A stretch of DNA of 64,000 nt, taken from Marinomonas spartinae. Its GTDB lineage: Bacteria > Pseudomonadota > Gammaproteobacteria > Pseudomonadales > Marinomonadaceae. Made by a program: the position numbers and the translations under genes. Below are positions 1 through 64,000 of this stretch, in pieces. The notes below the pieces were generated by a model that saw only the letters and a program-made list of their open reading frames with translations, ran no database searches and was not told where the DNA came from. Every line of letters starts with the position of its first letter. Position 1 is the first letter of the stretch. The stretch lies in NCBI RefSeq assembly GCF_900089775.1, contig NZ_FLOB01000008.1, positions 1 to 64,000 of the forward strand, read 5' to 3'.

Positions 1-28
1 AAACCTGTACTTTCACATCAAGTGAAAG

Positions 29-103
29 TGGAGCGGGAAACGAGGCTCGAACTCGCGACCCCAACCTTGGCAAGGTTGTGCTCTACCACTGAGCTATTCC
101 CGC
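29..103 (-). tRNA. tRNA-Gly(GCC), copy 1
   Basis: The reverse complement folds as a full tRNA: acceptor GCGGGAA/TTCCCGC, discriminator T, encoded CCA, T-loop GTTCGAG, and anticodon GCC in the loop TTGCCAA. 75 nt. Confidence 0.97.
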
Positions 104-146
104 CCTATAAAACCACCCTACTTTATTCAGGTGATATACTAAATAG

Positions 147-222
147 TGGCGTCCCGTAGGGGGTTCGAACCCCTGTTACCGCCGTGAAAGGGCGGTGTCC
201 TAGGCCTCTAGACGAACGGGAC
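147..222 (-). tRNA. tRNA-Glu(UUC), copy 1
   Basis: The reverse complement has acceptor GTCCCGT/ACGGGAC, discriminator G, encoded CCA, anticodon loop CTTTCAC (UUC) and T-loop GTTCGAA. 76 nt, as usual for tRNA-Glu. Confidence 0.97.
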
Positions 223-274
223 ACAAATCAGTTTTATGAAAACTGTAAACCTGTACTTTCACATCAAGTGAAAG

Positions 275-349
275 TGGAGCGGGAAACGAGGCTCGAACTC
301 GCGACCCCAACCTTGGCAAGGTTGTGCTCTACCACTGAGCTATTCCCGC
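275..349 (-). tRNA. tRNA-Gly(GCC), copy 2
   Basis: Identical to the copy at 29-103, including the encoded CCA; anticodon GCC. Confidence 0.97.
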
Positions 350-392
350 CCTATAAAACCACCCTACTTTATTGGGGTGATATACTAAATAG

Positions 393-468
393 TGGCGTCC
401 CGTAGGGGGTTCGAACCCCTGTTACCGCCGTGAAAGGGCGGTGTCCTAGGCCTCTAGACGAACGGGAC
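393..468 (-). tRNA. tRNA-Glu(UUC), copy 2
   Basis: Identical to the copy at 147-222; anticodon UUC, CCA encoded. Confidence 0.97.
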
Positions 469-519
469 ACAATCAGTTTTATGAAAACTGTAAACCTGTA
501 CTTTCACATCAAGCGAAAG

Positions 520-594
520 TGGAGCGGGAAACGAGGCTCGAACTCGCGACCCCAACCTTGGCAAGGTTGTGCTCTACCACTGAGCTATTCCCGC
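520..594 (-). tRNA. tRNA-Gly(GCC), copy 3
   Basis: Same 75-nt tRNA-Gly(GCC). The hairpin at its 3' end carries one base change relative to the other copies; on the transcribed strand it turns an A-U pair into a G-U pair. Confidence 0.97.
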
Positions 595-677
595 ATTACA
601 GTCGCCCTACTCGTTACTCGCATAACACAGTGAACAACTTCTAAATCTTCTACCTAATACTTAGTAAAAGTAGATGG

Positions 678-753
678 TGGCGTCCCGTAGGGGGTTCGAA
701 CCCCTGTTACCGCCGTGAAAGGGCGGTGTCCTAGGCCTCTAGACGAACGGGAC
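678..753 (-). tRNA. tRNA-Glu(UUC), copy 3
   Basis: Same 76-nt tRNA-Glu(UUC) with encoded CCA. The spacer between it and the Gly gene of the same unit differs from that in copies 1 and 2. Confidence 0.97.
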
Positions 754-804
754 ACAATCAGTTTTGTGAAAACTGTAAACCTGCACTTTCACATCAAGTG
801 AAAG

Positions 805-879
805 TGGAGCGGGAAACGAGGCTCGAACTCGCGACCCCAACCTTGGCAAGGTTGTGCTCTACCACTGAGCTATTCCCGC
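805..879 (-). tRNA. tRNA-Gly(GCC), copy 4
   Basis: Same 75-nt tRNA-Gly(GCC), CCA encoded. Confidence 0.97.
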
Positions 880-933
880 AAAATGCTTTTCATACAGCCT
901 TAAAGAGAAGTAAACTATCATCTATTAACTAGA

Positions 934-1009
934 TGGCGTCCCGTAGGGGGTTCGAACCCCTGTTACCGCCGTGAAAGGGCGGTGTCCTAGGCCTCTAGAC
1001 GAACGGGAC
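934..1009 (-). tRNA. tRNA-Glu(UUC), copy 4 (first of the operon)
   Basis: Same 76-nt tRNA-Glu(UUC); the promoter-proximal gene of the array, with its 5' end about 35 bases after the predicted -10 box. Confidence 0.97.
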
Positions 1010-1043
1010 ATACGTTCACGTCTTGCTGTGTGAGCGGGTGCGT

Positions 1044-1071
1044 ATATTACTGTTACTATTTGGAAAATCAA
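1044..1071 (-). promoter_or_regulatory. Promoter of the tRNA array with GC-rich discriminator
   Basis: On the minus strand a -35 box TTGATT (1066-1071) and a -10 box TAATAT (1044-1049) are separated by 16 bases. The bases after the -10 box are ACGCACCCGC, a GC-rich discriminator typical of stable-RNA promoters under stringent (ppGpp) control. The match is by eye. Confidence 0.7.
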
Positions 1072-1148
1072 CATTTTTTTTAATAATCTGCTAAGTTAGT
1101 AGATTAAACACTTGTTTTACAACAATTTTGTATAAAAATGGAGCAACT

Positions 1149-1721
1149 ATGCTTAATAAACGTCTCATTTTGACTTTTACATTGTCTGCCGCCTTACTCG
1201 CGGGCTGTTCAACAACGCACTACATACAAATAGACCCTACTGCCTCTATTCAAAGCGAGAAACTCAGTAATAATCGAGTGATTCAGGTTAGTACAACAAC
1301 ACAGATTGGCAACCAAATAGGGTCAATCAAAACAGGACTCAATGAACGTGCGGATATTTTTACCACTAATGATGTAAAACAGAGTGTTAATAAAAGTATT
1401 GTAAATGGTCTTCGCAAGTTAGGATTTACTTTAGACCAAGGTGTTTTGCCGCCGGCAAAAGTGGACGTTGTGATTACGAAAATGAGTTACACCACTAAAG
1501 TAGATAATTTAAAAACCGTTGCCACCTTGAATTTTGGGTTGAATGTTACCGTGACAGCAGGAGATGAAACTTATAAGGCGAAGTTTGCATCACAAAAAAC
1601 GGAAGAATACGGGACCTTGCCCTATCAATCTGCCGTACAAAAGGATATGAATGAACTGGCAAGTAAAACGGTTACCCGACTACTTGAGGATCAAAATATT
1701 ATCAAGCTTCTTCAGCAGTAG
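1149..1721 (+). CDS. yajG: YajG-family lipoprotein
   Basis: Small predicted envelope lipoprotein (190 aa). The N-terminus MLNKRLILTFTLSAALLAGC is a lipoprotein signal peptide with lipobox LAGC; Ser-Thr after the Cys favours sorting to the outer membrane. The rest resembles the YajG family (IEVSPT-like strand near the start, a pattern of NGLRKLGFTLDQG, VDVVITKMSY and late LLEDQNI segments). No enzymatic function is known for the family. The ATG at 1149 is preferred over a TTG at 1128 because GGAG sits at 1140-1143 and the signal peptide starts there. It stands alone, divergent from the tRNA array and followed by its own terminator. The YajG assignment is by remembered resemblance. Confidence 0.78.
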   Translation: MLNKRLILTFTLSAALLAGCSTTHYIQIDPTASIQSEKLSNNRVIQVSTTTQIGNQIGSIKTGLNERADIFTTNDVKQSVNKSIVNGLRKLGFTLDQGVLPPAKVDVVITKMSYTTKVDNLKTVATLNFGLNVTVTAGDETYKAKFASQKTEEYGTLPYQSAVQKDMNELASKTVTRLLEDQNIIKLLQQ

Positions 1722-1746
1722 CCTAGTCATAGGCTGTCTTCAAAGC

Positions 1747-1781
1747 GGGGGACGTTATGTAACGTCTCCCCCTTTCCATTT
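1747..1781 (+). terminator. Rho-independent terminator after the lipoprotein gene
   Basis: GGGGGACGTTA and TAACGTCTCCCC form an 11-bp stem with one bulged T and a 2-3 base loop, followed by a pyrimidine/T-rich stretch. It lies 26 bases after the stop codon. Confidence 0.75.
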
Positions 1782-1906
1782 TTCTTCAGACTAATATGAA
1801 ACCTTTACCTCTCATTGAAAATGCTCCAGAGATAAGGTCGTGCTACTATATCTATCTACAGAATTGACCTATGAACTTAAGGTTGTCTGATTGATGAGGA
1901 ATTAAC

Positions 1907-3124
1907 GTGCACATTCGAAAGTCAAACAAACTATCAAATATCTGCTATGAAATTCGTGGCCCTGTTCTAAAAGAAGCCATGCGTATGGAAGAGGAAGGAC
2001 AGCGTATTCTCAAGCTTAACATAGGCAACCCTGCCCCATTCGGCTTTGAAGCACCAGATGAAATTCTGGTCGATGTTATTCGCAACCTTCCAACCGCTCA
2101 AGGCTATTGTGAGTCAAAAGGTTTATATCCCGCTCGCAAAGCGGTTATGCAAAAATACCAAGCCCTCGGCGTGAAATCATCCGATGTGAATTACATTTGG
2201 ATGGGCAACGGAGTTAGTGAACTGATTGTGATGGCGATGCAAGCTTTGCTGAACGATGGTGACGAAATTTTGATCCCGGCACCGGATTATCCATTATGGA
2301 CCGCTGCGGCAACACTTTCTGGAGGTTACGTTAGACACTATCATTGCGATGAAGGCGCCGGTTGGCAACCAGATTTACAAGATATTCGCGCTAAGATATC
2401 TAATAAAACCAAAGCCATTGTGATTATAAACCCAAATAATCCAACGGGTGCTGTTTACGAGAAAGCTATTCTAGAAGGTATCATTGATATTGCCTCTGAG
2501 CATAATCTGCTTATTTTCTCCGATGAAATCTACGATAAGATCTTATACGATGGCGCCACTCATATCCCAACCAGTACATTAACAGAAGGTAGAGCACCAT
2601 GCATAACCTTTGGCGGACTATCAAAAGTTTATCGAACAGCCGGTTTTCGTTCAGGCTGGATGATTGTTACAGGAGACAGGTCAGGTATTAAAGACTACAT
2701 CGAGGGGTTGGATATTCTGAGCTCAATGCGTTTATGTGCTAACGTGCCTGCGCAGCACGCCGTACAAACAGCTCTTGGTGGTTACCAAAGTATTAATGAG
2801 TTAATCGAGCCTGGTGGTCGTTTATATGAGCAGCGCCAGGTCGCTTGGGAAGCTCTGGATGCTATTCCAGGTGTACATTGCCATAAGCCACAAGGTGCGC
2901 TCTATTTGTTCCCGCGGCTCGACTCTAAAATGTATCAAATAAAAGACGATATGGATTTTATTTTGCGTTTTTTACAAGAAGAGAAAGTACTGATCGTACA
3001 AGGTACTGGGTTTAACTGGCCAACGCCAGATCATGTGCGTTTTGTCTTCCTACCTCATGTCGAGCAACTCGTCCCTGCCATGGAACGATTTACTGCCTTT
3101 TTAGATCGATTAAGAAAGCGTTAA
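1907..3124 (+). CDS. alaA: Alanine aminotransferase AlaA
   Basis: PLP-dependent class I/II aminotransferase (405 aa) that makes alanine from pyruvate with glutamate as donor. It aligns by eye over its whole length with E. coli AlaA: EIRGPVLKEA at the start, LKLNIGNPAPFGF, NLPTAQGYCESKGLY, the PLP-pocket PDYPLW and INPNNPTGAVY, and the Schiff-base lysine in the segment GGLSKVYRTAGFRSGW. The start is GTG at 1907 with GAGGA at 1896-1900. It is followed by htpX on the same strand, as in other gammaproteobacteria where alaA-like genes and htpX neighbour each other. Confidence 0.93.
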   Translation: MHIRKSNKLSNICYEIRGPVLKEAMRMEEEGQRILKLNIGNPAPFGFEAPDEILVDVIRNLPTAQGYCESKGLYPARKAVMQKYQALGVKSSDVNYIWMGNGVSELIVMAMQALLNDGDEILIPAPDYPLWTAAATLSGGYVRHYHCDEGAGWQPDLQDIRAKISNKTKAIVIINPNNPTGAVYEKAILEGIIDIASEHNLLIFSDEIYDKILYDGATHIPTSTLTEGRAPCITFGGLSKVYRTAGFRSGWMIVTGDRSGIKDYIEGLDILSSMRLCANVPAQHAVQTALGGYQSINELIEPGGRLYEQRQVAWEALDAIPGVHCHKPQGALYLFPRLDSKMYQIKDDMDFILRFLQEEKVLIVQGTGFNWPTPDHVRFVFLPHVEQLVPAMERFTAFLDRLRKR

Positions 3125-3190
3125 CTTCTGCTTGAATTTCCACCAAACAGCCCTATCATGCTCTTTAACAATCTTTTAAGGAGCATGGTT

Positions 3191-4069
3191 ATGCGTATCA
3201 TTCTGTTTTTAGTCACGAACTTGGCTGTCATGTTAGTGGCTGGTGTGATTCTCAGCTTGCTGGGGGTGAATAATTATATGACCAGCAACGGGTTGAATTT
3301 CACCTCGTTACTGATTTTCTGTGGTGTATTTGGTTTTACGGGCAGTATCATCTCGCTACTAATGTCCAAATTCATGGCTAAGCGTGGTACTGGCGCGGTG
3401 GTTATTGAGAAACCAAGTAACCACAAAGAAGCTTGGCTAATGGATACTGTTGCTCAATTATCAAGAGAAGCGGGAATCAAAATGCCAGAAGTGGCCATTT
3501 TTCCATCGCACGATGCAAACGCATTCGCGACTGGCTGGAATAAAAACGACGCACTTGTCGCTGTCTCAAGCGGCATGCTTGAGCGTTTCCCGCCAGATGA
3601 GATCAAGGCTGTGCTAGGCCATGAGATCGGCCACGTTGCGAACGGTGATATGGTGACTTTGAGTTTGATTCAGGGGGTAGTTAACACCTTCGTCATGTTC
3701 TTTGCTCGTATTGCCGCTTATGCTGTTGATCAGTTCCTGCGTAAAGATGACAATGAAGGCTCTGTTGGTTGGGGTTATTACATTGCTACGTTTGTTTTCG
3801 AAATTTTATTCGGCATTCTAGCCTCAATGATTGTGATGTGGTTCTCTCGTTACCGTGAATTCAGAGCCGATGAAGCGGGTGCTCGTCTAGGCGGTAAAGG
3901 CGCTATGATTGCTGCTCTGGCACGTCTGCAAAGTGAGCACGAAGAAAGTCATATGCCTGATGGTATGGTTGCTTTCGGAATTAATCGCGGCAAAATGCCA
4001 ACATTGGGTGAGTTGTTCTCTAGCCACCCACCTATCAATGATCGAATTAAAGCACTGCAAGCTTTATAA
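3191..4069 (+). CDS. htpX: Membrane zinc metalloprotease HtpX
   Basis: Inner-membrane heat-shock protease of family M48 that degrades misfolded membrane proteins (292 aa, usual length). Two N-terminal membrane segments (about 3-25 and 35-60) are followed by the zinc site HEIGH (His144, Glu145, His148), two further hydrophobic segments, and the third zinc ligand region in RADEAG. The C-terminus HPPINDRI is the standard family ending. The start ATG at 3191 is chosen because AAGGAG (3178-3183) is 7 bases upstream and the product then begins MRIILFL like its relatives; an upstream ATG at 3185 is too close to the ribosome site. Confidence 0.95.
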
Positions 4070-4089
4070 TTAAAAATACCATTTGATAC

Positions 4090-4120
4090 AAAAAAACGCT
4101 CGATACGTCGGGCGTTTTTT
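4090..4120 (+). terminator. Terminator after htpX
   Basis: AAAAAACGC and GCGTTTTTT flank an inner CGA/TCG pairing, giving a strong stem ending in a T run 20 bases after the htpX stop. Confidence 0.8.
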
Positions 4121-4229
4121 GTTTTCACCTCACGATAGACAAGTGAACAAACGCCCTTAAAGGGCTTGTGTGACGTTACCTTATCGGCATAATAAGAAAT
4201 TACCCGCTGTAAAAAAGGAAGAATCTATT

Positions 4230-5069
4230 GTGCCCTATTCTCTGTCTTCGATTTCCATCTACCCAATCAAATCCATCCACGGCGTGGAATTAGTACAAAG
4301 CCAAGTAGAGTGGTCTGGGTTAACTGGGGATCGTCGCTATATGCTCATTAATTCAAATGGCGAATTTATCACTGGCCGAGACTTCCCCCAGTTGGTCTTG
4401 ATCAAAGCTGAGCGGCTTACTAATAAAACATGGGAGCTGTCTCATCCTGATACTGCTATTAAGCTGGTATTAGACCCTGCAACCTTTAGCTCTATCTATC
4501 AAGATGTTGTGATTTGGGAAAAATCACTAAAAGCACAACATTGCTCGGAGCTGGCCAATGCTTGGTTTAGCCAAGTGTTAGACAGTGATGTTCGCTTGGT
4601 CTATTTTGGTGAGCAATCTGAACGGTTCACCAAAAGAAGGCCTGAAAGTCCTGTGGGCTTTGCCGATGGTTACCCATTCCACTTAACTTCCCAGGCTTCT
4701 CTAGAGGAGTTAAATCGTACATGCCAAGAAAGCATACAGATGACGCAATTTCGTCCCAATCTTGTTGTGACGGGCTCTCAGCCCTTTGAGGAAGAGACAT
4801 GGAAACGTCTGCGGATAGGTGACGTCGAATTTGAGAATGTAAAACCCTGCGCTCGCTGTATTTTTACCACTGTGCACCCAGAGACGGCACTACGCAGTAA
4901 AAAAGGCGAACCAATGAAAACATTAGGCAAGTTTCGTTTGCAGCCTGAGGAAAAAGTCATCAATTTTGGTATCAATCTCATTGCCCTCAATACAGGGGAG
5001 ATTCACGTGGGCGACAAAATGGAGGTTTTAGAGTATCAAGAAGCCTTTACTTATCAAGACAAACGCTAA
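4230..5069 (+). CDS. MOSC-domain molybdenum-cofactor sulfurase-like protein (YcbX type, no ferredoxin domain)
   Basis: Resembles E. coli YcbX, which takes part in molybdenum-cofactor-dependent reduction of N-hydroxylated compounds. The N-terminal beta-barrel (IYPIKSIHGVEL, SGLTGDRRYMLI, ITGRDFPQLV) is followed by a MOSC domain (FADGYPFHLTS, MTQFRPNLVV, KPCARCIFTTV with its conserved Cys, VINFGINLIA, IHVGDKMEVL). The protein ends there: 279 aa against about 369 in E. coli, so the C-terminal 2Fe-2S ferredoxin domain is absent and electrons must come from a separate partner. The start chosen is GTG at 4230 with AAGGAAG at 4215-4221; a GTG at 4170 would add 20 residues with no family match. Confidence 0.85.
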   Translation: MPYSLSSISIYPIKSIHGVELVQSQVEWSGLTGDRRYMLINSNGEFITGRDFPQLVLIKAERLTNKTWELSHPDTAIKLVLDPATFSSIYQDVVIWEKSLKAQHCSELANAWFSQVLDSDVRLVYFGEQSERFTKRRPESPVGFADGYPFHLTSQASLEELNRTCQESIQMTQFRPNLVVTGSQPFEEETWKRLRIGDVEFENVKPCARCIFTTVHPETALRSKKGEPMKTLGKFRLQPEEKVINFGINLIALNTGEIHVGDKMEVLEYQEAFTYQDKR

Positions 5070-5087
5070 CGTCATTTTAGCAGACAT

Positions 5088-5121
5088 AAAAAGGGAGCCT
5101 CTCGATATAGGCTCCCTTTTT
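5088..5121. terminator. Bidirectional terminator between convergent genes
   Basis: AAAAAGGGAGCCT and AGGCTCCCTTTTT form a 13-bp perfect stem with A/T tails on both sides, between the MOSC gene (+) and ybiT (-). Confidence 0.88.
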
Positions 5122-5158
5122 ATTGTGAATCACTAACGTGTTCAGTCAATACAAGACA

Positions 5159-6745
5159 TTAAGCGTCCTGTTTGGCTAAATATTCGTCGTAAGTACCGTG
5201 GAAATCGACAATGCCATCACTGGTCACTTCAACAATGCGAGTCGCCAAAGAGGAGACAAATTCACGGTCGTGACTGACAAAAATCAATGTCCCTGGGTAG
5301 TTTTCCAGTGCTAGGTTTAAAGACTCAATCGACTCCATATCCATATGGTTGGTTGGCTCGTCCATTACTAGCACGTTTGGTTTTTGCAACATCAGTTTGC
5401 CAAACAGCATTCGGCCTTGCTCCCCACCAGAAAGTACTTTTACCGACTTTTTGATGTCATTTTGTGAGAACAACAGGCGACCCAGCGTGCCACGAATAAC
5501 TTGCTCGTCATCGCCTTCTTTAGCCCACTGCCCCATCCATTCAATCAAATCGACGTCTTTGGTGAATTCATGGGCATGATCCTGAGCGTAATAGCCTATA
5601 TTAGCATTCTCAGACCACTTTACTTCGCCTTTAGTCAGTTCCGTGTCACCGACCAAGCATTTAAGTAAGGTCGTTTTACCAATTCCGTTCGGGCCGATAA
5701 CGGCGATACGCTCACCGACTTCCACCATCATATTCAGGCCGCTGAATAGCTGCTCATCGTAAGACTTGGCCACATTCTCCACCTGAACGGCCATACGATG
5801 TAATTTTTTCTCTTGTTCAAAACGAATAAAAGGACTTTGACGACTCGATGGTTTGACTTCTTCAAGTTGAATTTTGTCAATTTGTTTCGCGCGTGAGGTG
5901 GCTTGTTTCGATTTTGAAGCGTTAGCAGAGAAACGACTCACGAACGATTTCAGCTCGTTGATTTGTGCCTTTTTCTTCGCATTATCCGATAATAAACGCT
6001 CGCGAGCTTGTGTTGCGGCGGTCATATATTCATCATAGTTTCCTGAAAACAAACGCAATTCGCCGTAATCTAAATCCGCCATATTGGTACAAACCGAGTT
6101 AAGGAAGTGGCGGTCATGGGAAATGATGATCATGGTGCAGTTGCGCTCAACCAAGACGCCTTCCAGCCAGCGAATGGTATTGATGTCCAAGTTGTTGGTA
6201 GGCTCATCAAGCAACAGAATATCGGGATCAGAGAACAGCGCCTGCGCGAGCAATACACGTAGCTTCAAGCCTGGTGCGACTTCACTCATCAAGCCATAAT
6301 GTTGTTCACTAGGGATCCCCACCCCCAATAACAATTCTCCGGCACGCGCATCGGCAGTGTAGCCGTCCATTTCCGCAAATTCTGCTTCCAAATCTCCGGC
6401 CCGAAGCCCATCTTCTTCGGTCATTTCGGGATTGGCGTAAATCGCATCTTTTTCAGACTTAACTGCCCACAGCTCTGTGTGACCCATAATCACCGTATCG
6501 ATGACAGAATATTCTTCGTAAGCAAATTGATCCTGTTTTAATTTACCTAGACGCTCATTTGGGTCCTTAGATACGTTACCCGAACTCGGCTCTAAATCGC
6601 CGCCGAGGATTTTCATAAAGGTGGATTTACCGCACCCATTTGCACCGATTAGACCGTAGCGCTTGCCTTCAGCAAACTTAACAGACACATTTTCGAATAA
6701 AGGCTTGGCACCAAATTGCATGGTGATATTGGCAGTTGTTAACAA
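5159..6745 (-). CDS. ybiT: ABC-F ATPase YbiT
   Basis: Cytoplasmic ABC-F protein (528 aa) with two ATPase domains and no membrane part; the family acts on the ribosome. It matches E. coli YbiT nearly end to end. Domain 1 has Walker [10 protein letters not shown] near residue 40 and [11 protein letters not shown]. An interdomain linker rich in Lys/Arg/Gln (residues about 240-320: [20 protein letters not shown]) is typical of ABC-F. Domain 2 has GPNGIGKTT, signature LSGGEQGR and [10 protein letters not shown]. As in YbiT the first signature motif is degenerate (APGLKLR). The start is TTG at 6745, matching the family N-terminus; an in-frame ATG eight codons later is the alternative. Confidence 0.93.
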
Positions 6746-7048
6746 GGTATTTTTCCGCTTTTAAAAGTAAATTGAGCACACCTGAGTTGGCAGCTTGCAT
6801 TAATGATCAGCATTATCGCACAGATACCCCTCGCTCTTTAAGACAGAAGATAAAATTACTGATAAAAAATAAGCTATATCAAGGGAACAAATGCTTACAA
6901 TCCTACTCCAATTATTACGACTCAACACAGAAATAGGCTGTCATTAAATGATAGAAGACGCTAAAACTTATAGAAACAGGGATACAAAGCCAACAAACAA
7001 AGGATTACTATCGACAGAGAAGAGACATTGATTGACGGGAGACCATAA
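6746..7048. other. Divergent intergenic region, ybiT / cyclic-nucleotide-binding gene
   Basis: 303 bases, AT-rich, must carry the promoters of both divergent genes. I see no convincing -35/-10 pair, no RNA gene and no credible small ORF. GGGAGA at 7038-7043 is the ribosome site of the downstream gene. Confidence 0.6.
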
Positions 7049-7540
7049 ATGAAAACCGTCCTTAAGCAAGATACAAGCTATACTCTGGAGCCATCTAGAC
7101 TCAAAGAAGGCTCTGTTTTTGGTGCCCTATCAGAACGCTCTATTACCTATTTACTCAAGAACGGAGCGCTTATTGAGCTGGAGTCTGGTGATCAACTGTT
7201 TGACTATGGTGATAAGGGTGATCGCTTTTACGTCGTCTTGGAAGGCTGTTTGGATTTTTACAAAACCCACAATGACCAAACCTGTCATACCAGAAGCATT
7301 AATTTTGGTGAAGCCGTCGGTTTCGTTTCAATGATTGCTTTGCATGATAAAGTAGGTAAAGCAATCGCCAAAGAAAACAGCCTTGTACTGGAGGTTACCA
7401 GTCAGTTATTTAGCGACTTTCACGATGACTATGCATTTGATTTTGGTATTTTACTGATGAATTTATCTCGTGACATGGCAAGGTCGCTAAGAGAGCTTGG
7501 TAATGCCTTGGTGGAAAACCACGTAAGTATAAAAGCGTAA
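7049..7540 (+). CDS. Stand-alone cyclic-nucleotide-binding (cupin-like) domain protein
   Basis: 163 aa with one CAP-type effector domain: hydrophobic LLKNGALIELESGDQLFDYGDKGDRFYVVLEGCLDFY (given here only as the pattern from residues 31-68), then FGEAVGFVSMIALHDKVGKAIAKE, which corresponds to the phosphate-binding-cassette region, and a C-terminal helix. There is no helix-turn-helix after it, so unlike Crp/Fnr it should not bind DNA by itself. Whether it binds cAMP, c-di-GMP or nothing is unclear: the usual GE(L/I)-R-A-A cassette is poorly kept. It stands alone between ybiT and the convergent ridA-like gene. Good ribosome site GGGAGA 5 bases before ATG. Confidence 0.75.
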   Translation: MKTVLKQDTSYTLEPSRLKEGSVFGALSERSITYLLKNGALIELESGDQLFDYGDKGDRFYVVLEGCLDFYKTHNDQTCHTRSINFGEAVGFVSMIALHDKVGKAIAKENSLVLEVTSQLFSDFHDDYAFDFGILLMNLSRDMARSLRELGNALVENHVSIKA

Positions 7541-7613
7541 CTCAAGCAAGCGCGAGAGCTTTGCTTACCACCCAAAACACTACCAGAGATATGCAGCGCA
7601 TGTTTTCATGCGC

Positions 7614-7967
7614 TTAGTACTTCTCTGCAGCAACAACTGAGATTTCGACTAACAGCTCAGGGCGAGCTAGGCGGGCTTCTACACAGGCACGAGCTGGTGT
7701 ATGTCCTTGTACAACCCAAGCATCCCAAACGTCATTCATTGCAGCAAAATCTTTCATGTCTCGAAGATAAATAGTGGCCGACAAAAGATGCTCTTTGCTA
7801 GAACCTGCCTGCTCTAATAAAACTTCCACTTTATCTAACATGGTTTGAGTTTGTTCAGCAATATCTGCGCTTGCATCCGCCGCCACCTGCCCGCAAAGAT
7901 AAATGGTACCGTTGTGCTTTACAATACGACTCATACGTGGAGTAATTTCCAAGCGCTCAATTTTCAT
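7614..7967 (-). CDS. RidA-family protein (YoaB-like)
   Basis: 117-aa member of the RidA/YjgF/UK114 family. RidA itself hydrolyses reactive enamine/imine intermediates from PLP enzymes. The sequence is closer to E. coli YoaB: start [20 protein letters not shown], middle [22 protein letters not shown], and end [23 protein letters not shown] with the conserved Arg of the substrate pocket. Ribosome site GAGGTGAG precedes the ATG. The gene is downstream of cobO and metH on the same strand with a 97-base gap. The exact substrate of this subgroup is unknown. Confidence 0.88.
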
Positions 7968-8064
7968 AGCTCACCTCAATGTAAATAAAGCAGAATATTA
8001 GCAATATCCAGAAAGAATATTCATCTGTATATTGATTAAAACTAGGTTTTTTGACTAGAAACAG

Positions 8065-8673
8065 CTAAAATTCCAGTCCTTTCTGAGCTTTTATGCCACG
8101 CTTAAAAGCATGTTTCACTTCTTTTATTTCGCTGACGGTGTCCGCTAACGCAATCAAAGACTCACTCGCTCCTCTTCCTGTCACCACAAGATGCTGACAC
8201 TCTGGTCGATTCATCAGCGCTTCCAGAACATGGTCTTCAGAAAGATATTCATAATGAAGTAGATATGTCAGCTCATCGAGCACCACTAAATCAAGACTTG
8301 CATCCGCCAGCATATCCGTTGCTTTTTGCCAGGCCTCTTCTGACGAAGCAACATCTGCCTCACGATTTTGCGTTTCCCATGTAAAGCCAGAGGACATAAT
8401 TTCCCATCTAATGCCGTCTTGCTTTTTAAAAAAATCAATTTCTCCTGTGTTCCACTCACCTTTGAGAAATTGCACTACCCCTACTTTCATACCATGACCC
8501 AACGCACGAGCGACCATTCCTAATGCTGAACTGGATTTCCCTTTTCCATTACCAGTTAATAGTACAAAGGTTCCCTTATCTTCTTGGGCTTTGGTGATAC
8601 GTTTGTCTACATGCTTTTTGATGTTTTGCATGCGTTTCTGATGTTTTTCTGGGTCTTGAATCGCTTTTGACAC
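8065..8673 (-). CDS. cobO: Cob(I)yrinic acid a,c-diamide adenosyltransferase
   Basis: Transfers the adenosyl group of ATP to cobalt(I) corrinoids, for de novo synthesis or salvage of adenosylcobalamin (BtuR/CobO type, 202 aa, normal length). Visible: an N-terminal helix rich in Lys/Gln, the P-loop GNGKGKSSSALG near residue 42, VVQFLKGEW, LVVLDELTYLLHYEYL and LVVTGRGA. Start is GTG at 8673 with AGGAAGG upstream. It lies 53 bases after metH on the same strand, so the two may be co-transcribed. The partner links it to cobalamin use, although MetH needs methyl- rather than adenosylcobalamin. Confidence 0.92.
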   Translation of the reverse strand: MSKAIQDPEKHQKRMQNIKKHVDKRITKAQEDKGTFVLLTGNGKGKSSSALGMVARALGHGMKVGVVQFLKGEWNTGEIDFFKKQDGIRWEIMSSGFTWETQNREADVASSEEAWQKATDMLADASLDLVVLDELTYLLHYEYLSEDHVLEALMNRPECQHLVVTGRGASESLIALADTVSEIKEVKHAFKRGIKAQKGLEF

Positions 8674-8726
8674 AATGGCCTTCCTAGTTGATGTAAATAA
8701 ACAATGAGAGTTAACACCCCGTCATA

Positions 8727-11700
8727 CTACACTCTATCATCTTCTGGGTCGTAGCCAAGATTTGGCGCTAACCAGCGTTCAGTATCTTCTTTGCTCATAC
8801 CCTTGCGTTTGGCGTAATCATCCACTTGATCAGGACCTATTTTGCCAATACCAAAATACGTTGAGGCTGGATGAGCGAAGTACCAGCCACTGACCGCCGC
8901 TGTTGGCAACATAGCAAAGCTTTCTGTAATTTCCATATCAATATTATCTTTGACTTTCAATAGTGACCACAGTTTGGCTTTCTCTGTATGATCAGGGCAA
9001 GCTGGATACCCTGGCGCAGGGCGAATCCCTTGATACTTTTCTTTAATTAATTGCGCATTAGTCAAACTTTCATCTGGTGCATAGCCCCAGATCTCCTTAC
9101 GCACTTTTTCATGTAAGAACTCTGCCGTAGCCTCAGCTAAACGATCCGCGACAGCTTTGATCATAATAGAGTTATAATCATCGTGATCGGCCTCGTATTT
9201 CGCAACGATGGGCTCAATACCAAAACCCGCAGCGCACGCAAAAGCACCGATATAATCAGGAATCTTCGACGCTTTAGGGGCAACAAAGTCGGCCAAGCTA
9301 TGGTTATATTTGCCTGGTGCCGTCAGTTCATTTTGTATCCGCAAGAATGATAAATGCTCTATAACTTCACTGCGAGACTCGTCTGCATAAATTTCAATGT
9401 CGTCATCGTCTACTTGATTGGCTGGAAACAAACCCACTATGGCTCGTGCCTGTAAGCTGGCATTCGCGATCACGTTATCCAACATGGCGAGCGCATCGTT
9501 ATAAACACGTGTCGCTTCCACACCAACTATTTCGTCCGTTAAAATGCGCGGATAAGCGCCGGCCAATTCCCATGTTTGGAAAAAAGGCGTCCAATCGATG
9601 TAATGTCGAACTTCGGCCAAATCGATATCATTTTCAGTCAACACGGTGATGCCAAGATTATTTGGCGTCACTATGCCACTGGAAAAATCGACGGGGGTTT
9701 TATTTAGACGCGCTTTGTCCAGTGAGACTCGACGACCTGCTTTGGCTCGGTCTTTATAGCGCAGGCGCGTTTTTTCATAATCGACTTTGATCTCATCAAT
9801 AAAGGCTTGTCGGCGAGCTGTATCCTTGCTCAGTAAAGCACTGGCAACCCCCACGCTGCGTGAGGCATTGGTAACATGAACCACTTGATTTTGTTTATAG
9901 TTTTGCTCAATTTTAACCGCTGTATGAGCTTTGGAAGTGGTTGCTCCGCCGATCATTACCGGCAGATTGAAACCTTGTCGCTCCATTTCTTTTGCCACAT
10001 GTACCATTTCATCCAGTGATGGAGTAATCAAGCCGGATAGGCCAATCATATCGGCTCCTTCCTCTTTGGCGGTACGCAATATTTTTTCGGCAGGAACCAT
10101 GACCCCAAGGTCAATGACTTCAAAGTTATTACATTGCAAAACAACGCCAACAATATTTTTACCAATGTCATGAACATCGCCTTTTACAGTGGCCATGACA
10201 ATTTTGCCATTACTGGACGATGCGGTGTCCATGTTCAGGCGTTTCTCTTCTTCAATAAAAGGCATTAAGTAAGCAACGGCTTTTTTCATGACGCGAGCCG
10301 ATTTGACCACCTGAGGTAAGAACATCTTACCTGAACCAAACAAGTCCCCCACAATGCCCATGCCATCCATAAGGGGGCCTTCAATGACCTCCAAAGGACG
10401 GGCATACGCTTGACGCGCCTCTTCAGTGTCGTCATCGATGAATTCGGTAATCCCTTTAACCAAAGCATGGCTTAAACGTTCTGTTACCGGTAAGTTGCGC
10501 CACTCTTGTGTTTCTTTTTCTGCGACCTCGCCAGTACCTGCAAACTCGCCAGCAATGGCTAGCAAGTTATCGGTGGCATCCGGAGTGCGATTTAATACGG
10601 CATCTTCTACTGCATCGCGCAATTTAATTGGGATGTCTTCATACAAAGCTAATTGCCCAGCATTGACGATCCCCATGGTCATACCTTGTTTAATGGCATG
10701 ATATAAGAACACAGCATGGATGGCTTCGCGAACAGGGTTGTTGCCTCGGAAAGAAAACGACACGTTAGACACCCCACCCGATACCTTGGCATAGGGTAAT
10801 TCGCGGGTAATGTCTCCCGTCGCCTCAATAAAATCTAACGCGTAACGGTTATGCTCTTCAATACCGGTCGCTATGGCAAAAATATTGGGGTCAAAAATAA
10901 TGTCTTCTGGCGGAAAACCGACTTCATCGACAAGAATTTTATAAGAACGACGACAAATCTCGATTTTTCGCTCTCGGGTATCCGCCTGGCCGAGTTCGTC
11001 GAATGCCATCACGATAACCGCTGCACCATACTTCATGAGCTTTTTCGCTTGTTCACGAAAATTGTCTTCCCCTTCTTTCATACTAATGGAGTTAACAACC
11101 CCTTTACCTTGAATCCATTTCAGGCCCGCTTCGAGAATGTCCCATTTAGATGAGTCCAGCATGATAGGCACACGCGAGATGTCAGGCTCAGATGCGATCA
11201 ACTTAAGGAAACGCTCCATGGCGGCCTTGGAGTCCAGCATGCCTTCATCCATGTTGATATCGATAATCTGCGCGCCGTTTTCTACTTGTTGACGAGCAAC
11301 GTCCAGTGCTGTATCGAAGTCCCCTTCTTTAATCAAGCGCTTAAACATCGCTGAGCCTGTGACATTGGTTCGCTCACCAACATTTACAAATAAGGCGTTT
11401 CCATCAATATTGAATGGCTCAAGTCCAGATAAACGACAGGCTTTTTCGATAGTCGGAATTTGGCGAGGGGTCGACTGTCGGAAGGCTTTAGCAAAGGTTT
11501 CTATGTGATTCGGTGCGGTACCACAGCAACCCCCAATGATGTTAATAAAACCGGAATCGACCCAACCTTGAATTTCTTCGAGCATTTCTTCTGGTGTTTC
11601 ATCGTATTCACCAAATGCATTAGGCAAACCAGCGTTGGGGTGCGCAGACACATGAGTATCAGCAATGCGCGATAACTCTTCTACATATTGGCGCAAATCT

Positions 11701-12461
11701 TTTGGTCCCAATGCACAATTCAAACCAACAGAGAGTGGTTTAGCATGTGCAATAGAGTTCCAAAATGCTTCAGTGGTTTGTCCTGACAACGTTCGGCCAG
11801 ATGCGTCCGTGATGGTGCCTGAGATCATAATTGGGTAACGAACACCGGTTTTTTCGAAATAATCTAAAACAGCATAAATAGCGGCTTTGGCATTTAGGGT
11901 ATCGAAAATCGTTTCGATAAGAATGAGGTCCACACCACCTTTAACAAGACCATCAACGGCCACGGTATAAGCCTCGACTAATTCATCGAAGTGAATATTA
12001 CGAAATCCTGGGTCGTTAACATCTGGTGAAATGGTACAAGTTCGACTGGTCGGCCCTACTGCACCAGCGACAAAGCGTGGCTTCTCAGGGTTTTGCTGAG
12101 TGAATTCATCAGCGGCTTCGCGCGCTAATCGAGCTGATTCGTAGTTCAGCTCATAACTAAGCGCCTCCATATGATAATCCAACATGGAAATGGCGTTAGC
12201 ATTGAAGGTGTTTGTTTCAATGATGTCAGCCCCCGCCGCTAAATAGGCTGAGTAGATATCTTTGATGATTTTTGGTTGTGTTAATGACAGTAAATCATTA
12301 TTCCCTTTTAACTCACTCTCCCAGTCTTCAAAACGTTCGCCACGATAGTCCTGCTCTTCAAGCTTATACGACTGAATCATGGTTCCCATTGCACCATCAA
12401 GAATCAGTACGTTTTGCGCTAAACGCGCTTCAATAATGGAATACGATTTGGACTTTACCAC
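8727..12461 (-). CDS. metH: Cobalamin-dependent methionine synthase MetH
   Basis: Transfers a methyl group from 5-methyltetrahydrofolate to homocysteine through bound cobalamin (1244 aa; E. coli 1227). All modules are present in order: homocysteine domain (about 1-330) with zinc ligands in GLNCALG and GGCCGT; pterin domain (about 360-620; [17 protein letters not shown]); cobalamin cap and binding domains with DVHDIGKN (His764, the lower cobalt ligand) followed by [13 protein letters not shown]; and the C-terminal AdoMet reactivation domain ([27 protein letters not shown]). Start: GAGG of TTGAGG sits 8 bases before the GTG at 12461; a GTG at 12470 directly abuts the ribosome site and is less likely. 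No cobalamin riboswitch was recognised upstream. Confidence 0.96.
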
Positions 12462-12615
12462 TGTCACCACCTCAATATGAATATGCGAGCTTACTATACC
12501 TAAAACTCAGCGGCTAAGTGTTGAATATTAATAATGTAGAGTTGAATGATCTGACTCATCAAGGACAAAATATAAGAAATGAAAGGTGGAATAAGCTCGC
12601 TGAAAGCACACAGAC

Positions 12616-12650
12616 AAAAAAGCCCTGCTTCTTTTGGGGAAGCGAGGGCT
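12616..12650 (-). terminator. Terminator of the coiled-coil lipoprotein gene
   Basis: On the minus strand AGCCCT-GCTTC / GAAGC-AGGGCT forms an 11-bp stem with one bulge and ends in six T. It lies about 95 bases after the stop at 12746 and before metH, separating the two transcription units. Confidence 0.82.
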
Positions 12651-12745
12651 TAGAGTCACTGATTGTAGTGCACATTTGTCATCGGCATTCTGTCTCTAGA
12701 AAAACCTTCGCCATAGCTAAAAAGGTCTTTGCAAGAGCAATGCAA

Positions 12746-14449
12746 TCATGCCTCTTTCTTTCTCCTACTCATATAACCGGCCCCAAAGCCACCAGCTAAG
12801 CCAAGTAAAATAGCTCCAGCCCAGAAACCATATTTATCAAGCAGGTTATCATTATTTAACGCCATGGTTTCACTACCATCATACACTTGCCTTAAGATAA
12901 CTTTATCGTGGTAGTTCATTTGTTGCGATACAAATAAGTTTAATTTGGCATTGGGCCGTTCGTTAAGACCATTTAATCGCCAACGCCATTGTAATTGGCC
13001 ATTTTGTAGTGTTGCTTCAACTTTAGGGCTGCTGATCATTTGAATCGCACTATCCGTCACTAACTGAGCAATGTAGCTTTGTCCTGCTACGGGGTTGTTG
13101 ACACGGGCGGTCACAACAATCTCGAAGTTGTTATGCAAAGAGGCTTCTTTAGGAAGCTGCCATGTCACACTCTGTAGACCAACGGCCAGCTGATTTTTAA
13201 GGGAGGCTACTTCTGCTTGAAACGGAATCAGGTCATTCACTTGAGCTGCCAATTTATTCCTCTCTGTAGCATCTCTGGCTGATTGCTCTTTTAAAGACGC
13301 TAATTGTTTCTCTAAACTGGCTTTATCTTGTTCTAAGCCTGTCAGTTGATTCGACAACGACTCGGCTTGAGCCTGACTCGCTAATAACGCTTTATTGCTG
13401 TCTTTTAGCGCCTTGTTTGCATCGACATTCATTTGTTCAAGTCGTGCTAATTGTGTCTCTAAAGCTTTTATATGGCGGTTATTGACTTTGTGTTGAGCGA
13501 GTTGCTTTTTCAGCGTCCGTACCTTCTTTTTATAGTCATCAATCAAACTTACCTGTGCTTTTAGCCTTGCTTCGAGGGTTGCTATCTGGCCTTGTAGTTG
13601 GCTATTGCCTTGATTGCTCGTTGTGTCGTCAGAAGGTGTTGGTTGGTTTCTATATTGTTCAGTTAATTTAGCCTGTAAGTGTTTTATCATGCCCTCTTGT
13701 ACATGAATTTTATCCCACAAAGACTCTTGTTGTGCTCTAGCATCGGATATTTGCCCGCCCAGTTTTAAATTCTCTGCTTTTAGCGAATCTAATGCTTTCT
13801 GATTGGACAAGTTGTCGAGGGTCAATTTGTTATAACGTTGCTGTAACGTTTTTTCCTTGTTTTCTAGGGAGTGGTATTTTTTTTGCAGTGCGGAATAAGC
13901 AGAGTTTAGTGTTTGATAGCTTTTATTTAATGTCACAAAATCCAATTTAGCATTTGAGCTTGCTTGATTTTGTGACGTTTTGTTTACAGAAGAATTACTG
14001 GTGAGCTGCTTTTCAAGAGAGATATTTTCCGTTTTCAGTTGGGTGATTTTTTTATTAAGGCGGTCATTATCTATTCTAAGCTGAGCATACCGAGATTCTA
14101 AATCACGGCGTAGACGCTTTTCTTTTTCTAGGGCGATCAGGGCCTCAGAACTTGACGATGATTTTCCTAAAGCGTCTATTAACGCGTCTTTCTCATCCAG
14201 TTGATGTTGCAAATCCGCCAATTGGCTTTGGTTTTTGGTTAATGTTTGTTGTAATGCTGCAATACGCTGATTTTTTTCTTGCAACGTTTCTTGAAAGGAA
14301 GCTGGATTTCTCGCTACGGATGAATGAGGTATATTCCCTCCTTCAGTCCTGCCGGATTGACCTTGCGATGACGTATTGCTCGTTGTACTACAAGCTGTGG
14401 TCATGAGTCCTAATGCGATAGGTATAAACAAAGCGGTACGACTTATCAT
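12746..14449 (-). CDS. Coiled-coil lipoprotein with C-terminal transmembrane helix (function unknown)
   Basis: 567 aa, not recognised as a named family. Residues 1-20 form a lipoprotein-type signal ending TTAC (Cys20, followed by Ser, so no Asp retention signal). A Ser/Asn/Gln-rich linker leads to a very long coiled coil (about residues 55-420, dense in Leu, Gln, Lys, Glu with repeated LEKQL-, LKAQ-like heptads). A compact, probably beta-rich domain follows (about 425-525, WQLPKEASLHNNFEIVVTARV to FVSQQMNYHDKVIL). The end is a Gly-rich membrane helix (541-560) and a basic tail RRKKEA. The two potential anchors at opposite ends suggest a protein that ties membranes or spans the periplasm; that is inference. 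Monocistronic, own terminator. The coding region between 12746 and 14449 uses ordinary codons for this genome. Confidence 0.8.
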   Translation of the reverse strand: MISRTALFIPIALGLMTTACSTTSNTSSQGQSGRTEGGNIPHSSVARNPASFQETLQEKNQRIAALQQTLTKNQSQLADLQHQLDEKDALIDALGKSSSSSEALIALEKEKRLRRDLESRYAQLRIDNDRLNKKITQLKTENISLEKQLTSNSSVNKTSQNQASSNAKLDFVTLNKSYQTLNSAYSALQKKYHSLENKEKTLQQRYNKLTLDNLSNQKALDSLKAENLKLGGQISDARAQQESLWDKIHVQEGMIKHLQAKLTEQYRNQPTPSDDTTSNQGNSQLQGQIATLEARLKAQVSLIDDYKKKVRTLKKQLAQHKVNNRHIKALETQLARLEQMNVDANKALKDSNKALLASQAQAESLSNQLTGLEQDKASLEKQLASLKEQSARDATERNKLAAQVNDLIPFQAEVASLKNQLAVGLQSVTWQLPKEASLHNNFEIVVTARVNNPVAGQSYIAQLVTDSAIQMISSPKVEATLQNGQLQWRWRLNGLNERPNAKLNLFVSQQMNYHDKVILRQVYDGSETMALNNDNLLDKYGFWAGAILLGLAGGFGAGYMSRRKKEA

Positions 14450-14584
14450 TATATGCCCCTAAACAAACCCAAGCTCATTAATTAGTTAATCTGTTATGCC
14501 AGAATCCAAAGTAAAATGCAAAAAAAACGTAAATTTTTCACTCTTTTCAATAGCTTCTATTTCTTTATTGTAGATGCTTAAACA

Positions 14585-14617
14585 AAAAAAACCCAAGATG
14601 AAAAGTCTTGGGTTTTT
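14585..14617. terminator. Bidirectional-type terminator after pepN
   Basis: AAAAACCCAAGA and TCTTGGGTTTTT form a perfect 12-bp stem with a 7-base loop. On the minus strand it follows the pepN stop by about 30 bases. Confidence 0.88.
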
Positions 14618-14646
14618 ATGAGTTTACTTCATTTGATAAAAATACA

Positions 14647-17280
14647 TCACGCTAAAGATTTTGAAACCACTTCATAAACATCTTTAGAAAGATCTTCTGC
14701 AAGAATGCGTTCTAATTGTTGCTTCATTTGTACACTTAACTCTGGCTTAAGTTTTTTCCAGCGTGTTAGAGGGGTGCATAGTCGAGAGGCCAATTGCGGA
14801 TTACGCTTGTTTAAAACAATAATCTGATCGGCTAAGAATTGGTAACCTGAACCATCTTTATGATGGAACCCTGAGGTATTTTGACCAAAGCCGCCCAATA
14901 CGGAGCGAACTTTATTGGGGTTTTTCAAATCAAATGATGGATGCTCCATTAAAGCTTTCACAGCACCCAATGCATCATCGCTTTCTTGTGAGGCACTTAA
15001 CATTAACCATTTATTGACGACAAGAGGCTCTGCTTTCCATTGTTCGTAGAAAGCGGTGAGCATATTTTGTGCACTTTTATGGTTGGTCTTCACCGCAATA
15101 GACAAGGCAGCAAACTGATCTGTCATGTTATCTGCTTGTTTAAATTGTTCAGCGACAGCCGTTTGCGCTCGTTGATCTGCTGATTCAGCCCAGTATGACA
15201 AAGCGGTATTTTTCAAAGAACGGTGGGCGATGTCTTGTGCATTGGCTTGATATTTACCCATGACAACATGTTTTTTATAGACATCAGCAAACTGAGCAGC
15301 CAAAGCATTGGCAATGGTTACTTTCAAGAAATGACGAGCCCCTTTGATTGCTTGAGGGTCAATAACCTCTGCCAGTTCTGACAAGTAAGCTTGGCTTGGT
15401 AGCTTGAGAATCAAAGCCACCATAGCAGGATCAAGCGTTTCGTCTTCTAGTAGTGCTTTAAAGCCCGCCACTAAATTTGAATCGATAGAGAAAGCGTCAC
15501 CATTTTCGGCTTGCTGAATCAGTTGACTTAATTCATTCACCGCCAATTGCTGCGCTGCGCTCCAGCGATTAAAGCCATCACTGTCACAGGACAATAACAG
15601 AAGCAGTTGTTCTGTAGTGTACTCGTAGTGCAATTTCACTGGCGCAGAAAATGAACGCAGCAAGGATGGGATAGGTTTACTGTGTACACTCGTGAATTCA
15701 AACGTTTGCTCATTGTCTTTTAAGTGTAGAACGAAATCGTCTGAGCGCTCGTTGTGAAAATCAGCCGTTAATGCGTCACCCTGTTCACTTATTAAACCAA
15801 CTCGAATTGGAATATGCAGAGAAAGCTTGGTTGGTTGAGCGGGGGTTGCTGGGGTATGTTGCTTAACCGTTAAACGATAGGTTTTCGTTTGTTCATCATA
15901 TTCATCCGTAACCGTCACAACAGGTGTACCAGCTTGTGAGTACCAACGTTTAAATAGAGTTAAATCCACACCAGAGGCATCTTGCATAGCAGCAACGAAG
16001 TCGTCACATGTTACCGCTTGACCATCGTGACGTTCAAAGTATAAATCGGAGCCTTTGCGGAATGCTTCTTCACCTAACAAGGTATGGATCATACGAACAA
16101 TTTCAGCGCCCTTTTCATAGACCGTCAAGGTATAGAAGTTTGAAATCTCAATGTAAGAAGAAGGGCGAACAGGATGCGCCATTGGACCGGCGTCTTCTGC
16201 AAACTGTGCCGTTTTCAGAAAAGATACATCTTCCACACGCTTTACTGTTTCAGAGTGCATATCCGATGAGAAGCTTTGATCACGGAAAACTGTAAAGCCC
16301 TCTTTTAAGCTTAACTGAAACCAATCACGACAAGTAACACGGTTACCAGACCAGTTGTGGAAATATTCATGGGCAACAACGGACTCCACGCGCAGAAAAG
16401 CATCATCAGTCGTGGTTTCTGGGCTGGCTAGTAAACAAGAAGAGTTAAAAATATTTAGCCCTTTATTTTCCATTGCCCCCATGTTGAAGTCATCTACCGC
16501 GACAATCATAAAAATATCCAGATCGTATTCACGGCCGTAAGTTTCTTCATCCCAACGCATGGAGCGCTTCAAGGCTTCCATAGCATAATTGACTTTATCA
16601 ATATTATGGCGTTCAGTAAAAATTTGCAGTTTTATATCGCGTTTACTCTGCGTTGTGAACACATCATTTTTTACCGCTAGATCGCCTGCCACTAGGGCAA
16701 ATAGGTAAGCCGGTTTTGGGAATGGGTCGTGCCATACAACGAAGGTTTTTCCTTCGTCTGTTTTTCCTCGTTCTGTTTCATTACCATTAGACAGCATCAC
16801 AGGGTAACGAGTCTCATCGGCAATGATGGTGGTCGTGAAAACCGACATAACATCAGGGCGATCGAGATAATAGGTAATGTGACGGAAACCTTCTGCCTCA
16901 CATTGTGTACAAAACATGGAGGAAGAACGGTATAAGCCTTCAAGACGTGTGTTGTTTTGTGGGTCGATTAATGTTTCGCAGGTAAGAACAAACTCATCAG
17001 CCGTTGCTGTAATAATCAGTTTGTCATCTACTAAACGATATTCTTCACTTGGGAGTGTGTAGCCATCCATTGCAACACCAATTAGCTTGATATCTTCCCC
17101 ACCATCTAACACCAGCGGTTGAGTAGATTTACCACAGGCTGGGTTACGGCGCATATGCAAATGCGATGTAACGACGGTGTTTGTCTCATCAAGATCAAAG
17201 GTCAATTCGGTTTTATCGATAAGAAAAGGAGGAACCTTGTAGTCTTTCAATAATATTGCTGAGGGTTGACTCTCTTTCAT
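14647..17280 (-). CDS. pepN: Aminopeptidase N (M1 family)
   Basis: Cytoplasmic zinc aminopeptidase of broad specificity that clears small peptides (877 aa; E. coli 870). The substrate-anchoring GAMENKGLN motif is followed by the zinc site HEYFHNW (His304, Glu305, His308) with the third ligand Glu in LKEGFTVFRDQ. The long C-terminal helical domain of the PepN subgroup is complete. The start ATG at 17280 has AGGAGAG just upstream. Ten bases separate it from the stop of the DUF2797 gene upstream, so yeaC-DUF2797-pepN may form one operon. Confidence 0.96.
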   Translation of the reverse strand: MKESQPSAILLKDYKVPPFLIDKTELTFDLDETNTVVTSHLHMRRNPACGKSTQPLVLDGGEDIKLIGVAMDGYTLPSEEYRLVDDKLIITATADEFVLTCETLIDPQNNTRLEGLYRSSSMFCTQCEAEGFRHITYYLDRPDVMSVFTTTIIADETRYPVMLSNGNETERGKTDEGKTFVVWHDPFPKPAYLFALVAGDLAVKNDVFTTQSKRDIKLQIFTERHNIDKVNYAMEALKRSMRWDEETYGREYDLDIFMIVAVDDFNMGAMENKGLNIFNSSCLLASPETTTDDAFLRVESVVAHEYFHNWSGNRVTCRDWFQLSLKEGFTVFRDQSFSSDMHSETVKRVEDVSFLKTAQFAEDAGPMAHPVRPSSYIEISNFYTLTVYEKGAEIVRMIHTLLGEEAFRKGSDLYFERHDGQAVTCDDFVAAMQDASGVDLTLFKRWYSQAGTPVVTVTDEYDEQTKTYRLTVKQHTPATPAQPTKLSLHIPIRVGLISEQGDALTADFHNERSDDFVLHLKDNEQTFEFTSVHSKPIPSLLRSFSAPVKLHYEYTTEQLLLLLSCDSDGFNRWSAAQQLAVNELSQLIQQAENGDAFSIDSNLVAGFKALLEDETLDPAMVALILKLPSQAYLSELAEVIDPQAIKGARHFLKVTIANALAAQFADVYKKHVVMGKYQANAQDIAHRSLKNTALSYWAESADQRAQTAVAEQFKQADNMTDQFAALSIAVKTNHKSAQNMLTAFYEQWKAEPLVVNKWLMLSASQESDDALGAVKALMEHPSFDLKNPNKVRSVLGGFGQNTSGFHHKDGSGYQFLADQIIVLNKRNPQLASRLCTPLTRWKKLKPELSVQMKQQLERILAEDLSKDVYEVVSKSLA

Positions 17281-17290
17281 GTACTCTCTC

Positions 17291-18115
17291 CTAAAATGAG
17301 AATGATGCTTGGTAACCAGTGTATTTACGAATATTAATGACGCCTGTATCGAGCATCCAATATTGACCTTTAATGCCCATTAATACCCCTTCTATGTCTG
17401 GGGTTTTATCGCCATTAAGACTGGTTACTTTTGTTGGGTAGTCTAAAACAGGGTAAGTGAATTGATGCGTTTCATTTTCATCAGACAAATCAGTAATCGA
17501 TTGCAAACCGAATTCATTCTGTAATGCATCCAACCCTTCGTATAACAACCCGATTAAACGTTCTTGCTCATATTCTAAATCCAGTTCAGCGGCACTTCCT
17601 TTTAACATATTACGCCAATTGGTCTTATCGGCCACTTGGGTTTTGAATAAGGTTTCCACTAACCCTGACATTCGACGATTGTTGACACGAAACAAGGCCC
17701 TTGCCTGAGTTGCCCCTTGGTCAATCCAGCGGGTGGGCAATTGATCACCACGGGTAATGCCGACTTTTAATCCTGATGAGTTGGCAAGATAAACATAATG
17801 ATCCTGCATACAATATTTTTCACCCCACTCAGGCTCACGACAAGTACCTAGATGAAAATGACATTTCTCTGGGCTCATGATACAGGTATCGCATGCAGCT
17901 AATTTTTTAAAACAAGGAAAGCAAAAGCCCTGGTTGAAGGACTTTTTGGTTTGTCGGCCGCAATGCACACAATGAATATCTCCGGAAAGACTCAATGATA
18001 TTTTTTTCCCTAACAGGTCATTTAAGGCAACATTTTCATCCCCTAGGTTCAATGAATACTGAACTTGGCCAGAGGGAGCCGATACCGACATTTTTTTCAA
18101 ATTACCCAGTAACAT
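17291..18115 (-). CDS. DUF2797 family protein
   Basis: 274 aa of unknown function. The N-terminal half is Cys-rich, with CVHCGRQTKKSFNQGFCFPCF and CDTCIMSPEKCHFHLGTC making at least two likely zinc-binding clusters; then YVYLANSSGLKVGITR, a GIY-YIG-like segment seen in this family (LKVGITR...RWIDQGA), and NRRMSGLVE. The N-terminal residues 1-30 look like a beta-sandwich start. Its ATG overlaps the yeaC stop by one base (TAATG), so translation is coupled to yeaC. Nucleic-acid binding is plausible from the zinc clusters but not shown. Confidence 0.8.
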   Translation of the reverse strand: MLLGNLKKMSVSAPSGQVQYSLNLGDENVALNDLLGKKISLSLSGDIHCVHCGRQTKKSFNQGFCFPCFKKLAACDTCIMSPEKCHFHLGTCREPEWGEKYCMQDHYVYLANSSGLKVGITRGDQLPTRWIDQGATQARALFRVNNRRMSGLVETLFKTQVADKTNWRNMLKGSAAELDLEYEQERLIGLLYEGLDALQNEFGLQSITDLSDENETHQFTYPVLDYPTKVTSLNGDKTPDIEGVLMGIKGQYWMLDTGVINIRKYTGYQASFSF

Positions 18116-18399
18116 TAAACTTTACCCTTAGGGTCATTGTTTACCCATTTAACGGTTTCATGTTCATTGGTACTGGTTTTGCTATCGCAACCCGAATGTA
18201 CGTTGCGATCAATATACCCTACCCGTCTTTCTTCTGGTTTATTGCTATAGTCATAGGTAATAACAGCTTGCAGACATAGTTCTTTTTGCTCTTCCGTTAA
18301 ACGTACACCATTTGGCCATTTGCCTAATTCGACAGCTTGCTTCAAGCGAGCATAGACTTCTGGCGACATATTATCGATCATTTCTTTAAAATTCATCAC
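18115..18399 (-). CDS. yeaC: YeaC-like DUF1315 protein
   Basis: 94-aa protein of the DUF1315 family: FKEMIDNMSPEVYARLKQAVELGKWPNG, EEQKELCLQAVITYD and the conserved GYID. Function unknown. The family is widespread in gammaproteobacteria and often neighbours DUF2797 genes, as here. The C-terminal 30 residues (CDSKTSTNEHETVKWVNN) are polar and probably disordered. Two ATG codons lie together at the start; either may be used. Confidence 0.82.
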   Translation of the reverse strand: MMNFKEMIDNMSPEVYARLKQAVELGKWPNGVRLTEEQKELCLQAVITYDYSNKPEERRVGYIDRNVHSGCDSKTSTNEHETVKWVNNDPKGKV

Positions 18400-18494
18400 A
18401 CACTCTCATTGCCGCTAGAAGACACGGCCTTTATAAATAACATGCAAGCCAATATCAGATTGGCTTGACATTTTGAATCTGGCTAGCAAATTTA

Positions 18495-19370
18495 TCATTG
18501 TCTTAATGGACGGTGTTTGGTTGTCACCCAGTAAAGAAGGCACAATGCTAATCCAGCAAATAAACCAATTGTATGAGCTGTATTGGCAATGCTACCTAAC
18601 CCCAGTGACTCAGGAATTTGTGTATAACCGATTCCCAGCCAAACCATGAAAAAGATCATCAAGGGTTTGCTGACAATAACTGGCCAGTCTTTGCGTAGTA
18701 TCGGCAACAGCCAAGCAAAGCCGATTAACCCGTAAACGACTCCTGATAACCCACCAAATAGAGGATTAGAATCAATTTCAAACTGCAATATGTTGCTGAA
18801 TATCGCGATAACAATAACGCCTACTATCCAAGCAAGTGAACCAATCATTCGCTCTAGACGACGCCCCACATCCCAAACCCATAAAGCGTTAAAAACGATG
18901 TGCATGACACTAAAATGAATCAATGCCGGAGTCAGTAAACGCCAGTATTCCCCTTGAGCCAATACATTTTGTAGCGAAAAGAAGCGAATCTGACCACCAA
19001 AAACCGAGAAAGGAGAAATGGTAAAATACTGTACCATTGAAAGATCCGACCCAAGCTGAGTTATAAATGCCACGATGACTGCTGCTAACAACACCCCCAC
19101 TGTAGCTGGAGCTGCTTTTATTTGTTCGACAATACTAGAAGATTGAGGAATGGGCTGATTAGGGTCTATTTCGACTTTATTTAGCATCTGGGGGTCGTTA
19201 AGCCACATTTTAACTAACTGGGAAGCGGGCTCTTGATGAGATGGATGGTTTACCCAAAGTTCGCTACGCCCATCATTGACAACAATTCTATGGGAGATTT
19301 TTAAGCGCCAAAGTGTTTGGCTTAATAGAGATGGGTCTTCGTTCGCTGAAAATTGATAGACTAGATACAT
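18495..19370 (-). CDS. glpG: Rhomboid intramembrane serine protease GlpG
   Basis: Inner-membrane protease that cleaves transmembrane substrates (291 aa). A cytoplasmic N-terminal domain of about 90 residues (MYLVYQFSANEDPSLLSQTL) precedes six membrane helices. The catalytic dyad is visible: Ser209 in GGLSGVVYG and His266 in NTAHTIG; the L1-loop motif HIVFNALWVWDVG and YWRLLTPALIH fit rhomboids. I take the ATG at 19370, which gives the usual family N-terminus; a TTG at 19418 would add 16 residues without family support. It follows nadK on the same strand. Confidence 0.92.
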   Translation of the reverse strand: MYLVYQFSANEDPSLLSQTLWRLKISHRIVVNDGRSELWVNHPSHQEPASQLVKMWLNDPQMLNKVEIDPNQPIPQSSSIVEQIKAAPATVGVLLAAVIVAFITQLGSDLSMVQYFTISPFSVFGGQIRFFSLQNVLAQGEYWRLLTPALIHFSVMHIVFNALWVWDVGRRLERMIGSLAWIVGVIVIAIFSNILQFEIDSNPLFGGLSGVVYGLIGFAWLLPILRKDWPVIVSKPLMIFFMVWLGIGYTQIPESLGLGSIANTAHTIGLFAGLALCLLYWVTTKHRPLRQ

Positions 19371-19421
19371 GGTCTGGGTGACACCTCTTATCCTATTGTT
19401 AGATACAACGTTAAACAATCG

Positions 19422-20303
19422 CTACGATTTATAACTGGATTGCCAACCTAACTTGTCACGACATACATCGTAAAAGTCATGGGTTTTAGGGTGTATTAAA
19501 CGAATGCCACCTTCTTTTTTCGTGATATGAATTTCATCCCCAGGTGCTGTTGTTATATTTAATTGACCATCACAGCTAACACTTGGATAAGTCAAATTTG
19601 TCTCACAAACAACGATTCGAATGCGGGCATTGGCATCAATAACAATCGGACGATTACTTAATGTATGTGGGTGCATAGGCACTAATACAAGTGCATCTAG
19701 CTTAGGCAGCATAATCGGACCACCTGCGGACAATGCATAGGCGGTAGAACCTGTTGGAGTAGCCACAATCAGACCATCTGATTTTTGATTCATAACAAAC
19801 TGATCATCAATAAACAAATCAAAGCGGATCATACGCGCCGACTTACCTGGATGGAGTACTAAATCGTTTAACGCAATACCTTCCCCACTAGGTCTATTTT
19901 GGCGCTTTATCTTGGCCTCAATCATAAAACGCTTTTCTTCATAGTATTCACCACGAAAAATAGGATCCAACTCTTCTTTTAGCGTATGGGGTGAAATATC
20001 CGTTAAAAAACCTAACGTACCACGGTTAATACCAATAACAGGAATATCATAATTACAAATAGCTCTGGCTGCGCCAAGAAAACTACCATCGCCTCCTACC
20101 ACCATAACCAAATCACATTCATTCCCCAGTTCCTTTAACGGAGAAGAAGCCACCTTAAGGCCGGGCATCATGGCGGCCAAGCCCCTTTCGAGCACAGGCT
20201 GTGAGCCCTTCTCTGCAAGGTACTCCATTAAACTTTTAACCGTCTCTAGGATTTGTGACTTATCTAATCGAGCAATTATGCCAACACGTCTAAAAAGACT
20301 CAT
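19422..20303 (-). CDS. nadK: NAD kinase
   Basis: Phosphorylates NAD to NADP using ATP (293 aa, normal). The family motifs are present: VVGGDGSFLGAAR (the GGDG nucleotide motif), GINRGTLGFLTD, NDLVLHPG (NE/D motif region) and GLIVATPTGSTAYALSAGGPI. The C-terminal beta-sheet with SCDGQ is intact. In many bacteria nadK neighbours recN or dksA-type genes; here it sits between a D-cysteine desulfhydrase-like gene and glpG on the same strand. Confidence 0.95.
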   Translation of the reverse strand: MSLFRRVGIIARLDKSQILETVKSLMEYLAEKGSQPVLERGLAAMMPGLKVASSPLKELGNECDLVMVVGGDGSFLGAARAICNYDIPVIGINRGTLGFLTDISPHTLKEELDPIFRGEYYEEKRFMIEAKIKRQNRPSGEGIALNDLVLHPGKSARMIRFDLFIDDQFVMNQKSDGLIVATPTGSTAYALSAGGPIMLPKLDALVLVPMHPHTLSNRPIVIDANARIRIVVCETNLTYPSVSCDGQLNITTAPGDEIHITKKEGGIRLIHPKTHDFYDVCRDKLGWQSSYKS

Positions 20304-20441
20304 TTAGTATTCTCTTTTTCATCTAATGGTGTCATTTATCTTATCTAGCAGGGTGTTTTATTTTGCTCTTTTTATATCCTGCGCGCCGCGCCACTTTAAC
20401 ATGAAGCAGGCTATTATCGCTATCTGGTGATTTATCTTGTT

Positions 20442-21377
20442 TTAGACGTAGCCACGCCATCCTTGCAACCCACCAGTATGAATTAGCAATGTTCGTCGAT
20501 AGGGCCAGCCTCCTTTCTGCCATTGCTTCATAACATAAAAAAGGGTTTTGCAAGTATATATGGGATCCAACGGCAGGTCAGGATTCACCGCATTGCATTC
20601 GTCAATAAATTCCAGCAGAGGTCCACTGTGTTTGGCAAAACCACCCTCGTGGGCATCAGAGTGAAAAAACAATCGGCCATCTAAGTCTGATTCGCCTGTG
20701 GCGTTATACGTTGTCTTTAGCTTCTCCAACTGCCTCAATCTCAATGCCTGCGCTAAGATGTCAGCTCGTTGTTGCTCTGCTCCTTTTAGGGCACTGATAA
20801 CATGCAAATCCACAGGCTGTGGATGGGATAATAGTCCAGCTGCTGTCGTGCCTGTTCCTGCAGACACCACCCAAGCATCATATTGATTACCTAGCGCTTC
20901 AATGCTTTTCGCCCAATCAAGACAGCCTTGGGCACCTAGAACACCACCTCCACCTTCAGGAATCCAGTAAACATCACCGTATAGCGCATTTATTTGCTTT
21001 ACTACGTCCGCGTTCAAGCCACGTTTATAGTCGAATCTTAATGTGGGCCATAGCTCAACATTATTAGAAACCATGTCTCGTAATGTTAGCGTAAGCTGTG
21101 GATGAAGCTCTCCACGAATCACAGCAAGCGCTTTAAACGTTTGGTGAGTATGAAGCGTTTGAGCGAACGCATGAAGATGATTCGAGTATGGTCCGCCAAA
21201 AGTAGCAATGAACTTAGCTTGGCGTGTTTGAGCTTCTAACAGATGATATTTCAACTTATGCCACTTATTACCAGGCGCATAAGGGTGCTCAAGATCACCA
21301 CGATAGACAAAGATCTGGCCTTGGCTAAGCGAACTTTGATAGCGCCTAGGTACGATAAAGGGTTGAATAATGGACAA
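20442..21377 (-). CDS. PLP enzyme, 1-aminocyclopropane-1-carboxylate deaminase / D-cysteine desulfhydrase family
   Basis: Fold-type II PLP enzyme (311 aa) of the family that degrades D-cysteine to pyruvate, sulfide and ammonia or opens aminocyclopropane carboxylate; which substrate is used cannot be told from sequence. Motifs: RGDLEHPYAPGNKWHKLKY with the PLP lysine in GNK, TFGGPYSNHLHAFA (phosphate-side SNH), VVSAGTGTTAAGLL (PLP phosphate loop) and LIHTGGLQGW at the end. The best start is TTG at 21377: the only ribosome-like site (GAGG, 7 bases before it) is inside the 3' arm of a terminator hairpin (see 21376-21404). A GTG at 21416 would require reading through that hairpin as protein. A gap of 138 bases separates it from nadK. 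Confidence 0.8.
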   Translation of the reverse strand: MSIIQPFIVPRRYQSSLSQGQIFVYRGDLEHPYAPGNKWHKLKYHLLEAQTRQAKFIATFGGPYSNHLHAFAQTLHTHQTFKALAVIRGELHPQLTLTLRDMVSNNVELWPTLRFDYKRGLNADVVKQINALYGDVYWIPEGGGGVLGAQGCLDWAKSIEALGNQYDAWVVSAGTGTTAAGLLSHPQPVDLHVISALKGAEQQRADILAQALRLRQLEKLKTTYNATGESDLDGRLFFHSDAHEGGFAKHSGPLLEFIDECNAVNPDLPLDPIYTCKTLFYVMKQWQKGGWPYRRTLLIHTGGLQGWRGYV

Positions 21378-21404
21378 AAAAAAGCCTCGATGGTTAGTCG
21401 AGGC
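21376..21404 (-). promoter_or_regulatory. Terminator/attenuator overlapping the ribosome site of the D-cysteine desulfhydrase-like gene
   Basis: On the minus strand GCCTCGA/TCGAGGC forms a 7-bp stem with a 7-base loop followed by eight T. The TTG start (21377-21375) is at the end of the T run and the GAGG ribosome site lies in the 3' arm. Formation of the hairpin would both end transcription and hide the ribosome site. It could instead be the terminator of a short upstream RNA. Confidence 0.6.
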
Positions 21405-21507
21405 GAATTCTAGCACATATTGAAGGGAGCAAAATAAGGGAATATTTCACTGCATTCGTATCCTTTGAGTCCAGCTCTTAAAATAAGTTCAACAATAAGA
21501 TGAAGAT

Positions 21508-21544
21508 AACAAAGAAATGTCCCTATGCGGGACATTTCTTTGTT
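21508..21544. repeat. 16-bp perfect inverted repeat between divergent genes
   Basis: AACAAAGAAATGTCCC and its exact reverse complement are separated by five bases (TATGC). GC core with A/T-rich flanks is the shape of a bidirectional terminator, yet it lies upstream of both divergent genes, 38 bases before the YdiJ start. It may be a leader terminator, the end of a short RNA, or a protein-binding palindrome. Confidence 0.8.
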
Positions 21545-21582
21545 AAAATTTTGTCAGTCATCATCAGCGGAGTAAAAGATAC

Positions 21583-24500
21583 ATGATCCCATCACTTTCT
21601 GAAGTCTCGCCCGTTCAGGCTAAATACCTCTCATTTATTGAGCGCCTGAAGGCTTCAGGATTTTCAGGGGACACCAATCCTGATTATGCCAACCGAATTG
21701 TCTTGTCAACGGACAACTCTATATACCAAGTCTTACCTCAAGGGGTTATTTACCCCAAAACAGCGGAAGATCTGCAATGTCTTGTTAAGCTGACTAACGA
21801 GGATACTTTTCACGATATTGTACTCAGCCCTCGTGGTGGTGGCACTGGCACAAATGGTCAATCCCTCACGGATGGCCTGATTGTTGATGTGTCTAAATAC
21901 ATGAATCGTATCCTTGAGATCAATGTGGAAGAAGGTTGGGCGCGAGTTGAAGCGGGAGTAGTAAAAGATCAGCTCAACAAAGCTATTAAACCTCATGGGT
22001 TATTTTTCGCGCCTGAATTGTCGACCAGTAACCGGGCCACGATCGGTGGCATGATCAATACTGACGCGAGTGGACAAGGCTCAGTAATGTATGGCAAAAC
22101 GCGAGACCACGTATTGTCACTCAAAACGGTTCTTTTAGATGGTACATTACATGAGTCGGCTCCCATCAATGATGATAAATTAGAGAAAATTAAGTCTGGA
22201 AGCGATTACGTTGCCCATGCCCATCGGGTAATTGATTCGATCCAAAAAACGAAGCAGCAAGAGATTAGTGACACTTTCCCTGAATTAAATCGTTGTTTAA
22301 CGGGTTACGACTTGGCCCACATCCGTACCGACGATGGAAAGTTTAATTTAAACTCAATTTTATGTGGCTCCGAAGGAACGTTAGGGTTTATTGTCGAAGC
22401 GAAAGTTAACTTGCTGCCAATTCCGACCTATGCGGCATTAGTCAACATCCGCTACGATAGCTTTGAAGGCTCCCTTCGTCACGCTCGTGAATTATTAGCG
22501 GCCAAACCGACCTCTATTGAAACGGTTGACTCAAAAGTACTGGGCTTAGCGAAGGGCGACATTATTTGGGGTTCTGTCTCTGAGTTCTTCCCTGAAAACG
22601 AAGACGAAAACATCCAAGGAATCAATCTTGTTGAATACACGGGAAATGATGAGCAAGAGGTTTCTAAGCGCATCAAAGTACTGACAGACAAGCTAGATAA
22701 TGCGAATAAAGAAGGATCTGGCAGTAGTGCTCTAGGCTATACCGTTGCCATGGGGCATGACAACGTCAATAAACTTTGGGCAATGCGTAAAAAATCCGTT
22801 GGACTGCTAGGCAACGCCAAAGGGGAAAAACGTCCAATTCCGTTTGTCGAAGATACTGCCGTACCTCCGGAAAATCTCGCTGACTTTATCATGGAATTTC
22901 GTGCTGTCTTAGACAGTTATAAAGTTCAATATGGCATGTTTGGTCATGTTGATGCTGGGGTTTTACACGTTCGCCCCGCTCTGGACCTAAAAGACGAAGC
23001 CCAAGAACCGATGATTCGCGATATTACCGATAAAGTGGTCGCTTTAACGCAAAAGTATCATGGTTTACTCTGGGGTGAGCATGGCAAAGGGGTTCGCTCT
23101 GAATATTCGCCCTTCTTCTTTGGCGAGCTTTACCCCAGTATTCAACAAGTTAAAGGAGCCTTTGACCCGAGAAACCAACTCAACCCAGGCAAAATAGCCA
23201 CACCATTTGAGCTTGGGGCAGACCTTCTGAAAATCGACGAAGTGCCGTTACGCGGTCAGTTTGATCGACAAATCCCTTTGCATAATCGAGATCAGTTTAA
23301 AGAAGGTATGTACTGTAATGGCAATGGCGCCTGTTACAACTTTGACCCTAATGATGCCATGTGCCCTTCTTGGAAAGGCACACGTGATCGTCGTCATTCA
23401 CCAAAGGGGCGAGCCTCGCTAATGCGCGAATGGTTGCGCGGTATGAGTGAGCATGGTGTGGATACGTTAAAAGCAGGCAAAGAGGTAAAAAACAGTCGTT
23501 TCATATGGCAGTTTATTCCTCGCTTAAAAAATACGCTGGCTAAGCGTCGCGGGGAGTATGATTTTTCCAATGAAGTACACGAGTCCATGATGGGGTGTTT
23601 GGCATGTAAATCTTGTGTCGGACAATGTCCTATTAAGGTTGATGTGCCAGAATTTCGCGCCAAGTTCTTAGAGCTTTATTACAGTCGCTACCTACGTCCA
23701 ATAAAGGACTATTTAATCGGCTCTCTTGAATTTATGATGCCAACGCTCTCTATGTTTCCACAGCCATATAATTGGCTTGTTAAAAACCGCTGGATTAATC
23801 AGCTAAGCAGTAAATACTTGGGCTTGACCGATAGCCCAGCACTGAGCGCGCTCAATCTTAAAAAAGAAATGTCTCGTCGAGGCATTCGCTTGGCTACGCC
23901 GATGGCCATCGAATCCCTCAGCCCTAAAGATAGAAAGCGTGCCGTCATCATTGTTCAGGACGCCTTTACCAGCTACTTTGAGACCGAACTGGTATTGGAT
24001 ATCATGGAAATGTTGACTCGCCTTGGCTTTCAAGCGTATCTTGCCCCTTACCTACCAAATGGTAAAACCCTGCATGTCCATGGTTTTATGAAAGCGTTTG
24101 AGAAAGCCGCCCGTAAAAATCTAGACATGTTGCAAAGTCTGTCATTTTACGGTTTGCCTTTTGTTGGCATTGATCCCTCAATGACCCTTACCTATCGATC
24201 AGAATACAGTAAAACCTTTGCTGATAGCCGACAAATCCCTACGATTCAACTTATGCAGGAGTGGCTGGCAGAGCAAGCCGTACATATACAAAACCAACCT
24301 CTTTCCGGTGATGGCAGCACCTATCACCTGATGACACACTGCACGGAAAAAACCAATGCCGCAGGATCAATCAAGAATTGGCAAGAGGTTTATAAGCTGC
24401 TTGGCTTGGAGCTAAAGGTTGAAAGTGTTGGCTGTTGCGGCATGGCTGGCACCTACGGTCATGAAGCCAATAATGTAGACACTTCTAAAGCCATCTATGA

Positions 24501-24663
24501 GTTATCTTGGAAAGACAAAATACATGACCCAGCCCTTGCCGGTAAACTGGTTGCAACTGGGTATTCTTGCCGGAGTCAGGCAAAACGTTTAGATGATGCA
24601 GCACTCCCCCATCCTGCGCAGATACTGTTGAAACACCTTAAACAATCGGCGGCTACCTCGTAA
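21583..24663 (+). CDS. ydiJ: FAD-linked / 4Fe-4S oxidoreductase YdiJ (D-2-hydroxyglutarate dehydrogenase type)
   Basis: Large fused oxidoreductase (1026 aa; E. coli YdiJ 1018), reported in this family to oxidise D-2-hydroxyacids such as D-2-hydroxyglutarate. Modules in order: FAD-binding type 4 domain (PRGGGTGTNGQSL, APELSTSNRATIGGMINTDASGQGS), FAD-oxidase C-terminal domain with GMFGHVDAGVLHVRP and HGKGVRSEYSP, a ferredoxin-like segment with CNGNGACYNFDP, CLACKSCVGQCPIKVDVPEF (4Fe-4S cluster), and a C-terminal CCG domain ending with VGCCGMAGTYGHE. It is a single gene, divergent from the D-cysteine desulfhydrase-like gene. GGAG at 21569 precedes the ATG. Confidence 0.93.
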   Translation: MIPSLSEVSPVQAKYLSFIERLKASGFSGDTNPDYANRIVLSTDNSIYQVLPQGVIYPKTAEDLQCLVKLTNEDTFHDIVLSPRGGGTGTNGQSLTDGLIVDVSKYMNRILEINVEEGWARVEAGVVKDQLNKAIKPHGLFFAPELSTSNRATIGGMINTDASGQGSVMYGKTRDHVLSLKTVLLDGTLHESAPINDDKLEKIKSGSDYVAHAHRVIDSIQKTKQQEISDTFPELNRCLTGYDLAHIRTDDGKFNLNSILCGSEGTLGFIVEAKVNLLPIPTYAALVNIRYDSFEGSLRHARELLAAKPTSIETVDSKVLGLAKGDIIWGSVSEFFPENEDENIQGINLVEYTGNDEQEVSKRIKVLTDKLDNANKEGSGSSALGYTVAMGHDNVNKLWAMRKKSVGLLGNAKGEKRPIPFVEDTAVPPENLADFIMEFRAVLDSYKVQYGMFGHVDAGVLHVRPALDLKDEAQEPMIRDITDKVVALTQKYHGLLWGEHGKGVRSEYSPFFFGELYPSIQQVKGAFDPRNQLNPGKIATPFELGADLLKIDEVPLRGQFDRQIPLHNRDQFKEGMYCNGNGACYNFDPNDAMCPSWKGTRDRRHSPKGRASLMREWLRGMSEHGVDTLKAGKEVKNSRFIWQFIPRLKNTLAKRRGEYDFSNEVHESMMGCLACKSCVGQCPIKVDVPEFRAKFLELYYSRYLRPIKDYLIGSLEFMMPTLSMFPQPYNWLVKNRWINQLSSKYLGLTDSPALSALNLKKEMSRRGIRLATPMAIESLSPKDRKRAVIIVQDAFTSYFETELVLDIMEMLTRLGFQAYLAPYLPNGKTLHVHGFMKAFEKAARKNLDMLQSLSFYGLPFVGIDPSMTLTYRSEYSKTFADSRQIPTIQLMQEWLAEQAVHIQNQPLSGDGSTYHLMTHCTEKTNAAGSIKNWQEVYKLLGLELKVESVGCCGMAGTYGHEANNVDTSKAIYELSWKDKIHDPALAGKLVATGYSCRSQAKRLDDAALPHPAQILLKHLKQSAATS

Positions 24664-24748
24664 GATAAAACATATCATACGGATACCCTATTCGCACTTG
24701 CTAATCGAGCCTACTGATGTCTGGCTCGATTTATTTAAAAGGAAAACC

Positions 24749-25495
24749 ATGAAATATCTTAATTTGTTACATGACAGTGCGGACGAGTTCGGCCCCATTC
24801 GTGTTTATGATGATGGAAAGTTTCGTATTTTATCTTTCGCTGACGGAGATGAGCAAAGCCGTATCAAATTGGCGACGCCTCATATATTACAACATGAGTA
24901 CACGCAGGCCATGACGCTAACCTTACTGTTTTGTCAACAGCCCAAACGAGTTGGCATATTAGGTTTGGGAGGCGGAACCTTGTTAAGTGCGCTTTACCAC
25001 GCTATACCCAGCATACAAATTACCGCAGTAGAACTTAGGGAAGAAGTGATTGAATCGGCCAAAATGTACTTCAAGTTACCACAAGGCAAACGCATTCAAA
25101 TCGAACACGCTGATGCCCAAGAGTACATTAAAAAAGGCTTTAATAGAAAGGTCGATATTCTAATGACAGATCTCTATAACACTGATGACATGGAGCACGG
25201 TGTTTTACAAAAAAGCTTTATCGAGAACTGCGCACAACAGATCAAAGAAGACGGTTGGCTGGCCCTTAACTGTTGGATAAATCATAAAGATGATCCCCAG
25301 TTAGTATCGACACTAAAAGCCTCATTCGGCGATATTCGAGCACTGGATACAGGCAGTGGAAACTGGGTCGTACTAGCAGGCAAAATCAAGAACGAAATGA
25401 ACAGCAAAGAGCTAAAAGCCATTGCTCAGAAAGTAAGCCAACAGCTTGGTTTCCCACTCAATAAGTGGCTATCTCGACTTTACACGATTGAATAA
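24749..25495 (+). CDS. Spermidine-synthase-like protein
   Basis: 248 aa with a Rossmann-fold class I methyltransferase/polyamine synthase core: RVGILGLGGGTLLSALYH (glycine-rich loop I), ITAVELREEVIESAKMYF (acidic end of strand 2), IEHADAQEYI and VDILMTDLYNTDDMEHGV. SpeE-like genes of this kind without the full spermidine synthase gate region are often of unknown substrate, so polyamine synthesis is not certain. Start ATG at 24749 has AAAAGGAAAA just upstream; a TTG-type extension from 24698 lacks a ribosome site. It follows ydiJ by 85 bases on the same strand. Confidence 0.78.
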   Translation: MKYLNLLHDSADEFGPIRVYDDGKFRILSFADGDEQSRIKLATPHILQHEYTQAMTLTLLFCQQPKRVGILGLGGGTLLSALYHAIPSIQITAVELREEVIESAKMYFKLPQGKRIQIEHADAQEYIKKGFNRKVDILMTDLYNTDDMEHGVLQKSFIENCAQQIKEDGWLALNCWINHKDDPQLVSTLKASFGDIRALDTGSGNWVVLAGKIKNEMNSKELKAIAQKVSQQLGFPLNKWLSRLYTIE

Positions 25496-25531
25496 CAATA
25501 ACTTTTCGCTTTCTTATGCATGACACCCTAA

Positions 25532-25567
25532 ATACAAACAGGACGCATGTGAGCGTCCTGTTTGTAT
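25532..25567. terminator. Bidirectional terminator, 15-bp perfect stem
   Basis: ATACAAACAGGACGC and GCGTCCTGTTTGTAT with a 6-base loop, between the convergent spermidine-synthase-like gene and pgm. Confidence 0.88.
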
Positions 25568-25595
25568 TTCATGTAGAGGGCATTGTTTATGTAAA

Positions 25596-27242
25596 CTAAG
25601 CTGGCAGAACACTGTCAACTAAGGCTTTCGCTTCTGTTTCCAGTTTCGCTAAATGCTCTTCTGAGATAAAGCTCTCCAAATAAATTTTATAAACATTTTC
25701 TGTTCCTGATGGGCGAGCAGCAAACCAGCCATTTTGTGTCGACACCTTCAAACCACCAATGGCGGCGTTATTCCCTGGGGCATGTGTCAGCACACTCGCA
25801 ATCTCTTCACCTGCTAGCGTGGTTTGGGTAACGTCTTTTTTATCTAGCGCACCAAGAATTTTTTTCTGCTCAGGGGTAGCAACTACATCAATACGTTTGT
25901 AATAGGGTTTACCATACTTAGCCACTTGCTCTTCGTATAAGGTTTGTGGATCTTTGCCAGTCACCGCTAAAATCTCAGCCGCAAGCAGCGCCATAATAAA
26001 ACCATCTTTGTCTGTCGTCCAAACCGATCCATCATGACGCAGGAAGGAAGCACCGGCACTTTCTTCTCCTCCGAACGCCATTGTGCCCTCAAATAGCCCT
26101 TCAACATACCACTTGAAACCGACCGGGACTTCACATAACTGGCGACCTAATCCCTCGACGACTCTATCTATCATGCCACTGGATACGAGGGTCTTACCAA
26201 ACTGGATGTTCTTCGACCATGTCGGACGGTGGGAAGATAAATACTCAATCGCTACCGCCAAATAGGCATTTGGGTTCATCAACCCAAAACCGGCACAAAC
26301 AATGCCGTGGCGGTCGTAATCAGGGTCATTACCCACGGCAATGTCAAAGTTATCTTTCAATTTCAGTAGGTTCTGCATGGAATAAGGTGATGAGCAATCC
26401 ATACGAATTCGGCCATCCTTATCAAGAGACATAAAGCGGAATGTTGGATCCACCTCATTGTTCACAACAGTGATGTCTAATCCATACTTCTCCGCTAGAG
26501 GGCGCCAGAAATGAATGCCTGATCCTCCCATAGGATCGACGCCAATTTTAATGCCGGCCTTAGCAATCGCTGACATATCAATCACGTTTTCAAGGTCATC
26601 AACATAATGTTTGATGTAATCAAACTCTTCAACTAACCCTGAAGCCATTACTTCATTATTCGAAAAAAACTTCACATCGACAAGCTCGCCAGCCAACAGA
26701 GCATTTGCACGTTTGGCAATCCAATCGGTTATTTCTTTGTCGGCAGGCCCACCTTTTATGGAATTATATTTAAATCCACCGTCTTCTGGTGGGTTATGGG
26801 ATGGGGTGATGACAATACCATCACTGCTATCTGATGGAGAGACTTTAATATTATGCGTCAAGATCGCATGAGAAATAACTGGTGTGGGAGTATATCCCCC
26901 ACCTGTCTGCACCCGTACGCGAATACCATTTGCAGTTAAAACGCTGAGTGCCGTTTGATAGGCTGCTTCAGACAAGGCGTGAGTGTCTTTCCCTAAATAC
27001 AACGGCCCTCCAATAGACTGATCTTTGCGATAATCCGCAATGGCTTGGCTAATGGCTAAAATATGATTCTCGTTAAAGCTTGACTGGAAAGCGCTACCAC
27101 GATGTCCAGACGTGCCAAAACTCACCTGTTGAGATGAAAGCGAAACGTCTGGTTTTTTCATAAAATATGCCGTCATTAGCTCTGGAATATTTACCAATGA
27201 GCTCTGTTCAGCCAATTGCCCAGCACGTGGATGAATTCCCAT
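25596..27242 (-). CDS. pgm: Phosphoglucomutase (alpha-D-glucose-1-phosphate type)
   Basis: Interconverts glucose-1-phosphate and glucose-6-phosphate (548 aa; E. coli Pgm 546). Phosphoserine loop [11 protein letters not shown] with the catalytic Ser, [11 protein letters not shown] substrate loop near the start, metal-binding [10 protein letters not shown], sugar-binding FGGEESAG and phosphate-binding [12 protein letters not shown]. Monocistronic, convergent with the gene on its 3' side. Start ATG at 27242; [14 protein letters not shown] is the usual Pgm N-terminus. Confidence 0.96.
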
Positions 27243-27460
27243 GTCTCAAATGCCTCTTAAGAAAATGATACGAGTTAGTGTGTCTTATTATTATGACGGT
27301 TTCAACGACCATGCCAAGTGTTTTCCATGAAGACTCAATCACTTACTGAGATAATTGTGTTACAAAACACATTTAAAAATATCACGCAAAACATTATTTT
27401 CTAGCTTTCCACTAATCGAGACTTAAGCCATACTCAAGACAAAAAGGATGGTTTTGATCT

Positions 27461-28594
27461 ATGATGAATAAAAACGCACTTATTCTCTCAGGTGGTGGTG
27501 CTCGTGCTGCTTACCAAGTTGGCGTGCTTTCCGCTATAGGTCGAATGGTTAAAAAAGGCAGCCCACTACCTTTTCCGATTCTTTGCGGCACCTCCGCTGG
27601 CGCTCTCAATGCCACCATGCTGGCCACCAATGCCGAAAACTTTACCAAAGCCGTTTCTAAGTTAGCCTTTGTCTGGCGTCATTTAACCCCTGATAAAATT
27701 TATACTATGGGACGCTGGCCGATTGCCACCTCTATTACTAAAACGCTCATTTCATTATTTCATACACAAAATCATGCAACACCGATTGCTTTGATGAACA
27801 ATGGGTCATTAAAAGAGTTACTCGATAATTTTCTTGATTTTTCTAATATTGATACCGCTATTGCAAATAAAAATTTAATTGCACTGGCCGTCACAGCCAT
27901 GAGCTATAGCACAGGAGAGTCGACTACCTTTATGCAGGGCTCGGATATGATTGAGCCTTGGCATGACAACAGGCGACGGGGTATTATTGATACCATTACC
28001 ACTGAGCATTTGTTGGCGTCTAGCGCGATTCCTGGCATATTTCCCGCTCAGAAAGTTCAGGAGCACTTTTATGGAGATGGTGCTATAAGGCAAAAATCAG
28101 CGATTTACCCTGCTATTAAAATGGGCGCAAAAAAGCTTTTTATTATTGGTGTCAGTGGCAACCGCCGAGTAAACCAACAATCCGACCTCCCTGAAGAGTA
28201 CTCAGCACCAAGTGTTGCACAAATATTGGGGCAGCTACTCAACAGTGCGTTTATCGACAACCTAGAGGATGATATTCATCAACTAGAGATTATGAATCAG
28301 TTAATTCAAGATATCCCAAAAGATAAACGTGAGCCTTACAACCTTCCTTCAGATACTCTGATCATTTCGCCATCAGAAGAAGTAAACAGTATCGCGGAAC
28401 ATTACATCGATACCTTACCCAAAAACATTCGAGTTCTTATCAAAGCAACAGGTGGATCTATTTCTCAAACAGCCAGCTCTGCAGCTAGCTATCTACTTTT
28501 CACACCGGAGTACTGTAAGGCTTTAATGGAACTTGGCTATAAGGATGCCATGCTCGAAAAGCACAATATTCTACATTTTTTTGAAGAAGATTAG
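27461..28594 (+). CDS. Patatin-like phospholipase
   Basis: 377-aa predicted lipid acyl hydrolase. The patatin signature is complete: oxyanion loop GGGARAAYQVG (residues 11-21), nucleophile elbow GTSAG (Ser45) and catalytic Asp in GDGAIRQ. No signal peptide, so probably cytoplasmic or peripheral on the inner membrane. The region after residue 250 lacks further known domains. Single gene with its own terminator, divergent from pgm. Substrate unknown; no sign of a secretion system or toxin context. Confidence 0.88.
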   Translation: MMNKNALILSGGGARAAYQVGVLSAIGRMVKKGSPLPFPILCGTSAGALNATMLATNAENFTKAVSKLAFVWRHLTPDKIYTMGRWPIATSITKTLISLFHTQNHATPIALMNNGSLKELLDNFLDFSNIDTAIANKNLIALAVTAMSYSTGESTTFMQGSDMIEPWHDNRRRGIIDTITTEHLLASSAIPGIFPAQKVQEHFYGDGAIRQKSAIYPAIKMGAKKLFIIGVSGNRRVNQQSDLPEEYSAPSVAQILGQLLNSAFIDNLEDDIHQLEIMNQLIQDIPKDKREPYNLPSDTLIISPSEEVNSIAEHYIDTLPKNIRVLIKATGGSISQTASSAASYLLFTPEYCKALMELGYKDAMLEKHNILHFFEED

Positions 28595-28667
28595 TAAAGC
28601 TACCCATTAAACACGGGGTCACTCAATCATCTAACCATCTGAATGGGTATATAGCTAAAGCAAAACA

Positions 28668-28695
28668 AAAAAACCGCTCTAGTGAGCGGTTTTTT
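28668..28695. terminator. Bidirectional terminator, patatin / aceF
   Basis: AAAAAACCGCTC and GAGCGGTTTTTT form a 12-bp perfect stem with a TAGT loop between convergent genes. Confidence 0.9.
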
Positions 28696-28720
28696 AATGC
28701 GGTATTTTAGAAAAGCTAAA

Positions 28721-30688
28721 TCATAAGGTTAAGCGACGTAGGTCGCTAAGCAATGAGTTCAAGTAGGTCATAAACCGACCTGCATCGCCACCATTCACTG
28801 CTCTATGGTCATAAGACAAGCATAGAGGCAGCATAGTACGAGGTTCAAACTCTTTGCCATTCCAACGCGGTTCTATGTCCGCTTTAGAAACCCCGAGGAT
28901 ACCCACTTCAGGGGCATTCACGATAGGCGTAAATCCTGTTCCACCAATAGCACCAAGGCTAGAGATAGTGAAACAGCCGCCTTGCATATCAGCAGATTTA
29001 AGTTGCTTATTAAGCGCTTTCTTAATCAGCTCATTGGCTTCTTTAGCAATTTGAGTAACCGATTTTTTATCCGCATCACGTAATACAGGTACCACCAATC
29101 CAGCGGGTGAATCGACGGCAATACCAATATGCACATAATGCTTCTGCACATAGCTTTCGCCATCCGCCATCAAAGAGACATTAAATGCAGGGTTGGCAAC
29201 CATTGCCTGAGCCACCGCTTTGATAAGGAATGGAAGTGGTGTCAATTTCACACCTTGTTTTTCCATCTCGCCTTTTAAGCCCTTACGGAAAGCTTCAAGA
29301 TCAGTAATGTCTGCTTTATCAAACTGCGTTACATGGGGGACAACTAATGAGTTGCGAACCATGTTTTGTGCCGTCAACTTCTGGATTTTGCTCATCTTAA
29401 CGACTTCAACATCGCCAAACTTGCTAAAGTCCATATCAGGTACCGTTGGCAGACCTGTTCCTGCTACTGCACCAGCAGCGGGAGCAGATGCTGCTTTTTG
29501 AACTGCAGCTTTAACATAAGCATGCAAATCTTCTTTGGTAATACGACCACGAGGGCCTGTAGCGCGAACAAGAGATAAATCTACGCCTAATTCACGGGCT
29601 AACATACGCACAGCAGGGCCTGCATGAACATTTTTAGCTGGTGAACTTAGTACGGCAGACTGGTCAGCAGAAGACGGTTTTGGTGCTTGTTGTTTCGCGG
29701 CTTCTTGTTTAGGTGCTTGTTCAGCTGATTTTGGTGCCGCAGCTTTAGGGGCTGGAGCGGCGGCTGAACCTTCCACTTCAAGCTCAAGAATAAGATCTCC
29801 TTCGGACACCTTATCGCCTTCTTTGATGGATACAGACTTAACGGTACCCGTTTTAGGCGCAGGAATGTCCATAGAAGCCTTATCTGTCTCAAGAACAATG
29901 ATGGAATCACCCTCTTCGACTTTATCACCTGCAGTAACACTGACTTCAATCACATCAACATCGGTGGCTCCACCGATATCTGGTACATTAACAGACTCTA
30001 CACCACCGCTTTGAGCGGGTTGTGAGCTTGTTTCTTGTGCTGGCGCTGCGTTTTCTTCAGACTTTTGCTCTGGCTCTGACTCTTCAGATTGCTCAGAGCT
30101 AGAGACGCCTTCGGCCATAATTACAAGAATGTCATCACCTTCGGATACCGTATCGCCTTCTTTAATGAGAAGTTTTGACACTTTACCACTTACTGATGCT
30201 GGAATATCCATAGACGCTTTGTCAGTTTCAAGAACAATGATCGAATCACCCTCTTGAACGTCATCGCCCTCGGCCACACACACTTCAATAACATCTACAC
30301 CTGTTGCTCCACCAATGTCTGGTACAGACACGGTTTGCTCAGACGACGCCGTTTTGGCTGGTTTTTGGGTAGGTTTTTCTTCAGCAGCTGGCGCTTCTTC
30401 TTTTACTGGTGCTTCCTTCTTTGGCTCTTCAGAAGAGTCTTCATCACCTGCTTCGACTTCAAGCTCAAGAATGTCATCACCTTCAGAAACGGTGTCACCT
30501 TCTTTCACTTTAATAGAGGTGATTTTACCTGCTAGTGGAGAAGGCACGTCCATAGACGCTTTGTCAGTTTCTAATACAATAATAGATTGGTCGACTTCAA
30601 TAATGTCACCAACCTTCACGCTGACTTCAATTATATCGACGTCAGTCGCACCACCAATATCCGGTACTCGAATGATTTCAGTACTCAC
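28721..30688 (-). CDS. aceF: Pyruvate dehydrogenase E2, dihydrolipoamide acetyltransferase
   Basis: Core of the pyruvate dehydrogenase complex; moves the acetyl group from E1 to CoA (655 aa). Three tandem lipoyl domains, each with ETDKASMD(V/I)P carrying the lipoylated lysine (first at Lys43), joined by Ala/Pro/Glu/Gln-rich flexible linkers; then an E1/E3-binding domain (VRMLARELGVDLSLVRATGPRGRITKEDLHAY pattern) and the catalytic domain with SYDHRAVNGGDAGRF. Start is GTG at 30688: AAGGAG is 6-7 bases before it, whereas an upstream ATG at 30706 lies before the ribosome site. Transcribed with aceE, 90 bases upstream. Confidence 0.96.
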   Translation of the reverse strand: MSTEIIRVPDIGGATDVDIIEVSVKVGDIIEVDQSIIVLETDKASMDVPSPLAGKITSIKVKEGDTVSEGDDILELEVEAGDEDSSEEPKKEAPVKEEAPAAEEKPTQKPAKTASSEQTVSVPDIGGATGVDVIEVCVAEGDDVQEGDSIIVLETDKASMDIPASVSGKVSKLLIKEGDTVSEGDDILVIMAEGVSSSEQSEESEPEQKSEENAAPAQETSSQPAQSGGVESVNVPDIGGATDVDVIEVSVTAGDKVEEGDSIIVLETDKASMDIPAPKTGTVKSVSIKEGDKVSEGDLILELEVEGSAAAPAPKAAAPKSAEQAPKQEAAKQQAPKPSSADQSAVLSSPAKNVHAGPAVRMLARELGVDLSLVRATGPRGRITKEDLHAYVKAAVQKAASAPAAGAVAGTGLPTVPDMDFSKFGDVEVVKMSKIQKLTAQNMVRNSLVVPHVTQFDKADITDLEAFRKGLKGEMEKQGVKLTPLPFLIKAVAQAMVANPAFNVSLMADGESYVQKHYVHIGIAVDSPAGLVVPVLRDADKKSVTQIAKEANELIKKALNKQLKSADMQGGCFTISSLGAIGGTGFTPIVNAPEVGILGVSKADIEPRWNGKEFEPRTMLPLCLSYDHRAVNGGDAGRFMTYLNSLLSDLRRLTL

Positions 30689-30778
30689 GGAAATCTCCTT
30701 TGTCATATAGACGCATCAAACTGATTAACTTATCTGGCTCGAGGATCACTCAAACCAGATACCTAGCTTGTTATATAA

Positions 30779-33445
30779 TTAGCAAGTGACAGGGTTTGGT
30801 TTTTCAGGGTCCAAACCAAATGTCTTAATGGCTTCGCTAACTACAGATGCATCGATTTCACCGTCTTTTACCAACGCACTTAGCGCTGAAACGACAACCC
30901 AGTAACGGTTAATTTCGAAGAAATGGCGTAATTTTGCACGCGTATCGCTTCGACCAAAACCGTCTGTACCAAGCACATTATAAGTGCCCTTAACAAATGG
31001 GCGAATTTGATCAGCAAATAATTTGATATGATCCGTTGAAGCAACAACTGGACCATTATCTGCCAAACACGTTTCAACGTAAGACTGGCGCTGCTCACTT
31101 TCAGGGTGAAGCATGTTCCAACGACTTACATCAAGACCCTCACGACGAAGCTCGTTGAATGAAGTGACACTCCAAACATCCGAGTTCACACCGTAATCTT
31201 CAAGAAGAATTTCTGCTGCCGCTTCCACTTCACGCAGAATGACACCTGAACCAAGTAGTTGTACTTGTTTCTTATTGCCTTTCTTCTGATGAGTATGAAG
31301 CTTATACATACCTTTTAGGATGCCTTCTTCAACACCTTCAGGCATATCTTCATGGGCATAGTTTTCGTTCATTACTGTTAAGTAATAGAAAACACTCTCT
31401 TTCTCTTTATACATACGACGCAGGCCATCTTGGACAATAACAGCCACTTCGTATGAGTAAGTAGGATCGTAAGAAACACAGTTCGGAATCAAACCAGCCT
31501 GAATATGAGAATGACCATCTTCGTGCTGTAAGCCTTCACCGTTTAATGTTGTACGACCTGCTGTAGCACCAATCAAGAAACCACGCGCCTGTGAGTCCCC
31601 TGCTGCCCAAGCTAGATCACCAATTCGTTGGAAACCAAACATTGAGTAGTAGACATACACAGGAATCATTGGCAGATTGCTGTTGCTATAAGAGGTTGCC
31701 AATGCAAGCCATGCAGAGAATGCGCCTGGCTCATTGATCCCTTCTTGAAGGATCTGACCTTTCGCATCTTCTTTGTAATACATGATTTGCGTATGGTCAT
31801 GTGGCGTATAACGCTGACCTTCAGATGAATAAATACCCAACTGGCGGAACATACCTTCCATACCAAAAGTACGTGCTTCATCTGCAACGATGGGGACTAC
31901 CCGCTCACCGATATTCTTGTCTTTAACCATGACGTTAAGAGCACGAACAAAGGCCATGGTTGTCGAGATTTCACGGCCTTTTGTGCCCGCGATTTGAGAC
32001 TTGAATGCTTCTAATGATGGCACTTCAAGCGCTTCGCAATCTCGACGACGTACAGGGAAGTCGCCATGAAGCTCTTTACGACGTGAGCGTAAATACTTCA
32101 TTTCTGGGCTGTCTTCCGCTGGGCGGTAGTAAGGCAAATCTTTTAGTTCTTCATCGCTAATAGGGATGCCAAACTTGTCACGGAACTGTGCTAAAGACTC
32201 TTCATCCAGTTTCTTCGTCTGGTGAGCTGTGTTTTGCGCTTCAGCCGCTTTAAACATACCGTAACCTTTGACAGTTTGAGCCAAGATAACAGTAGGTTGA
32301 CCTTTATGAGAGGTTGCTTCCGCATAAGCGGCGTAGACTTTATAAGGGTCATGACCACCACGATTAAGGTTCATGATGTCATCATCAGACATATCCTTAA
32401 CCATTTCGAGCAGTTCTGGGTATTTGCCAAAGAAGTGTTCACGAGTGTAGGCACCACCGTTGGCTTTGTAGTTCTGAAGCTCGCCATCGCAAACCTCATT
32501 CATACGTTTAACCAATAAACCTTTGTCGTCTTTTTCGAATAATGGATCCCAATGACGGCCCCATAGACATTTGACAACGTTCCAGCCAGCGCCACGGAAA
32601 ACACCTTCTAACTCTTGTACGATTTTACCATTACCGCGAACTGGACCATCAAGACGTTGAAGGTTGCAGTTAATAACGAAAATCAAGTTGTCTAGTTTTT
32701 CACGTCCAGCAAGAGCGATAGCACCCAGAGATTCTGGTTCGTCACACTCACCATCTCCCAAGAATGCCCAAACTTTACGATCGCCTTGATCAATCAAGCC
32801 ACGGCTATGTTGATACTTCATAACGTGCGCTTGATAAATCGCCTGTATTGGTCCTAGTCCCATGGACACAGTTGGAAACTGCCAGTAATCAGGCATCAAC
32901 CATGGGTGAGGATAAGAAGAAAGACCTTTACCATCCACTTCGCGGCGGAAATTATCCAATTGCTCATCCGTTAAACGCCCTTCTATATAAGAGCGAGCAT
33001 AGATGCCCGGTGAAATATGGCCTTGGAAAAAAACCATATCCGCTTCCTGCTTACCATCAGCACCACGGAAAAAGTGGTTAAAGCCAATGTCATAAAGCGT
33101 TGCGGCAGAAGAGAAACTGGTGATATGACCACCAAGAGTTGAATCCTGACGATTCGCTTTCATTACCATTGCCAATGCATTCCAACGAATTATGGAACGA
33201 ATACGACGCTCCATAAATAAATCTCCCGGCAATGTCTTCTCATTTTGAGGAGCAATTGTGTTTCGGTAAGACGTTGTAATGGAGGCTGGCATTGGTGTGC
33301 CTGCTTTCGCAGCCTCTTTTGTTAAACGATCCAAGATGTATTGTGCGCGCTCTGGTCCTTCTTCTCGAAGGACAGACTCGATTGCATCAACCCATTCTTT
33401 AGTTTCGATCGGATCGATATCTTCGAGGATATGCTGCTCCGTCAT
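30779..33445 (-). CDS. aceE: Pyruvate dehydrogenase E1 (homodimeric type)
   Basis: Thiamine-diphosphate-dependent decarboxylation of pyruvate (888 aa; E. coli 887). ThDP motif GDGECDEPESLG through VINCNLQ, active-site HDHTQ-like region (RYTPHDHTQIMYY), and C-terminal SFNELRREGLDVSRWN are all present. First gene of aceEF. The gene for E3 (lpd) and the regulator gene pdhR are not next to it in this window, unlike in E. coli. Upstream lies a long non-coding gap with a hairpin terminator and a candidate small RNA. Confidence 0.97.
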   Translation of the reverse strand: MTEQHILEDIDPIETKEWVDAIESVLREEGPERAQYILDRLTKEAAKAGTPMPASITTSYRNTIAPQNEKTLPGDLFMERRIRSIIRWNALAMVMKANRQDSTLGGHITSFSSAATLYDIGFNHFFRGADGKQEADMVFFQGHISPGIYARSYIEGRLTDEQLDNFRREVDGKGLSSYPHPWLMPDYWQFPTVSMGLGPIQAIYQAHVMKYQHSRGLIDQGDRKVWAFLGDGECDEPESLGAIALAGREKLDNLIFVINCNLQRLDGPVRGNGKIVQELEGVFRGAGWNVVKCLWGRHWDPLFEKDDKGLLVKRMNEVCDGELQNYKANGGAYTREHFFGKYPELLEMVKDMSDDDIMNLNRGGHDPYKVYAAYAEATSHKGQPTVILAQTVKGYGMFKAAEAQNTAHQTKKLDEESLAQFRDKFGIPISDEELKDLPYYRPAEDSPEMKYLRSRRKELHGDFPVRRRDCEALEVPSLEAFKSQIAGTKGREISTTMAFVRALNVMVKDKNIGERVVPIVADEARTFGMEGMFRQLGIYSSEGQRYTPHDHTQIMYYKEDAKGQILQEGINEPGAFSAWLALATSYSNSNLPMIPVYVYYSMFGFQRIGDLAWAAGDSQARGFLIGATAGRTTLNGEGLQHEDGHSHIQAGLIPNCVSYDPTYSYEVAVIVQDGLRRMYKEKESVFYYLTVMNENYAHEDMPEGVEEGILKGMYKLHTHQKKGNKKQVQLLGSGVILREVEAAAEILLEDYGVNSDVWSVTSFNELRREGLDVSRWNMLHPESEQRQSYVETCLADNGPVVASTDHIKLFADQIRPFVKGTYNVLGTDGFGRSDTRAKLRHFFEINRYWVVVSALSALVKDGEIDASVVSEAIKTFGLDPEKPNPVTC

Positions 33446-33575
33446 AGTGTTAATAACCCCCGCTATTAGGACAGATCTTCAACCTACCAAGGATTTTATT
33501 GGTTAACCTTGGAGGCTACTTAAACGAACCCGCGAAATTTATAGCAATATCGCGACCAAAACCAGCCTGCATAAG

Positions 33576-33615
33576 AAAAACGATGTCTTACTTTCGTAAT
33601 GAAGGCATCGTTTTT
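33576..33615. terminator. Hairpin terminator upstream of aceE
   Basis: AAAAACGATG and CATCGTTTTT with an inner CTT/AAG pairing, loop of about 12 bases; T tracts on both strands. Confidence 0.75.
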
Positions 33616-33792
33616 CCATTTATCTAAAATCGGTATTTATTATTTTTGGAGACACTACCTATGCTTTTCGATCACCAAAAAATTTGCTGAGTTCGTTTCC
33701 AAATAGACTTGTTTTTCAAGTCTGGTGTTCGCTTTTCGTGGACATTATGTCTCGTTGTTCAAGACACCATAAAAAGCATAAAATTCTTGCCA
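33576..33792 (-). ncRNA. Candidate small RNA upstream of aceE
   Basis: On the minus strand a possible promoter (-35 TTGAGA at 33821-33826, -10 TACATT at 33799-33804, spacing 16) is followed by a structured stretch: an outer 9-bp stem TATGCTTTT/AAAAGCATA (33660-33668 with 33772-33780), inner TGGTGT/ACACCA (33723-33728 with 33764-33769) and AGACTTG/CAAGTCT (33705-33723), then the terminator at 33576-33615. Together these would give an RNA of about 215 bases. No known RNA family was recognised and transcription is not shown. Confidence 0.35.
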
Positions 33793-34432
33793 GCAACTAA
33801 TGTAATGAGCAACATTTGTCTCTCAAATACGGTTGCCAGTTCGAGAAACCGTCTTAGTGATAAGACGATTTCGAGGTTCTGATTTTCTATAAACACTTCA
33901 AAATCAACCGTTAGGTTAACACTGAATGCTAAAATAGCCTAGAGTGTTGAGTGCATATCGGCGTCAGATACCCCATAAAAACACGTAATTCAACAAGGCT
34001 AAATCAATACTTGAGCACAAAAAAACAAGCTCAGACCTTTAAAATCAACATATTTATCGTTAACATTCACTCAAGACATCCTAGCCATAAATATTATGAA
34101 TTTTAGTGCTAATTGCTTATTTTTTAAACTTAAATACCCCTCTTATAGGATATTTAAACAGTAAATAGATACAACGATGACTATGTTTACGTATCAAGCA
34201 GACTGTCAGTAAGGGTCAAAAATAGTGTGTTGAGGCATTTTTTAAAACCGCAAACTGGCTCCCCCAGATGGAAATCAGTGCTATATACTCCTTACTCATA
34301 AATAATTCAACGGTAAAGACAATCTGTAGTAGCACATAAGACCTGTATAATCATCATCACTGACGTGCTCGTTTGATGGCGCTACAATAGCAATAGTGAT
34401 TTTCATCAAAGCTTTTTATTTAAGGAAATAAT

Positions 34433-35281
34433 ATGACACCCTTTACTGCGGATTTGAAAGAACACATTCAATCCAGCATTGCTTTCTCTCTGAAAGAAGA
34501 CATCGGCTCAGGTGACATCACCGCCCTACTTATTCCTGATGATCAGGAAATTACCGCTTCCGTTATTTCTAGAGAACCCGCAGTCTTATGTGGACAGGCT
34601 TGGGTTGAAGAAGTGTTTCATCAGCTAGGACAAAACATCTCACTCACATGGCATAACAAAGAAGGGGATTTTTTAGAGCCTAATCAGCCTTTTCTGACAT
34701 TAAAGGGGCACGCCAGAACCATCCTGACAGGTGAAAGAGTTGCCCTCAACTATCTACAAACCTTATCTTATACAGCCACTATCTCTCGACAATATGCTCA
34801 AGATGTCTCAGCAACCAACCTCACTATTTTAGATACTCGCAAAACCCTCCCAGGTCTTCGCTTAGCCCAAAAACATGCTGTAAGAGTTGGTGGTAGTAGC
34901 AATCATCGTATTGGTTTATACGATGCCTTTTTGATAAAGGAAAACCATATCATGGCCGCTGGTTCAATTGCGAACGCCGTCACTATGGCCAAAAAGATTG
35001 CTCCTGGTAAAACTATTGAAGTTGAAACAGAAAATTTAGCTGAGGTTGCAATGGCTGTAGAGTCAGGTGCCGATATCATCATGCTTGATAATTTTTCTTA
35101 TGAAGATATGGCTACTGCTGTCGAGCAGCACAAAGGTAAAGTGAAATTTGAAGCGTCTGGTAATATGGATCAAGACAAATTGATGATGGTCGCCAAAACG
35201 GGGGTTGACTACGTTTCCATTGGTGCCATAACCAAACATGTGCAAGCAATCGATCTTTCTTTACGAGTACATCAGGAGTAA
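34433..35281 (+). CDS. nadC: Quinolinate phosphoribosyltransferase
   Basis: Third step of de novo NAD synthesis: quinolinate plus PRPP gives nicotinate mononucleotide (282 aa, normal). Motifs: ALKEDIGSGDIT-like start, LNYLQTLS, LDTRKTLPGLRLAQKHAVRVGGSSNHRIGLYD (pattern, residues about 139-170), VEVETENLAE region and FEASGNMD. AAGGAA precedes the ATG at 34433. The gene ends two bases before ackA, so it is the first gene of nadC-ackA-pta. Confidence 0.95.
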   Translation: MTPFTADLKEHIQSSIAFSLKEDIGSGDITALLIPDDQEITASVISREPAVLCGQAWVEEVFHQLGQNISLTWHNKEGDFLEPNQPFLTLKGHARTILTGERVALNYLQTLSYTATISRQYAQDVSATNLTILDTRKTLPGLRLAQKHAVRVGGSSNHRIGLYDAFLIKENHIMAAGSIANAVTMAKKIAPGKTIEVETENLAEVAMAVESGADIIMLDNFSYEDMATAVEQHKGKVKFEASGNMDQDKLMMVAKTGVDYVSIGAITKHVQAIDLSLRVHQE

Positions 35282-35283
35282 CC

Positions 35284-36474
35284 ATGACAGACAGCATTTT
35301 AGTAATTAATTGTGGCAGCTCTTCACTTAAATTTGCCATTCTGTCTAATGCTGGACAAACGTTAATAGTAGAAGGCATTGCCGAGCGGTTAGGATCTGAT
35401 GATAGTTCTATTAGCTTTAAATTTGAGGGCCAAAAAACTGAAATAGAGCTAAAAGACAGTAGTCATAAGCAAGCTGTCACCCAGATTAAATATTGGCTAG
35501 AAAAGCACCCTTACATCCAAAAAAACTTAGTGGGCATTGGGCATCGTGTGGTACATGGTGGTGAAACCTTTACCCAATCGGCTCTGATCGACCAAAGCGT
35601 CATTCAGGGTATTGCTGATTGCTCTCAATTTGCACCGCTTCACACCGCAGCACATGTAACAGGCATCGAAGTGGCATTGCAAATTTTTCCTGGGCTGCCT
35701 CAAGTCGCTGTATTTGACACGGCCTTTCACCAGACACTTGAACCTGAGCAATACCTTTACCCAATTCCAATGGCAATGTATCGAGATCATCATTTTCGAA
35801 AATATGGCTTCCATGGTACAAGCTATCGCTATATCAGCCAACGTCTAGCTGAGCTGGATCCTAAAAGTCAGCGGCAAGGGGTTCTGGTTGCCCATTTGGG
35901 GAATGGCGCTAGTACCTGCGCAATCAATAAAGGAAAGTCATCGGACACCAGCATGGGGATTACCCCCTTGGAAGGTCTCATGATGGGGACACGCTGCGGA
36001 AGCTTGGACCCCAGTTTGACTTCCTTTATTAGTAAGGCAGAACACATATCGTGCGATGAAGCGCTTGATATTTTAAATAAAAAAAGTGGCTTGTTAGGTA
36101 TTTCGGAGCTTTCTAATGACTGTCGTACACTGGAAGAAGCGATGGTTTCTGGTGATAGTCGTGCCAAACTTGCGCTGGATATGTTTGCATCACGGACGGC
36201 CAAGTATCTGGCAAGCGTGGCAACGACATTAGAAAGTATTGATCACCTAGTTTTTACTGGAGGCATCGGTGAAAATTCATCTTATTTGCGGCATGTCATT
36301 TGTCAGCACTTAAAAGCACTTAATATTTCCATTCACGAAGATAAAAACAATAATGCGCCTCGTGGTATAGCCAGTGAAATACATGCGGATCATAGCAATA
36401 CAAAGGTATGGATCATTCCAACCAACGAAGAATTAGTGATCGCGCTTGATACCATTAGCCTAATTAACCACTAA
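35284..36474 (+). CDS. ackA: Acetate kinase
   Basis: Converts acetyl phosphate and ADP to acetate and ATP, or the reverse (396 aa, normal). Family signatures: VINCGSSSLKFA at residues 6-17, IGHRVVHGG, PLHTAAH, FDTAFHQT, KYGFHGTSY, GNGAST and GIGENS. ATG follows nadC directly, with GGAG inside the last nadC codons. pta follows 38 bases later. Confidence 0.97.
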   Translation: MTDSILVINCGSSSLKFAILSNAGQTLIVEGIAERLGSDDSSISFKFEGQKTEIELKDSSHKQAVTQIKYWLEKHPYIQKNLVGIGHRVVHGGETFTQSALIDQSVIQGIADCSQFAPLHTAAHVTGIEVALQIFPGLPQVAVFDTAFHQTLEPEQYLYPIPMAMYRDHHFRKYGFHGTSYRYISQRLAELDPKSQRQGVLVAHLGNGASTCAINKGKSSDTSMGITPLEGLMMGTRCGSLDPSLTSFISKAEHISCDEALDILNKKSGLLGISELSNDCRTLEEAMVSGDSRAKLALDMFASRTAKYLASVATTLESIDHLVFTGGIGENSSYLRHVICQHLKALNISIHEDKNNNAPRGIASEIHADHSNTKVWIIPTNEELVIALDTISLINH

Positions 36475-36512
36475 CAATTATTGCGTTATACGCAAATACA
36501 GGAACTGAAGTT

Positions 36513-38633
36513 ATGTCAACTAACGTATTGATGACAGTACCAACGGGACCAGGTGTTGGTTTGACATCTGTCTCTGTCGGGTTAGTCAGAGCCTTAGAGC
36601 AACAAGGCTTGAAAGCCAGTTTTTTTAAACCAATTGCTCAGCCTCATCCCGGTGATAGCGGTCCTGATAAATCCACCGCTATGGTCGCTCAAGGCTCGAC
36701 GCTCAGTCCCGCCGAGCCTATCCCGCTTCACGAGGCTGAACGCTATCTTTACAATGATAATATTGAAGAACTAATGGAAGAAGTCGTCGGCCGCTTCCAA
36801 GCAAGCGTTGAACCCGACTCTACCGTTATCGTCGAAGGGCTTGCCCAGATTCCTGGTCATCCGTATGCAACCCGTTTAAACAAAGCCATAGCACGGACTC
36901 TGGACGCAGGGCTTGTTCTAGTGACGGCGCCAAATAATATGCGTGTTAATGAATTGGAACACCATGTCGAAATTGCCGCTGGCTCTTACGGGGGCATTAA
37001 AGCGCCTGATGTAATTGGCTGTATTCTCAACAAGACAATCCCAGGGTCATTGGGAGTAAAATCTTACGGTGATTTGTTTGCTCAACGGGCTATTTTTAAA
37101 CGTAACTTCAGCCTGCTTGGTCAAATTCCCGTTTCAGATGAATTAACCTACCCTCGAGTAAAAGATGTTGCCGACTTTTTGGAAGCCAAAATAGTCAATG
37201 CCGGAGATATAGAAACTCGACGTGTTCAGTCGTACACTTTATGTGCACGTGGTGTTGAAAACATGCTAGAAGCGCTAAAACCTGGTGTGTTGGTTTTTAC
37301 TCCTGGTGATCGTACGGATATCATTATGGCGACAGCCATTGCCGCACTGAACGATACAAAAATTGCTGCCCTTGTACTAACGGGTGGTTATCAGCCAAGT
37401 GAAGCCTTAATGACATTATGTGGTAAGGCTATGGCGAAGGGGTTGCCCGTTTTGTCTGTTGATTCCAACAGTTGGGAAACAGCCATCACGATGCAATCGT
37501 TCAATCAAGAGATACCTCTTGATGATAAAGAGCGTATTCTTACCGTAAAAGAACATATTGCCCGCTGTATTGACCATGACTGGATTAATTCGTTTGCAAT
37601 GAATCAAGATGAGCGCAAACTCTCCCCTCCTGCGTTCCGTTACCGCTTAATTGAACAAGCACGCTCACTGAATAAGCGCATTATTCTTCCTGAGGGCGAA
37701 GAAATTCGTACCATCCAAGCGGCATCAATTTGTGCTGAACGGGGAATTGCTCGTTGCACTCTGCTTGGCAACGAAGCTGAAATTATACGTATTGCACAAA
37801 ACAATGGTGTAGAGCTGAGTCATGGTGTTGAAATCCTCGACCCTTCAAGCATCCGTGAACGTTATGTCGCACCGATGGTTGAGCTTAGAAAGCACCGCGG
37901 CTTAACCGACATTGTTGCCCGCGAGCAATTGGAAGACAACGTTGTTCTAGGAACTATGATGCTGCAAACCAATGATGTCGATGGCTTAGTTTCTGGAGCT
38001 ATTCACACTACTGCTAATACGATTCGCCCCGCCCTTCAGCTAGTGAAAACCTCCCCCAACGCCTCACTCGTTTCTTCTGTCTTTTTTATGTGTTTACCTG
38101 ATCAGGTATTGGTCTATGGCGATTGTGCGATCAACCCTGATCCAACCGCAGAACAATTGGCTGAAATTGCTATTCAAAGTGCCGACTCAGCTACGGCTTT
38201 TGGTATTGCTCCGAAAGTGGCCATGATCAGCTACAGTACTGGCGGATCAGGCAGTGGTAACGATGTAGACAAAGTACGTGAAGCAACAGCCATTGCCCAA
38301 CAGCGTCGTCCAGATCTATTGATTGATGGCCCTCTCCAATATGACGCTGCCATTATGGAAAAAGTTGCAAAACAAAAAGCGCCTGATAGTAGAGTCGCGG
38401 GTAAAGCAACTGTATTTATTTTCCCAGACTTAAATACGGGTAATACGACTTATAAAGCAGTACAACGGAGCGCCGAGGTAGTGAGTATTGGCCCAATGCT
38501 TCAAGGCATTCGTAAGCCAGTTAACGACCTCTCTCGTGGTGCTTTGGTTGATGATATTGTTTATACAATTGCTATTACTGCGATTCAAGCAGGACAGGCA
38601 GAAGTTTTAGCGGCTAAAGCTAACAAACCGTAA
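36513..38633 (+). CDS. pta: Phosphate acetyltransferase (long form)
   Basis: Interconverts acetyl-CoA and acetyl phosphate (706 aa, the long enterobacterial type). The N-terminal P-loop-like domain has PTGPGVGLTSVSVGL, followed by a DRTGG-type regulatory domain (about 220-340) and the C-terminal catalytic domain from about residue 375 (RYRLIEQARSLNKRIILPEG, NPDPTAEQLAEIAIQSA, MISYSTGGSGSG). With AckA it forms the acetate switch; together with the neighbouring pyruvate dehydrogenase genes it covers pyruvate to acetate. A strong terminator follows. Confidence 0.96.
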   Translation: MSTNVLMTVPTGPGVGLTSVSVGLVRALEQQGLKASFFKPIAQPHPGDSGPDKSTAMVAQGSTLSPAEPIPLHEAERYLYNDNIEELMEEVVGRFQASVEPDSTVIVEGLAQIPGHPYATRLNKAIARTLDAGLVLVTAPNNMRVNELEHHVEIAAGSYGGIKAPDVIGCILNKTIPGSLGVKSYGDLFAQRAIFKRNFSLLGQIPVSDELTYPRVKDVADFLEAKIVNAGDIETRRVQSYTLCARGVENMLEALKPGVLVFTPGDRTDIIMATAIAALNDTKIAALVLTGGYQPSEALMTLCGKAMAKGLPVLSVDSNSWETAITMQSFNQEIPLDDKERILTVKEHIARCIDHDWINSFAMNQDERKLSPPAFRYRLIEQARSLNKRIILPEGEEIRTIQAASICAERGIARCTLLGNEAEIIRIAQNNGVELSHGVEILDPSSIRERYVAPMVELRKHRGLTDIVAREQLEDNVVLGTMMLQTNDVDGLVSGAIHTTANTIRPALQLVKTSPNASLVSSVFFMCLPDQVLVYGDCAINPDPTAEQLAEIAIQSADSATAFGIAPKVAMISYSTGGSGSGNDVDKVREATAIAQQRRPDLLIDGPLQYDAAIMEKVAKQKAPDSRVAGKATVFIFPDLNTGNTTYKAVQRSAEVVSIGPMLQGIRKPVNDLSRGALVDDIVYTIAITAIQAGQAEVLAAKANKP

Positions 38634-38661
38634 GCCAACATTATCGGCTAAAGATCAAGCA

Positions 38662-38685
38662 GCAGGGCTATATGCCCTGCTTTTT
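38662..38685 (+). terminator. Terminator after pta
   Basis: GCAGGGC and GCCCTGC with a 5-base loop and five T, 28 bases after the pta stop. Confidence 0.9.
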
Positions 38686-38754
38686 ATTGGACATTTTTTA
38701 ACCTATGTCGTATTCTAAATACTGTCAACGGGTACTGTTTGTAGGTCAATATTC

Positions 38755-39579
38755 ATGTCTGGCAGCCTTCCTCATGCCATCTCAAGTCATACTATGATGA
38801 ACAACCCATCATCAGGCTATTCTGCGTTTGACCAGCGCCACGATGATAGTAATGATCAAACCTCCCTTAATGCAGTCAATGCTAAAGCCTCCAGTGATTT
38901 TGTGATTCGACTGTCCGAACAAGGACAAGCTTTGTCTCAAAACCGTGATAAAGAGTCCGATCGTGTCAACGAGAAAGCCAGTGACGACAAAGAACAACAA
39001 AAAGAAGGGGCGACTAAAAAGGCGCTTGATCAGGACAACGACTTAACGCCAGAAGAAGAAAAACAAGTAGAGGAACTAAAACGGCGAGACCAAGAAGTAA
39101 GAGTTCATGAACAAGCTCATGCTTCTGTTGGCGGGGTTAAAACAGGCTCTCCTTCTTACACTTACACCCAAGGTCCTGACGGTAAGCGATACATCACAGA
39201 TGGCGAAGTCTCTATCATCGTTAATCCGACGTCTGACGATCCTGAAAAAACCATTTCTGATATGGAACAGGTGTATCGTGCCGCTTTGGCTCCTGCCGAA
39301 CCCTCCAGTGCTGATAGGAAAGCGGCAGCTGAAGCACAGGCTATTATCCAGCAAGCGAGACAACAACTTGCTAAGCAGCAGCAGGAAAAGCTTTCCACTC
39401 CAAATAGCCACCTAGCTGATTCGAATGTAAATAACACGCGCAATCAGACAGATGCTACAGAGGTTTCCCAAACCCTCTCATCGCAAATAGATACTACCTC
39501 CAGCGTGCAAAATAGTAGGTCCAATGCGTATAAAGACGGCATCAGCCGAAGGGGTGATTTTTTAAATCAGATCGTTTAA
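38755..39579 (+). CDS. Putative metalloprotease-like protein (SprA-related / CJM1_0395 type)
   Basis: 274 aa with a low-complexity, charged N-terminus (residues 1-105, rich in Ser, Asp, Lys, Glu), a conserved core, and another Gln/Ser/Asn-rich tail. The core reads EEEKQVEELKRRDQEVRVHE then QAHASVGGVKTGSPSYTYTQ and DGKRYITDGEVSI; HEQAH (His118-Glu-x-x-His122) is a metalloprotease-type zinc motif, and this core is typical of proteins annotated as putative metalloproteases of the CJM1_0395 family. No signal peptide is seen. Enzyme activity has not been established for the family to my knowledge. It stands between pta and the pilus genes. Confidence 0.72.
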   Translation: MSGSLPHAISSHTMMNNPSSGYSAFDQRHDDSNDQTSLNAVNAKASSDFVIRLSEQGQALSQNRDKESDRVNEKASDDKEQQKEGATKKALDQDNDLTPEEEKQVEELKRRDQEVRVHEQAHASVGGVKTGSPSYTYTQGPDGKRYITDGEVSIIVNPTSDDPEKTISDMEQVYRAALAPAEPSSADRKAAAEAQAIIQQARQQLAKQQQEKLSTPNSHLADSNVNNTRNQTDATEVSQTLSSQIDTTSSVQNSRSNAYKDGISRRGDFLNQIV

Positions 39580-39647
39580 GGTATTGGGACAAAAAAAATT
39601 AGCAGGATGCTAACGTCAGAATTACCAGAGACTTCAAGGAGTGAAGC

Positions 39648-40109
39648 ATGGCAATGTCCCTTACTAAACAGCATGGTTTTACCCTATTAGAACTAATGGT
39701 GGTAATTGCTATTATTTCAATTTTAGCGGCATTTAGTGCCCCAACGTTTGTACGTCAAATCACGAAAGCAAAACTGGTTGAGGCGGAAAATTTGGCCACC
39801 CAAAACCAGTCTTTAGTAGAAGAATACATCCTTCTGAACGGTAAATTTCCAGCTGAACAGGCCTTTAAAACGCTGACTCAACCCCTTCCAGATGACTCAA
39901 TAGCCAAAAGTATTAGGGTCACAAATCCAACTAAAGCGACAGGAAATATTGTCATCACACTTAATGATGATACCGGCATCGATGCTGGTCAAACCATTAC
40001 CTATACTCGTGATAAAAACCGTCAGTGGCATTGTGAATCCGATTTGAAAACATCGGTTTTACCCCCTAAGTGCACCAGTATTAAGACATCGCCTTTGGAG
40101 GGCAATTAA
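39648..40109 (+). CDS. pilA: Type IV major pilin-like protein
   Basis: 153 aa. A short basic leader ends KQHG, then the mature N-terminus FTLLELMVVIAIISILAAFS with Glu at mature position 5, the hallmark of class III prepilins; the hydrophobic helix is followed by a globular domain with two Cys near the C-terminus (CESDLKTSVLPPKC) that probably form the D-region disulfide. It is processed by the prepilin peptidase encoded three genes on. First gene of the pilus string; whether it is the main subunit or a minor pilin cannot be told. Confidence 0.9.
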   Translation: MAMSLTKQHGFTLLELMVVIAIISILAAFSAPTFVRQITKAKLVEAENLATQNQSLVEEYILLNGKFPAEQAFKTLTQPLPDDSIAKSIRVTNPTKATGNIVITLNDDTGIDAGQTITYTRDKNRQWHCESDLKTSVLPPKCTSIKTSPLEGN

Positions 40110-41066
40110 ATGACCCTAGAAGAAATTCTCCTGAGAGCCACTCAGTCTAATGCGACAGACATACATATTGAGCAAACCAAAGAACATATTCAGGTTTCCC
40201 TGCGTCATTTAGGGCAAGTCTCGCCGCTAACTAAGCTGGATGCATCCAACACACTAATTAACCGAGTAAAAATGCGTTCCAATTTAGACCTATCTGAAAC
40301 ACGGCGTAATCAAGAAGGACAGTTTACTTTCTCTCATCAACAACAAGATACTTTTGTGCGAGTGAGTATCATCGCTACTGTAAAAGGTGAAAAAGTTGCA
40401 ATGAGGCTGTTGCCAGAGAAGTGTCGCTTTGATCTCGATAGAATTGGTATGCCCCCCTTGTTATTAAAGGCCTTAAAATATGCGCTTGATATGGGCAGTG
40501 GCTTAATTTTAGCCTGTGGGGCAACTGGTGCTGGGAAAAGTACCACGCTATATTCTTGCTTAAATTATCTAAATAAAAAGGGGAATAAAACACTCTTCAC
40601 TATAGAAGACCCCGTCGAGTATGAGATACCCAATGTATACCAATGTGAACCTAATCCAAGCATTGGGCAACACCCAACGACTATATTAAAATCGCTACTG
40701 AGACAAGACCCAGATGTTATCATGATTGGTGAAATCAGAGATTCGGAAACAGCCAATCTCGCTTTATCCGCTGCTTTAACAGGACACTTAGTCTTAGCGA
40801 CATTGCATACCAACTCAGCGTTAGATGCGGTTTATCGATGTCATAACTGGAATGTAGATTTTTTCTCATTTGTTAGCTCTGTCCGTTTGATTATTCATCA
40901 AAACATGAACTATCAAAAAGACAGCCAACATGCACGGTTCACTGCCCTTGCTCCTAGATGGCAAGGGACCCTACCTTTAGATTACCAAACTCTATTATCC
41001 TCACCTAAGCTCTGGTGTGCTTACAATAAATCCAATATTCATAGTGATGTCGATGCCTTGGTATAA
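40110..41066 (+). CDS. pilB: Short PilB/GspE-type pilus assembly ATPase
   Basis: Secretion ATPase of only 318 aa; ordinary PilB has about 570. The N2 domain (NATDIHIEQTKEHIQVSLRH) and the ATPase core are present: Walker A GATGAGKSTTLYS, Asp box FTIEDPVEYEIPN, Walker B DPDVIMIGEIRDSETA and His box TGHLVLATLHTNSA. Missing are the whole N-terminal MshEN/N1 domain and the C-terminal four-Cys zinc element. Its ATG follows the pilin stop directly. The intact catalytic motifs argue for function rather than decay; PilT-like size, but the sequence pattern is that of the GspE/PilB group. Confidence 0.8.
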   Translation: MTLEEILLRATQSNATDIHIEQTKEHIQVSLRHLGQVSPLTKLDASNTLINRVKMRSNLDLSETRRNQEGQFTFSHQQQDTFVRVSIIATVKGEKVAMRLLPEKCRFDLDRIGMPPLLLKALKYALDMGSGLILACGATGAGKSTTLYSCLNYLNKKGNKTLFTIEDPVEYEIPNVYQCEPNPSIGQHPTTILKSLLRQDPDVIMIGEIRDSETANLALSAALTGHLVLATLHTNSALDAVYRCHNWNVDFFSFVSSVRLIIHQNMNYQKDSQHARFTALAPRWQGTLPLDYQTLLSSPKLWCAYNKSNIHSDVDALV

Positions 41067-42117
41067 GATCCAATCTCAAAAAGACCACAAGCAGTACCAT
41101 TTTTTTGACTCAGAAAAGGACTTGCAGCTCTTTCTTATTAACCAGGGAACGTGGCGAGTTAAATGGTCCGTTTGGCACCCAAAAAAATTTAATTACAAGC
41201 GATTATTAGGTTTCTACCAAGAGCTGCAGAGTGCGCTGCAATCTGGGTTTCAAATTAATCAAGCAATAGACAATCTGTCTCAGATAAGCAGCGACTCACA
41301 CCTTTCAAAAAACAGTCAAGCGATTCTAGAAGAAATGAAAAAGGGCACGGACTTTAATCGGATTATTTCCAACCTTAGTACCACTCACGCCCAAGCATAT
41401 TGCAAGTTAATCCGACCTGAAGGCTCAAGAGAAGATTTGGAGCAAAGTTTATCAGTGTCGATTTTACAATTAGAGACGCTGTTAAACTGGTCAAACCGAC
41501 TATTGAAAAGTATTGCTTATCCCTTTTGTATCATTCAAATCTCTCTGATTATGAAAATACTGCATACGTTCTTTTTGACCAAGGCGACAAGCCACCACCT
41601 ACTCGACATCCTATTGGATATCAGCCTTTACTCTATTACCACCCTAATACAAGGTTATGTTGCCATCAGCTTGGCCAACGGTAATGCCAGTAACCTATTT
41701 GAAAGGCTGAATCCACATTTTCGTTTAGCGAAATTATTTGCTCTTTTGGAGACAACACGTAAAACGGGCTCTCCTCTACAACAAGCACTTTATTCAATGC
41801 CTCGTTATTTTGAACACAGTGGTATAAAACACGATATCTTAATGGTGTATTACAAACTAAAACTTGGACAGGATTATCAGCAAAGCTTCCCAATATATTG
41901 GTTTCCCAATGAAGCAAGAGTTGCCCTACACTCCACTTCTCAAGGCGGCAGTATAGAACGAGCCCTCAAACTGGCAAAGCTCCAACACACTAAAAAATGG
42001 TCGAAAGCCGTGTCCTTATACGAAAAACTCATTCCAGCTTTGTGCCTGATCATCGCCGGTAGCTTTGTCACTTCATCTTTGTTATCGCTTTATAGACCAC
42101 TATTAGAGATCCCTTAA
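41053..42117 (+). CDS. pilC: PilC-type inner-membrane platform protein (divergent)
   Basis: 354 aa with two type II secretion F-like domains: the first about residues 55-180 (FYQELQSALQSGFQINQAID), the second about 230-345 (FALLETTRKTGSPLQQALYS, ALHSTSQGGSIERALKLA), each followed by membrane helices; the last helix is LIPALCLIIAGSFVTSSLLSL. PilC anchors the motor and the pilus base. Shorter than the usual about 405 aa, and more divergent. Its start overlaps the end of pilB: ATG codons at 41047 and 41053 are both possible. Stop is directly before the prepilin peptidase ATG. Confidence 0.78.
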   Translation: MPWYKIQSQKDHKQYHFFDSEKDLQLFLINQGTWRVKWSVWHPKKFNYKRLLGFYQELQSALQSGFQINQAIDNLSQISSDSHLSKNSQAILEEMKKGTDFNRIISNLSTTHAQAYCKLIRPEGSREDLEQSLSVSILQLETLLNWSNRLLKSIAYPFCIIQISLIMKILHTFFLTKATSHHLLDILLDISLYSITTLIQGYVAISLANGNASNLFERLNPHFRLAKLFALLETTRKTGSPLQQALYSMPRYFEHSGIKHDILMVYYKLKLGQDYQQSFPIYWFPNEARVALHSTSQGGSIERALKLAKLQHTKKWSKAVSLYEKLIPALCLIIAGSFVTSSLLSLYRPLLEIP

Positions 42118-42912
42118 ATGTTATTAACTCCAACTCAATCGTCTTTTTTTGCCCTTATCATTCTTAGCTTTGGCAGCTTTGCTGCTTTATTTACTGTTCG
42201 CTGGCCGCGTTTAAGCGAGTATCTATGGCAAAAGGAGGCGCACAATGCTCTCGGTATACCTTTTGAGGCTGAAATACCAGAAAGCATATCGACTGGACGC
42301 TCACGGTGCGAGAGTTGCCATCACACACTCTCTTGGAAAGACTTAATCCCAATACTTAGTTATGGCTTGTTACAAGGCCGATGCCGATATTGCCAAATGC
42401 GGATTTCACCACATTATGTCCTTATAGAAAGTACTTGCTTATGTATCTGTCTCCCTCTTTTAATAACTTGCCACGACCTAATAGAGCTGTCACTCAATAG
42501 CCTATTGATGTGTTCCTTGCTTACTGCTGCCATTATCGACTACCAGCATAAACTCATTCCAGACGAGTGTTGTTTAATTGCCCTTGCCGCCGCTCTACTC
42601 CTAAACATCCACTCGGGCACATTGGAAAATGCGGTTCTTGGTATGATTGTGGGGTATAGTGCTGTTTACCTTCTGCGTTGGGGATACTTGAAAATTAGAA
42701 ACATTGAAGCCATCGGGTTGGGAGATGTCAAACTTCTTGCTACGCTTGGAGCATGGCTAGGGGTATTACATTTAACTACGTTGTTACTCTATGCTAGCTT
42801 AATAGGGATATTGTATATTTTACTGTACCGTGAAAAAAACAAAGAGCCGATTCCCTTTGGACCGTTTTTGTTTCTTTCAGGGATCATTCATTATTATTAT
42901 TTGAATTTATGA
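42118..42912 (+). CDS. pilD: Prepilin peptidase / N-methyltransferase
   Basis: Aspartic peptidase of family A24 that cuts and methylates prepilins (264 aa). A cytoplasmic loop carries the two CxxC pairs (CESCHHTLSW, CRYCQMRIS) typical of the methyltransferase domain; the two catalytic Asp are in IDYQHKLIPDE and GLGDVKLLA. Seven to eight hydrophobic segments. ATG follows the pilC stop directly (TAAATG) and its own stop overlaps the coaE start (ATGA). Confidence 0.9.
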   Translation: MLLTPTQSSFFALIILSFGSFAALFTVRWPRLSEYLWQKEAHNALGIPFEAEIPESISTGRSRCESCHHTLSWKDLIPILSYGLLQGRCRYCQMRISPHYVLIESTCLCICLPLLITCHDLIELSLNSLLMCSLLTAAIIDYQHKLIPDECCLIALAAALLLNIHSGTLENAVLGMIVGYSAVYLLRWGYLKIRNIEAIGLGDVKLLATLGAWLGVLHLTTLLLYASLIGILYILLYREKNKEPIPFGPFLFLSGIIHYYYLNL

Positions 42913-43517
42913 CTGTAGAAAAAAAAATACCTATTGTTGGACTGGCTGGTGGCATCGGGTCAGGAAAGTCAACTATTGCGACTATTTTTAATGAACTCGG
43001 AATACAAAGTGTTGATGCCGATGACGTTGCTCGTGACGTTGTTGCTGTAGGGTCTTATTGTCTCAATGAGATCCAGAAGCATTTTGGCAAAGAGATATTG
43101 CAACAAGATGGTTGTTTGAATCGTAAAGCCCTCCGTGACATTATTTTCAAACAGCCTAAAGAGAAGCTGTGGCTTGAGTCCTTAACTCATCCAATTATTC
43201 GCGATAACCTTCAAACGAGATTAGCTCAATCAACTTCAACATACGTACTATTGGTTCACCCTCTTTTATTTGAGACAAAACAGAACACTATTTGCAGATT
43301 GACGGTTGCTATAGATGCCTCTTCTAAAACTCAAAGGGAAAGAGTATTAGTAAGAGATAATGTATCTTCGGAGCAGATAGATAGTATCTTTGCCAGTCAA
43401 TTAACTAATGAAGAGCGTTTAAAAAAAGCTGATCTCATCATCAACAATGATAATGATATTAATGATTTAAGAAATAAAGTAAAAAAATTACATAATCAAA
43501 TTTTAGAGCTATTATAA
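42909..43517 (+). CDS. coaE: Dephospho-CoA kinase
   Basis: Last step of coenzyme A synthesis (202 aa). P-loop GLAGGIGSGKSTIA, VDADDVARDVV, LTHPIIRDNL and VLLVHPLLFE, then the lid region QRERVLVRDNVSSEQ. The ATG overlaps the pilD stop by four bases. pilBCD-coaE-yacG is the standard gammaproteobacterial order. Confidence 0.94.
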   Translation: MTVEKKIPIVGLAGGIGSGKSTIATIFNELGIQSVDADDVARDVVAVGSYCLNEIQKHFGKEILQQDGCLNRKALRDIIFKQPKEKLWLESLTHPIIRDNLQTRLAQSTSTYVLLVHPLLFETKQNTICRLTVAIDASSKTQRERVLVRDNVSSEQIDSIFASQLTNEERLKKADLIINNDNDINDLRNKVKKLHNQILELL

Positions 43518-43534
43518 GAGAACGAGTATTAAAA

Positions 43535-43741
43535 ATGACCATGATTGCATGCCCTACTTGCCAAAAAAAAACAGAATGGAGCACCGATAATGTTGATCGC
43601 CCTTTTTGCAGTGCAAAATGCAAGTTAATTGACCTAGGGGAATGGGCTAGCGAGTCTTACGCCATCCCACAGCAGACATCAGATGAAGAGGAAATATTTT
43701 CCGGTACGCTAGAGTCAGACCCAAATAAATCATTTCTTTAA
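43535..43741 (+). CDS. yacG: DNA gyrase inhibitor YacG
   Basis: 68-aa zinc protein that binds gyrase B in E. coli. Zinc ligands are seen in CPTCQKKTEW and FCSAKCKLIDLGEWASESY, the family core; the acidic tail is variable. Located 17 bases after coaE. Confidence 0.92.
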   Translation: MTMIACPTCQKKTEWSTDNVDRPFCSAKCKLIDLGEWASESYAIPQQTSDEEEIFSGTLESDPNKSFL

Positions 43742-43768
43742 CTCTCATTAGACAAAACGGATCCTTGT

Positions 43769-45001
43769 ATGGATAGTAGCGATTTTGCAAATAAAAAAGC
43801 TTTGCTCATAGAAGATATGGCCGAAGCTCGCATCATGCAAAAGAAAATGCTAAGCGATTTTGGCTTTCAGCACATTGAAATTGCGATGAAAGCGGAAACA
43901 GCGATGGAGCTACTAAAAACACAATCTTTTGATGTTATTTTATCTGATTACAACCTCGGTAATGGTAAAGACGGCCAACAACTTTTGGAAGAAGTTCGAC
44001 ACTCCAATCTTATTCCTAATACTGCGACCTACTTGATGGTAACGGCGGAAACGTCTATCGAAATGGTAATGGGGGCTATTGAATTCCAACCTGATGGCTA
44101 CATTACCAAGCCGTTTTCACAAGCTGTTTTACAACGACGCTTAAGCAAGCTGTTAGAGATGAAGAGTCGCCTCTATACAGTCAATAAAGCCTTAGATCAA
44201 AAAGATTACGATAAGGCCATGGAAGAAGCAAAAAAGGTTATGGAACAGCACCCTTCTTTAGAGGGGAAATGTCAACGAGTTATCGGCGATTGCCTATTAG
44301 AAAAAGAGCAATATGAGCAAGCTTTAACCTTGTTTGGCAATATCTTGCAAGATAGAAAGATGCCATGGGCTCTTTTTGGTGAAGCCAAAGCCTGTTTCTA
44401 CATGGGGATTCTCGATAAGGCGGAAAATAAATTTCGACAGTTGATGCTTGATAATCGCTTTTTTGTTAGTGCTTATGATTGGCTTGCTAAAATAAAAACT
44501 GCGCAAAAAAAACATCACGAGGCGCAGTCCATTCTACTAGAAGCCCTGCAACGCTCTCCCAAAAATTTACTAAGACAAATCCACCTTGGCGAGCTAAGCT
44601 TTACAATAGGTGATTATTTAACAGCAGAAATGGCTTTTCGCCGTGCTGTATTTCTTGCCAAACACTCTTGCTACAATACATCGGGGGTCTATCTCCACCA
44701 CATTGAGTCCATTGTCAAACTCGCTGAGTCTGCACCCTTACAAAGCAGACAAAAAGAACAATTTAATATTACACTTAAAAAAATACATCGTTATTTTTTC
44801 GAAGAGCCAGATACCAGAGCAAAAACTTATTCTTATCAACTAGAATTGGCCCTGTTAGAGAAAGATTTGGTTACAGCAAAGGGCTTTTTGAAGCTTTGGG
44901 AACAAGAAGCAGAGTCCGGTGAGGCTACAGCACCAACCGACCAACAACTTACTCATTACCACGTCGCTTTTGGGGAACAAAATGAAGAAAATGGACATTA
45001 G
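43769..45001 (+). CDS. Receiver-TPR response regulator (copy 1)
   Basis: 410 aa. An N-terminal CheY-like receiver (about 8-130) keeps all key residues: acidic pair Glu15-Asp16, phospho-acceptor Asp60 in ILSDYNLGNGKDG, Thr in MVTAETS, Lys in ITKPF. The remainder is all-helical with TPR-like repeats (for example DYDKAMEEAKKVMEQHPS, EQYEQALTLFGNILQ, LDKAENKFRQLM), so the output is protein-protein interaction and not DNA binding. It lies 27 bases after yacG and overlaps the kinase gene after it by 20 bases, a clear two-gene signalling unit. A paralogue (46419-48080) lies in mirror orientation. No named family member recognised. Confidence 0.88.
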   Translation: MDSSDFANKKALLIEDMAEARIMQKKMLSDFGFQHIEIAMKAETAMELLKTQSFDVILSDYNLGNGKDGQQLLEEVRHSNLIPNTATYLMVTAETSIEMVMGAIEFQPDGYITKPFSQAVLQRRLSKLLEMKSRLYTVNKALDQKDYDKAMEEAKKVMEQHPSLEGKCQRVIGDCLLEKEQYEQALTLFGNILQDRKMPWALFGEAKACFYMGILDKAENKFRQLMLDNRFFVSAYDWLAKIKTAQKKHHEAQSILLEALQRSPKNLLRQIHLGELSFTIGDYLTAEMAFRRAVFLAKHSCYNTSGVYLHHIESIVKLAESAPLQSRQKEQFNITLKKIHRYFFEEPDTRAKTYSYQLELALLEKDLVTAKGFLKLWEQEAESGEATAPTDQQLTHYHVAFGEQNEENGH

Positions 45002-45635
45002 TACTATCTTAGCAAGCGCCATCCATGAGAGTAAGAACCAAGTTGGCACTCTTTTATATCAGCTCCAAGGACTCAAGGAGTCAATTCCTGAGAGTGATAG
45101 TAAAAATAAAAAAATTACGGTTATTGAAGAGTCTTTAAAAAAGCTCAATGACGAGTGGGTGGAATACCTTTACTTATATAAACTGGCTTCGGATGGGTAT
45201 CAGCTTCATGTCGATACCTTTTCTATTGACGAATTTTTAGATGATCAGGTCTTTGCACTACTCGGCTCTGCAAATGCAAAAAACCTCAAATTAACTTATG
45301 CATGCCCTGAAAACCTGATGGGTGTATTTGATGAAAGATTGATGACTGCCGTCGTAGGCACTGCTGTATATAATGCACTGAGGTTTGCCCGAAGCTCAAT
45401 AGAAATCAATGCCGCTATAGAAGATGACTACCTCGTTATTGGCATTGATGACGACGGAGATGGATTTGATAATAATGAAGAGGAAGATTTAGTCGAATCC
45501 AACACGGGACTAGGCCTCTACTTTGCTCAGCTCTCAGCGAATGCCCACATCAGTAAAGGAAAATCAGGCTTCTTGAAAAAAGAAAGCTCACCGAGGTTAA
45601 AAGGTGCTCGCTTAGCTATTTATCTCCCGCAATAA
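44982..45635 (+). CDS. Soluble sensor-less histidine kinase (copy 1, motifs intact)
   Basis: 217 aa, no membrane segment or sensor domain. It begins directly with a dimerisation helix containing His15 in AIHESKNQVGTLLYQL (H box), then a second helix, and a GHKL ATPase domain: N box VVGTAVYNALRFARSS, G1 DDDGDGFDNNEEED, G2 NTGLGLYFAQL. The ATG at 44982 has GGGGAAC just before it and overlaps the receiver-TPR gene. The TPR protein is its likely partner. Input must come through another protein. Confidence 0.82.
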   Translation: MKKMDISTILASAIHESKNQVGTLLYQLQGLKESIPESDSKNKKITVIEESLKKLNDEWVEYLYLYKLASDGYQLHVDTFSIDEFLDDQVFALLGSANAKNLKLTYACPENLMGVFDERLMTAVVGTAVYNALRFARSSIEINAAIEDDYLVIGIDDDGDGFDNNEEEDLVESNTGLGLYFAQLSANAHISKGKSGFLKKESSPRLKGARLAIYLPQ

Positions 45636-45673
45636 ACTGGCTTCTACTCCCATATATATTTATATCATCAATG

Positions 45674-45705
45674 AGTGCCACATAAGTACAAAGCCTAGTG
45701 GCACT
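45674..45705. terminator. Possible weak bidirectional terminator between the two kinase genes
   Basis: AGTGCCAC and GTGGCACT are an 8-bp inverted repeat with a 16-base loop between convergent genes. No T run, so termination is uncertain. Confidence 0.35.
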
Positions 45706-45723
45706 ATGCATTCCAACACCATA

Positions 45724-46416
45724 TCAGGGAATAAAAATCTGGAAACGACTGCCTCCTAACTCGCCATCATTATCCAACTTCACCCAACCTTTTACTTTTT
45801 TACTATGATGCATATGGGCAATGCTATGGCAGAAATACCAAGCTAACATTTGATTTGTTAAATTAGCCAACTCTTTTTCAGTTACCACATTCGCAAAGTC
45901 TTCCAAAACAAAGTCAGGGTAGCCGTGACCATTATCTTCCAGTGTAATAATCGCACCATCATCAACAGGACAAACCTTGATATCAATACGATTATCTGTG
46001 TATCGGGCCGCGTTGACCAGTGCTATGTCTAAAACTTGAGAAAGTATTGCTGCATCACTATAAACATATATTTGCTCATCAATATCAAAATCAACTTGTA
46101 CGTTAAATCGTGACAATAGCGCAGCATGAGAAATCATTCTCTCTTCAATCAGCTCCAGTATATACACTTCTTTGAACTGCAAGCTCAATTTTTCATTTTC
46201 AAGTAAATAAAGACTATAAAGCTGCTCAGTGCTATTTTGTAGCCGAGTGACTTCATAGTGCAGCGTTTTTGCCTCAAATCTATCTAATGAAATCCCTTTA
46301 TCATCTGTTGGCATCTTCTCAAGCGTATGCTGCAGCAAATTTAGAGAGTTTTTCATATCTTGAATAGACGCATCCATTACGTGATAAAACTCATTTTTTC
46401 TTTCTACGTCGTTCAT
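45724..46416 (-). CDS. Degenerate histidine-kinase-like protein (copy 2)
   Basis: 230 aa, paralogous in layout to the kinase at 44982-45635. The dimerisation helix reads SIQDMKNSLNLLQHTL: the expected His is Gln19. The ATPase domain keeps an N box (IALVNAARYTDN) and a G1 box (TLEDNGHGYPDF), but the G2 GxGLG segment is replaced by ANLTNQMLAWYFCHSI. It is therefore unlikely to be a normal autokinase; it may be a phosphatase, scaffold or decoy. The ATG comes two bases after the stop of the receiver-TPR gene upstream. Confidence 0.8.
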   Translation of the reverse strand: MNDVERKNEFYHVMDASIQDMKNSLNLLQHTLEKMPTDDKGISLDRFEAKTLHYEVTRLQNSTEQLYSLYLLENEKLSLQFKEVYILELIEERMISHAALLSRFNVQVDFDIDEQIYVYSDAAILSQVLDIALVNAARYTDNRIDIKVCPVDDGAIITLEDNGHGYPDFVLEDFANVVTEKELANLTNQMLAWYFCHSIAHMHHSKKVKGWVKLDNDGELGGSRFQIFIP

Positions 46417-46418
46417 GA

Positions 46419-48080
46419 CTATAATTGCTCACTTTTAGAGATTAGCTTTTTCAACTTAATATAACGAGAATACTGCTTATGAGTCGATGTAATATGACCC
46501 GCTCTCGTTAAGGCTTGTTTACATTCTGCTAATAAAAATGCGTCCTTCGATTTTTTCTCCATCTTTTTTAGGGCCGCTTGAATATAGTTCATATTAAGCC
46601 CTGGATGATGAGGCGATATTTTTATAGCTTCTTCAAATAACTCAATTGCTTCATCAAAATCATTTTGTGCGTAAGCGGCCAATCCACTGCCATTGATTGC
46701 TTTCGCCTTACCTCTTGCACCAATTGGAATAGGCTCATCTAAAAAATCGGACATGGCTTTGGATTGAGCGCTTGTTAACGTATTGTTGGCGGCTAACTCC
46801 TTCCATGCTTGTTTAGCCTCTTCTTCTTTGCCTGCTAAATATAATGACTTACCTAGCTGAATACGAACATCGATTGTGTTTGAATCAGGTGATTGCTCTA
46901 TTAACTTCTGTGCAGATGCCAATGTTTCATCACGGAGCTTTGTTTGCCCTTGGCGAGCATAAACTCGACTCTCAGATAGTGCTTTTTTAATACGAATTTC
47001 ATGATCATTTGTATACTTTTTAGAGACCTTATTTAGCGCAGCCAACGCCTCAGAAGCCATTCTTTTTTTATCCGATCCGGTTAATTCCGTTGCCGCCTCA
47101 GACAAAATTTCAGCTAATTGAAAATACTGCTCGGGAGACTCATTAATGGTGTTTGTGACAAGCTTGAGAGTTTGTTGACTCGCTTTTACCGCGCTCTGCG
47201 AGTCACCATTCTCTAAACTGATATCGACCATTTTTTGCTGTCGCTCATGGCGCAATGGAGAGATCTTTAAGGCTGACTCTAATACTTCTTGAGCCTGAGT
47301 ATGCATTCCTTTATTTTCGAAACTTAGCGCCAGTAAGTCATATGCTTGAATACACTGGGGGAATTTTTGAACAAGAGTCTGGGCCGATTTAATCGCTTTA
47401 TTCCAGTCCTCCTTGGCAACGTGCATACGAACCAGACCCAACAAAGCCCAGTCTATGTCTCTCACGGCTAACGTCTCTTCACAGAGGGTCGTCAGCTTTT
47501 CCCATGATTTTAATTCTAAATAGGCATCGATAAGGGTTCGTTTACACCAAGGAGAGTAGCGGCCTTCATGCTGAATGTGCGCATTACATAGTGTTACCAC
47601 TTTTTCATAATGCTTATTAGAAAAGGCCTTTTTTATATCTTCTAATTCAACATTCTGGGCAAATAGGCGCTCTATTCGTTTACTTAATACTCCTTCAGTA
47701 AAAGGCTTACCAAGGTAATCATCTGGTGATGATTCTAAAATACCAAATACAATATCACGACTTGTCTCAGCAGAAATAATAACAAAAAAAGCCGAGGGCT
47801 GGATGAGGTTTAGCTGACGTAACTCATCCAGCACTTGTAAACCATTTTTCCCATTACCTAGCCGAAAATCACATAAAATCAGATCGTATTTCTTTGCCCG
47901 ACATGCATCAATCACCCCTTTTCCTGTCGCAGTTTGATCAATCTGCCCAATGCCAATTGTCGTTAACATTTGCTTAACAGATTTTCGAGAGTTCTCAAAC
48001 TCATCAGCAATCAGTGCTGAGTAGTTTGCATAAGATGTAAAAGCCTGGGCGCTTGTTTTTTTAAGAGTGTCTTTATTCAC
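46419..48080 (-). CDS. Receiver-TPR response regulator (copy 2)
   Basis: 553 aa. The receiver (about 20-145) has Asp26-Glu27, phospho-acceptor Asp71 in ILCDFRLGNGKNG, Ser in IISAETS and Lys in LGKPF, matching the other copy motif by motif (shared LGNGK-G-Q-L). The helical part has more TPR repeats than copy 1, among them DWNKAIKSAQTLVQKFPQCIQAYDLLALSF (residues about 215-245) and a C-terminal AYAQNDFDEAIELFEEAIKI, and is about 140 residues longer. Start is GTG at 48080 with a weak ribosome site, 10 bases after the GntR gene stop, so it may be translated with it. Output is probably protein binding. Confidence 0.87.
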   Translation of the reverse strand: MNKDTLKKTSAQAFTSYANYSALIADEFENSRKSVKQMLTTIGIGQIDQTATGKGVIDACRAKKYDLILCDFRLGNGKNGLQVLDELRQLNLIQPSAFFVIISAETSRDIVFGILESSPDDYLGKPFTEGVLSKRIERLFAQNVELEDIKKAFSNKHYEKVVTLCNAHIQHEGRYSPWCKRTLIDAYLELKSWEKLTTLCEETLAVRDIDWALLGLVRMHVAKEDWNKAIKSAQTLVQKFPQCIQAYDLLALSFENKGMHTQAQEVLESALKISPLRHERQQKMVDISLENGDSQSAVKASQQTLKLVTNTINESPEQYFQLAEILSEAATELTGSDKKRMASEALAALNKVSKKYTNDHEIRIKKALSESRVYARQGQTKLRDETLASAQKLIEQSPDSNTIDVRIQLGKSLYLAGKEEEAKQAWKELAANNTLTSAQSKAMSDFLDEPIPIGARGKAKAINGSGLAAYAQNDFDEAIELFEEAIKISPHHPGLNMNYIQAALKKMEKKSKDAFLLAECKQALTRAGHITSTHKQYSRYIKLKKLISKSEQL

Positions 48081-48090
48081 TTCATACCCA

Positions 48091-48708
48091 TTAATCTATT
48101 GACCTTAAAAACGTTGTCAACTTTTCACCCGCGTCCTCAATGTGTTTTTTCAAAAGAGACAGCGCGGCCGACTTCTTTTTTAACTGAATCAACGTCAGTA
48201 GCTCATGATGATCTTGTTGGCTTTGGCTTTTATAGCCCATCGGTCCATATTGAAAGCCAATATAACGAGTCACTTGTTGATTAATACTAGACACAGTCTT
48301 CTGTAAGGTTTGCTTATCGGCAGGCAAATATAAAGCTTCATGAAAAAGCCAATTCAAATGCCCCTTCTCAATTAATGTTAGCTCATCTTTTTCAAGTATA
48401 CTTAAGATACTGTGTGCTTTTAACATATCTTTTTGTTTAATAAAATCAAACGAGAATGACAGAAGAAGAACTTCTAACTGTGACCGCATTAAATACAGTT
48501 CTTCTGCTTCCTTCCAATTTAAATGAGGAACCATCAGCCCTGCTTTACCATGGGGAACTAGCCAGCCTTCTGCCTTTAAGGCAAGTAAAGAGTCTCGTAT
48601 TGGTATTCTACTTACTCCATAGCGCTTTGATAACTCAGCCTGCCTTAATGGTGTTCCCTTAGGTAGCACATTATTTAAAATATCGTCTTTTATTTTCTCA
48701 GAAAGCAC
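48091..48708 (-). CDS. GntR-family transcriptional regulator (FadR-like)
   Basis: 205 aa. A winged helix at the N-terminus (LPKGTPLRQAELSKRYGVSR, IPIRDSLLALKAEGWL) is followed by an FCD-type all-helical effector domain (EAEELYLMRSQLEVLLL, HLNWLFHEALY, HHELLTLIQLKKKSAALSLLKKHIE). Effector unknown. Start taken as GTG at 48708, with AGGT six bases before it; a TTG at 48714 is too near that site. It lies between a BenE transporter gene and the receiver-TPR gene on the same strand and may regulate the transporter. Confidence 0.85.
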   Translation of the reverse strand: MLSEKIKDDILNNVLPKGTPLRQAELSKRYGVSRIPIRDSLLALKAEGWLVPHGKAGLMVPHLNWKEAEELYLMRSQLEVLLLSFSFDFIKQKDMLKAHSILSILEKDELTLIEKGHLNWLFHEALYLPADKQTLQKTVSSINQQVTRYIGFQYGPMGYKSQSQQDHHELLTLIQLKKKSAALSLLKKHIEDAGEKLTTFLRSID

Positions 48709-48730
48709 AATCAAACCTACTTTGATCTTA

Positions 48731-49903
48731 TCATCTTTTGAAAAGCTTAAATGCTAATAAAAAGATGCCTCCTAGAATAATTCCCCAAAATGCCGAAGCA
48801 ACGCCGAAAAATGACACGCCAGATGCCGTAACTAAAAATGTTACTAACGCTGGTTCCCTGCACATATCGTCAGACATGGCACTCTTTAGATTCATTGCGA
48901 TGGTTCCGAGCAATGCAATACCCGCTACGGCTGCAACCATCGCTTGAGGGAAAGCCGAAAAAAGCGCCACCACTGAGGTCCCTGCCAACCCTGCGGCCGT
49001 ATAAAAAATACCAGCAGACAATCCTGCAATATAACGACGCTTAGGATCCTTATGACAATCATCTCCAGAGCAGATAGCGGCAGTAATTGCAGCTAGGTTA
49101 AAGGCAAAACCTCCTAACGGAGCTAAGACAATAGAGGTTAACCCTGTCCAACTAATTAATGGAGAAACAGGTGTATTATAACGACTACTTCTCATGACAG
49201 TCACACCAGGAATATTTTGTGATGTCATCGTGACAATAAATAAAGGCACACCAACACCGAGCAACGCACCAAGATTCCATTGTGGCCAAACCCAAACAAA
49301 CTGCCCTAGACCAACGGGAATATTAGTGAATAAAGCACCATGACTTCTCGCTAAGGCGTAGACAATACCGACGGTTAATACCGCCAGAACAACATACCTA
49401 GGCGAAATTAACTTAATAACAAGGTAAGTTGCAATCATCGTTGCAACCAAATAAGGGTCACTTTTGAGCGAGGTGAATATGCCTAGGCCAAACTCAAAAA
49501 GTACTCCAGCAAGCATAGCTGATGCAATGGGTACTGGCACCAGTCGCATGAGTTTTTCAAATACCCCAGATACACCGGTTAATAGAGTCAGCACACCGGC
49601 AAAAATAAATACGCCAATGGCATCCGCATAGCTGATACTTCCTAAACTGGTTGCTAATAGAGCCGCTCCTGGCGTTGACCAAGCGGTAATAACAGGGGTT
49701 TTATACCATAAGGAAAGAAAAAAACAGGTAAGACCCATGCCTAAACCTAGCGCCATAATCCAAGATACGGTGATATGAACGTCTGCCCCTGCGGCTTTTG
49801 CTGCCTGAAAAATAATGGCAACAGAGCTTGCGAAACCGATGAGAACCGCAACTAACCCTGCCATCACTGCACTAAAGCTTAAGTCTTTAAGTATAGACTG
49901 CAT
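48731..49903 (-). CDS. benE: BenE-type benzoate/H+ symporter family transporter
   Basis: 390 aa inner-membrane protein, about 12 hydrophobic segments, BenE family. Motifs: AWSTPGAALLATS, GVFEKLMRLVPVPIASAMLAG, MTSQNIPGVTVMRS and SPLISWTGLTSIVLAPLGGFAFNLAAITAAICSG (residues about 275-308). Family members import benzoate, but no benzoate-degradation genes are seen nearby, so the substrate is open. Start ATG at 49903 has TTGAGGA upstream; the in-frame extension to 50014 lacks both a ribosome site and family match. Confidence 0.85.
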   Translation of the reverse strand: MQSILKDLSFSAVMAGLVAVLIGFASSVAIIFQAAKAAGADVHITVSWIMALGLGMGLTCFFLSLWYKTPVITAWSTPGAALLATSLGSISYADAIGVFIFAGVLTLLTGVSGVFEKLMRLVPVPIASAMLAGVLFEFGLGIFTSLKSDPYLVATMIATYLVIKLISPRYVVLAVLTVGIVYALARSHGALFTNIPVGLGQFVWVWPQWNLGALLGVGVPLFIVTMTSQNIPGVTVMRSSRYNTPVSPLISWTGLTSIVLAPLGGFAFNLAAITAAICSGDDCHKDPKRRYIAGLSAGIFYTAAGLAGTSVVALFSAFPQAMVAAVAGIALLGTIAMNLKSAMSDDMCREPALVTFLVTASGVSFFGVASAFWGIILGGIFLLAFKLFKR

Positions 49904-49990
49904 ACTGGAATCCTCAAACAGCATGATTGAAAAAACCAACCATAGCGGAAAGGAGATAATTTTTGTATACATTTTTGAATTTAGGTATAA

Positions 49991-50041
49991 AAAAACCAAA
50001 TTCAGAGCACTCACGCATAATTGCTTACTCTGAATTTGGTT
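49991..50041 (-). terminator. Terminator of the ehu operon
   Basis: AACCAAATTCAGAG and CTCTGAATTTGGTT form a perfect 14-bp stem with a 20-base loop; on the minus strand seven T follow. It ends the ABC-transporter operon before benE. Confidence 0.88.
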
Positions 50042-50102
50042 AATTTATTAATCTAACGAGATCCGAATGAAACGGGGTATATCTTAAGAGTGTTATACCC
50101 CC

Positions 50103-50876
50103 TTATTGCCCTAAGTAGGCATTTAAGAAGGCTTTTGTCCTATCATGCTTAGGTGAGATAAAAATCTCTTCTGGCTTGCCCTCTTCTACTATGGCACCTT
50201 TATCAAAAAAACATACCCGATCGCTAATCTCACGAGCAAAATACATTTCATGAGTGACCAACAGCATCGTAAAGCTATCTTCCTTTACTAGGTTACGAAT
50301 CACATCCAGCACTTCATCAACTAGCTCCGGATCAAGAGCAGAAGTGATTTCATCTAGCAACAAAATAGACGGTTTCATTGCTAAGGCCCTCGCAATGCCA
50401 ACCCGTTGCTTTTGCCCACCAGATAAATCATTTGGGTAACTATTAGCTTTATCTGCCAATCCAACGAGATTGAGTAGTTTTTCTGCTGACTTTTCCGCAT
50501 CTTCACGAGAGACCCCTTTAACGCGCATAGGAGCCTCTGTAATATTTCTTTTCACGCTCATATGAGGAAACAAATTAAAATGCTGGAACACCATCCCTAA
50601 GTGATTACGCATTTTATGTAGATGCTTGCTGTTTGCCGGAACGTATTGACCTTGCCAGTGCATATGCCACAAAGACTCCCCTGCAACATTAATATAACCA
50701 CCGTCAATTCCCTCAAGCGTCATTAAAATCCTCAGAAGTGTGCTTTTACCTGATCCACTGGGCCCAATAATAGAGACAATTTCATTCTCTTCTACTGTAA
50801 AATTAAAATCGCTAAAAATGGTTGTGTCGCCAAAGCGTTTTTTTACGTTTTTAAATTCAATAATAGGCGTACTCAT
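50103..50876 (-). CDS. ehuA: Ectoine/hydroxyectoine ABC transporter, ATP-binding protein
   Basis: 257 aa polar amino-acid-type ABC ATPase: Walker A GPSGSGKSTLL, Q-loop MVFQHFNLFPHMSV, signature LSGGQKQRVGIARAL, Walker B ILLLDEITSALDPELV, switch His in LLVTHEM. Fourth gene of ehuBCDA; ATG overlaps the stop of the permease gene before it. The ectoine assignment comes from the binding protein at the operon start. Confidence 0.88.
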   Translation of the reverse strand: MSTPIIEFKNVKKRFGDTTIFSDFNFTVEENEIVSIIGPSGSGKSTLLRILMTLEGIDGGYINVAGESLWHMHWQGQYVPANSKHLHKMRNHLGMVFQHFNLFPHMSVKRNITEAPMRVKGVSREDAEKSAEKLLNLVGLADKANSYPNDLSGGQKQRVGIARALAMKPSILLLDEITSALDPELVDEVLDVIRNLVKEDSFTMLLVTHEMYFAREISDRVCFFDKGAIVEEGKPEEIFISPKHDRTKAFLNAYLGQ

Positions 50877-51550
50877 TTTAGGGTAAATCCTTCTTTAGGA
50901 AAGCGTTTTTCTACTTGATGAATACCAAATGCCGCGACAATACTAAACACTAGGTATAGAATTCCAACTAAGGTGAATGGCTCTAAATAGCGGAAGTTTT
51001 CAGAACCAATAATTTTTGCTACCTGTAACATTTCTAATAATGTAATGGCCGATAGCTGAGGCGTTTCTTTAAACATAGCAATAATATAATTGCCTGTTGC
51101 AGGAATCATTGGACGAATCGCTTGCGGTAAAACGATGTCTTTATAGGTATCGATTGTTGTTAAATTTAATGCTCGAGCAGCTTCCCACTGGCCTTTTTCA
51201 ATGCCATCAATCCCGCTTCGAAATACTTCTGATAAATAGGCGCCATAGTGTAGACCAAGAGCAAACACCCCTGTCATCAAAGGAGACATGCTGATGCCAA
51301 ACTCGGGCATCACATAATATAGAAAAAAGATTTGCACCAACAAAGGTGTACTTCGAATAAATTCGACTAACCAATATATACTATTGCGAAGAATTCGACT
51401 TGGGCTACGGCGTAAAAGAGCAAACACAAGCCCCATGAAAATGGCAAAAATACTACCCAGTAAGGTTGCTAACAACGTCACTTTAGCGGCAGACAAAATC
51501 ATAGGAAGCACTTCCCACGCAAATGCCCAATCCCAACTAAAACCATTCAT
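50873..51550 (-). CDS. ehuD: Ectoine/hydroxyectoine ABC transporter, permease
   Basis: 225 aa HisM-type permease with about five membrane segments and the conserved cytoplasmic EAA-like loop (GIEKGQWEAARALNLTTIDTYKDIVLPQAI, about residues 128-157). ATG at 51550 overlaps the ehuC stop (TTGATGA) with GGAGG upstream; translation coupled. Confidence 0.86.
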   Translation of the reverse strand: MNGFSWDWAFAWEVLPMILSAAKVTLLATLLGSIFAIFMGLVFALLRRSPSRILRNSIYWLVEFIRSTPLLVQIFFLYYVMPEFGISMSPLMTGVFALGLHYGAYLSEVFRSGIDGIEKGQWEAARALNLTTIDTYKDIVLPQAIRPMIPATGNYIIAMFKETPQLSAITLLEMLQVAKIIGSENFRYLEPFTLVGILYLVFSIVAAFGIHQVEKRFPKEGFTLK

Positions 51551-52209
51551 CAATTGATACCTCCGCGTCCCAAACCTTTACTTAAGCGCTTTTCTAACAA
51601 TTTAAATAGAAGTGCTAGGGCTTGAGACATAATGAAATATAACAATAAAACAACCCCGAAAATCTCCCCTACTTGTAATGTCGTATCCGCAAGAGATTTC
51701 GCTTTGAAGGTTAAATCGCCAATTGTGATTAAAGAAACCAACGATGTTGCTTTAACAAGCTCGATGGCTAAGTTCCCAAAAGGTGGAATCATATTAACCA
51801 ATGCTTGAGGTAAAATTATTCGCCAAACTCTTTGCCTCGCCGTAAAGTTCAATGCGATAGACGCTTCGTATTGCCCCTTAGGTACGGATTGCACTGCGCC
51901 TCGCACGACTTCTGTTCCATAAGCCCCAATATTCAGCCCCAACGCCACCACTGCGGCTGTCATGGCATCAATCGTAATACCGAAAAATGGTAATACAAAA
52001 TAGATCCAATAAAGCTGAATTAACGCTGATGTCCCACGGAAAAACTCAATGTAGAAAATAGCAATTTGCTTAAATGGCGCGGGTGAATAGAGTCGTATCA
52101 AACCGAAAATAAAGGCCATTACGGCGGCGAGAGGCAAGGCCATTGCCACGATTTTTATCGTGACAACAGCGCCTTGAAGTAAGACGGAGACTATTTCTCC
52201 AAATTCCAT
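51550..52209 (-). CDS. ehuC: Ectoine/hydroxyectoine ABC transporter, permease
   Basis: 219 aa HisM-type permease: five hydrophobic segments, EAA loop SVPKGQYEASIALNFTARQ and VWRIILPQALVNMIPPFGN. AAGGAA precedes the ATG. Lies 18 bases after ehuB. Confidence 0.86.
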   Translation of the reverse strand: MEFGEIVSVLLQGAVVTIKIVAMALPLAAVMAFIFGLIRLYSPAPFKQIAIFYIEFFRGTSALIQLYWIYFVLPFFGITIDAMTAAVVALGLNIGAYGTEVVRGAVQSVPKGQYEASIALNFTARQRVWRIILPQALVNMIPPFGNLAIELVKATSLVSLITIGDLTFKAKSLADTTLQVGEIFGVVLLLYFIMSQALALLFKLLEKRLSKGLGRGGIN

Positions 52210-52227
52210 GAGTCTGATTCCTTTATT

Positions 52228-53076
52228 TTATTGACATAGTTTTGCCGCCGTCATATTGCCTGGTAAGGTGTACTTACCAAAACCATATGGTTCAACCATA
52301 GCAAGGTGTGCTTTTGATCCAATAAAGCCTTTTAATTCTTTGTTAAAAGCATTACGTAGCGATTTGTCTGATGGACGGAAACCAAAACCACCATAACCTT
52401 TAATCGATTTACCTTTGATCTTCAATGGCGTGAAGGGCTGTGCTAACTCAACATGGTTGTCCTTCTTGTCCAACGACGCCATAGTTAGGCTGGTGCCCGC
52501 AAGTGCATCAATTCGGCCAGATTTAAGAGCAGCTACTCCAGATGGATAATCCGGTAGAACAACAATTTTGCTTAAACCTATGCCGAAGTCACGAGCATAA
52601 CCGTATTCGACAGAACCAGACATCACCCCTAACTTAACATCATCCTTTTTGACATCTCCATATCCATGAAGATTGGCAGGGTTACCATTTTTGACCAGAA
52701 AGCCTTCGCCAATGCTATAAGTTGGGTTTGAAAACAGAATTTGTTTACAACGTTTTGGAGTAATGTACATGCCTGCGGCAATCACATCAAAACGCCCTGC
52801 ACGAAGTCCAGGAATGAGAGAACCAAACTCTGTTACCACGACTTTAACGTGCTTAACTCCCAGCTCATGTAAAACATGAACTGCAATCGTTGGCGCCTCA
52901 CCTGCTGGCTTCCCTTCCGGTGTTGTGTAGCCATAAGGTACCTCATTCGCTACACCGATGGTGACCGTTCCTGATTTTTTTATCTTGGTTAAAGTATCGC
53001 CTGAGGCCGATACGGCAAAAAAAGCCACAGCAAAAGTTATTAGAGATATAATATATTTTCCCACTATTTTTTTCAT
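52228..53076 (-). CDS. ehuB: Ectoine/hydroxyectoine-binding periplasmic protein EhuB
   Basis: 282 aa type-3 solute-binding protein. A signal peptide (about 1-26, YIISLITFAVAFFAVSASG) is followed by the mature domain. EhuB-like stretches: GVANEVPYGYTTPEGK, GEAPTIAVHVL, VTEFGSLIPGLRAGRFDVIA, GMYITPKRCKQI, GYGGFGFRPSDKSLRNAFNKELK and a C-terminal PGNMTAAKLC, which match the family closely by memory. Binds compatible solutes for uptake at high osmolarity or as food. First gene of the operon; no ectoine-degradation (doe) or enuR genes are seen nearby. Confidence 0.9.
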   Translation of the reverse strand: MKKIVGKYIISLITFAVAFFAVSASGDTLTKIKKSGTVTIGVANEVPYGYTTPEGKPAGEAPTIAVHVLHELGVKHVKVVVTEFGSLIPGLRAGRFDVIAAGMYITPKRCKQILFSNPTYSIGEGFLVKNGNPANLHGYGDVKKDDVKLGVMSGSVEYGYARDFGIGLSKIVVLPDYPSGVAALKSGRIDALAGTSLTMASLDKKDNHVELAQPFTPLKIKGKSIKGYGGFGFRPSDKSLRNAFNKELKGFIGSKAHLAMVEPYGFGKYTLPGNMTAAKLCQ

Positions 53077-53502
53077 TTTGTCCTCTTCCTTTTGTGATTT
53101 ATCACTGAATTTCCCAGAAAACTACTCTATAACACTAAATAAATTACAGAAAATGATCAAGAATTAATTAGTTCTGTAATGTTTTTGGTTGATAGTTTCA
53201 GACATTTTGGCCTGTATTTTAACGAGTTAAGAACCCAGCTAGGATATACGGCATTGACACAAATACGCCAAAGAAGGGGACGATTAAGACAGGCAACATA
53301 AAAACTCTTGATGAAGTTGCCTTGAATGAACAGGTTTATATGAAAGCCTGAGACTTAGACGAGTTATTCGTACCTTAGCTACTCAAGAAACGGTATAATG
53401 TGACACTACGCGTGTAGAAAACTCAGTATGACGCGCAAATAAGCGCTCTGTTTAGGTTAAGAAGACACGAATTAAGTTAGAACATCAGCTCAGGTTAGCC
53501 CA
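53077..53502. other. Intergenic region, ehuB / ArsR-type regulator
   Basis: 426 bases between divergent genes. It holds a 40-codon ATG frame (53179-53301) without a ribosome site, and a second short frame after it; neither resembles a known protein, though they could be remnants. A TATAAT at 53394-53399 with a poor -35 may serve the regulator gene. The ehu promoter must lie near 53100-53200 but I cannot place it. Confidence 0.55.
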
Positions 53503-53805
53503 ATGACACCAAATGAATTAGACAACATTATAAAATCGCTTTCTAACCCAGCCAGACGAGATATCCTAAGCTGGTTAAAAATGCCTCATTTGGAGTTTCA
53601 AGGACAGTCCAATTATCAGTATGGTGTCTGTGTTGGTAAAATTTTTGAAAAGTCCGGCTTATCACAATCGACTGTGTCATCTCATTTAGCCAACCTCCAA
53701 CGTGCGGGGCTTGTATCATCAACTCGTCAAGGTCAGTGGGTCTATTACCAACGAAATGAGGCTATTATTGAAGAATTTGCTGAACTTCTTAGAAAAACAC
53801 TATAA
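53503..53805 (+). CDS. ArsR-family winged-helix regulator
   Basis: 100 aa. Typical ArsR fold: IIKSLSNPARRDILSWLK, helix-turn-helix FEKSGLSQSTVSSHLANLQRAGLV and wing STRQGQWVYYQR. No obvious metal-binding Cys set (one Cys in GVCVG), so it may sense something other than a thiophilic metal. Alone, convergent with the fumarase gene; its target is unknown. Confidence 0.88.
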   Translation: MTPNELDNIIKSLSNPARRDILSWLKMPHLEFQGQSNYQYGVCVGKIFEKSGLSQSTVSSHLANLQRAGLVSSTRQGQWVYYQRNEAIIEEFAELLRKTL

Positions 53806-53833
53806 ATCACTCAATTATTTAGTTAAATTCAAT

Positions 53834-53868
53834 AAAAAGGCCGTCATCAGTAGATGACAGCCTTTTAA
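53834..53868. terminator. Bidirectional terminator, ArsR / fumarase
   Basis: AAAAGGC-GTCATC and GATGAC-GCCTTTT form a 13-bp stem with one mismatch and a 4-base loop between convergent genes. Confidence 0.85.
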
Positions 53869-53898
53869 ATGATCTATAAATAAGACTAAAAATCGCCG

Positions 53899-55416
53899 TT
53901 ATTTAATTTCTAGTGCTTGCTCTTCAATACGAGCCTTCCATTCCGCTGGACCAGTCACATGTACAGATGTTCCTTTAGAGTCGACAGCAACAGTAACTGG
54001 CATATCAACCACATCAAATTCATAAATCGCTTCCATTCCCAATTCAGGAAAAGCGACTACATCTGCTTTCTTGATCGCTTTTGATACTAGATAAGCAGCG
54101 CCGCCCACAGCCATTAAGTAGACAGCACCAAATTCTTTAATAGCCTCGATAGCAATTGGGCCACGTTCGGCTTTACCAATCATACCAAGCAGACCTGTTT
54201 TTTCTAGGACTGTATGAGTGAACTTATCCATACGAGTAGATGTGGTTGGGCCAGCTGGGCCAACCGCCTCCTCGCGTACTGGATCAACAGGTCCTACGTA
54301 ATAGATAAAGCGTCCTTTCAAGTCAACCGGCAGCTCTTCTCCATTGGCCATCATTTCGACCATTTTCTTGTGAGCAGCGTCACGGCCAGTTAGCATCTTA
54401 CCATTTAGCAGGATGGTTTCGCCGGGATTCCAGCTTTGAACTTCTTCTGGTGTTACTTCGTTCAAGTTAACACGGCGTACACTATCTCCGACTTCCCAAG
54501 TAATTTCCGGCCAATCATCCAAAGATGGTGGTACTAAATCCGCTGGGCCAGAGCCATCTAAGACAAAGTGTGCATGGCGAGTCGCCGCACAGTTTGGAAT
54601 CATTGCCACAGGTAAAGAAGCGGCGTGGGTTGGATAATCCATGATTTTCACATCAAGAACCGTTGTTAAACCACCAAGACCTTGCGCACCAATACCCAAG
54701 TTGTTGACTGCATCAAAGATGGCAAGACGAAGCTCTTCCACACGGTTTTGAGGGCCACGCTCTTTAAGCTCGTGAATATCAACAGGCTCCATCAAAGATT
54801 CTTTTGCCATGACCATGGCCTTCTCTGCGGTACCACCAATCCCAATCCCCAACATACCTGGAGGACACCAGCCTGCTCCCATAGTAGGAACCGTCTTCTT
54901 GACCCATTCAACAATATCGTCAGAAGGGTTCAGCATTGCCAGTTTGGATTTGTTTTCTGAACCGCCACCTTTTGCGGCAACATGAACTTCTACCGTGTCA
55001 CCGGGCACCACTTCCATATGTATTACCGCAGGGGTGTTGTCTTTGGTGTTTTTGCGCGCACCAGCAGGATCAGCCAGGATGGAAGCACGTAAGACATTCT
55101 CAGGAAGTGTATACGCGCGGCGCACACCTTCATTAATCATATCGGAGACGCTCTTCGTTCCTTCCCATTGAACGTTCATACCAATTTTTATAAAAACAGT
55201 TACGATGCCAGTGTCTTGGCATATCGGACGCTTCCCTTCAGCGCACATACGAGAATTAATCAGAATCTGAGCCATTGCATCTTTCGCTGCAGTACTCTCT
55301 TCTCTTTCATAGGCTTCATGAACGGCTTTAACGAAATCTAACGGGTGGTAATAGGAAATAAATTGCAGCGCGTCTGCTACGCTATCAATCAAATCACTCT
55401 CTTTGATAATGCTCAT
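53899..55416 (-). CDS. Class I fumarate hydratase (4Fe-4S)
   Basis: 505 aa oxygen-sensitive fumarase of the FumA/FumB type, which hydrates fumarate to malate in the TCA cycle. N-terminal domain: CQDTGIVTVFIKIGMNVQW with a cluster Cys, GGGSENKSK, GWCPPGMLGIGIGGT and MIPNCAATRHAHF with other likely cluster Cys; C-terminal domain from about residue 320 with GKMLTGRDAAHKKM and VGPAGPTTSTRMDKFT. Start ATG at 55416 has AGGAGAG upstream; a frame extension to 55446 lacks support. Which Fum paralogue it is cannot be settled, so no symbol is given. Confidence 0.92.
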   Translation of the reverse strand: MSIIKESDLIDSVADALQFISYYHPLDFVKAVHEAYEREESTAAKDAMAQILINSRMCAEGKRPICQDTGIVTVFIKIGMNVQWEGTKSVSDMINEGVRRAYTLPENVLRASILADPAGARKNTKDNTPAVIHMEVVPGDTVEVHVAAKGGGSENKSKLAMLNPSDDIVEWVKKTVPTMGAGWCPPGMLGIGIGGTAEKAMVMAKESLMEPVDIHELKERGPQNRVEELRLAIFDAVNNLGIGAQGLGGLTTVLDVKIMDYPTHAASLPVAMIPNCAATRHAHFVLDGSGPADLVPPSLDDWPEITWEVGDSVRRVNLNEVTPEEVQSWNPGETILLNGKMLTGRDAAHKKMVEMMANGEELPVDLKGRFIYYVGPVDPVREEAVGPAGPTTSTRMDKFTHTVLEKTGLLGMIGKAERGPIAIEAIKEFGAVYLMAVGGAAYLVSKAIKKADVVAFPELGMEAIYEFDVVDMPVTVAVDSKGTSVHVTGPAEWKARIEEQALEIK

Positions 55417-55584
55417 GCATCTCTCCTGCTGAGGATTACGAATCAATCGAAGGCAAAATGGTAAAAGATGCGCGAGCGCAAAGAAAGACCTAGAGTCTAT
55501 TTAGACAAGATATACAGTGCATTCACAAAATAAATATAGCAAGAATACAGTATACCCTCGCAACATCGAGCAAAAAACAACCAG

Positions 55585-56268
55585 TCATTCTTCTAAACAA
55601 AAACGATAACCAACCCCTGCTTCAGTTTTTAAATATTTTGGATTAACAGGGTCATCCCCTAATTTCTGACGAAGATGACTGACAACAATACGCAGATAAT
55701 GCGTATCGTCAATATGGCTCGGCCCCCAAATCTCTTTGAGTAGTTGTGTTTGCGTAATAACACAATTAGGCGAACTCGCTAGAATCGCCAATACGCCATA
55801 CTCTTTAGGGGTGAGAACAATTTGAGCATCATTAAGACGAACCTCGCGCCTTGATAAATCGATGTATAACTTACCATCGTCGATAACAGCCAGTTGATCA
55901 GGCTTAATATTATCTCTTAAACACACCCGTATTCGAGCAAGCAACTCGATGACACTAAAGGGTTTCGTAATGTAGTCCTGAGCACCGGAATCCAATGCTG
56001 CAACTTTTTCCTTATCATGATTTCGTACTGATAATACAATGGTCGGCACCGAACTCCATGAGCGCATTTCACGTAATACCTGATGTCCATCCATATCTGG
56101 CAAACCAAGATCAAGAATGACCAGGTTAGGTTGATGACGAACAATGGTCATTAGCCCTGCTTCGCCATTCTCAGCTTCAATCACTTCATAACCTTCGCTC
56201 CCAAGAGCAACTCGTAACATGCGACGAATCTGAGACTCATCGTCAATCACTACTATTTTAATGCCCAC
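55585..56268 (-). CDS. kdpE: Potassium-responsive response regulator KdpE
   Basis: 227 aa OmpR-type regulator: receiver with VVIDDESQIRRML, phospho-acceptor Asp in LVILDLGLPDMDG, Lys in ITKPFS; C-terminal winged helix (LTPKEYGVLAILA, HYLRIVVSHLRQKLGDDP, GVGYRF). Activates the kdp operon when KdpD phosphorylates it. Start GTG at 56268, 18 bases after kdpD. Confidence 0.95.
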   Translation of the reverse strand: MGIKIVVIDDESQIRRMLRVALGSEGYEVIEAENGEAGLMTIVRHQPNLVILDLGLPDMDGHQVLREMRSWSSVPTIVLSVRNHDKEKVAALDSGAQDYITKPFSVIELLARIRVCLRDNIKPDQLAVIDDGKLYIDLSRREVRLNDAQIVLTPKEYGVLAILASSPNCVITQTQLLKEIWGPSHIDDTHYLRIVVSHLRQKLGDDPVNPKYLKTEAGVGYRFCLEE

Positions 56269-56286
56269 AAACTACCGCTTTATTTG

Positions 56287-58950
56287 TTAAGAATTTGGTT
56301 CACCATACTCTAAAGGCAACTCGACTATAAAACGAGTCCCCCTGCCTCCAGCCCCGTTACGGGCACAGACTGTTCCGCCATGTGCACCAATCATGCCACG
56401 GCAAATAGCCAAGCCCATACCTGTACTTTTACTTTTTTTGTCGCCATCTGAAACAATATAAAACATGTTAAAAATGTGCTCCTGCTCATCCTTTGGAATT
56501 CCTGGTCCTTTATCTTCTATGGTTATTCGACAGGTTTTAGCGTCCACAATAAGCTTCACCGTAATCGCTTCTTTTTCCGGAGAATAACGCACAGCATTTT
56601 CCAAAATATTAAACAAAGCCTGCTCAATCAGTGCTGCATGTACATACAACACTGGAGCGTCGTCTGTTAAAGCCCAATTGACTTTTGCATGAGAAAAATA
56701 ACGTTTTAATCGATTCAAAGCACTGCCAATAATATCATCAACCGAAACCCAATCTCGTTGGATTTTCAAGCCACCATAACCGAGCCGAGTCATATCTAGA
56801 AGATTCTGAATGTAACTGTCTAAGCGATGGCTTTCTTGTAAAATCGTATCGACCAATTCTTCCTTGTCACTAACACTCAATTGCTTATCCAACATTTTCA
56901 AGCTTTCAGCCGCTCCCATCATAGCTGACAAGGGGGATTTAAGGTCATGGGAAACAGACGATAGCAAGGATGAGCGAATTTGCTCCACTTCTGTCTTAAC
57001 ACGAGCTGATTCTAAATCAGACACCAACCGCACTCGTCGCCAAGTACTGGCACCTTGCTGAAGCATAGATTCGACCAAATCCCTTTCAAAAGGAAAAAAA
57101 TGTTCTTGCTCCGCTGACCAGCGAATCAATAACCCACCAATCACTATATTTTCTTGTTTAACTGGCAAAACCGTAATACGGGACGCATTTAATGTTTGTG
57201 TGAATCGACCTGCTTGCTCGCCGTGTGTTAAAGACCAAGCTATTGCAGATTCTTCCACTTGAGATAAAGAAAAATTTACCTGTTTAACATGCGATTCATT
57301 GTCACTACCTTCGGGGTAGGCAAAAAAACATTTCGCACCAAGCAGAGAGGATGCTTTCTCACACAGTGAATCCCAAAGAGTTGCTTCACTTTCAACAACG
57401 GACAGTCGTTGAGCCATGTCTTTTAACGCTTCGGTATAACGGTTTGACTCTTTCAGTAAAATAAATTGATTTCGAATGCGTGATGCCGCTGGACCACTCA
57501 ACAAGCCTAATACCACTAAAAACACCAAGGTAGCAATATCGTCTTGTTGGTTAACTTTAAACGTATAAATCGGCTCTGTTAGAAAGAAATTGAAGCTTAA
57601 AAAAGCCCAAATCGCCGTCGCCAACGCAGGTCTGGTGCCATATTTAAGCCCCACCAACACAATCGAAATAACATACAATAAAACTAAGTTACCACTGCTT
57701 AAAAATTGCTGAAGAGGACAAGCAATGAGAGTCGCGAGCGCCACACCTATAACACCATAAATATGCCCACGATAATCCCCGAACAAAGTACCACGACGCT
57801 GCCAGTTCGTCTTTTGCGATACGATCTCTGGGGATTGGTACACACACACTTCAAGTGGTAAGTTGGATTCTATCAACTGGTGGTAAAGGCGTTTTTTCCA
57901 AAACCCCCAGCGACGTTTGGCCCCACTGCCTACCAACACGGTATTCACTCTTTGCTCTTCTAGATAAGGTAGGATGGCAGCACAGCAATTCTCACCCCTT
58001 AACGTATCTACTTGCGCTCCCAGATCTTTCGCAAGATTCATCACATTATTTAAGTGCTTGCGTTGTATGGCATTTTGGGTAATGCCTCTATCCACCCATA
58101 CGACACACCAGGCTATCTGGCGTCTTTCAGCAATTTGTCGTCCAAGACGAACCAAATAACAATGATCGCTGCTGGCGCTGACCAAGACAATTAACTTATC
58201 TCTAATAGCGTATTTTTGAGCGCTACTTCCTTGCATTAAGGCTGTCTCTAAATAGCTATCTACTTGATGCATGGCTCGTTTCATTGCAAGCTCACGCAAC
58301 GCAGATAAATTGGAGAGCGAAAAAAAAGTATCTAACGCCACTCGCGCGTATTCAGGAAGGTAAACTTTTCCTTGCTTAAGCCGATCAATCAACGCAATGG
58401 GGGGCAAATCAATAAAGCGAATGTCATAGGCATCGTCGATGACGTTATCCGGTACGCTCTCGTGAACCGTCACCCCTGTAATTTGAGCAACCACATCACG
58501 TAAACTCAAAATATGCTGAACATTTACCGTGGTATAGACGTTGATTCCAGCCGCTAATAATTCAGCAATATCTTGATACCGCTTAGTATGGCGACTTCCA
58601 GGGACATTGGTATGAGCAAGCTCATCCACTAAAATCAATTCTGGTTTTTGCTCAAGTGCTGCATCCAAGTCAAACTCAGTTAAAACAGTATCATGATAAT
58701 GGACTTCCTTACGTGGTAAGACATTCAACCCCACCATTATGTCTTGTGTCTCTTTACGCCCATGAGTTTCCAACAAGCCAACGAGCACCTCGACACCTTG
58801 CTGAACGCTTTCCTTTGCCGCGCTAATCATTGCGTAAGTCTTCCCCACACCAGGAGCTGCACCAATAAAAATAGTCAGCTTGCCCTGCGAAGATTGCTGT
58901 AACGCATTTAAAATGGCGTCTGCTTTTTGATCACGATGCTCTTCACTCAT
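56287..58950 (-). CDS. kdpD: Potassium sensor histidine kinase KdpD
   Basis: 887 aa. N-terminal KdpD domain with FIGAAPGVGKTYAMI Walker A, a UspA-like domain (about 250-370), four membrane helices (about 400-500), a GAF-type region, and the kinase core with His668 in SSVSHDLKSPLSAMMGA, N box ALFNILENAVRYSP, and G boxes EDKGPGIPKDEQ and STGMGLAICRG. Intact. Sits after kdpC with a 46-base gap. Confidence 0.95.
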   Translation of the reverse strand: MSEEHRDQKADAILNALQQSSQGKLTIFIGAAPGVGKTYAMISAAKESVQQGVEVLVGLLETHGRKETQDIMVGLNVLPRKEVHYHDTVLTEFDLDAALEQKPELILVDELAHTNVPGSRHTKRYQDIAELLAAGINVYTTVNVQHILSLRDVVAQITGVTVHESVPDNVIDDAYDIRFIDLPPIALIDRLKQGKVYLPEYARVALDTFFSLSNLSALRELAMKRAMHQVDSYLETALMQGSSAQKYAIRDKLIVLVSASSDHCYLVRLGRQIAERRQIAWCVVWVDRGITQNAIQRKHLNNVMNLAKDLGAQVDTLRGENCCAAILPYLEEQRVNTVLVGSGAKRRWGFWKKRLYHQLIESNLPLEVCVYQSPEIVSQKTNWQRRGTLFGDYRGHIYGVIGVALATLIACPLQQFLSSGNLVLLYVISIVLVGLKYGTRPALATAIWAFLSFNFFLTEPIYTFKVNQQDDIATLVFLVVLGLLSGPAASRIRNQFILLKESNRYTEALKDMAQRLSVVESEATLWDSLCEKASSLLGAKCFFAYPEGSDNESHVKQVNFSLSQVEESAIAWSLTHGEQAGRFTQTLNASRITVLPVKQENIVIGGLLIRWSAEQEHFFPFERDLVESMLQQGASTWRRVRLVSDLESARVKTEVEQIRSSLLSSVSHDLKSPLSAMMGAAESLKMLDKQLSVSDKEELVDTILQESHRLDSYIQNLLDMTRLGYGGLKIQRDWVSVDDIIGSALNRLKRYFSHAKVNWALTDDAPVLYVHAALIEQALFNILENAVRYSPEKEAITVKLIVDAKTCRITIEDKGPGIPKDEQEHIFNMFYIVSDGDKKSKSTGMGLAICRGMIGAHGGTVCARNGAGGRGTRFIVELPLEYGEPNS

Positions 58951-58996
58951 TTTCGCGCCCTATGTGGTAAGTGCTTCAACTAATCTTATCTAGTCA

Positions 58997-59644
58997 TTAT
59001 TTGGACTGAGTGTTATTAATATCGGAGAGTGTCTCTAGCGCTAAATTCAGCATCAAAACATTTACTCTTGCCTGACCAAAAATAGCCCATTGAGGGTGTT
59101 CAATGTGCTGATCAACTAATTTTTTTACCGCATTAACAGACAAATGCCGTTGCGCGGCCACCCTATCCACCTGCAACAAAGCTGCTGCTGGAGAAATATC
59201 TGGATCCACACCTGAACCGGATGCTGCCAATAAATCCACTGGAATTTGACTCGCAGTAACATGATCCGATGTCTGAATCGCCAAACTACGTTGCTCCACT
59301 TCTGCGCGCAATTTAAGGTTACTCGGCGCAAGGTTGCTACCGCCGGTAGACTTTGGATCATAACCTACTGCACTAGGGCGCCCATGAAAATAATCTGCAC
59401 TTTGAAATAATTGACCAATCAATTTCGAACCAACAGGTTTGCCATTATGGTCAATCACACTGCCCGTTGACTGAAAAGGAAACAGTGTTTGCGCTACCAT
59501 AGTGACACTACCTGTATAAATAATACCGCAAAGCACCAGCATCACTAGTGACATTCTGACAGCCAAAGCGATTTGTTTGGATAAACCACCTTGATGCCAT
59601 TGAATAACACCCTCATGTAAATCGTCTGTTACTTTTGCATTCAT
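58997..59644 (-). CDS. kdpC: Potassium-transporting ATPase subunit KdpC
   Basis: 215 aa. One N-terminal membrane helix (MLVLCGIIYTGSVTMVAQTL) and a periplasmic domain with SADYFHGRPSAVGYD, SGGSNLAPSN, PVDLLAASGSGVDPDISPAAA and VNVLMLNLALETL; all family features. Stabilises the KdpFABC complex and lets potassium bind. Lies 11 bases after kdpB. Confidence 0.94.
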   Translation of the reverse strand: MNAKVTDDLHEGVIQWHQGGLSKQIALAVRMSLVMLVLCGIIYTGSVTMVAQTLFPFQSTGSVIDHNGKPVGSKLIGQLFQSADYFHGRPSAVGYDPKSTGGSNLAPSNLKLRAEVEQRSLAIQTSDHVTASQIPVDLLAASGSGVDPDISPAAALLQVDRVAAQRHLSVNAVKKLVDQHIEHPQWAIFGQARVNVLMLNLALETLSDINNTQSK

Positions 59645-59655
59645 GATCGTGGCTC

Positions 59656-61677
59656 CTAAAAAAATGAACTGATAATAACATCAAGTATCTTTATGCTAAT
59701 AAAAGGCAACAACACACCACCAAGCCCATAGACCAGCATATTGTTTCTTAACAACTTCTCAGCCGTAATCGCTCTGACTTTAACCCCTTTCAATGCAAGC
59801 GGAATTAAAGCGGGAATAATCAAAGCATTAAAAATCAATGCCGCAATAACGGCCGATTGTGGGCTATGGAGATGCATCACATTGAGTGTTCCAATGATTG
59901 GAATCGCGGTGACAAAAATCGCCGGCAAGATAACAAAATACTTTGCCACATCGTTTGCAAGAGAAAAGGTCGTTAAAGCGCCGCGTGTAATTAATAGCTG
60001 CTTACCGATTTCAACAACGGACAGTAACTTCGCAGGGTCGGAATCCAAATCCACCATATTGCCAGCTTCTTTCGCCGCTTGTGTGCCTGAGTTCATAGCA
60101 AGCCCAATGTCCGCTTGTGCTAAAGCAGGCGCATCGTTTGTTCCCTCCCCCACCATGGCAACTAAGCGCCCTTTGGCTTGTTCTTCACGAATCAAAGCAA
60201 GCTTATCTTCTGGTTTGGCTTCGGCGATAAAGTCATCCACGCCGGCTTGCGCCGCTATAACCCCAGCCGTCACGGGGTTATCGCCAGTTACCATGACAGT
60301 GCGGACACCTAAGGCTCTTAGTTGGGCAAAACGCTCTGCAACACCTGGTTTCACCACATCGGATAAGGCAATCACCCCTAAAACGGCTGTATTCGAAGCA
60401 ACGACCAGAGGTGTGCCTCCCTGTTTAGCCACTTTGCGGACCAGACCATCCATATCATCAGGCCAGGATAATTGGTGATCTCGCGCCCACGTCTTCATGG
60501 AATCACTCGCTCCCTTCATCATCAAAGAGCCGTCAACGAGCTGAACACCAGAAATACGAGTTTTCGGCGAGAAAGGAATAAATTCCGCATCCGCAGGCGC
60601 TTCAGGTTTATCAATGCCTTTGTTTTCCGCGAGCAAAACCACAGATTTCCCTTCAGGGGTTGGATCATCAAGGGACGACCACACCGCCGCTTTAATCATC
60701 TCGATGCTATCCGCATCTTTGGAGACCAGAAACTCCGTAGCTTGTCGATCACCAAAAGTAATCGTGCCTGTTTTATCCAGTAGTAAGGTATCAATATCAC
60801 CAGCGACCTCAACCGCTTTCCCCGACTTTGCCACCACATTGGCTTTCAGCGCACGGTTCATGCCCGCAATACCAATGGCGGGTAACAAACCACCGATGGT
60901 CGTCGGAATAAGGCAAACCAGCAAAGCTATCAGCATGGTGTCATCCAAACTGGCTCCCATAAAGTGCGCCATCGCAGGCAGAGTCATGACAATCAATAAA
61001 AACACAGCACTTAGCGAAGAAAGCAAAACAGTCAGCGCTGTTTCATTCGGTGTTTTTTGTCGCTGAGCACCCTCAACCAAACCAATCATACGATCCAAAA
61101 AACTGTTACCAGGGTCATTCGCTACTTCCAAAACTACTTCACCACTGAGCAATTTTGTGCCACCGATGACACTAGAGTGATCTGTGCCAGATTCTCTCAA
61201 TACCGCTGCCGATTCGCCAGTCACCGCAGACTCGTTCACTGTTGCCACTCCGACAATAATGTCACCATCAGCCGGAATATATTCGCCTGCCCTGACTTTG
61301 ACTCGATCGCCTTTTATCAGATCAGCAGCAGCCACCCAGCTTTCACTTTCACCTTTGATACGACACGCCTTGAGAGATTGCTTTGCAGAACGAAGACTAG
61401 AGGCTTGACCTCGGCTTTTTGCCTCAGCTACTGACTCGGCCAAGTTCGAAAACCAAACTGTTAAAAACAAAATGATGGTCGTAATCAGCGCCATAGCATA
61501 AGGCTTATCTTGCACGGCTTGATATAGCGTCATGGCTGCACTTAACAAGGTACCCACCCAAACGATAAACATCACAGGGCTGGACGCCATTTTTAGTAAA
61601 GACAGTTTTTTTAATGAGTCCACGCTTGCTTGGCGCAACTCAGACATTGTCATGGTTTGAACTGTTTGATTTTTCAT
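59656..61677 (-). CDS. kdpB: Potassium-transporting ATPase subunit KdpB
   Basis: 673 aa P-type ATPase that powers potassium pumping. Phosphorylated Asp301 in LLLDKTGT, TGES actuator loop (NESAVTGESAAV), MVTGDNPVTAG and GTNDAPALAQADIG hinge with GEGTNDAP in place of the usual GDGxND. Complete. Four bases after the kdpA C-terminal frame. Confidence 0.95.
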   Translation of the reverse strand: MKNQTVQTMTMSELRQASVDSLKKLSLLKMASSPVMFIVWVGTLLSAAMTLYQAVQDKPYAMALITTIILFLTVWFSNLAESVAEAKSRGQASSLRSAKQSLKACRIKGESESWVAAADLIKGDRVKVRAGEYIPADGDIIVGVATVNESAVTGESAAVLRESGTDHSSVIGGTKLLSGEVVLEVANDPGNSFLDRMIGLVEGAQRQKTPNETALTVLLSSLSAVFLLIVMTLPAMAHFMGASLDDTMLIALLVCLIPTTIGGLLPAIGIAGMNRALKANVVAKSGKAVEVAGDIDTLLLDKTGTITFGDRQATEFLVSKDADSIEMIKAAVWSSLDDPTPEGKSVVLLAENKGIDKPEAPADAEFIPFSPKTRISGVQLVDGSLMMKGASDSMKTWARDHQLSWPDDMDGLVRKVAKQGGTPLVVASNTAVLGVIALSDVVKPGVAERFAQLRALGVRTVMVTGDNPVTAGVIAAQAGVDDFIAEAKPEDKLALIREEQAKGRLVAMVGEGTNDAPALAQADIGLAMNSGTQAAKEAGNMVDLDSDPAKLLSVVEIGKQLLITRGALTTFSLANDVAKYFVILPAIFVTAIPIIGTLNVMHLHSPQSAVIAALIFNALIIPALIPLALKGVKVRAITAEKLLRNNMLVYGLGGVLLPFISIKILDVIISSFF

Positions 61678-61680
61678 TGA

Positions 61681-63404
61681 TTAATTCCCCACATGAACAG
61701 CAGACAATTGCAATGCTTCGCCGATAGGTCCAATGACTGCGGCAGGAAGAAAAGACAACACATTAATAACCAGGATGACGGCAATCAGCGTGACACAGAA
61801 CGTTGGTGTTTCTAATGTCAAACCACCAGAACTGGCTGGAGTCACACGTTTTTTCGCCATGAGTCCAGCGATCATTAAGGGAATAACAAGAGGCAGGTAT
61901 CGTCCTAACAGAATCATAAAAGCCGCACTGAGATTCCACCATGGCGTGTCATTTTTCAACCCTGCCATGCCAGAACCATTATTCGCAAACGCTGAGGCAT
62001 ACTCATAAAAAACCTGTGAGATTCCATGAAATCCTGGATTACTGTTCCCCGTAATACTTGGGAAAGACACGGCAATGGCAGTAATCCCAGAATACACAAG
62101 GCAGGCAGCACGATTAAGCTAGATAGCGGAGTCACTTCTTTAGTTTCAATTTTGCGTCCGAAAATTTCTGGCGTACGACCTATCATCAAACCAGATAAAA
62201 AGACCGCCAACCATACATAGACAATGAAGTTAACAAAGCCACACCCAACACCACCCCATATCGCATTAACCAGCATTCCTGAGCGCGCCATCAAACCACC
62301 GAGTGGATTGAAAGAATCCATCGAGGCATTCACTGAACCATTCGAAGTTTGTGTGGTTAATGCTCCCCATAAGGCGGAAAGTTCGGGGCCGAATCTCACC
62401 TCTTTGCCTTCCATGTTGGGACCCATTGCACTGGCTCCAACAAATGCGGCATTGGCTTGATTTTCACTGTAAATTGTCGCTGCTGTAAAAGACACACTGA
62501 GAATGGCCATAGTAGCAAAGGACATCCACGCAAATTTTTTGCGTCCAATCAGCCCCCCTGCCATAAAAACAACAGCAATAGGAATCAGAACAATGGCAAT
62601 GGTCTCAATCACATCGCTCAAAGGCGTTGGATTTTCTAACGGGTCGGCGCTATTTGATCCATACCAGCCCCCACCATTGGTTCCTAGTTGCTTAATCGCT
62701 GCCATGGCAGAAACAGGGCCAACAGGAATTGCCTGCGATGACATGGATGACTGAGTATCCAGGGGCTGGACATGTTGCGCTCCGGAAAAAGTACTCGGCA
62801 CACCTTGCCAAGCAAGCAAGAGCGCAACAATAAGAGACAAAGGCAGAAAGACACGCACTACGCCACGAACCACATCAACATAATAATTACCAAGGTCCCG
62901 CTCTTCTCCTTCTTTGGCTGTCTTATTATTCTTACCACCTGTCATGCCACGTAATACAGCCACGCAAATCGCCAACCCCATCGCCGGCGAAACAAATTGT
63001 AGTGTCACAATAAGAAAACCTTGGGATAGATAAGAAAGCTGAGCTTGACCAGCATAGTGCTGTTGATTGGTATTGGTAATAAATGATATAGCGGTATGCA
63101 ATGCCAAATCCCAAGAAAGGGGCCCAATATGATCTGGATTAAACGGCAGTACTTGCTGGAATTTAAGAAGCAAAAACGCCACGACACCTAAAATCAGATT
63201 GCTCATCAAAAATGCCATACCGTAAGTACGCCACGTCATAGACTCATTTGGACTCACTCTCATCAGGCGATATAGAAGTGATTCAATAGGAGAGAAAAAT
63301 CCATCGGTTATGTGTTTTTGTCCAGAAAACACTCCTGCCATATAGGATCCTAGTGGAATGGCCAACGCCACTGCAATTAGGCAGATCAGCACAATTTCAA
63401 ACAT
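61681..63404 (-). pseudogene. kdpA: kdpA, potassium-channel-like subunit, broken by a -1 frameshift
   Basis: KdpA is the potassium-selective subunit, normally about 560-590 aa. Here residues 1-about 465 are in one frame (MFEIVLICLIAVALAIPLGS, VSPNESMTWRTYGMAF, selectivity-filter-like TSNGSVNASMDSFNPLGG) up to LIVLPALCIL, and the last 135 residues in the -1 frame from about 62100 (VYSGITAIAVSFPSITGNSN, EYASAFANNGSG, SFLPAAVIGPIGEALQL). One extra base near 62100-62102 would restore the reading. The first frame runs past this point to 61956, encoding a foreign tail. It may be a true mutation or a sequencing error; kdpBCDE are intact. Confidence 0.88.
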
Positions 63405-63416
63405 AATCTTGCCTCT

Positions 63417-63497
63417 CTAAAACTTTTCTGGTGCAAACATTGCCACCATCAGATAAATAAAAAGCACAATGGATAGAACCAGCAGTAACCACGCCAT
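63417..63497 (-). CDS. kdpF: Small subunit KdpF
   Basis: 26 aa, one membrane helix (MAWLLLVLSIVLFIYLMVAM) ending in FAPEKF, as is usual for KdpF, which helps to stabilise the Kdp complex. GAGGAGA precedes the ATG. First gene of the operon, 13 bases before kdpA. Confidence 0.9.
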   Translation of the reverse strand: MAWLLLVLSIVLFIYLMVAMFAPEKF

Positions 63498-63546
63498 TTT
63501 CTGTCTCCTCATGGATGTAGTAGATAAGGAGACAATAGAGATGAAC

Positions 63547-63589
63547 GGCGTAAAATATCTAGATAGATATCTTGAGAAGGCGTAAAAAA
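63547..63589 (-). promoter_or_regulatory. Candidate KdpE operator: two direct repeats
   Basis: GGCGTAAAA at 63547-63555 and GGCGTAAAAAA at 63579-63589 (plus-strand reading) are 32 bases apart, about three helical turns, in the kdpF leader. On the coding strand this reads TTTTTTACGCC, close to the T-rich ACACC site I recall for E. coli KdpE. The promoter itself could not be placed. Confidence 0.42.
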
Positions 63590-63676
63590 TCCATAAAGAC
63601 TGACATAGCATCAAGCTTTATTGGTGCTGCATAGAGCGTTTATTGAAGAGGCTTATAGAACAAAATAGAAAATAAA

Positions 63677-63715
63677 AAAGCGCTTTTTAGGACAAGTCCA
63701 ACAAAAAAGCGCTTT
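63677..63715 (-). terminator. Terminator of the right-edge gene
   Basis: AAAGCGCTTTTT and AAAAAGCGCTTT form a 12-bp stem with a 15-base loop; T tract on the minus strand. Ends the gene at 63753 before the kdp operon. Confidence 0.8.
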
Positions 63716-63752
63716 CATTGCAGTAAATATCGTAGAGCGCATCACGAACACC

Positions 63753-64000
63753 TTAGTAGGTTTTCTTATTTTTGCTCTTATCAGATGATTTTGCTGGTGC
63801 CTGAACTGAATGTTGAACGTATTCTTCTAAAATACCTGCTGTAAAGGCTTCACGCTCAGAAAGAGACGAAATACTCTCCGCTTCCCAGTTTATAAGGCGA
63901 ATAAATACTGAATACTTTTTGATGTATTCATAGCCAACGTCTCGAACACTGATACCATGACTATCCATCAAATGTATCACTTGTTCTAGATTTTTTTGGG
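63753..64000 (-). CDS. Unrecognised protein, partial (5' end outside the window)
   Basis: The frame is open to the window edge, so the N-terminus is missing; 81 codons are visible. The tail reads MDSHGISVRDVGYEYIKKYS, INWEAESISSLSEREAFTAG and ends in a Lys/Ser-rich stretch KSSDKSKNKKTY. Small and soluble-looking in the visible part. I do not recognise a family. Confidence 0.6.
   Translation of the reverse strand, partial: QKNLEQVIHLMDSHGISVRDVGYEYIKKYSVFIRLINWEAESISSLSEREAFTAGILEEYVQHSVQAPAKSSDKSKNKKTY

Follow-up and report, generated by a model that had tools for sequence, protein, structure and literature searches.

DivL of Caulobacter has a histidine kinase fold with a tyrosine at the acceptor position, works with an intact receiver, carries several PAS domains and keeps its H, N, G1, F and G2 boxes except for the histidine (PMC4211667). 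It binds the phosphorylated form of its regulator and does so without kinase activity, and in the assays described in the same report it did not dephosphorylate DivK (PMC4211667). In HisKA kinases, a Thr or Asn four residues past the His is needed for phosphatase activity and not for kinase activity (PMC3510030). In C. glutamicum a pair of paralogous two-component systems has been described in which one kinase is catalytically inactive; this ChrS pseudokinase arose by a frameshift during laboratory evolution (PMC9491836). Receivers and TPRs are combined in the REC-PAS-TPR and TPR-REC entries of an archaeal census, which is a domain list (PMC5847659), and in an Aeromonas 'Response regulator with TPR repeat, putative', which is a protein name alone (PMC10272739), while the Rap phosphatases of Bacillus are TPR proteins that work in a phosphorelay (PMC3035606). 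PpoS/PpoR of Marinomonas mediterranea, a two-component system from the same genus as the locus studied here, was considered as a match and rejected as unrelated, being of the BarA/UvrY type, with a DNA-binding regulator and a different locus (PMC8523701). The first-pass annotation had proposed that pairs of receiver-TPR and soluble kinase genes form a possibly undescribed system, and our searches of the open literature turned up no characterised pair of this kind.

The window analysed here comprises the first 64,000 nucleotides of contig NZ_FLOB01000008.1 of Marinomonas spartinae. All four ORFs of the locus are genuine, the genome is that of a Marinomonas, and the coordinates and lengths given earlier for the four genes hold (Table 1), as does the remark that the genes overlap or almost touch within each pair, with a 20 bp overlap between P0001 and P0002 (pair 1) and 2 bp between P0003 and P0004 (pair 2). 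The operon-like spacing that links pair 1 to pil-coaE-yacG (27 bp from yacG to P0001) and pair 2 to GntR-BenE was also upheld and is kept across the genus: coaE-yacG-P0001-P0002 appear in this order in 35/35 other Marinomonas loci read, and the GntR-BenE order beside pair 2 is the same in all 15 other pair-2 loci, where the gap between the pairs is 9-102 bp. Promoter- and terminator-like sites at the locus showed no excess over shuffles.

Table 1. Positions of the four genes, their key residues and their neighbours in the window.
Feature	Position	Strand	Remark
Pilin, PilB-like, PilC-like, PilD, CoaE, YacG run	39648..43741	+	upstream of P0001
P0001, receiver + TPR, 410 aa, subfamily A	43769..45001	+	orthologue in 48/48 genus genomes
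P0001 phospho-acceptor Asp60 codon	43946-43948	+	
P0002, sensorless soluble histidine kinase, 217 aa	44982..45635	+	H-box, N-box, G1, G2 complete
P0002 His15 codon	45024-45026	+	
Gap, 88 bp	45636..45723	no strand	separates the convergent pairs
P0003, pseudo-histidine kinase, 230 aa	45724..46416	-	DHp + CA fold predicted
P0003 residues 188-195 (NQMLAWYF)	45832..45855	-	in the place of the G2 box
P0003 Gln19 codon	46360-46362	-	at expected acceptor His position
P0004, receiver + long TPR superhelix, 553 aa, subfamily B	46419..48080	-	GTG start
GntR/FCD regulator	48091-48714	-	10 bp upstream of P0004
BenE transporter	48731-50014	-	same strand as GntR/FCD regulator and P0004

In P0001 and P0004 Pfam matched Response_reg along with several TPR families, and both proteins are response regulators by PF00072 together with the phospho-Asp, Thr/Ser and Lys. 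HATPase_c was the only family above its cut-off (26.4 bits) in P0002 (27.7 bits) and P0003 (30.9 bits), and the scan found no HisKA, membrane or sensor domain in either, in agreement with the earlier description of both as kinases lacking membrane and sensor domains. P0001 and P0004 align at 28% over receiver and TPRs (E 3e-44), and P0002 and P0003 at 24% along their length (E 2e-16), so the likeness of the pairs is beyond chance and they can indeed be regarded as two related receiver-TPR/soluble-kinase pairs. The best 25 NCBIfam matches of each protein were all under their cut-offs, and the solved structures retrieved by sequence with P0001, P0004 and P0002 were, in the rows shown, CheY-like and other receivers, TPR proteins, kinases and chance hits. 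A role as a defence system was rejected, the sole PADLOC match, on P0001, being marginal (E 0.0038).

The expected Asp, Thr/Ser and Lys of the receivers were retained in 45/45 P0001-type ORFs and in 15/16 P0004-type ORFs, a set to which the P0004 of the window does not belong; the one that departs is L065, a dispersed second copy with no adjoining kinase and with Asp replaced by Asn. The partner receiver was intact in all 15 adjacent-type P0004 ORFs scored and also in the window (Asp71, Ser103, Lys125), and the LGNGK stretch said to be common to both receivers was found as well (LGNGKDGQQLL and LGNGKNGLQVL). The P0004 model (pLDDT 91.2) is consistent with a receiver that has a predicted TPR superhelix as its output; the 50 matches listed in its fold search were all TPR-type proteins, none of them described as receiver-TPR. 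Rap proteins are separate from the regulators they act on, whereas P0001 and P0004 carry receiver and TPRs in one chain.

An inverted duplication had been proposed as the origin of the convergent pairs, and we reject it. In both trees the two Marinomonas pairs fall in separate old subfamilies and are not each other's nearest relatives, a single clade for the two is disfavoured (AU test, p=0.008), and the DNA of the two halves has no meaningful similarity (best blastn E 0.045). By sequence, pair 1 and pair 2 are of separate ancestry.

Nor are the two kinases equivalents, as had been assumed, because the acceptor His and the G2 box have been lost from P0003. P0002 has the H-box His (in IHESKN), N-box, G1 and G2 (NTGLGL) of an active HisKA-type kinase, the Pfam HisKA model itself being unmatched, and the acceptor His is present in 45/45 P0002-type ORFs (42 genomes). 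In the 19 P0003-type ORFs (16 genomes) this position is Gln, Asn or Lys and never His, and a motif with an invariant Gln and Trp replaces the G2 box in every one. By comparison, the acceptor His was found in 40/40 outside kinases fetched irrespective of it, and in 80/80 named outside kinases, which came from a two-pattern scan with the H-box as one pattern. The two DHp helices of the P0003 type contain no other invariant His (18 Marinomonas rows, alignment A4). The N-box Asn and the G1 Asp are kept in 19/19 P0003-type ORFs and the first G1 Gly in 18/19; the residue directly after the acceptor position is Asp in 19/19, and the fourth residue is Asn in 14, Gln in 4 and Thr in 1, with 15/19 fitting the T/N rule for histidine kinase phosphatases and Gln a looser fit.

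The P0003 model (pLDDT 84.7) has a complete predicted DHp and CA and matches HK853 and DivL, and of the 50 matches listed the pseudokinase DivL (4q20_A) has the highest query-normalised TM, 0.73. Like DivL, P0003 combines a predicted kinase fold with a non-His acceptor position and an intact receiver as partner; unlike DivL, it has no sensor domain, has lost G2 too and has a partner that bears a TPR output, and because Pfam finds no PAS domain in it we do not class it as DivL. In contrast to the ChrS pseudokinase, the P0003 type is of natural origin and has persisted in 16 genomes of the genus.

Our favoured reading, to which we give a probability of about 0.6, places a minimal but complete two-component system next to a conserved module that is kinase-dead and in which P0003 serves P0004 as phosphatase, phospho-reader or adaptor. 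In pair 1, soluble P0002 would phosphorylate the receiver of P0001, and this phosphorylation would alter the binding partners of its TPR superhelix. In pair 2, P0003, which we infer to be kinase-dead, would retain the dimerisation helices, the surface near the lost histidine and, in its N-box and G1, a nucleotide pocket; unable to accept or hand over phosphate, it would instead act on P0004 in one of these three ways, although preservation of the DHp surface does not by itself imply a phosphatase, since DivL did not act as one on DivK. Phosphate would reach P0004 from another kinase, either P0002 or an unlinked one, and P0002 is not favoured as donor because the P0001 and P0004 families differ at 3/4 positions of the receiver alpha-1 interface. 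We mapped these positions by RR468 numbering; structure titles name the rewired residues. That P0003 binds P0004, what this binding does, the source of the phosphate and the TPR output are what we infer, and P0003, retained in evolution, probably works as a brake, sensor or adaptor. A speculative extension, which we consider rather unlikely, is a naturally evolved circuit of two old, unequal modules in which P0003 reads phosphorylated P0004 and feeds the state of one receiver to the other via P0002 or shared TPR clients. Such a circuit would follow the logic of DivL in minimal, soluble form and without a sensor, within a widespread system in which protein binding may be input as well as output.

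It is also possible, if rather unlikely, that the two pairs form one circuit, in which P0003 forms heterodimers with P0002 and adjusts it to serve both receivers, a pseudokinase redirecting an active kinase. The P0004 receiver has no active kinase inside its own pair, and in C. glutamicum the ChrS pseudokinase boosts output by way of the paralogous kinase HrrS, which cross-phosphorylates ChrA; in the heterodimer experiments described in that report, however, the truncated ChrS pseudokinase gave no significant signal, while the native kinases heterodimerised (PMC9491836). The low likeness of P0002 and P0003 and their separate subfamilies also count against one circuit, as do the residues of DHp alpha-1 and receiver alpha-1, which differ between the pairs, those of the receiver interface appearing to speak mildly against cross-talk. 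Co-occurrence of the pairs, which the first-pass annotation had proposed to test, holds in one direction: pair 2 adjoins pair 1 in 16/16 genomes holding both, always between pair 1 and GntR-BenE, but 32/48 genus genomes have no pair 2, whereas pair 1 is present in 48/48. The adjacency might be taken to favour one circuit, but it is uninformative, because it is one inherited event and not 16 independent ones and because every genus genome has pair 1. Absence from 32 genomes, and the three changes that its distribution requires on the P0001 tree, make pair 2 dispensable, which counts against our favoured reading, as do the divergence and dN/dS of P0003 given below. In one genome nested among the carriers (G012) both pair-2 genes are gone with no remnant detectable by blastn, and loss there thus takes the pair as a unit.

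The absence of pair 2 from 32/48 genomes, the Asp to Asn change in L065, the faster divergence of P0003 (32-49% identity to the window between species vs 56-74% for P0002, the close relative L064 left out) and its slightly higher dN/dS could be read as decay of pair 2, with P0003 a disappearing relic and P0004 dependent on small phosphodonors or on unrelated kinases, which we regard as improbable. P0003 gave a dN/dS of 0.045 in one pair (L052/L056) and 0.048 between the window and G044 (dN 0.036, dS 0.753), the highest of the four genes in both computable pairs (others 0.025-0.043), with dS near saturation. Values of about 0.05 and a full-length frame in 16/16 genomes argue that P0003 is not in plain decay, and the new invariant residues of P0003 and the loss of both genes together in G012 also weigh against it. 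At the level of sequence, the loss of His and G2, the intact partner receiver and purifying selection on P0003 are all evident.

Still less probable is that both pairs are ordinary and P0003 is active via another residue or a non-canonical mechanism, for which its above-cut-off HATPase_c match and intact N-box Asn and G1 Asp could be cited, since the G2 motif is lost in every P0003-type ORF and the DHp helices offer no invariant His in place of the Gln, Asn or Lys.

The locus, with live-kinase and dead-kinase pairs 88 bp apart and relatives that lack the dead one, is a natural comparison in which the role of a non-phosphorylating two-component kinase becomes testable. The pair type itself is old, widespread and apparently unstudied. 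Of 293 genomes sampled from the order, 109 have a receiver-TPR gene (13 of these are Marinomonas), and the family extends to Nitrospirae and Betaproteobacteria. M. mediterranea, for which there are published genetics (PMC8523701), appears to carry both pairs: the receiver-TPR at locus L058 is identical to P0070 and the L058 kinase differs from P0209 at 1 of 219 residues, both clusters bearing the name M. mediterranea. Adjacent receiver-TPR/soluble-kinase pairs like those of the window make up 74/80 named loci and 40/60 other loci, the latter drawn from 44 other matching genera. The link to pilus genes was not seen beyond the genus: in the fetched flanks of 140 non-Marinomonas loci, we found no match (blastp, E 1e-5) to the pilin or PilB-D, and a general type IV pilus link was rejected; the CoaE, YacG, GntR and BenE of the window likewise had no match there. 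Ten representatives of the recurrent neighbours outside Marinomonas were scanned and comprised two methyltransferases (one PF08003), LysR, glyQ, glyS, a receiver, a lipid A acyltransferase family member, a PAS kinase, an FHA protein and one without a match. The two methyltransferases are presumably cmoA and cmoB.

The four ORFs of the first-pass annotation, which had described two convergent receiver-TPR/soluble kinase pairs, were confirmed as given. Pfam searches identified a receiver and TPRs in P0001 and P0004, while an ATPase domain was the only match over the cut-off in P0002 and P0003. The window comes from contig 12 of a Marinomonas genome, and its P0001 shares 94% identity with a protein that bears the name M. 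spartinae. Protein-level alignment between the two halves gave 28% (P0001 vs P0004) and 24% (P0002 vs P0003), and blastn found no meaningful DNA similarity between them (best E 0.045).

Coordinates of the genes discussed
Feature	Location	Coordinates	Strand	Description
P0001	window	43769-45001	+	receiver-TPR, pair 1
P0002	window	44982-45635	+	soluble kinase, pair 1
P0003	window	45724-46416	-	kinase-like, acceptor His lost, pair 2
P0004	window	46419-48080	-	receiver-TPR, pair 2
PF12118 gene	window	38755-39579		SprA-related family protein, before pilin gene
PilB-like and PilC-like genes	window	within 40110-42117		ATPase of 318 aa only; weak T2SSF match (E 1.4e-11)
L049, first gene	own genome, contig 21	7378-8646		receiver-TPR, IIED
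L049, second gene	own genome, contig 21	8732-10000		receiver-TPR, IIES
L065 gene	genome G036	6118-7731		second, dispersed P0004-type gene, receiver Asp -> Asn

Two-component genes lying side by side are an ordinary part of the locus, and the receiver-TPR/soluble-kinase family is widespread and apparently unstudied. For receiver-TPR regulators with kinases, searches of the open literature yielded a domain-census passage on receiver/TPR architectures (in PMC5847659) and the name of one protein listed in a proteomics table (in PMC10272739), which does not imply absence from print. A search with aligned receiver-TPR proteins (E<=1e-40) gave matches in 109 of the order's 293 sampled genomes, 13 of them Marinomonas, and in 45 of 118 genera. 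We fetched 60 of the 119 non-Marinomonas matches, at least one from each of the 44 genera; in 40 of these loci the receiver-TPR gene has a co-directional neighbour encoding a small kinase of the same family (<300 aa), at spacings from a 176 bp overlap to a 158 bp gap between longest frames. Two of the 20 loci without an adjoining kinase stop at a contig end (L184, L217), and receiver-TPR genes without such a kinase occur in several families. Scanning named genomes with the outside kinases as queries retrieved 182 relatives; among the best 80, a receiver-TPR gene is upstream in 72 and downstream in 2, and these 80 include Cellvibrio, Saccharophagus, Hahella, Pseudoalteromonas, Nitrospirae bins and Betaproteobacteria. 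Judged by eye, twenty non-Marinomonas genomes have at least two receiver-TPR matches, in none of them within 10 kb of each other.

The inverted duplication proposed on first reading was not borne out. A tree was built from 96 kinases (24 P0002-type, 16 P0003-type, 40 outside and 16 from the 80 named). P0002-type and P0003-type proteins each form one clade in it (100/98 and 100/99, with the bootstrap not fully settled); P0002 groups with L214 (HESKN) and shares its side of the tree with HEIKN-type kinases (97/89), and P0003 falls among HDMKN kinases. Constraining both types to one clade cost 44.9 log units (p-AU 0.008, in a tree with long branches). The two Marinomonas groups were split along the same line in a rapidly built tree of 95 receiver-TPR proteins. 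The trees conflict on the HDLKN-type family f38, which is grouped with P0003 by its kinases and with P0001 by its receiver-TPR proteins. On their sequences, the two pairs are distant cousins from two old subfamilies, placed side by side.

Within Marinomonas, all 48 genomes have a P0001 orthologue, own genome counted, and 16 have P0004 (E<=1e-60). Pair 2 directly adjoins pair 1, convergently, in 16/16 carriers (window counted); pair 1 occurs without pair 2 in 32/48. We read 35 further loci, of which 15 carry pair 2 and 20 come from the 32 genomes that lack it. The order coaE-yacG-P0001-P0002 was found in all 35; P0002 is followed directly by GntR-BenE in 17 of the 20 loci lacking pair 2, and no GntR or BenE match was found within the stretch read in the other three (L256-L258). 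On a P0001 tree that covers the window and these loci (36 genomes) plus one outgroup, three changes of pair-2 presence are needed, and one gain with two losses fits best because P0003 and P0004 rows each form one clade. Genome G012, nested among carriers, has 139 bp where pair 2 would be, in which no remnant was found. Given this history, the adjacency of the pairs was inherited from a single event and does not count as independent evidence of function.

Both halves had been described as carrying a kinase, which stands for the ATPase domain but not for the acceptor His or the G2 box of P0003. The acceptor His is present in 45/45 P0002-type ORFs (42 genomes, three read twice), in 40/40 outside kinases fetched via the receiver gene and in 80/80 named outside kinases (the best 80 of 182, from a scan using two patterns, one of them the H-box), and in 0/19 P0003-type ORFs (16 genomes, three read twice), where the column holds Asn (8), Lys (7) or Gln (4). 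Asp follows directly in 19/19, and the fourth residue after the acceptor is Asn (14), Gln (4) or Thr (1). All 19 retain the N-box Asn and the G1 Asp, and 18/19 the first G1 Gly, while a motif containing Gln and Trp replaces the G2 box in 19/19. No alternative invariant His was found in the two DHp helices among 18 Marinomonas rows. The dN/dS of P0003 was 0.045 between L052 and L056, and dN was 0.036 and dS 0.753 between the window and G044; in both comparisons P0003 had a higher dN/dS than any of the other three genes (0.025-0.043), two further pairs being saturated. A conserved module, kinase-dead by sequence, within a widespread family is the noteworthy part and merits bench work.

The DHp surface beside the acceptor is where kinase and receiver meet. 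Since P0003 keeps this region and has, by sequence, lost phosphate uptake in two ways, we take it as a putative P0004-binding protein, which, once bound, may either dephosphorylate P0004 or read its state. According to PMC3510030, the residue four past the acceptor serves phosphatase activity in HisKA kinases; PMC4211667 describes DivL as able to stabilise phosphate on its receiver rather than remove it, and we therefore make no firm choice between the two. The predicted structure of P0003 has a DHp hairpin and a CA domain (pLDDT 84.7); among the 50 matches listed are HK853 complexes and CpxA, and DivL has the highest query-normalised TM (0.73). The P0004 model combines a receiver with a long TPR superhelix (pLDDT 91.2), and the listed matches are other TPR-type proteins. 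P0002 as phosphate donor for P0004 is possible, although the P0001 (E, A, M, M) and P0004 (N, S, S, M) families have different residues at three of four receiver alpha-1 positions, which counts mildly against it.

The receiver residues, reported as kept, were intact in 15 of the 16 P0004-type ORFs scored, the exception being the dispersed copy at L065; no kinase of the P0002/P0003 family was found near it in a 13 kb stretch. Beside the tandem receiver-TPR genes of L049 no such kinase was seen either; the second gene carries IIES in place of the IIED of the first and has thereby lost one acidic-pocket residue. The pil genes of the window look short or diverged, yet are kept in the genus, and a PF12118 protein occupies the same place in many Marinomonas loci whose stretch extends that far. 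Elsewhere, Nitrospirae bins (L128-L131, L133), one named Candidatus Magnetominusculus, have a receiver-TPR/HDMKN kinase pair, and the order is reversed, kinase first, in Chitinolyticbacter and Oryzomicrobium (L141, L145). In several families glyQ, often followed by glyS, lies shortly downstream of the pair (L188, L201, L221, L228 and others; nine loci, one cluster).
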